Shown here: in pieces, positions 1 through 64,000 of the stretch
How positions within the stretch are numbered: the stretch's first letter is position 1
How the letters are laid out: each line of letters opens with the position of its first letter
Assembly (NCBI GenBank): GCA_010093605.1
Contig: MU004190.1
Coordinates: 1,315,125-1,379,124 of the forward strand
Length of the DNA stretch: 64,000 nt
From: Lophium mytilinum
Lineage: Eukaryota > Ascomycota > Dothideomycetes > Mytilinidiales > Mytilinidiaceae
Direction: 5' to 3'
Notes under the pieces: generated by a model
Told to the model about the DNA's origin: nothing
Seen by the model: only the letters and a program-made list of their open reading frames with translations
Databases searched by the model: none
Program-made: the position numbers and the translations under genes

Positions 1-230
1 GCTAGAACTATAACTAAGCTACTAGATATAATATTTCTAATTATATAATATAAGAATTTAGAGAATAATAGATATTAATTCTATATAGAAATCTAGCTAG
101 TTTATATATATATTAGAGAGGCCTATATAGGCCTTAATTACACTAGATCTATATAGAAAGGCGTTCCTATAGTAGATCTATACATTACGTGCATAATATC
201 TAAATATCAACCGTATATTAAGAATTCCAC
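1..230. repeat. AT-rich, possibly RIP-degraded edge
   Basis: The first ~230 bases are strongly A+T-rich and full of short TATATA, CTATATAG and TAGATCTA words, unlike the roughly balanced composition that follows. No open frame of useful length exists. This is the usual look of old repeat DNA degraded by RIP in ascomycetes, but no element family can be recognised. The composition change is seen directly; the RIP explanation is inference. Confidence 0.45.
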
Positions 231-595
231 ACGAAGATAGGCATCGGAGGTTTAGGAGGGGAAAAGTTCGCGTCCACGGAAGCGGTCTAGCGGTTCTCGT
301 CAACCACGACGCGTCCACGAATTGTTGATTTCCTTCTACACCACGATCAGGATGAGCTTACTAATTCATCGTTCAGTATGAGTACATTGGGATACATACA
401 TTCTTCAAGGCATGGTGAGTTTGCTCGACTACATTGGTTGGGTTAATTGAAAAATGCTTGCTAATGCCACCAAAGTGCATCTTTCCCCTCGACGATGCAC
501 CGTCCAAGGAGCCTCTTAGCGGTGCTACCTGCGAATCGAAACCCGACGTCGTTTGGAACGGCCTTAGACTATAGCCGCTATCTTCCTGCGAGTAG

Positions 596-790
596 TTGAT
601 ATATCGCGCAGCGTCGAACAAGCTCCAGGACCTTCCTGCCGAGATACGACTCGATATATTCCGATACGCGTTTGATTACGGTACAAAGCTCCCGTCACCG
701 TCTAGAAGGATAGATTTCGACTTTAATGGGTGTCATGACACTATGCGAATATGCGACGAGGATTCTGGGCATCTCCAAGGACTGCCCTAA
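596..790 (+). pseudogene. Relic of an F-box-like gene (N-terminal part)
   Basis: The translation contains KLQDLPAEIRLDIFRYAFDY near its start, closely matching KLQSLPAEIRLCIFGHVFDY in the gene at 5721-6833 and the LQKFPAELRLQIFRDVF segment at 1488-2266. After about 40 residues the similarity stops and the frame closes. No continuation of the family is visible in the next kilobase. It is therefore best read as a truncated, decayed paralogue of the F-box-like family found twice more nearby. The LPxEIRLxIF pattern is typical of the F-box-like start of many fungal orphan proteins. I see no sign that it still makes a product. Confidence 0.5.
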
Positions 791-1303
791 TTGTTCAAAC
801 ATCTACCAATGCCAGCAGCGCGCAAATGATCGATATCAGAGGTCCAGGAATAAACCGGTCCCTTTGAATGCCTACGGTCTTCTCGCATCCGTTCTGATAG
901 TTTCGTGTCGTTCCAAAATTGCCTTACCGGCTTATGTCTCCGTTACATTCCGCACCTAGAGGTCTAAAGGATGTCGCAAGCAATGGATTGCATTAATTGA
1001 AGCGTCCGACACGGAGGCACCCCTTCGCAGACCCCTCAGATGTTGAAAAATTGCATCCTGCTAAGATCACAGTAATGGAATAACAGATTCTGGCGAAGGA
1101 TGTTGATGTTGCGCTTGCTTATGAAGTATTTATAATACCGGAATTGTAGTGTGTCGTGTTGGCCGAATGTGGCGGTAAGCATAATTGGCGGAGAGAAGTA
1201 CCATGGGTCAACTTCGTGAATGATTCACTTCGAATCGAAGTTTCCTTACCGACACTCTGTCCTCTCAACCTTTTCATTCAACATTTATCTCTTTAACTGA
1301 GGC
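791..1303. other. Intergenic, no gene seen
   Basis: About 510 bases between the F-box-like relic and the tandem duplication. Short frames are present on both strands but none resembles a known family or continues the relic. No RNA gene or repeat was recognised. Confidence 0.5.
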
Positions 1304-1453
1304 CTCTTGAAGAGCCCACGAGCATCTATCACATGAATGAGACCGAACAAAAGGCCCGAGGTAAGTTAAAAAATCAGCCTCATCTGGCACTGTGGATATT
1401 TCATAATACTCACTAATGGCATGGGAAGGACACCTCAACTTGTGTTACAACCT
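1304..1453. repeat. Tandem duplication, copy 1 (decayed)
   Basis: This ~150-bp segment repeats at 1459-1608. It carries the same short first exon (ATG AAT GA...), GT donor and CACTAATGG branch-like site as copy 2. Most differences are transitions, with A/T here where copy 2 has G/C (about nineteen sites this way against about five the other, by hand). The AG acceptor used in copy 2 is changed here. The pattern fits RIP-type decay of one copy. Confidence 0.65.
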
Positions 1454-1458
1454 AGCCG

Positions 1459-1608
1459 TCTCAAGGAGTCCACGAGCACCTATCGCGATGAATGAAACCG
1501 AGCGAAGGGCCCGAGGTGAGTTGAGAAGTCGGCCTCAGCCAGCACAGTAGATACTTCGCAACACTGGCTAATGGCTCGAGAAGGACACCTCAATCTGTGT
1601 TACATCCT
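1459..1608. repeat. Tandem duplication, copy 2 (holds first exon of next gene)
   Basis: Second copy of the ~150-bp tandem duplication. It contains the start codon, the 65-nt intron 1516-1580 with branch site GGCTAATGG, and the beginning of exon 2 of the F-box-like gene. It is the better preserved copy, so the duplicated piece is the 5' end of that gene. Confidence 0.65.
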
Positions 1609-2266
1609 GCTATGTCGTAGTGGCATGGTTTGCAAGGGTATAATCAACTTGTCCGACTCCAAGGACGGCCCATTCTCCGCAGACTTGGGCCGCAAACCTT
1701 CATGGGACGAGCACTCATGGGACGAGCCCGCACGCATAGTCAATGCTGTTGCCCAGAAACTGCAGAAATTCCCCGCCGAACTCCGCTTGCAGATTTTCCG
1801 AGACGTGTTCCATCAACCAATGTGGGCTCTCATGAAGCACAACTCTTGCACTGAAGACTTCGTGTTCGAGCACGTAGCATTTACTCGCACATGTAAATGG
1901 ACCAACCTTTATGATTGGTGCAACGAGAAGCTCGTGGGGTGCGAAATTGCGTTGGAAGTATCGGATCTCTTATGGAACACGACCGCGGCTGTGTTGGATT
2001 TGCGAGATCTTCCCGCCTTCACAAAGTGCTCACTCGCTGTGCCTAACTTCAAGCCCATGGACCGTGTTCGAAGGCTCTGCATCCATCTTACCCAACCAAA
2101 ATCTTACACTTCGGAACACCTGGGCCTGCTTTTGAACATCCCGAAACTACAGGGTGTCTGTCTCCATCTCGATTATGAACAAGATCGGGAAGAACTCGAG
2201 TCCTCTCCAGTAGTCGTCAGCTTGAGGCAACGCGGAGTGGATGTGAGGCTCTGGGTAGTGTTTTGA
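1488..2266 (+). CDS. F-box-like orphan protein (two exons)
   Basis: Proposed exons are 1488-1515 and 1581-2266. The 65-nt intron has a GTGAGT donor, a GCTAATG branch and a GAG acceptor, and joins in frame (MNETERRAR then EGHLNLCYIL). The product is about 237 residues. The LQKFPAELRLQIFRDVF segment near residue 65 is the F-box-like signature of many fungal orphan proteins, which are thought to bind Skp1 in SCF ubiquitin ligases or simply to be lineage-specific. The rest resembles the central part of the gene at 5721-6833 (W-C-E-locus, L-DLR-L segments). A shorter start at 1571 keeps the second exon without splicing. Function beyond an F-box-like fold is unknown. Only the splice model depends on the duplicated segment. 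Confidence 0.6.
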
Positions 2267-2962
2267 GCCGACATTCAAAGCTAGACAAGCAATGATACGA
2301 GAGCATACTTGCGGCGGAGACTTTCTCCCGTTATATTGACGGTGGTGCACACGATAAACACGGACGTCAACCGGAAGCATCAGGCAAAGAACAAAAAGTC
2401 ACATTAGGAATTGTTTCACGCCGATCGTATTACACAAGAGGAGACCGTACACTCTACTACAAAAGCGAGGAATATCAAGGCAGCAGATTTTAAGAAATAC
2501 AGCGGCTGGCGTCCTGATTTCATTTCTCCAACAGATTGATAAGGCAGAGTTGATTGCGAGGGTGCGATCTCAAAGCGTTTTCAGAACCCAATCTGGCGTG
2601 CGGACATCTTGAAGCAATAAAATATTTTCCAAAATTTTCCTTACGCGTTCAACGCCGTACCTATCTTGCAGTGCATGCATGTCCTTCCTCTCGTACAAAC
2701 TCTCAGCCCTCGGCCGAGAGAGCTTCCTCGCCTCGTTACGCCTCCCACCCCCCTCTAGCAAGGGTCCGCATATCATATACCCCGCCAAACGCGGGGCAAA
2801 AATACCGTTCCGGATCCTCGAAGCAAGACCCCCGGCGCGACCTCCACCTTCCGGAGGTACAGTACAATTTCTCCGAGTCCGATTTCCAAGCACTATAACG
2901 CCATTGCAAGTCCCTCATTTCTTTGCCTACAAGCTTTTGACAACCGCTGCTAATTATCCGTC
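2267..2962. other. Intergenic / promoter of the FAH-family gene
   Basis: About 700 bases with overlapping short frames on both strands that look like noise. The last ~250 bases are rich in C and T on the plus strand, as is common in fungal 5' leaders. No repeat or RNA gene was recognised. Confidence 0.4.
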
Positions 2963-4034
2963 ATGAAGACTGCCTTTGGAAGACTCGTCCGCTTTAAGAG
3001 CAAGGGAGGGGAGGTGCTCTATGGAGAGGCCCCGACTGGCGATGACTTGGTTGGCAAGACGGTGGAGCTTTATGAAGGGGAGCAGCCGTGGGAGCTGAAG
3101 GCTACTGGGAAGAAGGCTGAGATTGCGGAGGTTTGCGGCCCCCTAAAGAAGTGACATGGCAACGGGCTAATTGGAATAATTGCAGGTCTTAAGCCCTCTA
3201 CCAGCGGCACCTATATTCTATGGCATTGGTTTGAACTACAAGGCGCATATTGCGGAAGCTGGCGTGCGTAGAGATGTCTCCGAAGTCTGCAATAATAATG
3301 GAAGAATTGACGCTGCGATGTAGTTTCCAACACCAGGATTCCCGACAGTCTTCACGAAACCCGCCGGTAAACACCTCCAGATTCCAGGCTTTGAGAAATG
3401 ACAGACCCTAACTCGGCTTTCAATCTAGATGCCCTCGCTGGCCCATTCGAAGACATAACCATCTACAAAGACTGCCAAAAGACCATGGACTACGAGGTAC
3501 CCTCTCCCCTCCCCTCTCATCCCATATACCCCAATTCTAACAACCATCCAGGGCGAACTCACCGTCATCATCGGCAAACCCGCCCTCAACCTCACCGAAT
3601 CCGACGACCCCTTCGACTACATCCTCGGCTACACAACCGGCAACGACGTCTCCTGCCGCTACTGGCAAATGCCTGAGCAATCCGGCAACCAGCACGGCTA
3701 CGCCAAGTCCTTCGATCAGTTCGGGCCCATCGGCCCTGTGCTCGTCTCCCCTAGCCTTATCCAAGACCCGGCCGCACTCACACTCAAGACCTTTGTAAAC
3801 GGGGAGGAGCGGCAGAGCACGTCGACGAGCGATTTGCTCTTCAATATCCCGCAGATCATCCGGCACTTGAGCAGGGGCACGACCCTGCGGCCCGGAACGG
3901 CGATTATGACGGGGACACCGTCGGGGGTAGCCGCGTTTATGAAGCCGCCGGCGTGGTTGCAGGATGGGGATGTGGTGGAGGTGAAGATTAGTGAGATTGG
4001 GAGTATTAAGAATAAGTATGTCTTTGAGAAGTAG
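2963..4034 (+). CDS. Fumarylacetoacetate hydrolase family protein
   Basis: Five exons: 2963-3130, 3186-3263, 3324-3366, 3429-3496, 3552-4034. All four introns are 55-62 nt and join in frame to give about 279 residues. The N-terminal RLVRFK and LYGEAPTGDDLVG segments, then YGIGLNYKAHIAEAG, FPTVFTKPADALAGP, MDYEGELTVIIGK and GYTTGNDVSCRYWQ, are classic FAH-fold motifs. The two Glu in DYEGEL and the Asp in GNDVS are the expected Mg/Ca ligands. MTGTPSGV and GDVVEVKISEIG mark the C-terminal end. Family members hydrolyse or decarboxylate acylpyruvates in aromatic catabolism; the exact substrate cannot be read. The first intron has a GTTTGC donor, which is weak but keeps the frame. It is followed in the same direction by an extradiol-type VOC protein, so a shared catabolic role is likely. 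Confidence 0.88.
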
Positions 4035-4889
4035 GGCAGGCGTTTTAGAACTGCTTAGATATAGTCGAGAGGTTTGATATAAAGATATCAACATCACAAT
4101 TCTACGATATACTACCACCTACGCTTCCGATCACAAAATGCTCGTCTTACCGAACCGGGGACACCTAAAACTCCAGAGTCAACGGCATCTATTCTTCCTA
4201 GCGTGACGTCTATATTAACATTACACGATGTTGTCTCTAGAAAAGGAATAGAAGTCACGAGCTAGATGGTAAGGCTTAGCGCAGCAGACGACGTTAAGCC
4301 GATCACGTGATGCAAACGTAGATACTCCTGTTTCCTGAAGAGGAATATGCGACCCCAAGAAGATCCTCTGCATTTGAAGTGGTGGAAAGATATCTCCATC
4401 GCCCATCGCCCGTGATAGACCACTCTCCCATTTTCTGGCACCACGTGCCCTCCGGAACCCGGAGCTTAAAAAGGCCCTGCTCCTTGGTAACCCAACCACG
4501 ACTCTTCCGAAGCGGCGAAAGACAGGGGGCGAGACCCCGGAAAGTGAGAGGCACAGCCTAGCGTAGTCTACCATAGCAGTGGATGCGCGTACATATATTA
4601 CTAACGCTCCCTAGGTATCCGAATGAGAGTCTGAATCCTGCTACGAGTTCCAAGGGGCCGAAGTGATACGGGTTGGAAATCCTAACCTCGGTGATTTGGG
4701 AAGGGTGATAAAAGCGCACTTATAAGTTCGGGACATTGACGAGCGAGGGAAGGTTTACTGGTCAGTGGACAAATGAACAGAAGCGGGTATAAGAACTGAT
4801 GGTAACTCCTAGACTCTACCTTACCTATTCATCGAACTCAACTATTATACTATTCTCCAAACCAAAACGAGAAAGTCCAGACATTCAAC
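4035..4889. other. Intergenic / promoter of the VOC gene
   Basis: About 850 bases between the FAH-family and VOC genes. A GTGACGTC word near 4203 resembles a CRE half-site. Overlapping antisense frames at 4221-4574 show no family resemblance. The last 100 bases before the start codon are rich in CTA and TTAC words, typical of a leader. Confidence 0.4.
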
Positions 4890-5580
4890 ATGGCCAAAGA
4901 CTTCGACTTCGACCAGAAATCCGCGAAAGTGGTCTCGCCTACCCGCCTTGCGCACGTGGTCCTTCGAACCACTCCTGAAAAGTTCAAGGCAATGACCGAC
5001 TATTACAAAACCTTTTTGGGTGGAGAAGCTAGTTACGAGAACGAGTTCTTGAGTTTCATTACCTATGATGAGGAACATCACCGCCTCGCTATCGGCGCAA
5101 TCCCTGGCACGGGACCGAAGAACCAGAGGACGTGCGGGTTGGAGGTAAGCCGTGTCCATCCTCTTGAATAGGTCTGAATAGACAGCGACGCGGAGAACAA
5201 GCGGGGCTAAAGAAACGTAGCACATCGCCTTCACCCACTCACATCTCAACGAGCTCCTCCTCGCCTACCGCCAGCGCAAAGCCGCCGGGATCGATCCCTT
5301 CTGGTGCGTCAACCACGGGCCGACGACCTCCATCTACTACCACGACCCGGATGGGAACATGCTCGAGACTCAAGTCGATGCCTTTGAGACGACAGAGGAA
5401 GCGACAGATTTTATGTTGAGCAAGGCGTTTCAGGAGAATCCGTTCGGCGCTGAATTTGACCCGGAGGAGCACATCGACAGGATTAAGAAGGGGGAGAGTG
5501 CGAAGAGTCTCTTAAAGCGGCCGGATGTGGGGCCCAGGGGGCCGGAGAGCTTGCCGGCTGCGATGTTGGAGGGTATTTAG
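4890..5580 (+). CDS. VOC / extradiol dioxygenase-like protein
   Basis: Two exons, 4890-5144 and 5221-5580, separated by a 76-nt intron (GTAAGC donor, GGGCTAAAG branch, GTAG acceptor). The product is about 204 residues. It has two betaalphabetabetabeta modules of the vicinal-oxygen-chelate (glyoxalase/bleomycin resistance/dioxygenase) fold. The putative metal ligands are His22 in RLAHVVL, His86 in HIAFTHSHL and Glu134 in DPDGNMLETQ, the H-H-E set of type I extradiol dioxygenases. DPDGNMLE is the usual C-terminal signature. It likely acts on a catechol-like or related aromatic compound in the cytosol, and its neighbour is an FAH-family hydrolase. A glyoxalase-like or non-catalytic role cannot be excluded. 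Confidence 0.85.
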
Positions 5581-5720
5581 GTCATAGGGGGGTATAAAGG
5601 AGTTTGCACTATCGCGTCTGGCGAGGTAGAATTGTGATATCGAGCTCTTTAACATTTTGAGTGATGAAGAGGAAAATGAATGAAAGGTACCAGATCGAAG
5701 CTCATCTAGGATTCCGTGAT

Positions 5721-6833
5721 TCATTCGGATAGACCATAGTCTTCGGATAGATCATCATCTTCTTCGGATAGATCATCGTCTCCTTCGGACGGAACTTCGT
5801 CTTCATCGGATGTATCATCCTCTCCAAGCTCCGTCCTCTCTCTTCTACGCGCCAGTAATTCCGCGAACTTCTCCGGCGCCCAGATCATCACACGATAGAC
5901 CAAGGCAACCATAATCAGCTCGTAATAAGAAGCAGCATGTCGAAAATCTTTTTTGGTCGGCTTCCTGAACATGTTGTCAATGCGTTCCGGTGTGCTGTGA
6001 TAAACTGGCCCCTCGTAAGGGGGTCGTTCTAGTCTCACTTTGCCAAGCTCTATCTTCTGTATGACTTCGGTTCTTGCAGCGAGACATTCCTCTCCATGTG
6101 TGTTCGAGTCGGACGAGTACGCCATATCGTCCTCCATGCCCTCATCCGGTGACTCGCCAGAACCTCTCGTTAGTCTTACACGGACCCCACGCTGCTTTAA
6201 AGCAAGGACAGTAGGAGCTAGCCGCAGGATCTCGTTCTTCTGCCACGTGCTGGGGATGTAAATGCCAACTTCTCGCAACTTCGGCAAGTCCAGGAGCATC
6301 TTGAGTCTTGGCCAGGTCTTAGGGTCCATCTCAATCGTTTCACCACCCCACATATGCTGATTACGATCTATGTCCCCATGTCTAGGTACAGTGCCATCCG
6401 GCTCCCAACCTACCTGGCCAACGTCGATGATGAGGTATCTGGCGTAGTTACCGGGCTTGAAGTTTCGTACAGACTTGTAGCCAGGGGAAGACACGAAATT
6501 TGAAAGATCTTCCAGATTAAGGTGGAACCATGTACAGGAGTAGAATGCCTCAGATGCCTCTGTCGCGACATTGAGCCCAACAAATGCCTCGTAGCACCAG
6601 TCATGCAGCGTCTTCCTCGGGTCCCAGGATAGCCATCGAAAACCATAATCGCGCATTCCCACAGTGGTAGTAGTATGATCGTATTCTGGTGTTTTTTGCA
6701 CAACCTTGAGAGGAGCGGCAATAGGATGGACGGCCACAGGAGCTTTGGTGTTGTAGTCAAACACGTGTCCAAAAATACACAATCGAATCTCAGCAGGCAG
6801 ACTCTGGAGCTTCTTGGAAAGCTGATGAATCAC
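5721..6833 (-). CDS. F-box-like orphan protein with acidic tail repeats
   Basis: A single open frame of 370 residues. Residues 5-27 (LSKKLQSLPAEIRLCIFGHV) form the F-box-like segment shared with the relic at 596-790 and the gene at 1488-2266. The middle contains WLSWDPRKTLHDWCYEAFVG and LNLEDLSNFV, again similar to the 1488-2266 product. The C-terminal ~30 residues are very acidic, with tandem DDLSE units encoded by a short ~21-24-bp repeat near 5725-5800. No transmembrane or catalytic motif is visible. It is probably a lineage-specific member of the large fungal F-box-like orphan family; a role as a substrate adaptor is only inference. The three family members within 6 kb suggest local duplication, with one copy lost. 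Confidence 0.75.
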   Translation of the reverse strand: MIHQLSKKLQSLPAEIRLCIFGHVFDYNTKAPVAVHPIAAPLKVVQKTPEYDHTTTTVGMRDYGFRWLSWDPRKTLHDWCYEAFVGLNVATEASEAFYSCTWFHLNLEDLSNFVSSPGYKSVRNFKPGNYARYLIIDVGQVGWEPDGTVPRHGDIDRNQHMWGGETIEMDPKTWPRLKMLLDLPKLREVGIYIPSTWQKNEILRLAPTVLALKQRGVRVRLTRGSGESPDEGMEDDMAYSSDSNTHGEECLAARTEVIQKIELGKVRLERPPYEGPVYHSTPERIDNMFRKPTKKDFRHAASYYELIMVALVYRVMIWAPEKFAELLARRRERTELGEDDTSDEDEVPSEGDDDLSEEDDDLSEDYGLSE

Positions 6834-7103
6834 GCGTGCATGAGGGGTCCACGAAGTCTTTCCTGTGCCATTCTTGACAGTATGATCGGATTGGGGATCT
6901 AATGGTGAGCAGGGTTTAGAGCGCGAGGTGGTAAACGCGCCGGAAAGTGCTTTACGGTCGTTGTTAGCTCGCCTATGCGGCTGAGTGAGGGCCTAGGGAT
7001 TCGGGATCGGACTCACGTCTAAGTGTTGATGACTCAGGCTGAAGTTCGTTCATCTTGGTGTTCGGATGCAGGAATTGTGATGAAAGAGATGGAAGTCGGA
7101 GAC

Positions 7104-7190
7104 GTGGGCACAAGAATCGAACCGCCTTGGCGCGCTAGCGCGCCCGTACCCCACAGGCCCAGGCCACTCGAACCGGTTGAGTGTGAAAGT
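7104..7190 (-). other. tRNA- or SINE-like relic with B-box
   Basis: Read on the minus strand this stretch ends with GGTTCGATTC, a close match to the RNA polymerase III B-box, preceded by an A-box-like GTGGCCTGGGCC. A proper cloverleaf cannot be drawn: the T-stem and acceptor arms do not pair. It may be a decayed tRNA or a tRNA-derived short element. Low confidence. Confidence 0.2.
7129..7144. repeat. Perfect 16-bp GC palindrome
   Basis: GGCGCGCTAGCGCGCC is its own reverse complement over all 16 bases. It lies inside the tRNA-like stretch and could fold as a tight cruciform or be a dimer binding site. No function can be assigned. Confidence 0.6.
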
Positions 7191-7812
7191 CGTAATGTAG
7201 AGACGGTAGGCATCGTGTGAGTGCGAATCATTCACTCAGTCAAACGCAAGTCAGAAACTGCCCACGTCATCCCAAAGTATGCATGTAACATGCTTGTTCA
7301 ATTGTTTTGATCTTTGATTTTTCATCATCATATAAACACTTCCGAAATATGGGCAGCAGTTCCCAAGTCCCACGACCTGTCAACGATCGTCGAGAACCGT
7401 GTCATCAACGATTCTTTAGAGTCGATGGAGCATTGAAAGCTCGGAGCCGCATGCCCATCAGGATCAAAGTCTGGCACTGAAAGACCTTGTATATCCGAAA
7501 ATGTTTCCCTCATAGACGTCCCTGGGGAACCCCCTTTTTAATATGTTTCAATGCATGCAAATGTATGCAGCCTCATGAGACATCTTTTTGTCGTGAATTT
7601 GCCGAGACGGAGCGGCGCTGTGCCACCTGGCGCGTCGCAGCGCTACCGAGCACATTATTATACTCGGGAGTCGAGAACACCGAAAAGTTTTAGACGAGCT
7701 TGTCGAACCTCGTTATATCGTTATTTCCGAGAAGATGACTGCATGCGAATTGGCCTTCTTCTGTTTTACTTCTTGATCATGCATCGTGCTTGGATATGAG
7801 ATTATGAGGCTT

Positions 7813-10800
7813 TCAGTCTGGTAAAGCTCCGGCAGATTCGTGTGGAGGTTCAGGGAGATCGGGTTTCTCGACTGGAGCTGCTAGCAATTCTGCAGAGTCG
7901 AGTTCGATTATCGGGGTAATGGGAGCTGTTGAAAATTCTAGATCCATGTCTGCAGTTGCTGCAGGTATCGACGCGACGAAATAACTCGCCGCTTTTGGTA
8001 GCGGTTTGGAGGGAACGAGGTTTCCGATTGGAGGAGCGGGAGATGTTGAGGAGAAGGGATCTCCAACTGGGCTTGCTGGAGATGGCAGATAGCTGAGACC
8101 ACGCGATGATGGCTGTGTAGATGTTGGAGAAGCGAGATTACTATCTGTAGGTGCTGGAGACACTGGTGAAACAAGATCACTCATCATGTGTACAAGGTCT
8201 GCGGCCTTGAACGGCTTCTGCATGACGCGGTCCTAGAGGGGGTTTGTCAGTATCGAAGTGTGTGTATCAGGAAACCTTAGAGCAGAAGACACTACTTACA
8301 GCACCAGCCACCATAGCAGACTCGATTTGCTCCTGGCGCACGTTCGCGGTGACAGCGATGATCGGTAGTGGGGAAGGCACAAGCCCTTTCTCTTGTCTTT
8401 TTCGGATTTCCATCGTACATTCGAGCCCGTCCATGATAGGCATTTGCATATCCATCAGAATAACGTCGTATCGCTTGTCCGTCAGACAACCCAGAGCCTC
8501 GAGACCATGGTTGGCGACATCTACAATGCAGCCTGCTTTCTCCAACTGCTTCTTCAAAACGGTCTGGTTGATGATGTTATCCTCGACTAGCAGAACCTGC
8601 AAATGATCGCTGTGGATAGCTCCTTTAGTCCTGATGCTGGCAGGCAGAGTTTTAGCGCGGACAGACGCACGTCAAGCTTTCACATAGAAGCCAAATGTGC
8701 TACCTTCTTTCGGAGTAGAAAGGACCCCAATTTCTCCACCTTGCTTCTCGGTAAGTTCTTTTGAAATGAAGAGCCCAAGACCGGAGCCGCCGTATTTTAC
8801 GTTGGTTCTCACATTAGCCTGCCGGAATCTCTCGAAAATTTTGTGGACTTCGTTCAGATCCATGCCGATTCCAGTGTCCGCGATGAGGAAAGTCACGTAT
8901 ACTGGCTCTCCGTCGCCCCACTCGGGGTTGGTGGTAACGTCGTCCGAATTTTTGCCCTTCTCAGGCCAGTGCATGCCCTTAGGGAATGTTTGACGAGGGT
9001 TAGAGAATGTGGCGCCGTATCTGATCTCAATTTCTCGCTTGGTCCTGGTCTTTACAAACTTGATGGCATTGGTCATCAGATTAATGAAGATCTGAGTTAC
9101 ACGTGACGAGTCAAGGCTGAGATATTCGATGTCGAGACCGGCAATAGAGCTTTCTGGCACTAGCGTAGTCTTTATGGCATGGGTTCTCAGCTCTGCTTCG
9201 AAGATGGACGCCATAGATGTGACTAGTTTGGGTAGTTTGACGATGGAGGGAGTGATCGATAAGAGCATGGAATCGAGCTTGGACAAGGTTAAGACATCGT
9301 CGATAATGCGTTTTTGGTGATTAGCGCATTGCATGACAATGTTAGCCGCTGCTACATTTTCCGTCAACTGCCTCAAATATGGTTCGGCGATTTGATGACC
9401 GCCTAAAGCAGATTGGCATTCGTCCAACGAATTTGAAATGCTATCAGCACAATGGACAATTGCTGAGAGAGGATTCCTCATTTCGTGGGAAACAACATCG
9501 ATGAAGGACTCCTGCTCTGAGCAGATAGTTAGCTTTCGAGTAGATAGTAGGCGAATGTTGTCGCACTCACGTCGCTTCGCTTCTTTCGCGTCTTCTGCTA
9601 ATCTGGCTTGCCATGACTCGGCCCATTTCAACTGACTGATGTCTGTCGTGCAAGCCATTATTGACTTTATCTCTCCGTTTTCCTTGTAGGGAAAGGCAAC
9701 AATCTGGATTTGTGCAGGCTCGGGGTCGCCAACTGGTGGTTTATAGCGACGCTTTAAGCGGACATCAACGCTGAGGTAGCCTTGGCCATCCTTGGACTTT
9801 CTAAATGTTTCCGCAACCTTTGTCTTGTCTTCTTCCTATAGGGCGTCAGTCACAATATGCGCTACACGCAGCAAGTTAACGTTACCAGATAAACTTCCCA
9901 GAATGATTCTTTCGTTCTGGTTGTGGCCGCAGTGTATCCAGAAAGGACGTAGTATTGCTCATTAGCCCAGAGAATGTCACCCTCCAGTGAGCAATGCACC
10001 ATGCCGACGGATGCATGCTCCACTAGATGGCGGACCTTTAGATCATTGAATGCGAGATCGTTCTCAAGCTGCTCCTGTCGTTTCTGTAATTCTTCCGTGT
10101 TGATCGCGGCAGTTATCACGCTCGAGACCATTCCACCTAGGTCCTTGAGAAATTGCTCACAGGCGTGGTCAAACGGCCTGCATGGGTTCGTGCCTATGAC
10201 GAGAAAGCCGAAGTTTCGTGACCCGCTCAGAATAGGCAAAATTGCAACGTTCTTAGCAGGTCTCTCGAATCCACGCCAAGATATGCCTTTGAAGCGTTCG
10301 TCGTCCTCTTCATATTTGATGACGAGGGATTTCGATCCAGCCTCCTTGAATTGGGGGATTAAGCCCTTCCCGCTGTCTATACTTTCATGGTCCACCAGAA
10401 GTTGGTGGCCTTCTGGCACCCCGATTGCACCTTGTAGTCTCAGTGTTTGCTTCCCGGGTTCGAGATCTTCTTCAGTTCGGTATAAGATAGCCATAGGTAT
10501 GTCGTATCCATTCGTCTCGAGACATTCAAGGACGTGTCGAAAGACGCGGTTCGGGGTCAACTCGGTAGTAGAGGCAATCAGGTTGAGCGTGTTGGTCCGA
10601 CGCTCGACGAGCTTTTGATTGGTGACCTCGAACAAGGCGTTATAAAAGCCCTCGTGTAGGCCGTTCGCGTCCCAACCGACTGGGGTGAAGTTCCCTGTAA
10701 AGAATGCTCTTCCTTCGTTAGCACGACTGTTGTGTGAAGAATGCGCAGTTTCAAGCTCACTCTTCCTCCCACCCGTTCCGGTGAACCATCATTGGGGCTT

Positions 10801-11278
10801 CAATCACATCTCCAGCAACTCCAGTCTCTTTGGCGCGCTCGAGTAGCGGGAATATGCCCTGCACGAGCTCTGGGAAACCCTCTGCAAATGTTGAACCCAT
10901 CAGCCGGGGGTGGGCCTTCGCTGCGAGTGGCACAAAGTGCTCATTGTAGATGGCTACATAGTGAGGGCCCCTGAAATAGTTAGTTGAGAGCACGGCGGTA
11001 CCGACAGCGGTATTGAAGTGGTACCAGTATAGGGTAGCGGGTCGGGAGTCTGCGAAGACCATGCGGCAGGCCATGCGCAACGTCGGGTGCCATCCTTCGA
11101 GGGGACCGAGACGGGATTGCGCCCAGTTCGCCGTCTTGAAGAACTGTACATGGTCGGTGTGTGGCAGATCGAGAGTCCAGTCTCGCACGGCGTTGCGAGG
11201 GCCCATGAAGGGTTGATCGTCGCTCTCTGCAGGCGGGGTCGGGGGTGGAACCCGGTCTGCTTCAGACTGTGCCTTCAT
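7813..11278 (-). CDS. Hybrid histidine kinase with in-frame TGA before the receiver
   Basis: Exons on the minus strand: 11278-11025, 10970-10761, 10708-9886, 9835-9571, 9516-8300, 8232-7813; introns are 50-67 nt. Order of domains: PAS (about residues 50-175), GAF (about 195-340), second PAS/PAC (about 370-490), HisKA with phospho-acceptor His near 528 (SHEMRNPL), HATPase with N-box NLMTNAIKF, DTGIGM, FERFRQ and GSGLGLFI, then a receiver with VLLVEDN and phospho-Asp near 873 (LMDMQMP), and a Pro/Ser-rich tail. It senses an unknown signal and passes phosphate to an Hpt protein. At 8672-8674 a TGA interrupts the frame after FGFYVKA; the next codons (CGT GCG TCT) continue in frame into the receiver. 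Fungal relatives read about FYVKxRR here, so CGA to TGA is likely. An 87-nt in-frame intron (8597-8683, weak GTGAAA donor, TTGCAG acceptor) could remove it. Otherwise the product ends at ~798 residues without a receiver. Confidence 0.82.
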
Positions 11279-12203
11279 CCTCCCTGGGTCATTTCGTAGC
11301 GCGTGCGTCGCGTAATGAAGCTCCTGGGTAATAGTATTCTAGAAAGAAGAGTTGTAGACACGGTAGACAAAAGCACTGTGTCCTGAAGTGAGTGGAAACG
11401 GCATCCTCAGCCTCCACGTGACTTGTGGCTATTTCTGTGGGTTCGCCGGCACCCCGTTTGGGCCAGATGACATGCAATGAGCCGTTGATTTGACGTCTAC
11501 AGATCCTCAACTTTCTGCGGGCCCGGCAGCGCTACTCAGAATCGTCGGGTCACTCTAGCCGACAGTTCCCAATGTTCTTGAGCCGAAAGGGCCGAATCTA
11601 GTCAGATTCTGACTTTTTTGATGAGTTTATATACTCTCATGACTCGGCACGCGTTTTAGAGCTGGGAGAAAAAGCAACCACGCGTGTTGGGGGAGGCGGA
11701 CCAACGTCCGTCGTACTTACGTCAGGCATAGTGATCAACTAACTACTTTATATTCAGAGACCGCTTGGTGGAATCGACTAGAGCCCTACAAAAGAATACC
11801 TTTCAGTCTATTACACTCCTTTTCGTAGCTTGACGCGTTGAAGACGAAGTATCACAAGAACTCTAGGCTTTTTCAAGTTTCAAAACAGGTTTCCGTGTCT
11901 GTTACACGAAGAAAAGCAATCCACAACGCTATCACCCTCGATGTAAGATCTGAGATAGAGGAAGAGTTTTGCGCGGATGATGATCACTTCTTATATTAAT
12001 GCTCAGGACGTAGAGCGGCATTCGCCTTGAACATGCATTAGGGGAAAATCTCTTCGTGTACCAGGTGTAGAAGACAAGTATTGTAATAAGTTCAAGCATG
12101 CCACTTATTACATAAACTCTCGGTCTAGTACCTTCAATCGTGTCGCCTGAGCCCTCCTTGACTTCTCTCTTATTCCCAAGCCCCGGGTATCAATATCGTA
12201 TCT
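11279..12203. other. Intergenic / histidine kinase promoter
   Basis: About 920 bases between the kinase start and the end of the coiled-coil locus, both on the minus strand. No conserved frame, RNA gene or repeat was recognised. Confidence 0.4.
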
Positions 12204-12838
12204 CTAAGTCCGATCCCGTGCTTTGAGCTTATGAGTAGCGATGATGTCCCTCAGCTCTTCAATCGTCTTCGTTTGCTTCTGAATGGTCAGATCCAATGCC
12301 TTGAGCGTCTCGTCACGGGTATCGGAGGCCCCTTTCAGTATCCGGTCCAATCGGTGCTGCTGCTCTCTGATCAGCTTCTCTTAAGCCCCTATCTCATATT
12401 TCTGCATGTCGATCTGCTCATCTTTCCTCCCAAGCTCGCGCTTGCTCGCCTTGATCTTTTGTCTTTGCCTCTTTATCTTTCGATCGCGAGTATCCAGAGC
12501 TTGCTGGAAAATGTCCATGTCTTGGCACCGACGATCTGCTTGACGATCTGCTCTCAAGCACCACTCGCGATCTAAAAAATGCGAGGGTCTTTGGTTGATG
12601 GATGTTGATCGCGCGATGTAAGTTCTTGGATAGTGGTTCAGTCCTTCTTTTAGTCTTTAGCTCCGATATTTCTCAGTGGTTGAAAACGCTTACCTCTTGA
12701 GGCTGGCGCAAATACTACCACTTGCTTATCGGGGATGGTGAGATGAAAGAATGGCGTGTGGAAGGAGAGGGCTCTGATATACGTGTATGAGAGTGCCTGA
12801 TGAACAGAAGTGAGACTTCGCGGCGATAGGAGAAGCAT
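12204..12838 (-). pseudogene. Coiled-coil orphan gene with an in-frame TAA
   Basis: Proposed exons are 12838-12694 and 12571-12204, joined by a 122-nt intron with a GTAAGC donor and TTTTTAG acceptor; the frame is kept. Exon 2 is highly charged with heptad-like spacing (RADRQADRRCQD, KIKRQRQKIKASKREL, QKQTKTIEELRDIIATHKL), so a coiled coil is predicted. A TAA at 12381-12383 splits it: the frame reads EIGA, stop, EKLIREQQHRLDRILKG and stays open for 58 more codons to a TAG at 12204. A CAA to TAA change in a run of Gln/Glu codons is the simplest explanation. If translated as is, the product is about 110 residues. The gene resembles the small coiled-coil orphans at 29-32 kb in style only. No family was recognised. 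It may be a recently broken gene or a species-specific one with a shortened product. Confidence 0.5.
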
Positions 12839-14196
12839 CGCGAAGCAAGAAAACTTTAGGCGGCTTATTTGTGCAGTGCACGTGTGTATACGGGATCAAC
12901 CATTAAAACTCATCAACAAGGAGCATCTCTAAGATGGATAGAACCACTGAGAAGGCGAAGCGCAATCGAAAATCCACCCGAATATAACGAAAGATCGATT
13001 GACGTCGCTACACCATTGTGATGTGCTGCCACAGCATTAAACTCATCACCACAGCAGTATTCTACTTTCCAGCCATGAAAAAGCAACTTTGGCATCTTTA
13101 GTATGATTGTAGGGTATACTCTACAAGACCTCCTCGACTTTACTGGTTTGAGGGGGATATGATCGATCGATGGAGATCATGTGAATGTCACGTGTTAAAT
13201 CACTGTCAAAGTGATATCACTGTATCTTCAATCGTGTTTCAAGGTCGCGTGCAGCTCCTCATTCAAGACTTACGTAATATCAAGCGATGAAACACCCCAT
13301 AGCACTTGAAACGCTGCCCCAAAAAAAGTTCAAACCCATTAATCTAGGATCTATAGATGATGCGCGAGGAGCCTGATCTACTAACACACCTCGCAGGATG
13401 TCTTGGTGGTGAGCAGACAGGAATGGTTTATACTTATAATTGCTGGGACGGAGAGAAGTCTGCTAAACGCGAGGAGCACGCTAGTCTAGTGCATGTGGCA
13501 TGTGGAGATGCCTTTCGATGCGGCTTGTAGATCTCGATAGACACGCGGCAATCGTCTTGGCAGCCACGGGCGGATCCTCCGGCCCCTGCTTACTCCTCCA
13601 AGCTGATGCTGTCACACTGTCTATGTCGAGAGTCGAGATGCGTGCGCACAGCTTACCTTCTTCAGCCAAAGTTGCGAATATCATTGATTTGAGAAGAAAG
13701 ACGAGAAAGCGAGACGCCGAGATGCAGATGCGGAACGCTCGGATGGTCGATCAAGTCCCGAATTGCACACTAGGGGATCCATCCTGCTTACCCTTTTGTG
13801 CGAGCAAGATTATTGGTGTTGGTTGTGAAATGCACATGAAAACTTCGGTTTTCGGTGTTTACGCACGCCGATGTGCCCAGGCTGCAAGCGTCTGAGCGTA
13901 GTAGACATTTGTCCCAATGGATGGTTGAGTGAAAGAACTGTGACGTCAACACTACACCCCTACGGCGGTCATCAATATCGGACCAAAAAGTATGGACGCC
14001 CACACGCTATGAACTTTGGCACTCTCATCAAGTAGAGCCCCGCCGCGTCGTTGATGCTGTTCCATCAATGCCGCTTCAGTAACTACTTCACCAGTTACCT
14101 ATTTCCTACTGTCCCCTTCTGGTAAGGAGCTATCCCGTGTCCTTAATATTACGACGTTTTTCTAACGCAATCTAGGGACTCACGCGCGTTCGCACG
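12839..14196. promoter_or_regulatory. Promoter region of the ABC-G gene
   Basis: About 1.36 kb. It contains a perfect palindromic CRE, TGACGTCA, at 13941-13948, about 250 bp before the ABC transporter start, and a 12-bp palindrome AGTGATATCACT at 13210-13221. CRE sites bind CREB/ATF-type bZIP stress factors in fungi (known biology); control of this pump by them is inference. The open frame at 13500-13895 shows no family resemblance. Confidence 0.45.
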
Positions 14197-17100
14197 ATGT
14201 CAAATCGCGATGAGCGTCCCACGCCTCACGTGGAGAATCTTCCTGGAGGATGGATTGAGACTCCGGCGGATCCAAGCCGTCAACAATCGTATATTGGCTC
14301 TAGACAGTCTGCGACTACTACTTTAAGCAGCTCAGAAGCAACTGGAACGGCAACACCCCGACCTGTAAATACCGGAACATATCTTAATTACGATGGCGTC
14401 GCTAGGACGCCAACATCTGAGACGGCACCATTCACCAAGGAGACTTCGGCTGCCAATGACTCCTCCAATGCGAGCACAGCCGTGCCGTCGCCAGGAGAGG
14501 CAGAGAAACGCCACGAAGCGGGTGGCATTGCTACGTATCACGACCAGCACTCTGCCGAATCTATCGCTACTGAGCCCAGAGTTGAGGAAAAAGCGGAGGA
14601 CTTCAGCGACAATGAGGAGGGTTTCGCAGCCATCAAACCGGCGGCATCTGCTTCCAGGCGACCTGGCCTACAGAAGACCGCGTCAGGGAGACCAATAACG
14701 GAAGACGACCTTTTCAGGACCTTGTCGAAGCGGCGCACAAACACTTTAGGTCGCATCGATACTGCCGAGTCTGATGACGAGGAGCAGGAGGAGATCAACC
14801 GTCTAATGTCACGTATGTTTGGTCGTACTAGGCAAGAGCAATCCGAAGATGAGAAGACGCGACACGTCGGCGTCGTGTTCAAGCATCTCACCGTCAAGGG
14901 TATGGGTCTGGGTGCAGCACTTCAACCATCTGTGGGAGACTTCTTCTTGGATCTTCCCCGGTTTTTGAAGAACCTTGTCACGAAAGGTCCTCGAAAAGCG
15001 GCAAACAAACCACCAATCAGGACCATCCTTGATGACTTCTCCGGATGCATCAAACCAGGAGAGATGTTATTAGTTCTTGGTAGGCCTGGAGCTGGATGCA
15101 GTACATTCCTCAAGATTATCGGGAACCAACGTTTCGGTTATGAAGACGTCCTGGGTGATGTTACATATGGTGGCACTGACGCAAAAGAAATGGCCAAGAA
15201 ATATCGTAGCGAAGGTACGTGATTGTCGAAGACATCTCGCGACAAAAATCTCTTGAAACAACCATCAGCTAACACGTTCAGTCCTCTATAACCCGGAAGA
15301 TGACTTGCACTACGCTACTCTCAAAGTCAAGGAGACTCTTAGCTTCGCTCTTAAGACACGAACGCCCGGCAAGAACTCACGAAATGAAGGAGAGTCAAGA
15401 GCTGACTACGTCCGAGAGTTTCTACGTGTAGTTTCGAAGCTATTTTGGATAGAGCACACGCTTGGAACCAAGGTCGGGAATGAGTTTGTTCGCGGTGTAT
15501 CTGGAGGAGAGAAGAAACGTGTCAGTATTGCGGAAGCTATGATCACCAAAGCTTCGGTACAGTCTTGGGATAACAGCACCCGAGGTCTTGATGCAAGCAC
15601 TGCGCTGGAATATGTGCAGAGTCTGCGTTCCCTGACCAATATGGCCCACATCTCGACCAGCGTCGCACTTTACCAGGCTGGAGAATCCTTGTGGGATCTA
15701 TTTGACAAGGTCCTTCTGATTGACGAAGGACGTTGTTGTTACTTTGGGCCAACGGATCAGGCTGCCGATTACTTCAAGAAGATGGGCTTTGTGCAACCTG
15801 TAAGTGTTTTTCTGTCCTTGTTAGGCTTCCTTGGAAACATGGTGGCAGTCTACAATTCCGTGCTGTGCTTTTGTACGCACATCCAGCACCGCTTGAGGTC
15901 CTCTCGTACACTATCAAAACTTGCAAGGCGACCACTTTTGCACACCTGGTAGCTTGCTGAGCCACCTCAGACGGTGTTGAACTGTCACTTCATCTTCAAT
16001 GGCGCTTTTTATTTTGAGTTATGAGCTGATTGTATTAGGAACGCTGGACGACGAGCGACTTCCTCACTAGTGTTACCGACGAGCACGAAAGGCATATCAA
16101 GGAAGGCTGGGAAGATCGCATTCCCCGTTCTGCGGAACAATTTGGCGATGCGTTCGTCAAAAGTGAGAGACATACGCAGAATCTAGCGGAGATCGAAGAA
16201 TTCGAAGGAGAGACCGCCCGGATGGCTGAAGAACGCCACGCAGCTCAAACGAAAGCCACGAAGAAGAAGAATTACACTCTGAGCTTTTCCGCGCAAGTCA
16301 TGGCTTGCACCAGACGCCAGTTCCTGGTCATGACGGGTGACAGGCAATCCCTTATTGGCAAATGGGGCGGTATCTTATTCCAAGCTTTGATTGTTGGAAG
16401 CTTGTTCTACAACCTCCCTAAGACAGTCGCCGGAGCTTTCACGCGAGGTGGTGTTATGTTCTTCATGCTTCTCTTCAATGCGCTGTTAGCTCTCGCCGAG
16501 TTGACTGCCGCATTCGAGAGCCGACCCATTCTTCTGAAGCACAAGAGTTTCTCGTTCTACAGACCTGCGGCATTTGCAATCGCGCAAACAGTCGTCGATG
16601 TGCCGCTTGTTCTCGTACAAGTTTTCATTTTCGACGTCGTGGTTTACTTCATGGCCAACCTCCAACGAACAGCATCGCAATTTTTCATCAGCTTATTGCT
16701 ATTATTCATTTTGACGATGACGATGTACGCATTCTTCAGGGCCATTGGAGCATTGGTAGGGTCTCTTGATGCTGCTACGCGGATTACCGGTGTCGCTATC
16801 CAAGCACTGGTGGTGTACACAGGCTACTTGATACCTCCGCAAAAGATGCATCCATGGTTCTCCTGGCTTCGCTGGATCAACCCCGTCCAATACGGCTTCG
16901 AAGCGCTAATGGCCAATGAGTTCTACAACCTCGAGCTCGAGTGCGTCCCTCCATACATTGTTCCGATGGTCCCAAATGCCGACGTTCGATACCAGTCATG
17001 TGCTCTCCAAGGTAGCACTCCCGGAAGTTTGACCGTCAACGGTGCCGACTACATCCAAGTCGCATATCGCTACTCGCGATCGCACTTGTGGCGCAATTTT

Positions 17101-19485
17101 GGCTTCATTTGTGCCTTCTTCATCTTCTTCGTAGTTCTTACTGCGGTCGGAATGGAGATTCAGAAGCCCAATAAAGGTGGCGGCGCAGTGACAATATACA
17201 AGAGAGGACAGGTGCCGAAGTCTGTGGAGAAGGCTATGGAGGACAATGCCCAGCCAAGAGATGAGGAGACTGGGAAGACCGAGACTGCTGGCGCGGGTGC
17301 TCCCAAGGACGAGCCGACTAGCGAGAGTGATAATGAAGCAGCGAAAGGCGTTGCCAGGAACGAGACAATCTTCACCTGGCAGAACGTTAACTACACGATT
17401 CCTGTCGATAAGGGCGAACGAAAACTGCTCAATGAAGTGCAAGGATACGTCAAGCCCGGCAAGCTCACTGCTTTGATGGGAGCGTCAGGAGCGGGTAAGA
17501 CGACTTTGCTCAACACTCTCGCACAGAGGATCCGATTCGGTGTCGTCACGGGGGACTTCTTGGTCGATGGCCGGCCGCTCCCATCCTCGTTCCAGCGGTC
17601 TACTGGTTTCGCTGAGCAAATGGACGTTCACGAATCTACTGCGACGGTCCGAGAAGCCCTTCGATTCTCCGCAAGGCTGCGGCAACCCAAGGAAACGCCC
17701 CTGGAAGAGAAATACGACTACGTAGAGCGAATCATCGATCTACTTGAAATGCGTGAAATCGCTGGCGCTGCTATCGGCAAGCCCGGTTCTGGCTTAAACC
17801 AAGAGCAACGCAAGCGGGTCACCATCGGCGTTGAGCTGGCTAGTAAACCCGAACTACTCATGTTCCTCGACGAACCTACCTCTGGATTAGACTCCGGAGC
17901 GGCCTTCAACATTGTGAGGTTCCTCCGCAAGCTCGCGGATGCCGGCCAAGCTATACTCTGCACGATTCATCAGCCATCCTCCGTCCTCTTTGAGCATTTC
18001 GACCAACTGCTACTACTGAAGAATGGTGGTAGCACTGCTTATTTCGGCGAGCTCGGCCACGACAGCCGCACACTACTGGACTATCTCGAGAGAAACGGCG
18101 CGAAGAAGTGTCCTCCGAAGACGAATCCGGCGGAGTACATGCTCGAAGCAATCGGCGCTGGTAACCCAGATTACAAAGGACAAGATTGGGGCGAAGTGTG
18201 GGCCAAATCTCCTGAAAATGAAAAACTATCGCAAGAAGTGCAGGAGATCATAAGCAGCCGCCGCAGTGAGTCCGCGAAGCACAACACTGGCGACGACAGG
18301 GAGTATGCGATGCCATGGGCGACTCAAATGTCCGCCGTCATTCATCGGAGCTTTGTGGCTATGTGGAGGGATCCGGCATATATTGTGTAAGTTTTCGCTC
18401 CTACCTAGAGATATCGTCGCTAACTTCTGTAGTGGAATGTTCATGCTCCATATCTTCACTGGTCTCTTCAACACGTTCACGTTCTGGCATCTGGGAAATA
18501 GCCAGATCGACATGCAGTCCAGGCTCTTCTCTGTTTTCATGACACTGACTATCTGTCCTCCACTTATCCAGCAACTACAACCGCGTTATCTCAGCATGCG
18601 GTCGATATACTCGTCACGAGAGGGCAACTCGAAGATATACTCTTGGAGTGCCTTCGTATGGGGAACCATATTGAGCGAGATCCCCTATCGGATTCTAGCC
18701 GGCACCATCTATTGGTGCTGTTGGTATTGGGCTACGTGGTTCCCGAGAGATACCTACACTTCGGCCAGCATCTGGCTCTATGTCATTGCGTTCGAACTGT
18801 TCTACCTTGGGCTCGGTCAGGCAATTGCTTCGTTCGCTCCCAACGAGCTGCTGGCCTCGCTGCTGGTACCGCTATTCTTCACATTCAGTAAGTGCCACAC
18901 AACAACCTCAGCATTCCAGCCACTAACATGTTCCAGTCGTCAGTTTCTGCGGTGTCGTGGTTCCATATGCAGCCCTCCCATACTTCTGGAGATCCTGGAT
19001 GTATTGGCTCACACCCTTCAAATACCTGCTAGAAGGCATGTTGGCATTAATAACTAATGGCGTTCCCATTCGCTGCGACGCCTCTGAACTCGCGCTCTTC
19101 CCTGCACCACCGGGCCAAGACTGCCAAACGTATGCTGGCTCCTTTGCAGCGCAAACGGGTGGTTACGTGCAGACTCAGCCAAACGGAGACTGCGGGTTCT
19201 GCCAGTACTCCAACGGGACGGCTTTTGCGGCGAGCTTCAACATCGAGCCAAAGTATATCTGGCGGGACTTTGGCATCTTCTGTGAGTCCATACATTAAGA
19301 TGGCGTAATTGAAAATGAGACTAATACTCCCAGGGGCCTACATCTTCTTCAACTTCGCCGTCGTCTTCGTCTGCTCGTACCTCTATCTCGGCGGACTCCA
19401 AAAGATCAAGGACGTCGTCAGTCCAACAGCTCGGAGGAACAGGCGCGAGATGCAGAAGCGGCAGCGCACAAGCGAAAAGGCGTAG
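14197..19485 (+). CDS. PDR-type ABC-G multidrug transporter
   Basis: Six exons: 14197-15214, 15282-15799, 16039-18386, 18433-18887, 18937-19281, 19334-19485; about 1611 residues. Full-size (NBD-TMD)x2 pump of the plasma membrane. The N-terminal ~200 residues are Ser/Thr/Glu-rich. NBD1 has Walker A GRPGAGCSTFLK, signature VSGGEKKRVSIAE and the degenerate Walker B SWDNSTRGLD. NBD2 has GASGAGKTTLLN, LNQEQRKRVTIG and LLMFLDEPTSGLDS. This asymmetry is normal for fungal PDR proteins. Two sets of six hydrophobic segments follow the NBDs, with Cys-rich extracellular loops (for example DCGFCQYSNGT near the end). It probably exports drugs or secondary metabolites; within PDR it looks closer to the Snq2/Bfr1-like group, but this is inference. 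The 239-nt intron 15800-16038 is long for this genome. Confidence 0.93.
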
Positions 19486-20821
19486 GTGTGGGGACTGGGG
19501 ATTGTTCCGCCGGCCGCGGACGCAACTTGCAGGGGTTGGTTTCAGGAGCTTCCTCGCTCGGAAGGGCCGTGTCAGAATTGTACATACATGACTTGTTGGA
19601 TGCGCAAGCGGTGTAGGATACGTTGAGAGTGGCGTGTGTAGAGCGGTAAACAGAGAGCTGCATATAGCTCGACTAATTCTAGACGTGACTTTAATAGCTC
19701 GTTTGTGAGACTAACACGTGTGTTCGGCGGTGGTTTGAAGGATGATGCATGCGCACGAATCAAGATCGGCATGGTAGGGAGCGGGCTTGGCGGAGATGGC
19801 GGGGAATGACGATAGCAGCTCACGATAGTGGCCCTGGCTCCCTGGCGTTGGGAGGCAAAAGCGTCTCGGACGTGCAGGCAATCTAGACGCGCTCTTTTCA
19901 CGCCGGGGCGCAGCAGCACTCGGACAGATGGCATTCGGGTGCGCCGCCCCGTTAATTGGCCCTTTCACCTCCATCCCGGCTGCGAGAGACTCTCCAGCCT
20001 GGCCGTCCCGAGATGCCCCATTCCCCAGATGCTGCTTCCGTCGTCTCTCTACGAGGGTGGTGGATGGGCGTCCAACTCGGCTAGCGGCCCTGCCGTTTGC
20101 AGCAAACTCGTGAGAGCTGGCGGGCAGAATAGCGGAAAGCGTCACGGGCCTGGGTAAAGGGCACAGTACATTGGCACGCCTCGAGAATGCGGGGAGCTCT
20201 AATTCCAACAAAGCGCCTCAACTGCCAGACCGGCGAACGTGACGTCTCCCGTTGGCTTGCAGCTTCCAGCGCTGCCGCTCTGCTGCCCCGCGTGCGCTCA
20301 TGCGGCCACCACTCACAGCGGTGTCATTATGTCAACGGCAGAGGCTTCGAGCTGCAACATCCCATGGGGTCATCTCTCCTCACCCGCTCATGCCCAGCGC
20401 GCACCGCCTGCTCCAAGCCCTCGCCCGTCCACTTGAACGCATAAATACAGCCGAAGCGGCCATTACAGCGAGCCAGCGTCGTCCCGGCTTCTCCCCGTCA
20501 CCGCTCGGAAGATTCAGGAAGCCTTTCCACGGCTCCCATCCTCGGCACGACCCTCACCACGCCGCCGCGCCCAATCAGCACCACGCAATAGCTCTAGGAG
20601 CTGCTCTGCCTAGCTTGTTCCGAGCCAGGACGCTGTCGACGCTGAGGCTTGTTCCGACAAACGACGATATGGCTGGAGCTCTTAAAGGGACGGGCTCCCC
20701 GCCCATTGTTCGAACTGCATCACCAGCTCCCTTGGCCCAAGACTTCGTCCGTCAACAGGTTGCCAAACAACAACGCACCAATTTCCACTCTACCTCCCTC
20801 AAAACAGCTCCCTTCACCACC
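19486..20821. promoter_or_regulatory. ABC-G 3' region and PEPCK promoter
   Basis: About 1.34 kb, C+G-rich toward the right. A TGACGTC CRE-like half-site lies at 20240-20246. A long frame runs through to the PEPCK exon (from 20252) but its N-terminal part looks like translated leader. PEPCK promoters in fungi respond to carbon source; no specific gluconeogenic element was identified with certainty. Confidence 0.4.
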
Positions 20822-22870
20822 ATGGTTTCCGCCAGTGTCAACAAGACCAATCTGCACCCTGCCGGCGTCCAGTGAGTCCAATACCTGCCCACTGCTCTCG
20901 TCGAGCTCCAGCTAACCTTCCTCTTCCTTTCAGGCCGCAGCGGGAGCATACCGAGATCGAAGAAGAGCTCCATGACAAGGCCCACATCGACTACGACCGT
21001 GTCGCCATTGTACGCTAGCCCCACCCTTATCACTCCCTGCTCGAACGGCAGCTAACATCCCTCCCAGGTCGCGAACCCCTCCGTCGCCGCCCTCTATGAA
21101 GACGCCCTAGTCTACGAGACCGGCTCCGCCATCACATCCTCCGGCGCATTGTCGGCATATTCCGGTGCGAAGACTGGCCGGTCACCCTCAGACAAGCGCA
21201 TCGTGAAGGAAGAGAGCTCAGAAAATGAGATCTGGTGGGGCCCGGTCAACAAGCCGATGACGCCCGATGTAAGCTTCCCTCTCTTTCCCTTTCTACTCTC
21301 ATGGCGGTTGGTCGTGTGCCAGATAGATGGTCCGACGTCATACTGGCATCGACCATAACCGAGGATGGTCGTCGGATCGGGATGTCCATGCCATGTGCTG
21401 CATGTGGTGTGGCGTTCCCCCGCATTGATTTTCCTGCATGGGTGCTTTGCTTTTTCCGCCCTATCGCCGCTCACGTGATTCCTCGCGAACATGTACTGAT
21501 TGCTGTTCCAGGTCTGGAGAATCAACCGAGAACGTGCCATCGACTACCTAAACACCAGGAATCGCATCTACGTCGTCGATGGCTTTGCCGGCTGGGACGA
21601 GCGGTACAGGATCCGGGTCCGAGTTGTCTGCGCCCGCGCTTATCATGCTCTCTTCATGCGCAACATGCTCATCCGGCCGACGAAGGCTGAGCTCGAGGGC
21701 TTCCACCCGGATTACACCATCTACAACGGCGGTGCGTTCCCGGCTAACAGGTACACCTCTGGTATGACCTCTGCGACCTCAGTTGCCATCAACTTCAAGG
21801 ACCAAGAGATGGTCATCCTCGGAACTGAGTACGCTGGTGAGATGAAGAAGGGTGTTTTCACCGTTCTCTTCTACGAGATGCCGGTTAAGCACAACGTCCT
21901 TACCCTTCACTCCTCCGCCAACGAGGGCCAGGACGGCGACGTCACTGTCTTCTTCGGTCTCTCCGGTACTGGCAAGACTACCCTCTCTGCCGACCCCAAG
22001 CGTGCCCTCATCGGTGATGACGAGCACTGCTGGAGCGACAAGGGCGTGTTCAACATCGAGGGAGGCTGCTACGCCAAGACGATTGGTCTGTCCGCAGAGA
22101 AGGAGCCCGATATTTTCGGCGCCATCAAGTTCGGCTCGATCCTGGAGAACGTTGTCTTTGACCCGGAGACCCGTGTTGTTGACTACGACGATGATACTCT
22201 GACAGAGAACACTCGTTGCGCCTACCCGATTGAGTACATCGAGAACACCAAGATTCCCTGCATCAGCTCAGGCCACCCGAAGAACATCATCCTCTTGACC
22301 TGCGACGCTCGCGGTGTGCTTCCTCCCATCTCGAAACTAAGCACCGAGCAGACCATGTACCACTTCATCTCTGGATACACCTCCAAGATGGCCGGCACCG
22401 AGCAGGGCGTAACAGAACCCACCGCAACCTTCTCGTCGTGCTTCGCCCAACCCTTCCTGGCCCTACACCCCATGCGCTACGCAAAGATGTTGGCGGAGAA
22501 GATCGCCGAGCACGGCTCGAACGCCTGGCTCCTCAACACCGGCTGGGTCGGAGCCGGTGCCACCACCGGTGGCAAGCGCTGCCCGCTCAAGTACACTCGT
22601 GCCATCCTCGACGCCATCCACTCAGGCGAGCTCGCAAAGGCCGAGTACGAGACCTACGAGACCTTCAACCTATCCGTGCCAAAGACCTGCCCTAACGTCC
22701 CCGACGAGCTGCTCAACCCCGCGAAAGCGTGGAGCGGCACCACCGACTTCAAGGGCGAGGTCAAGAAGCTGGGCACGCTGTTCATGGAGAACTTCAAGAA
22801 GTACGAGGATCAAGCTACGACCGAGGTCATCAAGGCCGGTCCACATGTGTGTTGCTGCCAAAAAGACTAG
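20822..22870 (+). CDS. pck1: Phosphoenolpyruvate carboxykinase (ATP)
   Basis: Four exons: 20822-20871, 20934-21009, 21068-21268, 21512-22870; about 561 residues. ATP-dependent PEPCK catalyses oxaloacetate + ATP to PEP + CO2 + ADP, the committed step of gluconeogenesis, in the cytosol. Visible signatures include [42 protein letters not shown], the P-loop [11 protein letters not shown] near residue 258, the metal-site segment [22 protein letters not shown], and [15 protein letters not shown]. The start at 20822 is chosen because CACCACCATGG is a strong context and [13 protein letters not shown] matches the usual fungal N-terminus; an upstream ATG near 20670 would add ~50 residues. The 243-nt third intron is unusually long. 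The enzyme ends [12 protein letters not shown]. Confidence 0.95.
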
Positions 22871-23411
22871 ATTTGGTCTAAAGCGAAAAAAAGAAGAGGG
22901 TTCTAACATTTTTTCAGACCGAGTAAGCGAGACGTGGAACGAAACGTGTTCCTTATCTATCCTTTCTGTCCCTTCATACTCTGTGTATATTTGTCGCCGT
23001 TTCTTTTAGCGAGTTTTCTGCTTGTGAGAATGGATTGAGTGATGCGGAGGACCTTGGATCAGGTCCGGGTATTTCTTTAACCTCTTCTTTTCTTTTCTGG
23101 GGACCTAGGACGGGTTTCTTGTGTTGGCATTGGGATGGGCTGTACCGTAGATTGACCGCGCAAAGCGGGTTTGTTTAAATGGGCTGCATGAATGAACAGA
23201 TTGAACTACCCTTTTCTCCATTTGTCAATGTGATGAGTACTATGAAAATCTTATGAGTTGGACTCGCAGTCGCTACATACCCTCGAGCTGTGTTGACAAG
23301 TTTTATATGGGCTTGAGACAGAAAGATGAGATGAATGAAACAATTCAGCCTCTGCCTACCCCACACAAACTCACCCTGCCACCGCGCCGTATTGATGGTG
23401 TTCAGTGATTC
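22871..23411. other. PEPCK 3' region and TAPT1 promoter
   Basis: About 540 bases of A/T-richer sequence after the PEPCK stop with T-rich tracts, typical of a 3' untranslated region, followed by a short promoter for the next gene. No other feature seen. Confidence 0.4.
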
Positions 23412-26400
23412 ATGGATCTCGCGGCGGAGAACCCCTTCCCGCCAAGCCCGGCGAATACCCCAGCTTCCGTCCGAGCTTCAAATAATGTTGAACTCACCTC
23501 CACAAAGAGATGCCAAACATCATGCCCTGCTCAACAACAGCCCACCCAATCCACTATGAATGGAGCTAGAGAGACACGACCGGACGGCGATGTCGATGTC
23601 CTCCTACCGCAAAATGACCGGCTCCAGCTCCCAACACCTGCACTTTCGCCGGTAATACCAGCAAACGGCCACCGCCAGCACCGGGAAGGAGAACGGGAAC
23701 GGGATACCGAAGATAGTTCTGTGACTTCAGACGATTCCCACAGCAGGTCTCAAAGCGTCCAGGATGAAGCTGTGCCACTGGATGGCTTGAGAGACTCAAG
23801 ACTGGGACCCCGGATCCATAGGCAGGGTAGGCGGCGTAAGAGCAGTGTGGGGAGTGTGGGATCGCCTACTTCGGATAACAATGACAGGGAGAGGGTGCTG
23901 AAGCTCTCGCCGGCACAGATACAGGAGCTTACTTCTTCGCCGACTTCGCTCCCGATTCGAGTGGCTTCGCCTGTACCGGAGGAGGATGCGCCATTGCTGA
24001 GTCGGTCGCCTCGTATGGGCGGCAGTGAGAAGTCTCTTGAAGACAGGGCGGGGTTGAGGATATTTGAGGAAGAGTTGGGGCATAATGAAGACGTCGGAGG
24101 AAGCAGTGAGAGTCGAGGGGCTAGTGTCTCGAAGGCATCGTCGACTCTTGGAACGCTTGAAGAAGAGACCGGGCATAATGGCGATATGAGCGTCAGTAGC
24201 GATAGCCATAGGCCGAGCGTCTCGAAGACACCGGCGACGAAGCAGGGAGCAGAAGCAGTAGCGGTCAAATCACCAAACGGCGAAGCTAGGATCGGACGCC
24301 CGAGTTTGTCCGCGAGGGCAATATCGACGCCGACCGTTCTACGGAGGAAACATTCAAGCCAACGGAATTCGGAGCAGCGATCAGGGCGGACGATCCCATC
24401 GCCTTTGATACTGGATGAGAAGGGCAATGGACCGCTTGGGTCTGGGAATCTCAAGACTTCTGCGGTCCCTGATAGTGTTCCGTCACCCATGCCGCCGTCG
24501 ATGCCTCTCCCGCCATTATCGATACCCACGTACTTGCAACTAGAACTCTCTTCTGATAGACCCTCGCCACTGTATATCTACCGTCCTTCGAACAGCGATT
24601 TCCCGTACGAGTCTTCAGCGATAAAATTTGAGCGTATACTTAATTTCCTCTATCTTCCTCCGCAGCTTGAGCAGATCCTTGGCTTTGGCGCATTGGCGTG
24701 TTTCGATGCCTGGCTGTATGTATTTACGATTCTGCCTCTGAGGTTCCTAAAAGCGGTTTGGGTTCTCATTAAGTGGTGGGCGGCTTTATTCGTAAAGGAA
24801 ATTCGCGATCTAGCGAGCTTTGTGTATTGGGGGACTGGGCGAGTTTGGCGGAGAAGAAAGCTGCAAAAGCCAGAACCTGCAGCGGCAGGCAATCCGGCGG
24901 ATGAAGGTCGTAGGTCACGGAGGCCATCGGTATCGAACCCCCTGTCTCCAAACTCTGGGACGCCAAGAGAGAATGGGAACATCTCATACAATACCTTCCC
25001 CGAGCCGAGGAAATATACTCGCAGTTCGGCATACAGGCACCGCAGAACAAAGTCTACGCCATCAGCGCTTATGCCAAGTCACAAGGCTGATCTTTTGAAA
25101 GGCCTCTTGGTGATTGCGAGTTGTGCGATTTTGATGCGGTTTGATGCTAGCAAGATGTATCATGGTATTCGCGGGCAAGCTGCGATCAAGCTTTATGTCA
25201 TCTACAACGTCCTCGAGGTATGAATTGTCCGATCTTTCTCATCTCTTCGCTCACATTGACAGGTCTGTGACCGCCTATTCTCCGCGCTTGGCCAAGACGT
25301 CCTCGAATGTTTGTTCTCCAAAGAGACGCTTGACCGAAACGCTGACGGTCGGAGCAAAGTTATTAGACCTTTCTATATGTTCATCCTTGCCTTAGCATAC
25401 AACGTCATCCACGCCACCGCGTTGTTCTACCAGGTCATCACGCTCAACGTCGCCGTCAACTCATATTCGAACGCGCTCTTGACGCTACTCATGTCGAATC
25501 AGTTCGTCGAGATCAAGGGAACCGTCTTCAAGAAGTTCGAAAAGGAGAATCTCTTCCAGCTTACGTGCGCAGATGTGGTTGAGCGTTTCCAGCTCTGGCT
25601 TATGCTGATGATTATTGCCATGCGCAATATCGTCGAGGTCGGCGGCTTGAGTATTAGCCTCGGAGATTCAGGATCTTCTAGCAGCGTAGGTAGCAACTCA
25701 ACCGGCGCACCGACTAGGAGTACAAGTATTATTCCGCTCAGCTTTACTATTTTTCCGAAGTGGACTGGCCAAGTCTTCGGGCCATTCCTTCTAGTCTTGG
25801 GGAGTGAAATGTTGGTTGATTGGGTAAAGCATTCGTACATCACCAAGTTCAACAACGTCAAGCCTGCGGTTTACGGCCGTTTCTTAGACGTTCTAGCTAA
25901 GGACTACTACTCCAACGTACGTCCATTATCCCTCAACCCTCGTCCACAACACTAACAACCCGCAAGGCCTTCGCAGACCAAAACCTAACCAAACGCCTCG
26001 GCCTCCCCGTCCTCCCCCTCTCATGCCTCTTCATCCGCGCCCTCGTGCAAACCTACCACATGTTCCTCGCCACCCATATGCCGCCGCCTCTCCCATCCGC
26101 CGCAACCTCCCTCTCCACCGACTCCTCCTCGCCCACCTCGCCCGCCACCACCGCCGCTCTCGCCCACATCGACCACATCTTCCGCCGCGCCCTCGGCCGC
26201 TCCTCCTTCGGCGCCGGTGGCGCCGCCGACGCCTCCACCTCGTTCAACTGGTGGTCTGTCGACGACCTCATCGCGTTCGCGACTATGCTCGTCGTCTTCC
26301 TCGTCTGCTACCTCGTGCTGCTCGCGCTGAAGCTGGTGCTGGGGATGTGTCTACTGAGTTTTGCGCGCGGCAGGTATAAGGATATGAAAGAGCGGGAGCG

Positions 26401-26626
26401 GATGGGGGTGGATACGAAGGGGAAGCGTGTTGGGGGGTGGGGGGTTGTGGAGGTGGAGGAGGAGAAGAGGCGGTGGATTTACGCGGATGATCCCGAGGGG
26501 TTGAAGGCGTTGAGGGAGAGGGATGCGAAGGGGCGGGAGAGGGAGGCGAGGGAGAGGGAGAAGGGGGGTGGGGATGGGCTTGGGGGGGTTAGTCGGTATG
26601 CGATGGTTGCGAAGAGGATTTGGTAG
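23412..26626 (+). CDS. TAPT1 / Emp65 family ER membrane protein
   Basis: Three exons: 23412-25217, 25263-25916, 25967-26626; about 1039 residues. The first ~370 residues are low-complexity, Ser/Pro/Glu-rich and probably disordered. From about residue 390 the TAPT1 (DUF747) domain begins: FERILNFLYLPPQLEQILGF, then KADLLKGLLVIASCAILM, MYHGIRGQAAIKLYVIYNVLEVCDRL, LSNQFVEIKGTVFKKFEKEN and CADVVERFQLW, all strongly conserved in the family. Several hydrophobic membrane segments follow, including one near the C-terminus (IAFATMLVVFLVCYLVLLAL). Yeast Emp65 acts with Slp1 in the ER to protect soluble proteins during folding; metazoan TAPT1 links to cilia and Golgi trafficking. A role in ER protein quality control is the likely one here. 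The C-terminal tail is rich in Arg/Glu/Lys. Confidence 0.9.
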
Positions 26627-27240
26627 GTAGCGGGGTTTGCGGTGGAGTGGTGAAGTAAGTAGGTAGGTGGGTAGTGGAATGCATTCTTCTAAGGATAATG
26701 ATGGTTGCGGTTGGGACAGTCTTTCAAACTGCCTGAGCTGTATTTTTGTTCCTTGGTGAGAGCAATCACCCGCCCAGTGCAGTCCACGCAGTTTCTGGAA
26801 TGACGAGCTGAAGGTAAGTAAGATAGGCAAGAAGCAAGCCTACCATCCTATCCCTATCTATCACACCAAAAGATAACAGCCCAGGAGCAAAGCACTACCC
26901 TCTCCCGAGGGCGTAGCCACCCAGGCGGGATTGCTCTTTCTCTCTCCGCAACTCTTCAATCCGTCAATCCCTCTCTGGCCAAGAATCCCGACTCCTTAAC
27001 ACAAACTGCTGTGCCCGAGCGAGATCCGTCAAACGATGCCACACCCGCCACCCACCTCGCCTCGGAACGACTGCGTAGCCTCCAGCCGCAGCTTTACACT
27101 CGATACAACCGACCAACCGCTCTCCTCTACCGGGTTTCTTGTGTCCCCAAAGCTTTTCGAATCCGTACAGCGGTGCACTGTGAAAGCCGCATGCCGTCTA
27201 ACGCAAAAAAGAAGAAAAGAAAAAAAAAGAAGCAAAAGGA

Positions 27241-27345
27241 GAAGTCTGCGCGACTCGAACCCTCGCCAGTGGTTGGCACCAACCGTTCTAGACAAATGTT
27301 ACCCTGACCAGCAGGGCTTCACTTCCTATCGGGTTACCACTGAGC
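27241..27345 (-). other. tRNA-like relic with A- and B-box
   Basis: On the minus strand the order is CAGCTCAGTGGTAAC (near-perfect A-box/D-arm), a middle part, then GAGGGTTCGAGTCG (B-box/T-loop). The spacing of about 75 bases between boxes would allow a tRNA with an intron or long variable arm, but the acceptor arms (ACACCAT against GCGCAGAC) do not pair and the T-stem is imperfect. It is probably a decayed tRNA or a tRNA-derived element. No anticodon can be given. Confidence 0.3.
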
Positions 27346-27552
27346 TGATGGTGTGGATCCTTCTAATAATTAGGTGCTGGAAACGTTTTGTATATGAACC
27401 CTAAGAAGTGGGGTTTGCGGGGTTGGGGGGTTTGTTGGGGGGAGGGTTGCTAGGCAGCCACGGCTGGTTTGGTTGAGGTGGGTTTGGTATTTTTGTTTCA
27501 TTACTGGAGTTGGGGTTTGTTGTTGTTATGGCTCTCCGCCTCAACAGACCTG

Positions 27553-27582
27553 GAGTCGGCTCGCGCACGCGGGAGCCGACTC
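27553..27582. repeat. Perfect 10-bp inverted repeat (hairpin)
   Basis: GAGTCGGCTC, a 10-base GC-rich spacer, then GAGCCGACTC. The arms are perfectly complementary. It could be a transcript hairpin or a dimer-binding site; nothing nearby decides this. Confidence 0.6.
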
Positions 27583-28470
27583 ACTGAAGCTAGGTCCGTC
27601 TCTTCTGCCGCTTCGTCGTAGGTGCCGGTCCTTGCCTTTGACAGCGATTCATGTTTATGGGGCACGCTCTCTATTTTCGAATTTTGTTCGCGCTGAAACG
27701 CGAAACGCGACGATGTATCTCACTTCTCGCTGTGCTGCCATCGGAGATGTATCCGCCCACTACAAGCTACTCTTGCATGAACCTCTAGCTCTTCATATTC
27801 TCGAAACCGATCAGTTCCCCGCAACCCGCAACGAATAGAATCTCGAGTAGTGGGAAAAACCAACTGACAATACCGCTGCTTTGACGCAGGGCGCGCGTAG
27901 CGCTAGAAGAGATACCTAGTGCAACAAAGGATAATATGTTTGTGGATTCATGATAGCACGTATTTGCTTGCGTGGGGAAATGATAGAAGGGGGAGAAGGG
28001 GTGGTGGATAGTTCAGCGGTATCTAAGAGACGGTGTAGTGGAAGAGCGGATCAATGGAGATCGTACGTGAAGATGAAAGAGATCATTGTTGGTTCGGAGG
28101 AGGGGGTTTGATGGGGTGGGTGTTGAGTAAAGCTGCGTCGGGAACTAACCAGTATCCAACAGAGAAGGTTAGAAGAAACGGTGTTTGCTCTGCGCTAGAA
28201 GCTGCTACTACCCGCACGCATGCGCCGGAGAAAGAGTGTTAGTGTGTTATATTACCCTCTTATCCACCGGGATATGCTTATCTGCTCTTCAACTCTTCAT
28301 CATCTCCGCCTGTCCAAGCTTGAGCATCCATCCCATCTCTACGACCCAGTCGGTCAGCACCTACATACCTCCGCTTCCTCTATCACTCAAACTCACCCCA
28401 AGCAGAACCGCCCGAAACTCAAAAACTCAAACCAATAACTAAGCCTCCACACCCTACCGCGCGCTTCACA

Positions 28471-28812
28471 ATGGCCATCCCGCTCCCATCACCCGTCATC
28501 AACTCATCCAACGCCGTCGCAACTGCAGAAGCAGAGGCGCTCGGGGATCTCATGGCCAGGATCGACACTATTGGCGAAATTTTCGTAGCTGCTCGACAGC
28601 GGCTCCTGCCTACGGACGGGACGGTCGTGCCGCGTGAAATGGTGGAGGAGGAAATGCCGGTGCTGTTGGAGAGGGCGAGGGAGCTGGTGGCTTTGGTGGA
28701 AGAGGTGGCACCGCTGTTGGGGGATGGGGATGAGCATGAGGAAGTGGACGGGGATGAGGAAGAGGATGACGAAGAGGATGGGGATGAGGTGGGAGAGGTT
28801 ACCTTGGTCTGA
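28471..28812 (+). CDS. Small acidic orphan protein
   Basis: One exon, 113 residues, starting MAIPLPSPVINSSNAVATAE. The middle is Glu/Ala/Leu-rich with helical spacing (EMVEEEMPVLLERARELVAL) and the last ~25 residues are almost all Asp, Glu and Gly. A CAATGG start context and C/T-rich leader support it. No family was recognised. It is the first of four small charged genes in the same direction. It could be a nuclear or chaperone-like acidic protein, but this is speculation. Confidence 0.5.
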   Translation: MAIPLPSPVINSSNAVATAEAEALGDLMARIDTIGEIFVAARQRLLPTDGTVVPREMVEEEMPVLLERARELVALVEEVAPLLGDGDEHEEVDGDEEEDDEEDGDEVGEVTLV

Positions 28813-29240
28813 GGAGGTTGGAGGAAATGGGGGTGGATGGTGGTGAGCATCGAAGGCGAATGGGCGATATGAGGGGAGGCGTAGTGCTAGGAAATGTTTG
28901 TGCGTTTTGAAGCCTGCATGAGATGAGGTTTATGGCTTCAAAGGGACATTTTTTAGGACGACGAACGCAATCGAGAGGTCTTGTTTTCTCATGCTAATAG
29001 ACGTCTTACCTCCTCGTATCAATCACTGCTTTTCAGGAACGGACCAAACCAAGACACGTGCCTAGACGCTGCTAGCCGTGTAGACCGGTTCGAACACCGG
29101 ACTCGCAAAAGCTATCATCTTCCAATTCACTGATTCAGCATATTTAAACCACTGCTCGCTCAAGCCCCTGCTCGCTGACCCACGCACGCTGAAAGCTGGC
29201 ACACACACCCTTTCATCAAACATACCCTTCGATCATCATA
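28813..29240. other. Intergenic
   Basis: About 430 bases. A GGTTCGAACACC word near 29085 resembles a B-box, but no tRNA can be folded around it. A TATTTAAA motif at about 29140 is a possible TATA element ~100 bp before the next start. Confidence 0.35.
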
Positions 29241-30043
29241 ATGAAAGGCTTTTTCCAAAAAGCAAAAGACCAGGTTGCCTCCTTGCTGCAAAAAGACCCA
29301 AAAGTTCCACCGCCTGTTCCAGCAACGAGGCCATCTATCTTCGGAGATGGGACCCAGAAAGACCTGAAAATTCCACCACCGAAGTCGATTCACACTCTGC
29401 CATCCACCAACGTAAGTATGTTTTCTCTGACAGCTGTACCCAAGAGCTAATGCCGAGAAATTAGCAGATGGACCCGCCCTCTCCCTCGGAGGACGCCGAC
29501 GACACCATCGAAGTCAACCGAGATAGTCTAGAGATGTTCGGCGAGTTGGCCGCCGGGGAGTGGCTGAGCGAATCTCCCGACGGCGACAATGGTTCCCGCC
29601 AAGAGCAGGTGGAGGCTATATTGAGTGAAGCACTCGAGCGCATTCAACAGCGAATCCCCGACGGCACCATGTTCTCGGTACCCGATCTCGTACAGGAAAT
29701 CCGAGATGCTATGGGAGAGATAGAGAGCGACCGAGAAGACGAGGAACACATCCGCGATCTAGAGCAGCAGCTCGAAGCTTCGAAGCAACGCTACAGGTAT
29801 CTTAAGTTCATGCATGACTGGGATGAGGAGGATATTCCGAAGGCCAAGGAAGCGGTGGTGAAAGCGAAGAAGGACTACGACGCTGCTCAGGAACTGTTCT
29901 TGGAGGAGGAGCGCAAAGAACCCCATGGGGAGAAGACTCTTGCCGCCAAGAAGGAGTGTTACGCTGCTTATGACCGATGGATGGAGGGACGCGAGAAGGT
30001 TGCGAAGCTTGAAGAGGAGCTCGAGGAGGCTCGGAAGTGGTAG
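29241..30043 (+). CDS. Coiled-coil orphan protein
   Basis: Two exons, 29241-29411 and 29468-30043, with a 56-nt intron (GTAAGT donor, GAGCTAATG branch, TTAGCAG acceptor) in phase 0; about 248 residues. The N-terminus MKGFFQKAKDQVASLLQKD is amphipathic and is followed by a Pro-rich part with repeated DPKVPPP / DLKIPPP units. The second exon is acidic (residues 60-110), then a long predicted coiled coil (DLEQQLEASKQRYRYLKF, KAVVKAKKDYDAAQ-like and KVAKLEEELEEARKW). No enzyme motif or membrane segment. No family recognised. It sits among similar small charged genes, which suggests a locally expanded orphan set. Confidence 0.6.
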
Positions 30044-30624
30044 GCTATGCTGCTTCTTAAGTACGCAATTTGTAACGTGGCTGTGAAGTGGTACATAAGC
30101 TACTAGGCGTCACCGTGGGTTTTGGCTAGAAGGCACAGCTACTCGGAGCAGCGAGGTTAAACGGGTCGGTGGATCTGGTCTTGAGGGAAGATGGTACTTC
30201 TTGTTTGAGCACAGTTTTGCTAGTGGCGGCACCCCGAACTCAATGCAATTGAGATAGTGGTGGGTCCGCGAGAGCGCGGAGAGAAGTAATAGTAAAACTC
30301 CTACCTACCAGCTGACTCTACTCTAACAAAATGCAACTCACCTTATGAATATACAGTTTCTAGATGATCTCGCAGCTACGAGGTCTTGTGGTCTTCCGAA
30401 ACTCACATCCGGCATCCTTCAAACGTATATCTACTTGCTCTCGGGTTTGACAAGTGAAGCAGCAGACAAACTTGAGAGTCACAAGGTGCTGTCCGTGTGC
30501 TTAGATACTACAAACCTGTAGTAAAATGCGTATATCTACCTTCTAGTCCCCGAACGTGGAGACGCTCTTCTTGTCACCAATATCTTCACCAGAGCTTTCT
30601 ATCCGACTATCGAAGAGGAGAAAC
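30044..30624. other. Intergenic
   Basis: About 580 bases between two orphan genes in the same direction. No conserved frame, RNA gene or repeat seen; it presumably holds the promoter of the next gene. Confidence 0.35.
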
Positions 30625-30978
30625 ATGGCTCCAAAGATCGACAACGAACAACGGAACCAGGAACTGAGGCAGCAACAGAATTCAGACCTTATCGAGATCG
30701 CACTAGACAAAATAAAGAGTGCTCGAAAACAGATCGCTGATGAGTACGAGATCATTCGGGGAGCATCAGGTTCCATGGAGACTTACCTCGGTTGGCGAAT
30801 TCATGAAATGAAAAGCACTGTTCAGGCCGAGGCTCAGGCCGTTATTTCTGTGGCAGAGGCAATGGCAAAGGAGCACGATGAAGATGGAATACCTGACTTT
30901 GTGGAGACCATGGCGCAATTGAGGGACTTGGCGGGGAAGCTGAAGTACGTGAGCACATCTAGGGTTGCTCTGGGTTGA
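30625..30978 (+). CDS. Coiled-coil orphan protein
   Basis: One exon of about 117 residues from the ATG at 30625 (MAPKIDNEQRNQELRQQQNS); an upstream in-frame ATG at 30556 would add 23 residues. Gln/Glu/Lys-rich with helical spacing (LIEIALDKIKSARKQIADEYEII) and an Ala-rich second helix (VQAEAQAVISVAEAMAKEH). No known domain. The first Met after the short basic stretch seems the better start but both are possible. Third of four neighbouring small charged genes. Confidence 0.5.
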   Translation: MAPKIDNEQRNQELRQQQNSDLIEIALDKIKSARKQIADEYEIIRGASGSMETYLGWRIHEMKSTVQAEAQAVISVAEAMAKEHDEDGIPDFVETMAQLRDLAGKLKYVSTSRVALG

Positions 30979-31356
30979 GGGATCTATACTGTTCTTCTTG
31001 GTAGACGGGTGTGAGGGGAAATGGGCTACGGAATGGAGTGCTGGGGTTTCATCGCGTTTCTTTTGTGACTAGTAGCGAGTAGGTGTTCTGAGAATCACAA
31101 GGTACTGTGAACAGAAAAAATGCGATGCTCTTGCGCATGCGAGGAGATGATGATCAGTATGCTCGTGCGCGACGCCTTTACTCATCGGGCGACCCCTTTT
31201 AACGCCTCAATTGACTTGAGATAACGATAACACACGACGCTCAATAGTTGAAACCCTCTACTCTATACAAGATCAATCTTCTACGGTTCACAATCACCAG
31301 AGATCTCCTTGAAATACAGCTCTTACACCGTGCTCATCCTTCTTCGCAAGTTCCCG
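30979..31356. other. Intergenic
   Basis: About 380 bases; no feature recognised besides a C/T-rich leader before the next start. Confidence 0.35.
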
Positions 31357-31770
31357 ATGTCGACAAGTCGATATAACCTGCGGCCCCGCTCGGCACCAGT
31401 TGAGAAAACACAGGAACTCCCAGAGAAGGTGAGCATACTATCAGCTCCTACACTCGATGCCAGCTAAGGCGCGTAGCTTCCGCCATTCATGGGCGAAGAG
31501 TCGGAGGAAGAATGGCAGCAGAGAGTTGCATGGTACAATCGAGAAATCGCACTCAACAAGAAAATCATGGCGGCGAATCGACGAGAACTGAAACGAATCA
31601 TTACGAACTTCATTTATACTGAATCTAGCTACAAGACCGCTGCTGAGAAGGATCGAGCCGTTCGGCATCTGATGAGTCTCGTCGGTAGCAAGCAATCTTC
31701 TCGTAAGGGCAAGACAAGTGCAAGAGGCGCTAAGAAGAAGATCGCGCGTCGGAAAAGCTCGATGGGCTAG
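31357..31770 (+). CDS. Small basic helical orphan protein
   Basis: Two exons, 31357-31428 and 31477-31770, with a 48-nt intron (GTGAGC donor, CAGCTAAGG branch, CGTAG acceptor), phase 0; about 121 residues. N-terminus MSTSRYNLRPRSAPVEKTQ carries an RYNLRPR motif seen in several unrelated nuclear and mobile-element proteins. The middle is helical (EEEWQQRVAWYNREIALNKK), and the last ~25 residues are Lys/Arg-rich (KGKTSARGAKKKIARRKSS), a likely nuclear or nucleic-acid-binding tail. No family recognised. It ends 11 bp from the convergent glyoxalase-like gene. Confidence 0.55.
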
Positions 31771-31781
31771 TTGTTCGGGTG

Positions 31782-32777
31782 CTATGCGTGCACCGTTGAG
31801 CCTAGGTCGTCCGTATTCGCATGATCGGAGTGTGAAACTTCGAAGGGAACTGCCGGTCCACTCCATTCACGCGTACCCACTGGCTCCATTCCCTCCGCTC
31901 TCGGCCATGCAGGTGGCAAAGGGTGTGCCAATAGCATCTTCCCAAAATCGAACTCTGTATCAGAATCCACTCTCTTCTCAGTCCCCGCTAGAATCGTATT
32001 GAAAGCACCAACTTTCAGCTCGCCTATCAGAAAGCCCATCTCTTTCACTCTTTCCTTCTGCCATTCCTCCTCTGGCGCCTTGATAATGATGACCGGGTCC
32101 GGCGTATCCTCCACTTCATGCACGCTTCCAACCGTAAATCTCGCCTCTTTCTCTGTGCCCTCATTCTTCGCATCCAAAATTGCCTCCCAGGTCTTCGCCA
32201 GCGCCGCAACCTTCTCCCCTGGAACCATGATCGTTAAGCTCTTCACACCGTGCGCTCCGCTCGGATGTCTCGCGCTCGCCTCTCTCAACGGCACCCGCAA
32301 ATCCCTCGGCGTAACATCATGGCAGAAGAAAGGCACCAACCCCCTCTTCGACCCCGTGCCCGCGGGAAACGTAACCTCCCACTCAACACGCGTTCCATCC
32401 GGCCTATTCCGTGCGCCATGCTGCGGCTGTTGGTAAACGACCGGCAACCCACCCTCTGCGTTTGACTTCGTCAGTCTTTCAGCTACATTGTCTATGCAAA
32501 GCCCGGCGGCGCCTTCTGTCGTGAAGGCAAGGTCCGCAATACCGGTCTGCTTGTCACCCCACCAGTGACCTTCACGCAGGGTAACGTCGTCGTCTATGAA
32601 TGCGATGAGCTCGATATAGCAGCCGTCAGGTAGCAGGATGAGCTTGTTTTCGGTCTTGTTGTCCCCGTGACGGCCGCCGGGGGAGACGGTGAATTGGGTC
32701 GTGAGCCAGGTAGGGACGGATTGGACTGAGGCGTAGGGGACGAATATGACTATGTGGTCAAGGTGGGGTGGAGGCAT
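31782..32777 (-). CDS. Glyoxalase-like domain protein
   Basis: One exon, 331 residues. The N-terminal LDHIVIFVPYASVQSVPTWL and FTVSPGGRHGDNKTENKLI followed by LPDGCYIELIAFIDD match the first module of the glyoxalase-like (PF13468 type) family, a VOC-fold group common in fungi. A second module follows (GVKSLTIMVPGEKVAALAKTW). The first His (LDHIV) and the Glu in YIELIAF are in the positions used for metal binding in VOC proteins. The substrate is unknown. No signal peptide; cytosolic is likely. It is tail-to-tail with the small basic gene. Confidence 0.85.
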   Translation of the reverse strand: MPPPHLDHIVIFVPYASVQSVPTWLTTQFTVSPGGRHGDNKTENKLILLPDGCYIELIAFIDDDVTLREGHWWGDKQTGIADLAFTTEGAAGLCIDNVAERLTKSNAEGGLPVVYQQPQHGARNRPDGTRVEWEVTFPAGTGSKRGLVPFFCHDVTPRDLRVPLREASARHPSGAHGVKSLTIMVPGEKVAALAKTWEAILDAKNEGTEKEARFTVGSVHEVEDTPDPVIIIKAPEEEWQKERVKEMGFLIGELKVGAFNTILAGTEKRVDSDTEFDFGKMLLAHPLPPAWPRAEGMEPVGTREWSGPAVPFEVSHSDHANTDDLGSTVHA

Positions 32778-33459
32778 GATTGATTCTTTGGTGCTGAGAT
32801 GAGTCTGAAATTGGAGTATTAGAAGTTTTACGAGGGTTGATAAAGTATTACAAAGATTGAGAGATGCGCTTGCGGAAGATTATGTGACTCAGAGCTTGCG
32901 AATATAGGCGGAATGCGCTCTCTCGATGCGAAAGTTCTACTAACCCTGAGATGCACAGGCTACACAGTGATATGGCAACTCCTTCCAGTTGGTATTGGGA
33001 GGCTTTGATGTTTGGGCAGTAAGTAGAAAAGTTTCAAAGTGGGATACGAAGTCGGACTTAAGTGGAGTATTCTATCTTACTCCGTAATACAAAGCAAAGC
33101 TGACCAAAATACTAACAGTACCCGCAAGATACAAGACTGAGAACATCTAGTCTCTTCGAAATCTATTCGGTCTCCTCACAAAATACGTGCAACGGGACCT
33201 ATGTGGACTAATCCGATGATTAGTCATGTGACATACAGACACTAAGCCCCTTCGTCACTAACGTATTCGGCTAACCTTCCGCGTGCCTTCACTATAGATC
33301 TGCATATAACTCCAGAAGCTGCGGGGCTTACTCAACATGCCATGAATGCTAGAGTCCGAATTCTCACAGTGTTGCACTTAGCTATCAGTCTCATCTCTTC
33401 ACGAAGTCACGACCATCGTATTCTACAAAATACCATCTTAAGCAAAAGCTGTTATCAAC
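32778..33459. other. Divergent promoter, glyoxalase-like and SDR genes
   Basis: About 680 bases between two divergent genes, so it probably drives both. AT-richer than its surroundings; no clear regulatory site recognised. Confidence 0.4.
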
Positions 33460-34607
33460 ATGGCGCAAAATGGGGAGCCTTCTCGGGACGCTCTGGTCAA
33501 TCGGCAGCTACCTGAGATGCAGCTATCTGATGGTTCATCTTCGTCTATGACAGCCCCGCCCCCACCAGCGCCACCGTACCTGACTACGGAAGGCCGAGCG
33601 GTGTATAGATTTAACGTCGAAGGAAATGCGATTAGTACGTAAACGAACTTTGCGTTTTCAGAGTTCCGGGTATCCTATGAACAAACTTACTTACTATCAA
33701 TCTAGTCACTGGAGGCGCGGGAACATTAGCCCTAGAGGGGGCTCGAGCGCTCCTTGAGCACGGTTTGTCGGGCCTCGCGCTATTCGATCTCAACCCTCAG
33801 CAGGCGGCTGAGCCAATCGCGGCATTGAAGACCGACTTCCCGGACGCTAAGATCATCACCAAAACGGTCGATGTTAGAGATGCGGAGAGTATCGGTACTG
33901 CTGTGAAAGAGACAGCGAGGCAGTTGGGGAGTGTCGATGTCCTGTGCTGTTTCGCAGGCGTTGTGGGCTGCACCCATGCTCTCGATATGAGTGTCGAAGA
34001 GTGGAAGCGAACTATGGACATCAATTCCACCGGGTCTTTCCTATGTGCCCAGGCTGTTGCGAGGTGAGACTACCCCTTGCGTATCTGAGTGCAAAGTGCT
34101 CACCTTTCGACCAGGCAAATGGTGGATCAGAAGAGCGGAGGGGCTATAGTCTTCATTGCCTGTGAGCCGCGTTACTTCGCTTCATATAAAAGTCGTCTCT
34201 TACCTAAGTGCTAACATACTATTAGCCATGTCCGGCCACCGTGTAAACTTTCCGCAGCCCCAAGCTGCCTACAACGTCTCCAAAGCATCCCTATTGCATC
34301 TCAAGAACTGTCTCGCGGCGGAATGGTCTCGGTACGGCATCCGCGTGAACTCCATATCCCCAGGATACATGGACACCATTCTCAACGAAGGGGCCGGCCT
34401 CGAGCGAGCTAGAACCGTTTGGGCGAATCGCAACCCGATGGGCAGAATGGGCGTGCCTCAGGAACTGACGGGACCGCTGGTACTCCTCTGTTCTGCGGCG
34501 GGAAGTTACATCAATGCCGCGGATATCATAGTCGACGGTAAGCTTGCGTACCTAATCATGAGAATCAGAGTTAATCAAGTTATTAAGGTGGTGCTATTGT
34601 CTTCTAG
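33460..34607 (+). CDS. Short-chain dehydrogenase/reductase
   Basis: Five exons: 33460-33634, 33706-34063, 34115-34161, 34226-34537, 34588-34607; about 303 residues. Rossmann-fold SDR. Cofactor segment ITGGAGTLALEGARALLEHG lacks the usual last glycine of TGxxxGxG. Then VDVLCCFAGV (NNAG position), the catalytic Ser in IASMSG, and YNVSK (Tyr and Lys), followed by INSISPGYMDT-like RVNSISPGYMDT. The end GGAIVF comes from a 20-nt last exon. Close in style to fungal polyol dehydrogenases (arabinitol/sorbose reductase-like), but the substrate is inference. The ~45 N-terminal residues are Ser/Pro-rich. The divergent neighbour is a glyoxalase-like protein. Confidence 0.87.
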
Positions 34608-34967
34608 ATAGATGAGGTGCTGAAGCACCATAAACAGCGGCAAGTAGGTGGGCTGTTAACGTGTGAAGTTTCCTGCCTCAAGCGCGCTCAGGGACTTATC
34701 AAAGCTTCCGGATAGTGCCGATATACTTCCCACGGTAGTGAGCAAAGCGCTCAGACTTTTGGCAAGGAAATACAACTGGAAATTGGTTGAAAACACACGT
34801 AGACACCAATGCTAATAGATATGTCGTCAAACTCCAACATATAGCGACGAATCGCTCAATGAACAAGGAAGCGCTGAATGAATGTACGCGAGTATCATTA
34901 AAAAAATAAGGCGCTCCCGTGCGCTCGTAGCCCAAACCATCAAAACCCAAGGAATAAACTCCTACTC
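34608..34967. other. Intergenic, convergent
   Basis: About 360 bases between two convergent genes; holds their 3' ends. No other feature seen. Confidence 0.4.
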
Positions 34968-35354
34968 TTAATCTCGATTCGTCGCATCTCTTCGCTCATT
35001 CGCAGCTCCACTCCGGAAACGTTCTCCGTCTTGAGGTTCATACGGCGGAGGTTCGTACGGCGGCGGCGGCGGCGGCTCCGCCATTTCACTGGTCGACTCC
35101 GCACGCCGGCTTACACTACTAGCTTGCTGCAACTGTGATTTTCGTCGGCGCTCCATGGTGTATTTGGTGCCCTGAATGGTGTAGTCGACTTCTGGGAAGA
35201 TGTAGGCCAGGAGGTTGACGGGCGCAGAAAGAATTCGTTTGGCGGCGCTTTTGGATGACTCGGCCGGGACGTTGGAGCTGGAACCAGTTGTGGGTATGTG
35301 GTTTTTGGGCACTGTCTCGTTGGTGGACTCCAGGGGTAGCTTTTCAGTAGACAT
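34968..35354 (-). CDS. Small orphan protein with PPxY motifs
   Basis: One exon, 128 residues. The central part has LLAYIFPEVDYTIQGTKYTMERRRKS, which looks folded or membrane-proximal, and the C-terminal part has two overlapping PY motifs in PPPPPYEPPPYEP. PPxY motifs are bound by WW domains of Nedd4/Rsp5-type ubiquitin ligases and of some other adaptors (known biology). The N-terminus is Ser/Thr-rich. No family recognised. It could be a ubiquitin-ligase adaptor or cargo, by inference only. The in-frame ACC/AAC-rich leader and CAATG-like start support the frame. Confidence 0.6.
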   Translation of the reverse strand: MSTEKLPLESTNETVPKNHIPTTGSSSNVPAESSKSAAKRILSAPVNLLAYIFPEVDYTIQGTKYTMERRRKSQLQQASSVSRRAESTSEMAEPPPPPPYEPPPYEPQDGERFRSGAANERRDATNRD

Positions 35355-36254
35355 TGCTTAGATCGAAAGTCGTAAGGAAAGTTATCGAATCGGCAGCGAG
35401 AGAAGTAGCTCGATGTGAGTTGGAGCTTGAGAAAGTAGAGAGGTTGATATGATGATAGTGTTCGAATTTGCTCTCTATAGATAACCCTTGTATCACGAGT
35501 GTGTATACTGTGCTAAGTGTGCGGTTGGATACTGAAAAGGCGGACTTTTACATTTGAAGGAGAACCTGAGGCGTAGCAAAAAGGAATAAGGCGGACTCGA
35601 AGAAGTACCAGGGTATATCAGAAGGAGGATCGGTTCTTGGATTACAACCTCGTATCGGAAAATGGAGTGAGTGAAGAGTGGACCGATGTGGTGATATACT
35701 GCGGGCGGGAATAGGACTGTGCCTGGGCGCAGCAGCCTTGAGTGGCGGTCATCAACTTTCAAGGCAGCTTCGTCTCACTCAGGCTGAAACGTGTGACGTA
35801 AGCAATGATTCGAGGAGGTTAGTCTCAAAGTTCCGTACAACCCCTGGGCTATAGGAGGTGGTTGAAGAGGGAAGGTGCAGAGGCACTGGCGGCAGGCGGG
35901 CGGGGTAGGATATCTCCTGTCCAAGTTGCGTACTTCTCAGCATGGGTGCGCAGCTATGAGAATAATCTTCACTTCTCTTACGACCATCCATCAACATCAT
36001 CACTCGGCATGTCTGAGGATTTTAATGTGATGACATATCGGCATGAGGCTATGTAGATATCTACAACTTCAAAGAAAAACATGCGAGAACTTCTGGAACG
36101 ATTGATAGATCAAGGGAGTAAGAAAAGACACTTAAACGGCGGCGAAAGAGAAAGTGAATGGACGGAGAGATCTCGATGGTCCTCAAGCTTGGGAAGGAAG
36201 CACCTCTTAGTAAGTCTTCGAACACGCTCAACATTCATAGATATAGGAGCTCTT
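35355..36254. other. Intergenic
   Basis: About 900 bases between two minus-strand genes. A TGACGTAA bZIP-like site lies near 35793. Short frames at 35493-35762 and 35862-36056 do not resemble proteins. Confidence 0.35.
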
Positions 36255-37152
36255 CTATCTCCCGCTACCCTCAATTCGCAATGGTACCGGTTTTCGGCGT
36301 ATTGGCTGTATAACGGGGTCGAAAGGTATTGATCGGTTGCGCGATTGTAAAGATGGCATAGGTGTAGTCCGAATTATGTCTTCCACCTCGGAGGCCTGGG
36401 CGGAATGTGATATGATTTCCGCCTCTTCTTTGTCAACGGTCTGTTCAGAGATGTCTTCAGGGAAGAAAAGACTCTCTTCGTCCTCCGCCTGCCGAGCTCC
36501 TCCGCCGATAGGAGCTTCTGGATCTAACCAAGAACCAGGTTTCAACGGTGTCATCGCGCTCTGGGGCGCAGAACATGGGCTGTTATCGAGACCTTCGTGG
36601 TCGCCTTCGGGCTCTGGATGGCAGGGTTGCCTCGAGGATTTTATTTTGGTGATGACATCCAGAATCTTCGACCCTTCTTCCGGCTTTAAGTGCAGGCACT
36701 TGACCATCGCAGCAAGTGCATCCAATTCCAAGTCTTTATGTTTCGTGGAATCTAGCTCGACTGCTATCATATGAGTGAGCGAGAGGCATGCTAGGAAAAT
36801 GGGCCAGAGGTAACTAACCTGCTTTCCTTCTGTTAACTTGCTCCTCTTCGACGTAGTCGTCCTTCGATCTCGGCTGGACTGAATGCTGCCAAAAAAGCCT
36901 CTCAGACATGGTCAAATTTTCTTGTGCGTCTGCCGTGCCATTGCCGAACGCATTACCTATTTCGTCTGTTTTCACGGTCCTTGCAGAGAATTCTTCTTTC
37001 TCTTCTGACATTTGGCCTGGTATGGTTGTATTCTCGGGCTTACTCGGCGCATTATACATGGTTTGAGGGCCGGATTTCGGTAAGGTACTATTACCTAGAT
37101 CCTGCGTAGGACCATGAAGTGCAAGGTTGGTAGGTAATGCATAGCCGGCATT
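36255..37152 (-). CDS. Orphan acidic protein (possibly the 3' part of a larger gene)
   Basis: Exons 37152-36819 and 36763-36255 with a 55-nt intron (GTTAGT donor, ATGATAG acceptor), in frame; about 280 residues from the ATG at 37152. The product is hydrophilic, rich in Glu, Ser and Pro, with a helical piece (LDALAAMVKCLHLKPEEGSKILDVI shortened here) and a Pro/Arg end (PIRRKPVPLRIEG). No known domain. A TAG lies in frame just upstream as part of a good acceptor (CTATAG), so the segment may be a downstream exon of the gene at 37369-37857. Frames did not match simply when I tried to join them, so it is given separately. Confidence 0.45.
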
Positions 37153-37368
37153 GGTTGCTATAGTCAGGGTCAGTAGAGAACGACAAAGTATATAATGGGA
37201 TATAACTGACTGATAATGGTTCGGTCGCTAATATTTGCCGGAGAAACGGACCGAGATTGGGTTGTAGTATGGACTACAAGGCTATGATCTTCTACCTGCT
37301 GAGATAGCTGCGTTGTAAACGCGAGGGATGATGTTAGGAACTCGTATAGAAATGTGTATGGCGAGAGA

Positions 37369-37857
37369 TCACTCACTGAAATCCAGGTCGTCGACGGTTC
37401 CGTCACAGCTAGGTGAAGTGCTTGAGTGACCCTCCAAGCACATCTTGTTTGGACTAGAACGCATCTCAAGCTCTGCGTAGGTTGCTAGCCAGCCTCGTAC
37501 TATATTTTCCGACTGCTTCTCGTGCAACCTACACACCATTACCTCGGCCAAATCGCGAAGTAACTGTTCGAAATTCTCATGATCCGGATCCAGCTCTTGA
37601 AGCCTTAGTAGAATTGGCTTAATGTCTCTTCTGACTATATTTCGCTTGATCGCCTTCTTGCATCGCCTCTTACCGCTGTCGATATTGGCTGGGCAGGTGA
37701 CAGCCTTGCGATTTGGATCATTTTTGTTGACAGCAGCCTCATTGAATATAGAGATTGTCGCAAAGATGCTCCACCTAGTCGGAGCGCTGGAGGTAGTAGA
37801 CGCCGTCATTTGTAAGTCGTCCATCGTGCCAGAGACATATTGATTCGGATTGGACAA
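37369..37857 (-). CDS. Orphan protein (possibly the 5' part of a larger gene)
   Basis: 162 residues in one open frame ending with a TGA inside a good GTGAGT donor (donor at 37376), so splicing is likely. Features: Ser/Thr-rich start, then a basic segment KRRCKKAIKRNIVRRDIKP and a helical segment FEQLLRDLAEVMVCRLHEKQSENIV. A possible second exon at 37291-37211 (with GTAG acceptor) stays open in the right phase. How it joins to the downstream frame at 36255-37152 is unresolved. No family recognised. Confidence 0.45.
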   Translation of the reverse strand: MSNPNQYVSGTMDDLQMTASTTSSAPTRWSIFATISIFNEAAVNKNDPNRKAVTCPANIDSGKRRCKKAIKRNIVRRDIKPILLRLQELDPDHENFEQLLRDLAEVMVCRLHEKQSENIVRGWLATYAELEMRSSPNKMCLEGHSSTSPSCDGTVDDLDFSE

Positions 37858-38109
37858 TGGGGCTATGTAAACCTAGCACGAAGGCGAAAGAAAGATGGAA
37901 TGTCTGCAAGACTTATATAAGAGATTGGGGCTAGAGAGAGCGATATAAAAGCAGCTGAGTTGAAAGAGAAGTAGCCTGGGAACTGGCTTTATATACATCA
38001 CGGGACCTCCTCTAGACCGATGAGTTAGGGGGGATGTAACTTGATCTCCTGAACACATAACAGTTACACATACTCCAGGAACTCGGTGCTTTCCTTTGTC
38101 TTCTAATTA

Positions 38110-38223
38110 CACTCTCCCCCCCTGTACGGACTGGACACGACCGTGCGTAGAGCAGGGGATTTAACATACAAAAACCCTTGTTTTGCGCACGGTCGTGTCC
38201 AGTCCGTACAGGGGGGAAGAGTG
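38110..38223. mobile_element. MITE with 38-bp terminal inverted repeats and TA duplication
   Basis: A 114-bp element. Left arm 38110-38147 (starts CACTCTCCCCCC, ends ACGACCGTGCG) and right arm 38186-38223 are reverse complements with one mismatch; the spacer is 38 bp. The element is flanked by TA on both sides (38108-38109 and 38224-38225), the target duplication used by Tc1/mariner/pogo-type transposases. It has no coding capacity. This is a classic miniature inverted-repeat element that would be moved by a transposase encoded elsewhere. The near-identity of the arms suggests it is fairly young. Confidence 0.8.
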
Positions 38224-38360
38224 TATAAGCTGAAACAGTTTCCGCTGCGAGCTCCCGCCCAAGATTGAGGTCATAAGGTCATAGCGTTGCGGGACAACCC
38301 GAGCTATGGTCAAGTCAGCTAAGATTTAGCATTTGCTGGCAGGGGTTCCGTTTGTTGTTA

Positions 38361-38597
38361 CACAGTGGGTGAAGTCCGTGATGTCAGTCAAGGCAACAAG
38401 GCAGAAACTACTTATCGACCGAAATCCATCAAAGAGCGGTCGAAATTATCAGGAAAATGTAGTGGATGCAACGAAAGCAGGCTCCTAGAGCACATCTAGC
38501 TACTTTTTCTAGAGTATTTGACGTTGGTCGCTGTGTTGTGGAGGTGGACTCTTGGTGCCTTGTTGCCTGACCGACATCACGGACTTCGCCCACTGTG
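38361..38597. repeat. Second inverted-repeat element (~237 bp)
   Basis: Arms 38361-38402 and 38556-38597 are reverse complements over about 42 bp (outer end CACAGTGGG, then GAAGTCCGTGATGTC) with three differences. The inner ~150 bp is not obviously paired. No clear target duplication was found (GTTG-like words lie on both sides). It may be another non-autonomous DNA element or a solo fold-back sequence. Confidence 0.55.
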
Positions 38598-39373
38598 GTT
38601 GCGCTATTCAAAGTTGTATTTGCTGTTCAATGATCCTGGTTTCATGAACCCCTGCTTCGTGGTACCTCACGCTCGAGAGCTCGAGATACGCTTGAAGCTT
38701 CCATACACTCGAAATGCACGGTCCGACATTACAGGAGTCTCTGCAATGACACCATTTGACGTCCCGCCGGATGGCTGGGCGACAGCCGTGACAAGCTCCC
38801 CTGCTCATTACAACAAGCCCTGGCAGCCACGACGAGTCCCAAAGATCTGGAGCACCGTTCACCCCCCAACAAGTCAATGACGCCGATTGTTTACATCGCC
38901 AATAGCTCCACAAACATACTATTGGGCAAGGCGAGTTACGTCCTGCTGTCGAATCTGCGATGCGAAGTGTGATTACTGAGCTATGCGTGAAGATGTTGGT
39001 GGGAGGCGAATATCGTGAGAAATCCAGACACCGGATTTTTGTTCTACCGCCGTCCACCTCAATGCGGCAACTTTTAGGCGCCAAGAGTAGCTCAAAACCG
39101 TGGAAGACAGAGCGACATGAGTTTGACGAAATTCTCACCTCCACCCACCTTTTCGCACGTAAGTCAGCAACCACAACTCGTGTAACGGAAAGGAAACCAG
39201 ATCTGGAATCGCCAGAGCAACTAGAATAGATGAGGAAGTTCTGGAATTATTTTCCTACCGGCCCATGAAGATTGTGGGGGGGTCAAATCTGACTGCCGCA
39301 AGAATACGCCGCCAAACCTGTGTGCGAACTCCAAACAAACACGAAATACTACCCAATGGACCTACAAACCTCA
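38598..39373. other. Intergenic, no supported gene
   Basis: About 780 bases with frames on both strands (38608-39174 minus, 38960-39229 plus) that overlap each other and resemble nothing known. Part of the minus frame runs into the inverted-repeat element. Treated as noise. Confidence 0.35.
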
Positions 39374-40537
39374 TCACGACCGCTCCGGCAGCTCCACCTC
39401 CCCAATAACCGACTTCAGAATCTCCGGCACAATCTCACTCGCATCGCCTTGAAAGAACCAATCCCCATCATACATGCCCCCGGCCGGAATGTCCGCAGGA
39501 TCCATATTGACCACCGCGACCTTCGCTCCCCTCTCCCTCGCGTCGTCGACGTAGCCGGCCGCCGGATACACGCGAGCGCTTGTTCCAATCACCATTATTA
39601 GGTCGATCTGCTGCGAATCGTCCATCCAAGTCTCGATCTCCTTGAGCGTGTCCTTTGGCAGCATCTCTCCAAACCATACAACGCCGGGCCTGAGTAGACC
39701 CTTCTTACACTTCGGACACCGTGGGAGATCGCGGAGGGACAGCTCGGGAAGGGTAACACGCTCGTCCGAGATATCAAGTTCACGGGCACGAAGGGCTTCG
39801 GTGGTGGTAGGGTCCGACTCGTCCGTAGGGAGGGCAAGGGCAGGCACAATGGGGTCGGTGAAGTTGTTCGTTTCTGTGTATTCACAGAAGAAATCGTTAC
39901 ATTTCACGTTGAAGAGGGAGCCGTGGACGAGTTTGAGGCTTGAAGGGGAGTGGGAGGCTCTTTGCGAAAGACCTGCATTCGAGCAGTCAGCCCCGCTCTC
40001 TTACCGACCGTAGAATGAATGCATGGTGTATGGAGGAGTGTACGTAGGTGTATAGGCAGGAAGCTAGGGTGATGGGGAGGCAGTACCGTCCACGTTCTGG
40101 CTCACAGTCAAAAAGTCTTTTCGTCGTGCCAGCTCTGCCAACGCGTAATGTGCCCGATTCGGATGTGCCTTTAGTGACATATGCCGTCTATAGGAGTAGA
40201 ACTGCCACACCAATGCCGGATCCCGCTGGAATGCCCCCGGGGTGGCGAGCTCGGTGGCTTCGTGGGTTCGCCATAGTCCCCCAGCACCGCGAAAGGTAGG
40301 TAGACCAGAGGAGGCTGAGAGTCCAGCGCCAACAAGAGCTACTATACGCTTTGAAGAGTTCAGGTGTCTCTGGAAGGACTCGAGATCGGCCGGGGGTACG
40401 AGGGTAGGTCTGGCCGTGGATGCCATTCTGGTGGTGGCGGGCATCCAGATAGCTTTACGGGGGAAGAAGTAGCAGAAAGACGGGCTGGGCATCAGTTGAG
40501 GCGGGGTCAGCGGTGCATTTTCAGGGCGGACTGACAA
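39374..40537 (-). CDS. NAD-dependent protein deacylase, SIRT5-like
   Basis: Exons 40537-40087 and 39972-39374 with a 114-nt intron; up to 349 residues, though Met at 40492, 40444 or 40426 are possible starts. Class III sirtuin: GAGLSASSGLPTFRG (near residue 70) binds NAD, QNVDG and LVHGSLF carry the NAD and catalytic His, and CNDFFC plus CPKCKKG provide four Zn-binding Cys. PGVVWFGEMLP and IGTSARVYPAAG complete the fold. FYSYRRHM places Tyr and Arg three apart as in the succinyl/malonyl-lysine pocket of SIRT5, so desuccinylase activity is likely. The first ~37 residues are basic, lack acids and look like a mitochondrial presequence. It diverges from an Icp55-like gene. Confidence 0.9.
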
Positions 40538-40761
40538 CCTGAGGGAAGTACAGATACGACTCGAGGCTGCGGGGAAATACAGGCAGGCAGCATTGTGGGA
40601 GGAGCATGCAGGAGTGGAGTGGCACCATAGAAAGGCACGACGTCAACTCCACTCCCTTGCTAGCCCGGGCCCTCTATCGATAGCAATACTCTCCGACGTG
40701 ACTGGAAATTTTGCCCGAGAACGGGCACGACATGTACATCTTCACCCCCCGATGACCAGCA
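40538..40761. promoter_or_regulatory. Bidirectional promoter, sirtuin / Icp55
   Basis: Only 224 bases separate the two divergent starts, so the promoters must overlap. The sequence is GC-rich with no clear TATA box. Both products appear mitochondrial. Confidence 0.55.
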
Positions 40762-42632
40762 ATGCTCCCGGCTCTACGCCCATTGCTATCCGCTACGCGA
40801 GGGCGAGCATGTGCTGCTCCAATACCGTGTCTGAGGAGAGGATTGGTTGTGTCCGCGGCGGATCTCCAATTCGGCCAGCCCGTGTATGAGACGCACCCGC
40901 ATCTATTACAAGCGGGGGAGAGTAAGGAATTATTGAAGCTGCTACTACTTGTATTGGACACTTTGCTTATATATATACAGTAACCCCAGGCATTACGGCC
41001 CTTGAGTATGCCCACCGACGCACGAAGCTTGCCAGATCCCTACCCCTCAACTCCATCGCCATACTCGCTGCGTCAGACCTCAAATACCGCTCTGGCTCTG
41101 TTTTCTACAAATACCACCAAGACCCCGACTTCCTATACTTGACCGGTATGCATTGGAGAAACCATTGTCGAAGACAAAGCTAAGTGGGGGTAGGGTTCAA
41201 TGAACCGGACGCATTGGCAATCATAGGTAGAGACAAGTCTATCAGCCTACAGGAACAACAACTCAATTCAAGACAGAAAAGCAAGGAGCCGGAGATGAAG
41301 ACTACAGTTTCCACCTCTACGTCCGCCCAAAAGATGCCAAAGCGGAGCTCTGGGACGGGCCACGATCTGGCATCCAAGCCGCTGAAGATGTCTTCAATGC
41401 CGACGAAGTACTCATCCTCCCCCCAATCCAGAACTTCATACACTTACGCCTCTTAGACCGAAAGCGTGCACCGCCTCGCCGAAATCCTCCCCCGAATCCT
41501 CCAAAGATCCAGCGAAATCTACACCGACCTGCCCAGCAGCGTGCACCCCAAAACCCCCTTCACGAAATTCATAAGCGGCTTCGACCCCTACCACACCCAA
41601 GGCCTGGCCCAGCTCTTCCGCGATGCCCCAAAGACGCCCATCAAGCCCCTCCGCCCCCTCATGAACAACCTCCGCGTAACCAAAAGCGACGCAGAGGTCC
41701 GCAACATGCGCAAAGCGGGCCAAGTCTCCGGCCGCGCCATCACCGCCGCCATGCGCCAATCATTCTCCGGCGAGAAAGACCTCGACTCCTTCCTCGACTA
41801 CAAATTCAAAGGCGAGGGCTGCGACGGCCCCGCCTACGTGCCCGTGATCGCGGGCGGCGAAGTATAGACCCTCACTATTCTATACGCCGCGCGAACTAAC
41901 AACCCCAGAACGCCCTCACGATCCACTACGTGCGCAACGAAGCCCTCTTCTCCGGCACCGAGCTCGTCCTCGTCGACGCCGGCGCCGAGTACGGCGGCTA
42001 CATCACCGACATCACGCGCACGTGGCCGACTCGCGGGAAATTCAGCTCCCCGCAGCGCGACCTCTACGAGATGATCCTGCGCGTGCAGCGCACCTGCGTC
42101 TCGCTGTGCCGCGCCGACGCGAACATGACGCTGGATAAGCTGCACCGCACCGCCTCCAACGGGCTGAAAGACGGGTTGGGGCAGCTGGGGTTCGACATGT
42201 CCGGCGATGTGCGTGACCTTTTCTTTGGCGTGACGAGTGTACTGTGGAGTATCTGCGTGAAGTTTGAGTGTTGGAAGCGTTACTGACGGTTGGTGTTAGG
42301 CGATTGATACGCTGTTCCCGCACCATGTTGGGCATTTTATCGGGTTGGATGTGCATGATGCGCCGGGGCATCCGAGGACGAACCCCCTGGAGCCGAATCA
42401 GTGTATAACCATCGAGCCGTAGGGCCATCCCAAACTCTCCTCTCTCTCTGAGATCCGCACTAACTCTGGCAACAGCGGCATCTACGTCCCGAACTCCCCC
42501 CGCTGGCCCGCCCACTTCCGCGGCATCGGCATCCGCATCGAAGACAGCATCTGCGTGCAAGCCGAGAACCCCTTCGTGCTGTCAACCGAAGCAGTCAAAG
42601 AAGTCGTCGACATCGAAGCTCTTCGAGACTAG
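40762..42632 (+). CDS. icp55: Icp55-like mitochondrial Xaa-Pro aminopeptidase
   Basis: Eight exons: 40762-40921, 40981-41145, 41194-41226, 41277-41407, 41457-41861, 41909-42208, 42300-42418, 42476-42632; about 489 residues, all phases consistent. Peptidase family M24B. N-terminus [16 protein letters not shown] is a basic mitochondrial presequence. [19 protein letters not shown] and [25 protein letters not shown] match Icp55 orthologues. Metal ligands: Asp in VDAGAEYGG, Asp in YITDITRTW, His in [13 protein letters not shown], Glu in ITIEP and Glu near the end ([10 protein letters not shown]). Icp55 trims one residue after MPP cleavage of matrix proteins, which stabilises them. The fold's N-terminal half is complete. 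Exon 3 is 33 nt. It shares a short promoter with a SIRT5-like deacylase. Confidence 0.9.
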
Positions 42633-43559
42633 AGCCCTCAAAACTGAACCAGCACAGAGCCTACATAGGAACGTAGTGTAGTTGTATATGTGTGTATATC
42701 ATGAGTTTGGATTAAATTATTTCGATCTGGTTCGGACGTATACTAGAGCGGACTGGTAGCGGACTGGACTGTACATACAAATATCGGTATCATGTTACAA
42801 AAAGCCACGCATCATGCTCCCCCCCCACCCGCCGCACTCTCCTTCGGTTCACACCCCTCCCTCCCCCCTGTCCTTCTGTGTCGCTGTAGCGAAGCTTCGC
42901 TGGCTGCAGTTTACTTCTCCCTTTCCTCGCGTAAATGAATATTGAAACCCCCTCCCAGAATAATAAGAAAAAGCAATAGGCGCAAAAATGCTGTGTATGC
43001 ATATCTCATGTACACGATCCGTGCGAGGACCAACCACTTCCATTCTGCATCCAACCCCACTACCTTACGCGTAGGTATCGTTTTGTGCCCGGACCTCCAT
43101 ATTCAAGACGTCTCTCTTCCACCCCCAACCCATCATCTATGCGCGTCCCCCACAACAGCAGCTAGCGGCCGGATAACCACCTCTATCCAAAAAGCCTACC
43201 GCAAAAAAGAGGAGAGAAAGACAGAGCCGCCCAAATGCTCTCAAGAACTCCATACACCCTCCCAAATAGGAAACTCGTCAAATACGATAGGGCTGGGAGA
43301 TTCACAACCCTCGCTGGTATAGAACCCGGATTGCCAAGACGCCAACGGGAGGAAAATCCAATCGACCGAGACAGAACGAACAAGCGAGCGTTATTATGGC
43401 GTGGGGCGTGTGGCGGGCGTTTTGGTTCTCCATCTCCTCTCTCTTTCTATCCAATTTCTCTCGATATCCGACAACCTCTTGCAACCAGTCACTGGCTCCC
43501 CTGGTGCGGATATCGACCTCGCTGGGGATATCCAGCTCTCTGCACCACCGGCCAGACGC
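42633..43559. other. Intergenic, convergent
   Basis: About 930 bases between the convergent Icp55 and kinase genes; likely 3' untranslated sequence of both. C- and A-rich stretches near 42830-43220; no RNA gene recognised. Confidence 0.35.
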
Positions 43560-45608
43560 TCACGTATTACTGATGATGACTCTCGCGCCCTCCTTGCCCA
43601 GTACGCCCCTTTCCTTGGCCTTCGGGCTCCGGTCTCGTCCCTTTTTCCGGCTTAAAAAGCCGAGCATCCCCGACGGCTTGTCCATTTGCGCGTTCTTGTC
43701 TGCGAGCATGGCGCTGCTTTGGTTCGCCATTTCGCTCCATGAGCCGGTCTCGTTGAGCACAACCTGTACGCCGCCGCCCATGCTGGTGCTGCGTGTGCTG
43801 CCACGCTGGCGGTTCATGGGCCGCGAGAAGGACGGGGGAATGGTGCCGTCGTCGGTAGGGAAGTAGTCTGCAGTTTCGCCACGCTGGGAGGACGGGGAAC
43901 CCGCGGGAGTCGGGGTCTGCGGACCAAGGGGATTGTGGAGGCGGGGCGGGCTGCCGTTGGGAGAGTGGGTAGTCGAGCGGTGGTTCGTGTTGGAGCGGGA
44001 GACAGCTGGGCGTAAATTGTCGCTGACGGCGGTTTTGGGCTGCGAGGTGGGGCGGGGCCAGTCGTTTGGCGACGAGGTCGAAGTGGGAGTGTGATTGCTG
44101 TTGTTGCTTAGATTGGTGGCTGTGGGATCTTCGACCACTGCGACTATGCCGGGTGCGGCTGCCGGGCGTTGCTCCGCTACGGTGGTGTAGTTAAAAGGCT
44201 CAAATAAGGTTTCAATCATCTTGTGCAGCTCTTCGGCCCGAATCTCCTGGTCCGTTGCGTCGTCTTTCAGCTGCTCACGTGGTTTCTGCCGCCTCGCTCT
44301 CGCTTCAAGGGGCGCTTCTTCCAGGAGAAGCTCCTCCAGATCGTACGTTGCGTCAAAGTTGGTCTTTTCGCTCGAGGGTATGAAGATAGGCTCAATCTCT
44401 TTTCGCTCCAGTGCCTCGAAATCGAGTGGCCTGAAGAATGGGTTGTCAGAAAAAGTGTCGAAGCCGATAGCGCCAATTCTCTGCTTGCGGTCTTTCTCCA
44501 GGAGCGAGCTGATCGCATGTAGACAGGGCATGGTGACCGGGGGGCTTGTCACGGGGAACGTGGGCTCTCCCTTCTTTATCTTTTCGGAGAGCCCTTCGTG
44601 GTTATTGGCTTCGAACGGCCGCTGGAAAATATTAGCGGTGTGATGTCATGGGCTCCTGCATGTCTTACTTTGTTGTAAATGCATTCGTAGAAGAGTACAC
44701 CTAGCGACCACCAGTCAACTTCGCATGAGTAGCCTTTACCCTCGTATACCTCAGGTGCGAGATATGCTAGGGTTCCCGACTTGCTTGTTAGAGCCTTGTG
44801 GGGTGTGAAATCGGAAGCAACATTCTGTGGTGATTATTTAGTTATGTCAGACCCTCAGTCGTCGAGTGACTTACAAAATCAGCCAAATGTACGTGTCCGT
44901 CAGAGTCAAGCAGGACGTTATCTGGCTTGATGTCCCTATGAACGATACCCTGCTGGTGTATATAACGCACGGCACAGCCCAGTTGTGCTATCCAGAAGCG
45001 TACAGCTTCTTCAGTAAATGTTTTCCTCGAGATGTGAAATCGCAGGTCGCCGCCATTCATTAAATCCACCACAATGTACCTGGGGCTGTCAGCAGGCATA
45101 GGCGAGGGTGGTCAAAAGTGCATCAACATACAGATACTCAATGTCCTGGAAGCTGAAACGCAAATTGCAAAGGAATGGGTGGTTGAGATGTTCCAGCATC
45201 CGCCGCTCTCTTATTATATTTCGCACGCTCTCAGATCGTACCACTGTTACACGGCATCAGCATGACAGCCTGGCCGGCGGGTCCTCAGCGTGACTAGCAG
45301 CCGAGTCCCGGGGGTGTGTCCAATGTTACTGACCTTCATCCTTCCGAATGTACTTGAGGGCGAATGTGAGGCCCGAGTGCTTCTCCTCGACGATGCGCAC
45401 CTTGCCGAATGCTCCTTTGCCGACGACTCTGAGCAGGCGGAAGTGATTGAGGTTCACTGCAGGACTTTGACGTAAGCCAGTGTGCAATTGCTGGAGCTAA
45501 GGCGGGAGGCTCGAGGGAGCAGGGCGGTCGAGTGCAGCTCTGGGTGTACGGGGCAGACATACCTTCTTCGCCCGGCGCTCCTAGGGGCTTCCCGCTCGAG
45601 TTACCCAT
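43560..45608 (-). CDS. STK32/YANK-like AGC-related Ser/Thr kinase
   Basis: Six exons: 45608-45563, 45456-45334, 45243-45132, 45079-44875, 44824-44669, 44621-43560; 567 residues. N-terminus [10 protein letters not shown] has Gly2 in an N-myristoylation context, so membrane attachment is likely. Kinase domain from about residue 20: glycine loop GKGAFGKV, Lys in [17 protein letters not shown] near 141, LADFNVAS near 161 (DFN instead of DFG, as in STK32/YANK kinases), [11 protein letters not shown], and [14 protein letters not shown]. After the domain come AGC-like tail elements (FRPLDFEAL), then a long Ser/Pro/Thr-rich tail. The role is unknown in fungi; STK32 kinases are poorly studied. The gene has an unusually long upstream region. 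Confidence 0.9.
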
Positions 45609-48600
45609 TATTTGGCGGCGATTGTGAGGGCGGCCGTTGGAGGTGCGGTTCGATTCATGCAGCCTCGAGGTGACGGGACTGCGGGGAGCGGAGGAGGAGC
45701 GAGCAGCGAGTGGAGGTGAAGGGCAGAACGGGTGGTGAAGACGAGTCAAGAAGTGGAGGAGGTCTTGGGGCTCTAGATGGGAAGGCGTGGAGTAGGGTAG
45801 GTATTGAGGTAGGGTTCCGTGTTCGTGGCAGTGGGTGGCAGTAGGTGAAACGGCTGGGATGCTGGGCAGTCAGACGGTGTTTTCTGGGACTTAGGAGAGA
45901 GCACTGAACAACGATAACAGGCGCGGAGAGCGTTAGCGGCCCTTGAGCCAGCAACCTCGTGGCCGGAGCTTGTACGCAGCTTGGGCCATGACTCGCCACG
46001 CAAAAGCTACGTCCTGACTCTCGTCCACGGCAGCCCCAAGCGCCTGGCCGCAACGGGTGCAAAGCAGCCCCTGGCCTTCCTGAGCAGGCGGAGCAGGCTT
46101 CACGAGACGGGGGCCCTGAAACTTTGGCTAGCCCGCACGATGCGAGCAGTGGCGCCGCCGGAAGCACCGACTCTGATATCTCTTCCAAAGTTTCAGTGCA
46201 GATATCTATATCCAGCTGCGTGTCTCGACGTGGTGCCACGCTGCCTCATCGCCGTCCGACGTGTGCCAGAGACCAATGCGATCGCCCGCGTCCCCTACAT
46301 GTGCGCCTCCTCCACGTGGCGGCGAGAGGAGTGGGGCATCTGGCCCCCAATGCTTCTGGAAGGCCAGCAGAAGACGACGGCGACGGTGAGGGCTAAGCTT
46401 TGCTCGAGCTCGACGCTTTCCCTATTCCTCGTCTGATTGAAAACATCCGAATCTCACCTCTCAGCTTCACCGTATTTCGTTGCTTGCACGCTGCCTCACA
46501 GCATGGGCTGGCTTCCAGAGCCTCACAGCACGGCCTCTTATCCCGCGCATTCAACGGTCCCAGTACCGCGTCCTGCGTGTCTGGGACAGGCCAAGACCGG
46601 GCGCTGGGCAGAAGGAAACCTCGATACGGGTGCCAATGCCAGTCCAATCTATTGCGCTCTACGGCGCTGTCATTTCCATGTGGACAAAAGCACAATTCCA
46701 CGCCTCATGCCCGTCATCTCTAGCGTCTGGCAACTCCTCTCCGCACTCGGGTCTGCGCACATCTCCTGCCTGCCGCAGGAAAGGGTCAGACAAAAGCAAC
46801 CTCCATACATTTAACCGACCCGGTACGTGCACGGGCGAGGGCCTCGTTAGTTGGTCTTGCAGATGGAGCATGTGCAGCAGTAGCACCGGCCAGAATAGTC
46901 AGCATGCTCAAAAGTCCGTGGGAACCCCCCGACAGTCGTCCCGGTCATTAAACTGCACTTCGCAGAGCTGTGACTGGCCTTCTGCATTACCACTTTACGG
47001 ACCCCTCGCCCATCGGCATCAGCAGCTGCCGTTCTTCTGACATAACACGTCTTCTAGGCCTCCAGCGTCTCACACATTGACGTCTACCTGCAGCAAAGAG
47101 CCTCATCGGACACCGGCACCACGGGAGCATCCTGTTGCCTCAGGAGTCGATCCCACACCCGAGATGCAACGGACCGAGCGATTCCTTGGGCGTTGTCTTA
47201 CGGCGTTGTTGGATTTGTCTTCAAAGATCCTTCGGCTCATGTTTCCCACGCCTAGCACCCACGCCAGGTACGACAGGCACGCGCGCGCCCTGCCTGCATG
47301 AAGCAGGTCTGGACCGCTCTATAGCCACATGGAACTCTGCAAAAGCAATCCCTTTGCATGACGTTCGCCCCGGCGCCTCTCCAACGCCCAGTTGTCAAAT
47401 CTTCAGCCTTTCCCGCGCCTCACCATCAACCGTAACTCATGTCCACACATCTCCTCGCCGTAATGTCACGGTCATGACAGCCCGCTGCTGTGTACCACAC
47501 CCTGGACGGGGCTTATTCATTCCACTAGGCCGACTGTGCTCGCAAGCTCGCATGAACTTGTTCGGCAGAGTGTTGTCTTGCCTCTGCAAAACACCTAGAC
47601 GACACTTCCCAGCGCCTAGGATCCAGGTCCATGTCCGCGTTGTTGCAAAAGACATTACCAGGTAGGAAATGATGCACTCGTCGTACCACTGGCTCGGGAA
47701 TCCCGCGCAGATTGTCAACCGCTTGTGGCTTTTAGTACTACCATCGAGCGACATGAATCTTCCAAAAATATGTGAATGTGTGCTTTTCTCCCCACCCAAA
47801 AGCACGAGACTCTCTTCTACTCAAGCCCTTCGAATCTACCCATCCGCGAGCACGGTGGCCTACTGCTAGTCTTGATCCGATCCCTGCCACACCCCGTACA
47901 GCAGCCCCCATTCAAAGCACATGGGCTTTTCCCTGCCTGCATTAACATCTTACACCTTCTTGCATCTCGCTACACAATAAGAAGGCGTCATGATGAGGCC
48001 TTTTCCGTCCCTTGTATTCCCGGCGTGAAGCTACAGTAGCTTTGGTAACACAACACCCTCAGAAGCAGAGCATGCATACGCGAGGCTGGCGGCATGGATG
48101 GCCTGGCCATTCTAGCTGCAAGTCGCTGTCATGGTAATCTATCCAGCACGGGTAGTTGTTGGCTTCTTCCTCCCATGATTTGTCTCACTCTCGTTCTTTG
48201 GTGTTACAAAACAGTTCTTCTGTTCGTCTCACACTCTCAGATGTGAGAGGATCCCTTTATATCTTCCTATCATTGATTGAAGTTATCCTGACTATCTACG
48301 TATCCAGTAGAATATAATCATCGCATGTGTAATTCCAACCCTTTCATACTTTCGGCCATTCGCCTCTAAACAGCAATATATCCCTTCCTGCAACCGATCG
48401 ACAGGATGCAGTCGTCTTTGAGCTTCTGAAGGGTCCACTAGCCCGGGGAAGTCGCGCTCCGATCTCCGTCCTGGATCATCCGGATCTCGACATCTGATCG
48501 CGCGGGGTCCGCTCTCTGGACCGGTCCGTCCTGCAACAGCTGTCAATGTGATAGCCGGAGATAGCTCCTGGATCTCGCTTCGACGAATTGACTATACTAG

Positions 48601-49567
48601 TTCATCTCTGTTTACGGTCATAGCCTGGACTCGGAGCATTCAACGCCTAGTATCAACTCCCTTCAGAACATGGGAAGTCTTGCTACTGGCTGCTTGGCAC
48701 CATGCACCTCTAGCCAGCGCTCAGGTTACCACGCCCAGACACTTCCGGGGACGCACCTCGCCCACCTAGGCAGCTCCGATTACCAACCACATACCTGGAC
48801 ACAGCACGCAGCGACCACGCGCCCACCCACACCTTCACGTCTTCAAGCCTGTCATGCACGCCTTACCGCTACCAAGCCTTTCCCATTTCTCAGGGAGCCT
48901 TCTCCACATCGCGCCCGCCGTACCCTCGTTTCTTTCCGGCTCGTTCTGCAGCCTACGCCTGTAGTATTCCGTTTCGTCTAAGCCCGCCATACACAAATAT
49001 GTTAACGTTTACGCGCACTTTCTCTCGCTTTCCCCAGAGCTGTAAGACGCCCATACCCGCATCACGTATATCCACTCGCCCACCAAATCGTGTGACACCT
49101 TCCCTCTCCCTGTTCTCGGGGCATAGGTACCCTTCTCGGGGTGCACAAGCCCAGCCTCGCGTGGCTTGTCTGACACACGCTTACCATCTTATGCTGTGCC
49201 ATGTCTCGACGGTCGGCGTACGAATTGGGCCCGAAATCGGACTACCTAACCAGCGGGGTAGGTCTGAAAACATAGGGGCTTCGGGTACACAAAAGTTTCA
49301 ACGACCCGTCAGCTGTTTCTATCATCGATAGTCTTTTCGCCCCTTTCTCAAGAGAAGTCGCTGGCCGATTCAATTGATATAGGGTAGGGCGACTTAAAGC
49401 AGAACCCATTCCCTACAGATAGGCGGTGGTACTGCAAGGTATGTCTTGAATATGATTGCGAACGAGGTTACAAGGTGATAGTATTCGAGCACGTGACTAT
49501 ACTTGGAAATGAATTGTTGATTACTAAGCTCCTTTGTAAGCTACTATTGATGAATGTCGATTGAAAC
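45609..49567. other. 4-kb gene-poor region between divergent genes
   Basis: About 3.96 kb between the divergent kinase and regulator genes. Many overlapping frames of 60-190 codons occur on both strands, but none has conserved segments or plausible introns. The plus strand from about 46.4 kb on is C+T-rich, like a transcribed leader. It could hold long 5' leaders or non-coding RNA for either gene. No tRNA or repeat was recognised. Confidence 0.4.
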
Positions 49568-51257
49568 ATGTCCCCAAAGATTCCAACTAGACATGAACGA
49601 GTGTTGAAAATCAGCATGCCCAATCCTTCATTTCTTTTCGTTCAAGTCCAGGACACCGGAAAGGTTTCCCCGCGCAAAGATGTTCGGACCGCTATCCAGA
49701 AACATGTCATGCGAGATATTGGAGCTGCGAGACGGGGTAAACCCCGTCGCAAGGTCATGAGTGAACAGACCGCAGAGACCGCAGGTCAAGATCAGGTTCC
49801 CGTCTCAATATGGGCTATGTTAGCTCCTGCACTGGTTTCCGGTGGCGCTCGGACGAATCCTTTTGCTAGCTATCCGATACCCATGAACCCAGACACGTTC
49901 TTCCTGATCGACTACTGTGAGTTTACTGTTCTTCAAAAAGGCACAGAAATCTTACTAGATTGACGGCGATGTAGTATACACCTCCCCAGCACCCCGTCTC
50001 CGCCCATTCAGAGACACATGGCTTCCCCTCAGCCTGTCCGACCCAGCACTCTTCTACGAGATTCTCTCGCACGTCTCTCTTGACGTCGCCGCTGTGGATC
50101 CTGGGTGTTCAGACCGCCGTCGAAACCGCGCGCTGAAACTGCACGTCCTCGCGCTTCAGGATGTGAATAGGAGGCTGGAAGATCCGAGTAAAGGGTTGAG
50201 TGAGGGGGTCATTGGGACCGTTCTTGCTTTCGCATGCTTCAGTGTGAGTATTTCATCCGATCCACCGGGTGACTCATGCGCAAGATCTAATGGACGAAGC
50301 ACTTAGCCAAAGATTGGAAGAGCTACGAGGCGCACATGGAGGGCTTACAGACTATCATCCGGCTGAAGGGGGGAATGCATAAGCTGGATCACAACCGCAT
50401 GCTGAGGCTACTGCTCTCAGGGTACGTATCTAACCTTCCCCCCAGTTCCCAACCCCCTCTCCTGTATTGCTATAAAACTACACACGCGTATACCTCCCTA
50501 TCTACACGCTACGCAACGAGACACCACCCGCTAACAGCCCCACCCCAGCATCGACATCTCCGCCTCCTGCTTCTCCAACACGCCCCCCAAATTCCCCCTC
50601 CCCCTCCACGCCCTCTCCACCCTCCGCGCCGAGCACCTCGAACTCCCCTGGTGGCTCCCCCCCGGCGCCACCGATGCCTCAAACATGTGGACCCTCGTCT
50701 TCCCCTCCGACACCCCCCTCGCCGATATTTTCAGAGACCTAGCCACCGCCGTCATGACCCTTAAGCTAGAAACCACCCGCAGCGGGCGGCCGTTGTGGCT
50801 CGATACTCAGTTCGTGCGCGACTACCTCGACCCGCTCACGCACCGGCTGCTCGAGACGAGTATCGGGGTCGAGGCGGTGAATAGCGGGAGTTTTAGGGGG
50901 GAGTGCTCGCGGCTTGCGGCGGTGATTCTGTTGGGGAAGATTAGACGGGCGGCGAGGGGGGGGAGGGGCGTGTTTATGGGGATTGAGACGGAGAAGTTGA
51001 GGGTGCTGCTTGTGAGGTATGGGAGCGAGTGGACGGTGTTTAAGCCGATGTTGTTATGGGTGCTTGTGCTCGGGGCGCTGGAGGTGGAGGGGGAGGAGAG
51101 GGGGTGGTTTTGTGCGATAATTAGGAAGACGGCGGGGGAGATTGGGTTGAGGGGGTGGGATGAGGTGGTGGTGACGGTGTCTAATCTGCTTTGGGTGGAG
51201 GAGGTGCTGGGAGGGGAGGGGGAGGGGTTGAGGGGTGGTGTTGGGATGGAGGGATGA
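49568..51257 (+). CDS. Fungal_trans_2-like protein without zinc cluster
   Basis: Four exons: 49568-49916, 49975-50243, 50300-50421, 50549-51257; about 482 residues. N-terminal FLFVQVQDTGK and AIQKHVMRDIGAARRGKPRRK are typical of a fungal family with the Fungal_trans_2 (PF11951-type) regulatory fold but no Zn2Cys6 binuclear cluster. FFLIDYLYTSPAPRLRPF, LALQDVNRRLEDPSKGLSE and HMEGLQTIIRLKGGM match the family pattern. The helical C-terminal half (LHALSTLRAEHLELPWWLP, then LRVLLVRYGSEWTVFKP) fits the rest. Such proteins are annotated as transcription factor-like, but DNA binding is unproven. The last exon is G-rich. Confidence 0.8.
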
Positions 51258-51373
51258 GGGGGTGGGAGGTGGTAGGTGAGTTGTTTGAACGGACTTCAGC
51301 TTGTTGCTGAATATGATGGGTCATTCATGTTCAATCTGGTTTGCTTGAACTACTACATGGGCCGCTCTCTGCA

Positions 51374-51573
51374 CAATTACTCACATTACTCACATTACTC
51401 ACATTACTTACATTACTCCCATTACTCCCATTACTCCCATTACTCCCATTACTCCCATTACTCCCATTACTCCTATTGCTCCTATTACTTACATTACTCA
51501 CATTACTCCCATTACTAGCCTTATTGACATTACTAGCCTTACTGACATTACAAGCCTTATTGACATTACCATA
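51374..51573. repeat. ATTACTCCC-type minisatellite
   Basis: Over twenty 9-bp units, CATTACTCA, CATTACTCC and CATTACTTA on the plus strand, followed by degenerate ATTGACATTACTAGCC-like units. Frames through it (HYSHYS on plus, NGSNVS on minus) are repeat artefacts. Located just downstream of the regulator gene. Confidence 0.85.
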
Positions 51574-51914
51574 GTGTCGACATACGCGAAGGTCAATCTT
51601 TTGGCCGTATCTTCCGCAAGGAACCATCATGTCCGTCGCGTGGTCTTCGATTTCGGGCCAGTTTTGTTTGGCTTCTTTGAAGTCTGATCACGAACTGTCT
51701 TGTTCTTTGTCTGCTTGTCGACCTTCGCTTCTTTTGGTGTCTTCGTCGCTTTCTTGCCTGTCGCATTTCGTCTACTCCCTTCGAGGTATCCTTCTTCGCC
51801 TTCCCTCGCCGTTCCTTCGGTGCTTCGTGCCTCTTAGTCATTATGGTAGGCCTCCGGTTCCCCAGTCTGATCTACGTTGTCGTCTCCTGCCTTTTTCCCG
51901 ATTTTCCGTCTCTT
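51574..51914. other. Intergenic
   Basis: About 340 bases. A minus-strand frame at 51593-51841 is very Lys/Arg-rich and low in complexity, with no other support. Nothing else seen. Confidence 0.35.
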
Positions 51915-52885
51915 CTATGGTTCTCGATATTCCTTTGCAGCATCATCGTACCCAGACCCCTTGTCATCCCCCTTCTTTCCGCTCTTCTTCTTTTTGACCT
52001 CCATCTCCACAATCCCCTCACAATCTCCATCCCCAGATTCTCGCACCCGGGCCTCCTCCACCCTAGCCCTTTCCCTTTCCTCCGCCCTCTCCCCAAACTC
52101 CCTCTGCCTCACCGATCTCCCATGCCCATAATCCGTCAGCTCCCGCATAAGCGTCCCTTGCCGCTCCACCTCCTCCCACCTCCCCGCAGCCACCGCCCCC
52201 TCCACCAAAATCGCCACTACCCCCGTCCAGCTCTGCGGCACCACCAACGGCCTCAACCCCCGCGAAATCTCCCCCTTTTCCTCCTCCGTCGGCGCCCTCG
52301 CATCAACCCACCTCCCGCGGCACCCACGTGACAAGCGCCAGCGCCACAGGCATCGCGAACGCCTCCCCAAACAGCCGCGCGACGCTCTTGGACCCCGCAA
52401 AAACCTCCTCCTGCGCCAGCTCCCCATCGCGCAGCTCGCGCAGCGCAGCCTTCTCGAGGTCCGCGACGGCAACGGCTTTGTACCCCTCGCCGCTAATAAG
52501 GCCATGAGCGAGGTACTCATGGTCGCCTCTCCCGATGAGCTGCGGCGCGTGCCAGACCTCCACGCCGTTGCCGAGGGCCTGGGTGTCGAAGACAGCGAGA
52601 TGCGGGTGGCGGCCGCGGGGGCCGTACTCGCCGTCGGCGAAGCGCAGCGCGACGGCGAAGGAAGCCGCCCAGGAGCTGAGTTCGGTCTCCGGGAGCGAGG
52701 CGCCGCGGTAGTGGGATGCGGCCATGGCGTGTAGCTCGGTGTGGGTCAGGTCGTATGCGTTCGCGTGGCCGCGGCCGCGGTTGAAGGCGGGCGGGGAGAC
52801 GCGGGAGATGCTGTTTAGACCTGCTTCGCCGCCGCCGGATGCGGAGTGTCAGCCGCGGAAGAGGTAGCGGGGGACGTGGTATTAT
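51915..52885 (-). pseudogene. Decayed DUF7587-like gene
   Basis: The minus strand reads PRYLFRG, TGA (52849-52851), HSASGGGEAGLNSISRVSPPAF, then MAASHYRGASLPETELSSWAASF, VALRFADGEYG, HLAVFDTQALGNGVEVWHAP and EYLAHGLISGEGYKAVAV, which match the fungal DUF7587-type pattern (FRGWxS...SGGG; a SSWxxSxxVALRFA block; HEYLxHGxIxG). A Trp codon is expected where the TGA stands, and a further TAA lies just before PRYLF. The frame ends at 52303, while the natural continuation (GRWVDARAPTEEEKGEISRG onward to 51915) is in another frame, so a frameshift near 52310-52330 is likely. At least two or three disabling changes are seen. A shortened protein from Met 52725 (140 residues) remains possible. Family assignment is from memory. 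Confidence 0.6.
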
Positions 52886-53279
52886 CGAAAGTCTGGAGGT
52901 TGGGGGTCAGTTTGGGCTTGTTGGTGGGTCAGAGTAGGGGGGTTGTTACTTTCGAGCCTGTTTTTGTTGGCTTTGTCTATCTTGAGTTATGCGCAGACTT
53001 CGGATTTTTCGAGCAGATGGTATTGTTGGTTCGAGAGCGGAATTGCAGATTAAGAGGTGATGTCGTAGTGCCAGCGGGCTTATATTGTATAGTTGAGACA
53101 TAGTAGAATGTTTTGGATGAAGAAAGGTCATCTAGCTTATTCCAACGTAGGGAGTAGAAAGCTCTAGAGTAAGAACATGATAGGTAGCGGCTTAGTCAAT
53201 ACAGAACGATAGACCCCATTCAACAGAAACCGATCGATTTCCACACCCACCAGACCCCTCGTATCTCAAGCGAACCCCC
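52886..53279. other. Intergenic
   Basis: About 390 bases holding the upstream region of the decayed gene and the 3' end of the NmrA-like gene. No other feature. Confidence 0.35.
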
Positions 53280-54345
53280 TCAAAGCCCCTGGATCCCCTG
53301 AATCCCCGTCCACTCCACATCCCCCCTCTCCGCCAAAATCCTCCTCACCGAGTCCTCGAACCGCTCCGGCTCAAAGTTGAACACCCCATTATCCCACGGC
53401 TTCGGCACCCCCACCGTCCCCGGCTCCCCCAGCGACTTCTTCAGCAAAAACGCCAACTCCCCATCCACATCTCCTCTCTCCCTACACGCCTCCGCCCTCT
53501 CCACCGCATCCTGCTGTGAGTAGTACGTACACGCATACTTCACCCCCTGCACCTTCTCCAGCGTCGCAACAACCTCCTTCCACGCATACACCCCCTCAGG
53601 GACGCGGAAGACACGCTCCCTCCCCGCAGCCTTCGGAAGAAGCGTCGACTGCAAGATATACCGCGCGGCACTGCACAGACGTCAGTCCCTACCCACACAC
53701 ACACACTTGACGAGGAAAGAACCACAACCAACTCACTCCGCCGCCGCCACCCACTCCGCCCTCTTCTCCGAACTCCCATACAGCACAAACGTATGCTTCT
53801 CCGTATCAACACCAAACAGCGGCATCAGCGCAAACTCGACAAACGCGCCCGTGATAACGAGAGTGTAGTTGAAACCCGGGGTTTTCTGCACCGCGGCGCG
53901 GAGGTGCGCGACCGTGCGCTGTTTCTCGCGGAAGTAGGGGTTGGTGAGGTAGGCGCCTTGGTGGCAGTCGCCGCCGTACTCAGAGGGGTAGAATTCCGTG
54001 ACGCCGGCGGCGATGGCGGCGTCGATGATGGCGGGTTGGGCGGCCATGACGTGGTTGCCAAGGAGGGAGATGACGGTGTCGAAGCCTAGAGGGGGAGTGT
54101 TGGGAGGGGTGTGGAGGAGAGGGTGGGGGAGGGGGGGAGGTACCTTTGAAGGAAGAGGCGTCCGTGTAAGAGCCGATGATGAGTTCGAAGCCTTTGGTTT
54201 CCATGTCTGTGAATTTGTGGCGTTTGGACTCGGTGGTGAGGATGGCGAGGCGGGTGAAGCTGGAGCGGTTGTGGAGGAATTCGTTTGAGACGTGGACGCC
54301 TAGCCATCCGCTTGCGCCAATTAGGAGGACGGAGGGGGATGCCAT
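53280..54345 (-). CDS. NmrA-like / isoflavone reductase-like protein
   Basis: Exons 54345-54144, 54085-53737 and 53670-53280; about 313 residues. Rossmann-type fold: VLLIGASGWLGVHVSNEFL (GxxGxxG) near the start, then RLAILTTESKRHKF, FDTVISLLGNHVMAAQPAIIDAA and VTEFYPSEYGGD, as in NmrA/isoflavone-reductase-like NAD(P)-binding proteins. Later FNYTLVITGAFVEFALMPLFG. NmrA itself senses NADP and represses nitrogen genes; most homologues are uncharacterised reductases or redox sensors. The second exon ends before a GAGTGAGT donor and rejoins DAARYILQST. Substrate unknown. Confidence 0.85.
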
Positions 54346-55388
54346 GGTGTGGACGCCGGTTGTACAATAGCTGACTGATTTGAGAGTAGATGAAGAAGTG
54401 ACAATGGGTCAATGCGATGGAAGAGAGGTTGTTCGGTGCAGAATGCGGGCTTAAGTACTCCTCAGAACAAGGTCCAAGAAGCTCCATCCATGACACGTAA
54501 TGCCGCGTTATTAGAAATCCAAATAACTGCTGAATGTGTTATTAGAGCATGTGGCACAAGGAAAGGTATGAATCTGGAAAACTAAGATGAAATAGGCAGT
54601 GGGTGTTAGCCTGAGCCAATCAGACCGTGGCCTGTTCAAAGTACGTACCATGCTACCTGCACAGACACCCACTTCCTATCTTAGCCTAGTATACCTTAGC
54701 GCAGATGTCATGTCCGGTCGAAACCCCAACTTTATAGCGAGTGCACCGCGATCGAACATACCTGCTACCGTTTGCAGTTTAATGTTGATATGCCGAAGTA
54801 GACTTGCAATCATTACCCATCACTGACCAGCAACCGTTGTGAGTGAGACTGTTCGGTCAGTCCCGCGAAGACAAAGAAATTGTAGCGTAGAGAGTAAAGA
54901 ATTCGGTGTTTATTCATGACTCGGTCGCCTTGAAGTCTACTGGCCGCTTGCTGAAAACCAATTCCCAGCCTAGTTCGAAGCTGGCACCGCATTGCCTCGT
55001 GTATGAACCCGCCACGACCGTATTTCTGACTGGAAAATACCGAAGGGGACGGAGAAGTAGAAAATGAAAGAACAAAGCAATGAGATCCAACCACGCGACC
55101 CGTTACACTCAAATCCAAGTCAAGTTGCCTCCTCAAGCCTGACGACCAGGCACGGATCAATGTCCCGAGAAAGTAGAAACATGAAACTCCTATGCAAACG
55201 CCTAGAGCCCCGTGGGCTGAGCCGAAGAAACACAAATCGTGCGTTGTCGCTATTCATGACGAAGAATATGGTCATGTGGCTATAGACGTACTCGAGTCGA
55301 AATCGAGACGCACTGAAGCCGGTGCCCTCCTAAGATGCTGGGGATATATGTAGAAAGAACGCCAAAGTGGAAAGGGCACGATGGGAGG
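54346..55388. other. Intergenic
   Basis: About 1.04 kb between two minus-strand genes. A minus-strand frame at 54813-55235 shows no family resemblance. No repeat or RNA gene recognised. Confidence 0.35.
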
Positions 55389-56459
55389 CTAGATCTCCTC
55401 CATGTTGCCTGCGGGCTCCTCGTCTTCGCCTGACGCATAGCTGCCGACAGAGCTCATCTCATCGTCAAGGTCGCTTTCTTCGTCCGCTTCGTCGGCGGCG
55501 TCTTTGGAGGCATATTTGGCGACGTATTCTGTGAATATATTAGAATGTTGTTGGAACAGAAGTGGAAAAGACTGCCACGAGAAGTCCATGTTCTGTGATT
55601 TCAGGGGCACGAAGTGGCGACTCACCCTTCACCTTTGCATCATAACTCTTCGGCTCCCGCATCAGCAACGCTGCAGCCTCGCCGTTCAAAGGATCGGTGG
55701 GGTTTGGGTAGCGGAGAAGTTGAGGTAGGAAGACTTCGAAGATGTTGATCATGTCATACATTGGTGACCAGGTCTGGTTGATGACATCCAGGCATACGGA
55801 GCCAGATCTTCATGAGAGTTAGTCGCAGTCTTGGGGTTCCAGGACAGGGGTCATACAACTCGTCGATGTTGGGGTGGAATATGCGATTCACGAAGCCAAT
55901 ACTGGGGCTCTTGTAGGGATATTGGTCGGGGAGTTCGACGTGGATCTTCCATAGACCGCCGGCGAAGGGTGCTGTGTTAGTGTTAGTGAGTGAGAATCTA
56001 CGGTTATATTGGGGACTACCCACTCTCTTCAGGGCCCTTGAATCGGACGTAGAACTCTTGCCTGTAGTACGTTAGGGCTATGTTGAAGCCGAGTAGTGTA
56101 GTTGGTAGAAAGATAGTGTAACGAACACTGCGCCGGGTTAGCTACCATCCGCGGAGCCAGTATCGGGCAACTTCAACATACTATTGTCATTGACCAGAGT
56201 TACTTCGTAGTCGCTCATCAACCTGTTCAAGTCTCAGCCTGGTGTTCAGATATATCGGGACTGGTAGGAGCTTTAGGGGGCGTAGTAAACGTACATCCTA
56301 TTCTTGTTAGCGGAGTTCATCATCAGTGGAATGTAGTGACTTACTTCATGACCTGAACGCGCCGCAAGAAAGCTCGTTAGTCTTTGCCCTTCGCATAGCT
56401 CCAGGTCATGTCTGGAAGGCACTTACGTCCGTCTCGATACGTCTCTTTGGGCTGCTCAT
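55389..56459 (-). CDS. ubc8: Ubiquitin-conjugating enzyme E2, Ubc8/UBE2H, with micro-exons
   Basis: Nine exons: 56459-56427, 56352-56345 (8 nt), 56297-56295 (3 nt, GAT), 56222-56182, 56127 (1 nt, T), 56061-56024, 55971-55857, 55807-55626, 55528-55389; 186 residues. The E2 that in yeast attaches ubiquitin during glucose-induced FBPase breakdown. Splicing through all micro-exons gives [22 protein letters not shown] and [20 protein letters not shown] (each shown within 22 residues of the start region), the expected Ubc8 sequence. Then [19 protein letters not shown], active Cys85 in [27 protein letters not shown], and an acidic tail. Introns flanking the tiny exons have GTAAGT/GTACGT/GTATGT/GTTCGT donors; GCTAAC or CCTAAC branches in introns 2, 4 and 5; all acceptors are CAG or TAG. 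Without the 3-nt exon one residue is lost; without the 1-nt exon the frame breaks or needs a weak GTTGAA donor. Confidence 0.9.
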
Positions 56460-57427
56460 CTTGTCGGGCGTTGCCTGTCCACTTATTCTCCGGTGGACCT
56501 TGTATGGGAAAAGAAGCTAGTGGCAGCGTTCCTGTTTGTTCCCAAGCTTCAGAAAGTTGGTTAGCACTCAGAGGAAGTTCAGCGTCTCGCAGGCAAGCTC
56601 GGCGGGTGCTGCGGCCGGGATATATGCAGATAGTTTGCCAGCGAAGTAGCGGGGCGCTTTGTTGGCGGGGTGTAGGCGTATGGAATGAGGCTATAGAGAA
56701 GTGAGGGGCAGACAGAGCGGGATCAGCGAGAGGCGGCAGATGAGGCTGTTGGCGGGTGAAAGCGGATTTATGGGACGTTCTCTCGCGGCAATGAAGGTAG
56801 TAGAGGAAGGTTATGGAGGATGATGCTGGCAGCTGCAGAGTCACGCAAGCAGGAGGTCCCCGTGACGCCGAGCCGCCACTCTTCCAAGTCTGGGCCTGAG
56901 ACCCCGCGATAGATCACGTGGAAACGTATTTGCGGATAGATATGGGTTAGCATTGCTATAAACATGTACGATCGGAACAGAAAGCCGGCTGTTATCTGGC
57001 AAGTTTTGGTGTTGAGTTTTACCAATAGGGTGGCCTGCAGGGAGCTCAACTCCACCTTGGAACTTCTGCCATGAGGGGTGCAACACCACACGCAAATCCT
57101 AGTCTCCCCTTCTCCCCAAACATTCCAGCACTCCGCAAACGACGACCTCGGGGATGTCGAACAAAGAGGGGCGCGCGGAGTCTGGGCGCAGGCTGACTCC
57201 ATTCTCCGACAAGCACCGGACCGAGGCCTGGCAAAGCTGAACAAAACACCCACGGATCCCGCCTTCGTTCTCTCCTCTGCGCTGCAGAAAACATCACGAA
57301 CCTCACCCTTTAAAACAAGCCTCCGCACGTCCGCCATGGCCCGGAATTTTGCTTCTCTCGCCTCCTCGACTTCACTGAAGAAGTCTCATCCACCCCCCAT
57401 CGCCGCAAATACCCAACGCATATCGCC
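56460..57427. promoter_or_regulatory. Divergent promoter, UBC8 / PanB
   Basis: About 970 bases between two divergent starts. Many overlapping antisense frames, none convincing. C/T-rich before the PanB start. Confidence 0.4.
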
Positions 57428-58520
57428 ATGTCGCGTGCCTTGACTCGTCTTGTCCCAACTTCCTCATTTCCGTGTCTGACGTCTCCGCCACGATGGAGGC
57501 CCTCGCTGCCGGTCGCAATATCGCACACCCTGCTGTCGCCAGTCGCCCAGACTAGACATAGCTCACACTCGCCGATGGGTGCTGCTCCAGCCCAAGTCCG
57601 CAAGTCCGTCACCATCAACACCCTGCAGTCGCTATACCGCAAAAACGAGCCCATCACCATGATCACCGCTCACGACTTTCCAAGCGGCCACGTCGCCGAC
57701 CACGCTGGCATGGACATGATACTCGTTGGCGACAGTCTCGCCATGGTTGCGCTGGGTATGGAGGACACGAGCGAAGTGCTGCTGGATGAAATGCTGCTTC
57801 ATTGTCGCTCTGTCGCACGAGCTACCAAGTCGGCCTTCACCGTATGTTGCCCTTCCGTCACTTCTTCATCCAAGAGCAACCCTAACACCCTCTTAGGTCG
57901 GTGATCTACCTATGGGCTCCTACGAGGTCTCCCCCGAGCAAGCCCTCACCTCCGCTATTCGCGTCATAAAAGAAGGCCGAGTGAAGTCTGTCAAGTTAGA
58001 GGGCGGGGCGGAAATGGCTCCTACCATCGCCGCTATCACTCGCGCCGGCATACCCGTCCTCGCCCACATAGGCCTCACCCCTCAACGCCAAAACGCCCTC
58101 GGTGGCTTCCGTGTACAAGGCAAATCAACCGCCTCGGCCCTTTCCCTCCTTCAAGATGCGCTCGCGGTACAAGCTGCCGGCGCATTCGCCGTAGTCCTCG
58201 AGGCAGTGCCGGCTGAGGTTGCTGCCATCGTCACCAGTGAGCTCAGCATCCCTACCATTGGCATCGGCGCTGGAAATGGCTGCTCCGGCCAGGTGCTCGT
58301 ACAGGTCGACATGTCCGGGTACTTCCCACCAGGACGTTTCCTCCCCAAGTTCGTGAAACAGTATGGCAATGTGTGGGCAGAGAGCATGCAAGCTATTCAA
58401 ACCTATGGCAAGGAGGTCAAGAGTCGGGAATATCCGGCGAAAGAGCATACATATCCTATGCCGAAGGCCGAATTGGCCGAGTTTGAAAAGATTATCTTGG
58501 AGAAGAGGGAGAAGGTTTGA
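57428..58520 (+). CDS. panB: Ketopantoate hydroxymethyltransferase
   Basis: Two exons, 57428-57841 and 57897-58520; 345 residues. Makes ketopantoate from ketoisovalerate and methylene-tetrahydrofolate, the first step to pantothenate and coenzyme A (yeast Ecm31). The first ~45 residues are basic and Ser-rich (MSRALTRLVPTSSFPCLTS), a likely mitochondrial presequence. Signatures: ITAHDFPSGHVADHAGMDMILVGDS, VGDLPMGSYEVSPEQAL, VKLEGGAEMAPTIAAI, GIPVLAHIGLTPQ, VLEAVPAEVA and PTIGIGAGNGCSGQVLV, which contain the Mg and substrate residues of the TIM-barrel family. Complete and well conserved. The 55-nt intron has a CCCTAACAC branch. Confidence 0.95.
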
Positions 58521-58711
58521 AGATCTTGGGTTGCAAAAGGCAGCAGATTTAAAAAGGCGTAGAGGTTCTGGATACCCTGTTTTTGCATATTGAGCGGGCG
58601 GATGCCCTGATTGGTCATAGCATTTGCAATGCATTAGAGCACAAAATATACAGGAGATGGAATAAAAGTCTACATCTGGTTCGTAACCTGTGAGCGCTTT
58701 GTTGCATCGTG

Positions 58712-58803
58712 ATGACACTGTCTGAGGTGGCCTAGTGAGACGTCCCTGGCGCTATCTCTGCCTTCTGACCACCGCTCCAAATCGCACTGTGGCTGAATCT
58801 GTC
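58712..58803. repeat. Tandem repeat, copy 1
   Basis: ATGACACTGTCTGAGGTGGC followed by CTAGTGAGAC matches 58845-58936. In this first 31-base core four differences are all transitions, with T or A here and C or G in copy 2. The later part is more diverged. The bias fits RIP-type decay. Confidence 0.5.
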
Positions 58804-58844
58804 TTGACCTAGAGTTTTTAAACCATGCTCACTTTTGCTCAATT

Positions 58845-58936
58845 CATGACACCGTCTGAGGTGGCCCAGCGAGGCAACCCTAACAACATCTATATCCTCG
58901 AACCACCACTCTGATTCACACCGCACCCGAATCTCG
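58845..58936. repeat. Tandem repeat, copy 2
   Basis: ATGACACCGTCTGAGGTGGC followed by CCAGCGAGGC; the G/C-preserved copy of the repeat at 58712-58803, 133 bp away. Confidence 0.5.
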
Positions 58937-59290
58937 TTTTCCTCGACCTCCCACATCAGCTCCATACCCAGAACTTTGAATGACATCAGTTCAAGCCCCC
59001 TGGGCTCCCTCCCCTCCAAAAATCACACAACATAGTTACAAGTTATAACGAAATAAACCGTGGGAGCGATCAATCCCGCAATGAACGTGTGCAAGTAGCC
59101 ACAAAATAAATCACCTTACGTGCACATAACGGCTCCTTTTTACGTCAAAGATTGCGAGAAAGAAGATCTTAATGTTGAAACAATGGATGAGAGCCTGTTC
59201 ACCCACCCCTATGCAATGCCCATACCGCTAAATGCCCTTAGACTCATACCCCCCAAACGCCAAACCCACCCCGCCCTTCCCCAATCCCCC

Positions 59291-59969
59291 CTAACCAAAC
59301 GCCGGCGTAATCGAATACCCAACCACCAACTCGTCATTCGTCTTAAAACACTACTCCCACATTAGCCCCATCCTCCCCTACACCACTTCCTACTCGGCCG
59401 ACTCACCCGCCACAAATTCCCCACACTCTCATCCGGCGCCGGCGCAAACACGCTATTCACATAGCAATGCAAGCCCTCATGAGGCTTCAATTTTAGTTTC
59501 GCCCGTAGTGACGAGATGATGACTTCGAAGTTGTTGGAGGACTTCATCCAGAAACGCCGCTGCTGCAGGGAGGGGGCGGAGCCGACGGGGACGACGCGGA
59601 TGAGGACTGGGGGGTGTTAGGGGGAGCTTGACTGTGTGGCTGGTGCGGAGGGATGAAAGGGATTTATGGTGAGGATGTGTGAGGATGTTGGCGTAGGTGT
59701 AGCCGATTTATTTTCTTGTGGATAATGCCAATATGTGAAATGAAAGACACGAATGGAGATAGAGAAGAGAGAATGAGTTAATGAAGAAAAGCGAACGTAC
59801 CTTTCGCAACCCCCAACTCGCCCGCCCCCTCCAACGCCTGCGCCGCGTCGCGGGGTAAGCTAGTCAGCACGACCGACGCAGCCATGGAGAGCGGGATATC
59901 TGTGGCATCGTCCTCGCCTTCGATGTTAAGGTTGGCGGCAATAGAGGATTCTGGGGACGGAGAGGACAT
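59291..59969 (-). CDS. atg12: Autophagy ubiquitin-like protein Atg12
   Basis: Three exons: 59969-59801, 59606-59407, 59350-59291; 142 residues. Acidic, Ser-rich N-terminus, then the ubiquitin-like fold: VLIRVVPVGSAPSLQQRRFW, NNFEVIISSLRAKLKLK, LHCYVNSVFAPAPDESVGNLWR, and CFKTNDELVVGYSITPAFG. The C-terminal Gly is the residue joined to Atg5 by Atg7/Atg10, as in all Atg12. The last intron's acceptor (GTAG) and the GGGCTAATG branch are good. Atg12-Atg5 acts with Atg16 to lipidate Atg8 on the phagophore. Confidence 0.93.
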
Positions 59970-61072
59970 CGTTACTGGTGGTTCCGGATGTGCTTCAGTA
60001 ATGGCGGGATACCGTGGAATAGAGTTGTATTCAATAGAAGCAAGAAGTCTTGAGCTTGCAGGAGCTTGAGTCGGGTTGGTAGGTCAGTGGACGATGCGAT
60101 GTTGATGTGGTCGAGCTGAGTTGATGTTGGAAGATCGATGTGGTTAGGCGGGTGCCTGGGAAAGTTAGCGTCGCCCTGCTTTTACAGGACTGAGTGGCGT
60201 TTTTTAAATGGTGAACGTGTATGACTAGTTGCGGATCTGTATAACCTCCGGTATATACACAGCAATACTAGGACCCTGATTTAGGCACGTCGTTCTTTTC
60301 GTCCTGTCCCAATTTATGTCGAGGTGCTTCAGCACCACAGACAGCGGTGAGTACGCCGATTGGGTGGGAGCTCAAACCATAGCGTCTGAACAATGATGAA
60401 TTATGGATATTATGTACGTAAGTTACTCTGGTTGCTATATTGCTTGTCGACATGCTTCCATCTGATATTGATTAGAGTGCTGCAGCGGAATATCAAATGA
60501 CTTCGTCACATCAATTATCACCAGCCTCACGAGTCACCACAACGGCACCACTTCAATTCAAACCAATACAGCAGTAGATAACCTCTATGTATCTTAGGAT
60601 GCTTAGAAATAAGACACTAGACAATTAAATACGCCTTCCAGTAAGCCATGCCAAGCTATGCGTTCATGACGGAGACCTCACCATGCCCCAATACAAAATA
60701 CTCCCGACACCTCCCGAGGGCACAAGCATCAAGGCATGTATACCTATTTTTGCAATAAAAAGCACAAGCGACGCTAAACAATGCAGGTCATAAGATCCCA
60801 CAGGGAACCACACCAGTTAAAGGAGCCGCCAAAGAAAGAGAAAAATGCGCCTCTGGAAATGCAGATGCCACCATGGAAATGCTGTGTAGTGGGTATTCGC
60901 GAAGATAACACGCTTCCATATGAAGGAGGGCCTGGACGAAGGGTAAAAGGTGATAAAGATGACCATTGGTCGTGATTCGTGTCGCGGAATTGGTTCCAGG
61001 ATAGTCGATGGTGGGATTGCTGATGGACGCTAGACAGCAATCATGGTGTTTCGTATTCGTTCGTGGACCAGA
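59970..61072. other. Intergenic
   Basis: About 1.1 kb between the ATG12 start and the DBF4 3' end. Short frames only (60781-60975, 60774-61040), none family-like. Holds the ATG12 promoter. Confidence 0.35.
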
Positions 61073-63215
61073 CTATCGACGAACGAGCTGACCGAGAAGG
61101 GCGTCGAGTTCTCTCCAGTTGTCTAAAGTCAATGCGAATTTGCGATGTTTGCGTGAGGTGATATGCTGGTTACAATTAGTACTGTTCTTGAAAGGGTCTG
61201 TGAAGAGATACATACCTCATCGAAGTCGTTGAACTTCTCTCGGCAATTTTCGCAATAGCCGGGCTTCAGCTCCTTCTCCGTTGCCTTCTTTCGACGGACA
61301 ACGGCAACCTTCCGAGGCAACTTCTCTTCTTCTGAGAGCGTCATGTCTTCGTGAATATGCGTGAGCGTGTCCTGGGCCTTTCGTTTCGCAGCTCGTGGGG
61401 GTGGACCGCAATCGTTGTTGATGGCAGCGCGAACATCGTTCATGTAAGAGGATGGTATGCTAGTGGCTGAAGGTACGCTGTTCTTCTCAAGGACCTTCCT
61501 CTTCAGCTGATGCATCTCCTTGCTAGTTCCAGCTCTTGCACCCGGGGCGGCAGCGGTAGAGGATATCATCTGTGACCTGATGGCTGAAGTGACGTTCGAT
61601 GGTTGGATTCCTGACGCGACAGGTTCGCCTCCAGCAAAGCGTGGGATGCTCCGGATGCTCGCCTGTGCGCTTCCAAACATAGGCGGCATGCTATCTGGAT
61701 TGCCACGCTTGGCTGGCACTAATGCGGGAGGATCGAGTGGTTTGGATTGGTTCAGGAGGCCGCCTGGCTGCCCTGCCGCACTCGTGGGTCGTCTCGCGAG
61801 ATTGTTGTTCTGCGCCAATATTCTCTTCTCGCCGATACTGACAGACTGCCCATCCTTGGCAGCTTCCATAGCAGCGGCAGCACGAGTCCTGGGTACTGCT
61901 ATCGACGCTCGTTCAATCCTTGCTTCCGGCTGCTTTTCCTGGGCGTGAGAGCGCTTCGAGTGATTTGGATCCTCCACAAACGGACACTTGCCCGGCCCCG
62001 TAACACGAAACTGTGGCCATTTCCCCTCTTCCTTAGTCGCTGGTTTGGCATACTCTCTAATCATGCAGGGTCGCGTTTGCTCATCCATGTCATGGATGTA
62101 GATGTAGTAACCTCGAATTTGAACCATCTCTTGAGTGGCAACGGTCAAGTCACGGTCAGCAGGCCCGTTGACCTTTTCGTTCTGGAGTAGTTGCTGGAGA
62201 TCAATATCTCTTCCTGCCTTGGTCTGGGCAATAGCATGTCGACGGGGATGCTCTGGAACCTGTTCGCCGGTGTCCGTGTGGAACATGGTATTCAACATAC
62301 GCTGGAGCTTCTCTGCCGACCAGATCTTCATGCCCATCTCTCTCGCCTTGTGGAGGATATCGCCATTGTTCGTCTTGGGCATTGGAGCCTCGAATGTGAA
62401 CCGTCCTTTCAAAGATTGAGCTTGAGTCTCGGCCGAGCGATCGAGGACAGACGGATCAATGGTACGTGACGCTCCCTTTCCTGCATGGTTAGAAGAGGAC
62501 GTCTGCATTCCACTGGAGCTGGAGCTATCATTTTCTGGGGGTATTGGACGCGTCGTCACGACGTGCGTGACGGCCTTGGAGAAGAATTTTTCTTCGCGCT
62601 GCAAGAAGTCAGTCAACCATCATGATTAAAGATGATATAGTGTGGGGAACTCACAGCACCAAGCGTGTGCGCCTGCCTCGAAGCTCTGCTGCGAACGTCA
62701 TCGGGAATGCTGTCGAAATAGAAGACAAAGGTCGGAAACATCCGCTTGTAGTACTTCTGCCATTGTCGTATGCTTTCCAGGTTCTCGTTAGTTACTTTCT
62801 GAGGTCGTTCAGATGCCTTGGAGGGCGCCTTGACTTCTCGGGCAGCTTCAAGCTTCCTCTGGAAAGCATTGGGATTGTGGGTAGTACGTCGGCCCAGACC
62901 GTGACGGCGAGCTTCAGCATCGTCGACCTCAACAATGAGCTTCTTCGCTGGCGGAGGCTGGCCGTAAGCTAGTTCGCGTTGATCGCCCGCGTGGGAGCGC
63001 TGTCGTTTCGAGGCAGCGGCGGCGACGGCTCGGAAAGGTGAGTTGGCGGCATTGGGGATGTTTGCCAGCGGGGCGCGGCGGCTCGTCATGGTGGAAATGA
63101 CCTGGGGCGAGGGAGGAATGGACACTGCTGCCATCCGTATGGATAGCTGAAGACAGCGTGTGCCTGGTGTTGGTGGTTGGTTGAAAGAGGGAGGGGCAGG
63201 TCGAGCTTCCAACAC
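61073..63215 (-). CDS. dbf4: Dbf4 / Dfp1, regulatory subunit of Cdc7 kinase
   Basis: Exons 63215-62655, 62598-61216, 61165-61073; up to 678 residues (Met at 63134 or 63089 are alternative starts; the first ORF codons may be leader). Activator of Cdc7 for replication origin firing, nuclear. N-terminal basic Ser/Pro-rich part, then a BRCT-like motif N (FPTFVFYFDSIPDDV ... FFSKAVTHVVT). Motif M region: QEMVQIRGYYIYIHDMDE followed by MIREYAKP and GKCPFVED. The C-terminal zinc motif C is PGYCENCREKFNDFDE (C-x2-C) continued after a 50-nt intron by HITSRKHRKFA (H-x5-H). Basic, NLS-like stretches occur (RAAKRKA, RRKKATEK). Complete. Confidence 0.92.
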
Positions 63216-63865
63216 GCGACTTGCTCACGTCGAGGCGGCGGCAACGTTACGCGGTGGACATGGCGGGCAGAGGAGGGTGAATGGTAGTGAAGAGGTGCTC
63301 CCAGCAGACAATTGAACGAGTGACAGGTAGATGGGAGCAACGCAGGGCGCGGAGGTGAGTGCAAGAGTGGTTTGTGATTGTTGTGGATGCGGCATCTGGG
63401 TACTGGGACGAATGCTCGCAGCAGTCGCGCTAGTCTTTGTCAGCTCTCCCCAGCAACCATGTCGCGCCTTCCTCCACCATCAATATCAACAGTGCTGCAG
63501 CTCCACAACACCAACCTCTTTGGCATTGACTGTGTCACCACGACCACAGCTCACTCCCGTCATGTTATTATTGCATAGCGAGCACGCCAAGAAACTTCTG
63601 TTAGGTGAAGAGCAACACAGCTCCGCGAAAACATGGTCACCCCTCACGTGATACGTCATTCAGAATAAGCAGAATTCTTTTCTCCGCGCATGGACTACCT
63701 CCTTACATTGGAACATTCAAGAAACTCGTAACTGCGGCTTCTTTCTTTGCCTAGTAAGAGTCATTATTACATTCATCCACCTTTTGACCACAAATCGCAA
63801 AGTCACCCTAAAGTGAAACCGGAAACCCCATTACTTCACCCAAACATGGAACATAGCTCATGTGC
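63216..63865. other. Intergenic
   Basis: About 650 bases between DBF4 and the next minus-strand gene. No gene seen; it carries the DBF4 promoter and the 3' end of the neighbour. Confidence 0.4.
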
Positions 63866-64000
63866 TTATCGATGCGAGAATCCAACGAATCTGTCGTATT
63901 CGCTCGGATCGGTTCCCAGGAAAGCAGCGCGTTCGTCGTTAAGAGACGCTTTCAGAGCCTTGCCCACCTTCTCAAATTTGAGCGTGTTGTCGTCATCGTC
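63866..64000 (-). CDS. 3' end of an unidentified gene (partial)
   Basis: The last 135 bases on the minus strand form an open frame of 44 codons and a TAA at 63866-63868, reading DDDDNTLKFEKVGKALKASL then NDERAAFLGTDPSEYDRFVG and FSHR. The amphipathic pattern looks like genuine coding sequence cut by the window edge. The family was not recognised. Confidence 0.5.
   Translation of the reverse strand, partial: DDDDNTLKFEKVGKALKASLNDERAAFLGTDPSEYDRFVGFSHR

Follow-up and report, generated by a model that had tools for sequence, protein, structure and literature searches.

We present the prediction of a one-nucleotide exon in a fungal UBC8 gene, where it is accompanied by further micro-exons of 8 and 3 nt, all three falling within 226 nt. 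The gene occupies the minus strand between positions 56459 and 55389 of a 64-kb stretch of Lophium mytilinum DNA (hereafter the window, meaning the whole stretch that was analysed), and constitutes an intact Ubc8/UBE2H-type E2 gene with a complete open reading frame. Its predicted product of 186 residues is assembled from nine exons of 33, 8, 3, 41, 1, 38, 115, 182 and 140 nt. We consider it highly probable that the 3-nt exon GAT and the one-base exon T are, both together, real as predicted exons, and we offer the micro-exon model as a strong prediction rather than as proof.

Identity of the gene and its product

The predicted product matches the Pfam UQ_con domain (PF00179) over residues 12-142 with an e-value of 1.1e-39. 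Among solved chains its best match is 8pmq_E (named E2-24 kDa; 232 bits), which we take to be yeast Ubc8, followed by 2z5d_A and 8pjn_2 (named E2 H; 226 bits each), presumably human UBE2H; thereafter come chains at 211 and 192 bits, the remaining ones among the matches listed reaching at most 97 bits. The alignment with 8pmq_E is gap-free over residues 1-155 and spans all three micro-exons, and the core of the predicted protein is of the same length as that of 8pmq_E. The translation carries IFHPNID, with the HPN motif, and SGSVCLDV, with the presumed active-site Cys. A catalytic Cys and an HPN motif are marks of E2 enzymes of the Ubc8/UBE2H class, whose ubiquitin-conjugating activity is exerted with the GID/CTLH ligase. 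We read the gene as a probably functional fungal UBC8 coding for a UBE2H-class E2, and hold this reading, with the splicing proposed below, to be very likely as a whole.

In a scan of viral contigs two stretches fit the pattern that was sought and neither encodes a relative, while a scan of prokaryote genome contigs recovered relatives in three of 91 candidate stretches (records named as one archaeon and two bacterial MAGs), which are uninformative at 28-35% identity and include no fungal relative. The PF00179 domain was found in none of the 14 control genomes.

Predicted exon-intron organization

The original prediction had placed micro-exons at 56352-56345 (GTCATGAA), 56297-56295 (GAT) and 56127 (T), between introns of 47-74 nt. 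These positions are exact, and the first five introns measure 74, 47, 72, 54 and 65 nt, a range typical of this genome. Exon 1 (33 nt; 56427-56459), called from the translation and the gene finder described below, is followed by intron 1 (74 nt; 56353-56426), in which inspection of the signals reveals GTAAGT...GACTAAC...CAG. The 8-nt exon 2 (56345-56352; V M K-), recovered by the path listing as well, precedes intron 2 (47 nt; 56298-56344; GTAAGT...CGCTAAC...TAG). Exon 3 is the trinucleotide GAT (56295-56297), which completes the Lys14 codon and opens that of Met15 with two bases, and which we examined by chance trials in addition to the path listing and gene finder. It is succeeded by intron 3 (72 nt; 56223-56294; GTACGT...GGCTGAG...CAG, with a weak branch site) and by exon 4 (41 nt; 56182-56222), called from the translation and the gene finder, which starts on the third base of one Met codon and stops after the first base of the following one. 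Then come intron 4 (54 nt; 56128-56181; GTATGT...AGCTAAC...CAG), the single-nucleotide exon 5 at 56127, subjected to the same three analyses as exon 3, and intron 5 (65 nt; 56062-56126; GTTCGT...CCCTAAC...CAG). The lone T is embedded in AG-T-GT, with a donor, a branch site and an acceptor on either side, and forms the middle base of the ATG Met codon in VNDNMQEF, a codon to which three exons contribute one base each. If the outer sites are retained and the T is left out, the length is not a multiple of three.

The remainder of the gene has larger exons. Exon 6 (38 nt; 56024-56061) extends from the last base of this Met to the first base of Thr and is followed by intron 6 (52 nt; 55972-56023; GTGGGT...CACTAAC...CAG), exon 7 (115 nt; 55857-55971), which holds the HPN motif, intron 7 (49 nt; 55808-55856; GTATGA...GACTAAC...AAG), exon 8 (182 nt; 55626-55807), which holds the presumed active-site Cys, intron 8 (97 nt; 55529-55625; GTGAGT...TTCTAAT...CAG) and exon 9 (140 nt including the stop codon; 55389-55528), which encodes an acidic tail. 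All of these lie on the minus strand. Intron 8, taken as one intron, yields a family-like sequence and harbors no hidden micro-exon. The branch motifs claimed for introns 1, 2, 4 and 5 are present, and the description of donors and branch sites as mostly good is borne out, the branch of intron 3 being the weak one.

Enumeration of splice paths

For exons 1-4 we listed every path from the start codon to ATGAGCGAC with 0-3 introns having a GT or GC donor, an AG acceptor and a length of at least 36 nt, and for the region of the lone T every path between GTC (56194) and GAG (56057); family scores were computed against a short segment of yeast Ubc8. The 8864 paths tried for exons 1-4 gave 611 open in-frame products, and of these the path with the 8- and 3-nt exons comes out on top by family score (67; runner-up 55), by summed splice score (43.1; runner-up 36.6) and by splice score per intron (14.4; runner-up 14.0, for the path without GAT). 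In the T region 18 of the 69 paths tried are open, and the one-base path again heads the list by family score (26, the next being 18 for a form with an additional serine), by splice sum (25.5, the next being 20.2 and the serine form 7.7) and by score per intron (12.7; next 10.8). Raising the minimum intron to 40 nt (58 T-region paths tried, 18 open) left the top order identical, as did dropping products that departed from the reference length by over 25 residues, which affected none of the 611 and one of the 18.

The sequence VNDNMQ arises from a single one of the 18 open paths, and that ending in VMKML from a single one of the 611. To this extent the original claim that the family residues can be encoded only if all three micro-exons are spliced in is upheld for the exact family sequence; there are near alternatives, VNDNSMQEF and VMKLMSD.

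Homology-free gene prediction

We also applied a gene finder that uses codon usage, donor, acceptor and branch models and intron length, all trained on this window. The training set comprised 20 predicted genes with 94 introns (median 56.5 nt), from which the UBC8 introns were excluded for the splice models; the codon table, unlike the splice models, included an earlier, imperfect UBC8 model. At intron costs of -3, -4 and -5 the finder calls exactly the nine exons given above, and at -6 it returns no gene scoring at least 15 over the UBC8 start codon. With a flat length model it gives exons of 33, 8, 3, 104, 115, 182 and 140 nt, keeping the 8- and 3-nt exons, while exon 4 and the one-base exon are, by size, absent; this exon set without exon 4 is contradicted by homology. 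A first version of the finder had called the 8- and 3-nt exons and read through intron 5, because it was incapable of forming one-base exons. Intron 5 as coding sequence is rejected, since more than 20 residues would enter the E2 core. The Ubc8 identity, the strand, the exon borders and the three micro-exons of the original prediction were accordingly reproduced by the path listing and by the finder at the three lower costs, the limits being the cost of -6 and the flat length model, which lacks the one-base exon.

Elsewhere in the window, a cost of -5 yields one other internal exon of at most 9 nt, an 8-nt one at 52957. Lower costs give further micro-exons, four on the plus strand at -3 (2, 3, 6 and 0 nt) and one at -4 (0 nt), so the finder produces doubtful ones at low cost. 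The 8-nt exon (GCTCGAAA; 52950-52957, minus strand) belongs to a predicted gene at 51915-53101 and appears at all four intron costs; it may be spurious.

Signal strength and chance expectation

The likelihood of such signals arising fortuitously was gauged in trials that left the outer sites untouched, together with the final 30 nt of the downstream intron, and replaced everything else by shuffled sequence or by random stretches of the window, 20,000 times each. A T exon whose acceptor, branch and donor were as good or better turned up 3 times among the shuffles and 9 times among the random stretches, and a one-base exon of any base with such signals 23 and 12 times, respectively. For a 3-nt exon encoding K/R followed by M/L/V the corresponding counts are 0 and 7, and for one with any sense codons 0 and 9. 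In an earlier trial, which also varied the last branch site, the T exon was matched in 2 and 2 of 20,000 and an exon of any base in 15 and 2, and the 3-nt exon in 0 and 0 of 20,000, or 5 and 4 for any sense codons. Both sets of signals exceed what would be expected from chance.

Taken singly, the signals are of uneven strength. The branch site of intron 4, AGCTAAC, equals the best score among the 94 training introns; that of intron 3, GGCTGAG, is weak, with a score that 9 of the 94 do not exceed, and intron 5 has a moderate donor, GTTCGT, whose score 21 of the 94 training donors do not exceed. Seventeen of the training introns lie inside Pfam matches, in five of the 20 predicted genes; among them, position +3 is a purine in 16 and position +5 is G in 11. 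The branch A stands 10 nt from the end in introns 4 and 5 and 9-11 nt from it in five of the remaining six UBC8 introns, intron 1 having it at 24 nt; for the other predicted introns the median distance is 14. When the eight UBC8 introns were compared with one another the best similarity score was 16, and with other predicted introns it was 24; the maxima in five shuffled sets are 24-29. An origin from introners or by twin duplication is rejected, intron similarity not exceeding the shuffled maxima.

Without the micro-exons the introns would span 116-122 nt, beyond the longest training intron (106 nt, n=94) and the longest inside Pfam matches (91 nt, n=17), the training introns being themselves our predictions under a length model that favors short introns. 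In the flat-length run 13 of 56 introns are at least 105 nt long, and the length argument therefore hangs on the model. The splice variants are not distinguished by their Pfam UQ_con scores: the form with both micro-exons reaches 135.6 bits, that lacking GAT 134.9, that with an extra Ser 135.7 and that with both changes 135.0.

Alternative readings

Were the one-base exon absent, removal of one 116-nt intron (56177-56062) with the donor GTTGAA could join AATAGTAT to GCAAGAG, yielding VNDNSMQEF with an extra Ser in the loop that leads into the first beta strand. Such a product is in frame and stop-free, stands second of the 18 open paths on family score and does not suffer in its Pfam score from the added residue. 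Moreover, in our residue-level comparison near the micro-exons, which covered 5 of the 285 matched sequences, three of the five alignments (2z5d_A, 8pjn_2 and 1yf9_A) are shorter by one residue near the T site, and the length there can therefore vary; nevertheless, an extra residue occurs in none of these five. The donor is also very weak, its score of -1.04 lying below all 94 training donors (it was not barred in the finder because the cut-off was -1.5), and a far better one, GTATGT, is located only 4 nt upstream. Since this reading further leaves the AG-T-GT with its branch site, matched by chance in just 3 and 9 of 20,000 trials, unexplained, we regard it as very unlikely. The same coincidence weighs against the idea that one base is wrong in the sequence or assembly, or that a true frameshift exists, near the border of exons 4 and 6, whereby an ordinary 120-nt intron (GTATGT...CTACAG) would be removed and the T exon would be a product of chance. 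Its donor and acceptor are good under both the trained and generic models; however, the intron would be longer than all 94 training introns, the strong branch site and AG-T-GT in its interior would be accidental and the remainder of the gene is intact. We hold this to be the least probable of the three alternatives considered.

An alternative of the same kind concerns the GAT exon, in whose absence the whole 122-nt intron 56344-56223 would be removed to give VMKLMSD, with the first helix shortened by one residue. The path is in frame, has a good GTAAGT donor and a good acceptor and comes close in splice score per intron (14.0 versus 14.4 with GAT). Yet it deletes a residue found in all five alignments compared, none of which has an insertion or deletion in the VMK-M-LMSD region, it too invokes an intron exceeding every one of the 94 in the training set, and the GAT signals it would leave aside were never matched by chance among 20,000 shuffles and were matched 7 times among as many random stretches. 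In our estimation it is even less likely than the form with the extra serine, though not as improbable as the error or frameshift. Hence, we favor the model with all three micro-exons.

Proposed splicing

Under the micro-exon model, five short introns would crowd the N-terminal coding region, leaving exons of 8, 3 and 1 nt between them, and each intron would be recognized singly by intron definition. As every one of them offers a donor, a branch candidate, an acceptor and about normal length, intron definition can suffice. The five bases AG-T-GT contain both the intron 4 acceptor and the intron 5 donor, so two complexes could hardly reside there simultaneously; were U1 to pair with intron 5, it would mask the terminal AG of intron 4. 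We infer that introns 4 and 5 are most likely removed in turn, and that the lone T would enter the message as the middle base of ATG. The intron 5 donor scores 2.79 before removal of intron 4 and 3.04 after it (in the TAT context), so neither order of removal is clearly favored.

A more speculative proposal, to which we give little credence, is that the three micro-exons, with an obligatory order for introns 4 and 5, could in a row act as a sensor of splicing fidelity that sets the dose of Ubc8, because omission of the one-base exon shifts the frame, and that one-base exons may be widespread in intron-rich fungi, where they may go unseen because annotation tools cannot show them.

Genomic neighborhood

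About 33 kb from UBC8 the window encodes an ATP-type phosphoenolpyruvate carboxykinase (PF01293, 3.9e-192; 21500-22867, plus strand). Gluconeogenic enzymes of yeast are targets of Ubc8-GID; the proximity of the two genes is probably a coincidence. Other neighbors in the window are a Dbf4/Dfp1-like gene (PF08630, PF22437, PF07535; 61132-62619, minus strand), a PDR-type ABC transporter and a ketopantoate hydroxymethyltransferase. Together with the protein itself and with short introns that have CTAAC-like branch sites, these neighbors suggest a filamentous ascomycete.

Implications and comparison with known systems

If the model is true, UBC8 would, per the literature searched, bring the nuclear genes (or gene groups) that carry a one-base exon to three, two of them fungal, and would place such an exon in a conserved gene of the ubiquitin pathway alongside exons of 3 and 8 nt. 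It would serve as a clean test case of intron definition, there being no room for exon definition, and as a warning that annotation pipelines can mis-call genes of this kind. No report of a one-base exon in UBC8 was found in that literature, which consisted largely of freely accessible papers. The predicted exon is of a rare type that has precedents. The original prediction had called one-base exons extremely rare and had named one in a plant APC11 gene; that precedent stands, and the more recent fungal example discussed below had been missed.

In the account of Guo and Liu (2015, PMC4674806), the Arabidopsis APC11 gene has a constitutive one-base exon, the base being A, within a 422-nt stretch, and the authors favor the sequential removal of both introns, their tests being GFP fusions in protoplasts. 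As far as that account goes, APC11 resembles the UBC8 model in its one-base exon and in consecutive intron removal as the favored mechanism, and differs in belonging to a plant and in the identity of the base. Fungal stwintrons (spliceosomal twin introns), in the descriptions available to us, recall introns 4 and 5 of UBC8 in being adjacent short introns that are removed consecutively; however, in a stwintron the inner intron interrupts one of the splice signals belonging to the outer intron, whereas in UBC8 both introns are complete and one base of the message lies between them. A stwintron reading of introns 4 and 5 is rejected on inspection, as removing either leaves the donor, branch site and acceptor of the other unchanged; intron 4 is, furthermore, flanked by A and T and not by G and T as in stwintron type [D1,2]. 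Reports on placozoan cox1 and the Ophiostoma mitogenome concern, by their own account, mitochondrial genomes and another kind of intron.

The closest parallel is the one-base exon of Fusarium CYP621A, documented in 20 orthologs and by 18 RNA reads (Nelson and Syed 2026, PMC12940212) and presented by its authors as the second nuclear case, with no earlier one in a fungal gene. In what that report describes, the Fusarium exon is supported by orthologs and reads, while that of UBC8 is predicted from a single genome; the base is G in Fusarium (AGGGT) and T in UBC8 (AGTGT), and the proteins are a P450 and an E2 enzyme, respectively. Unlike CYP621A as described there, UBC8 is predicted to have exons of 8 and 3 nt in the same gene. 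Both genes are from filamentous fungi, and in both, on the evidence of that report and of our model, the one-base exon would lie between AG and GT, provide the second position of a codon within a conserved motif, and be accompanied by two short introns in place of one of about twice normal length (139 nt in Fusarium and 120 nt in UBC8).
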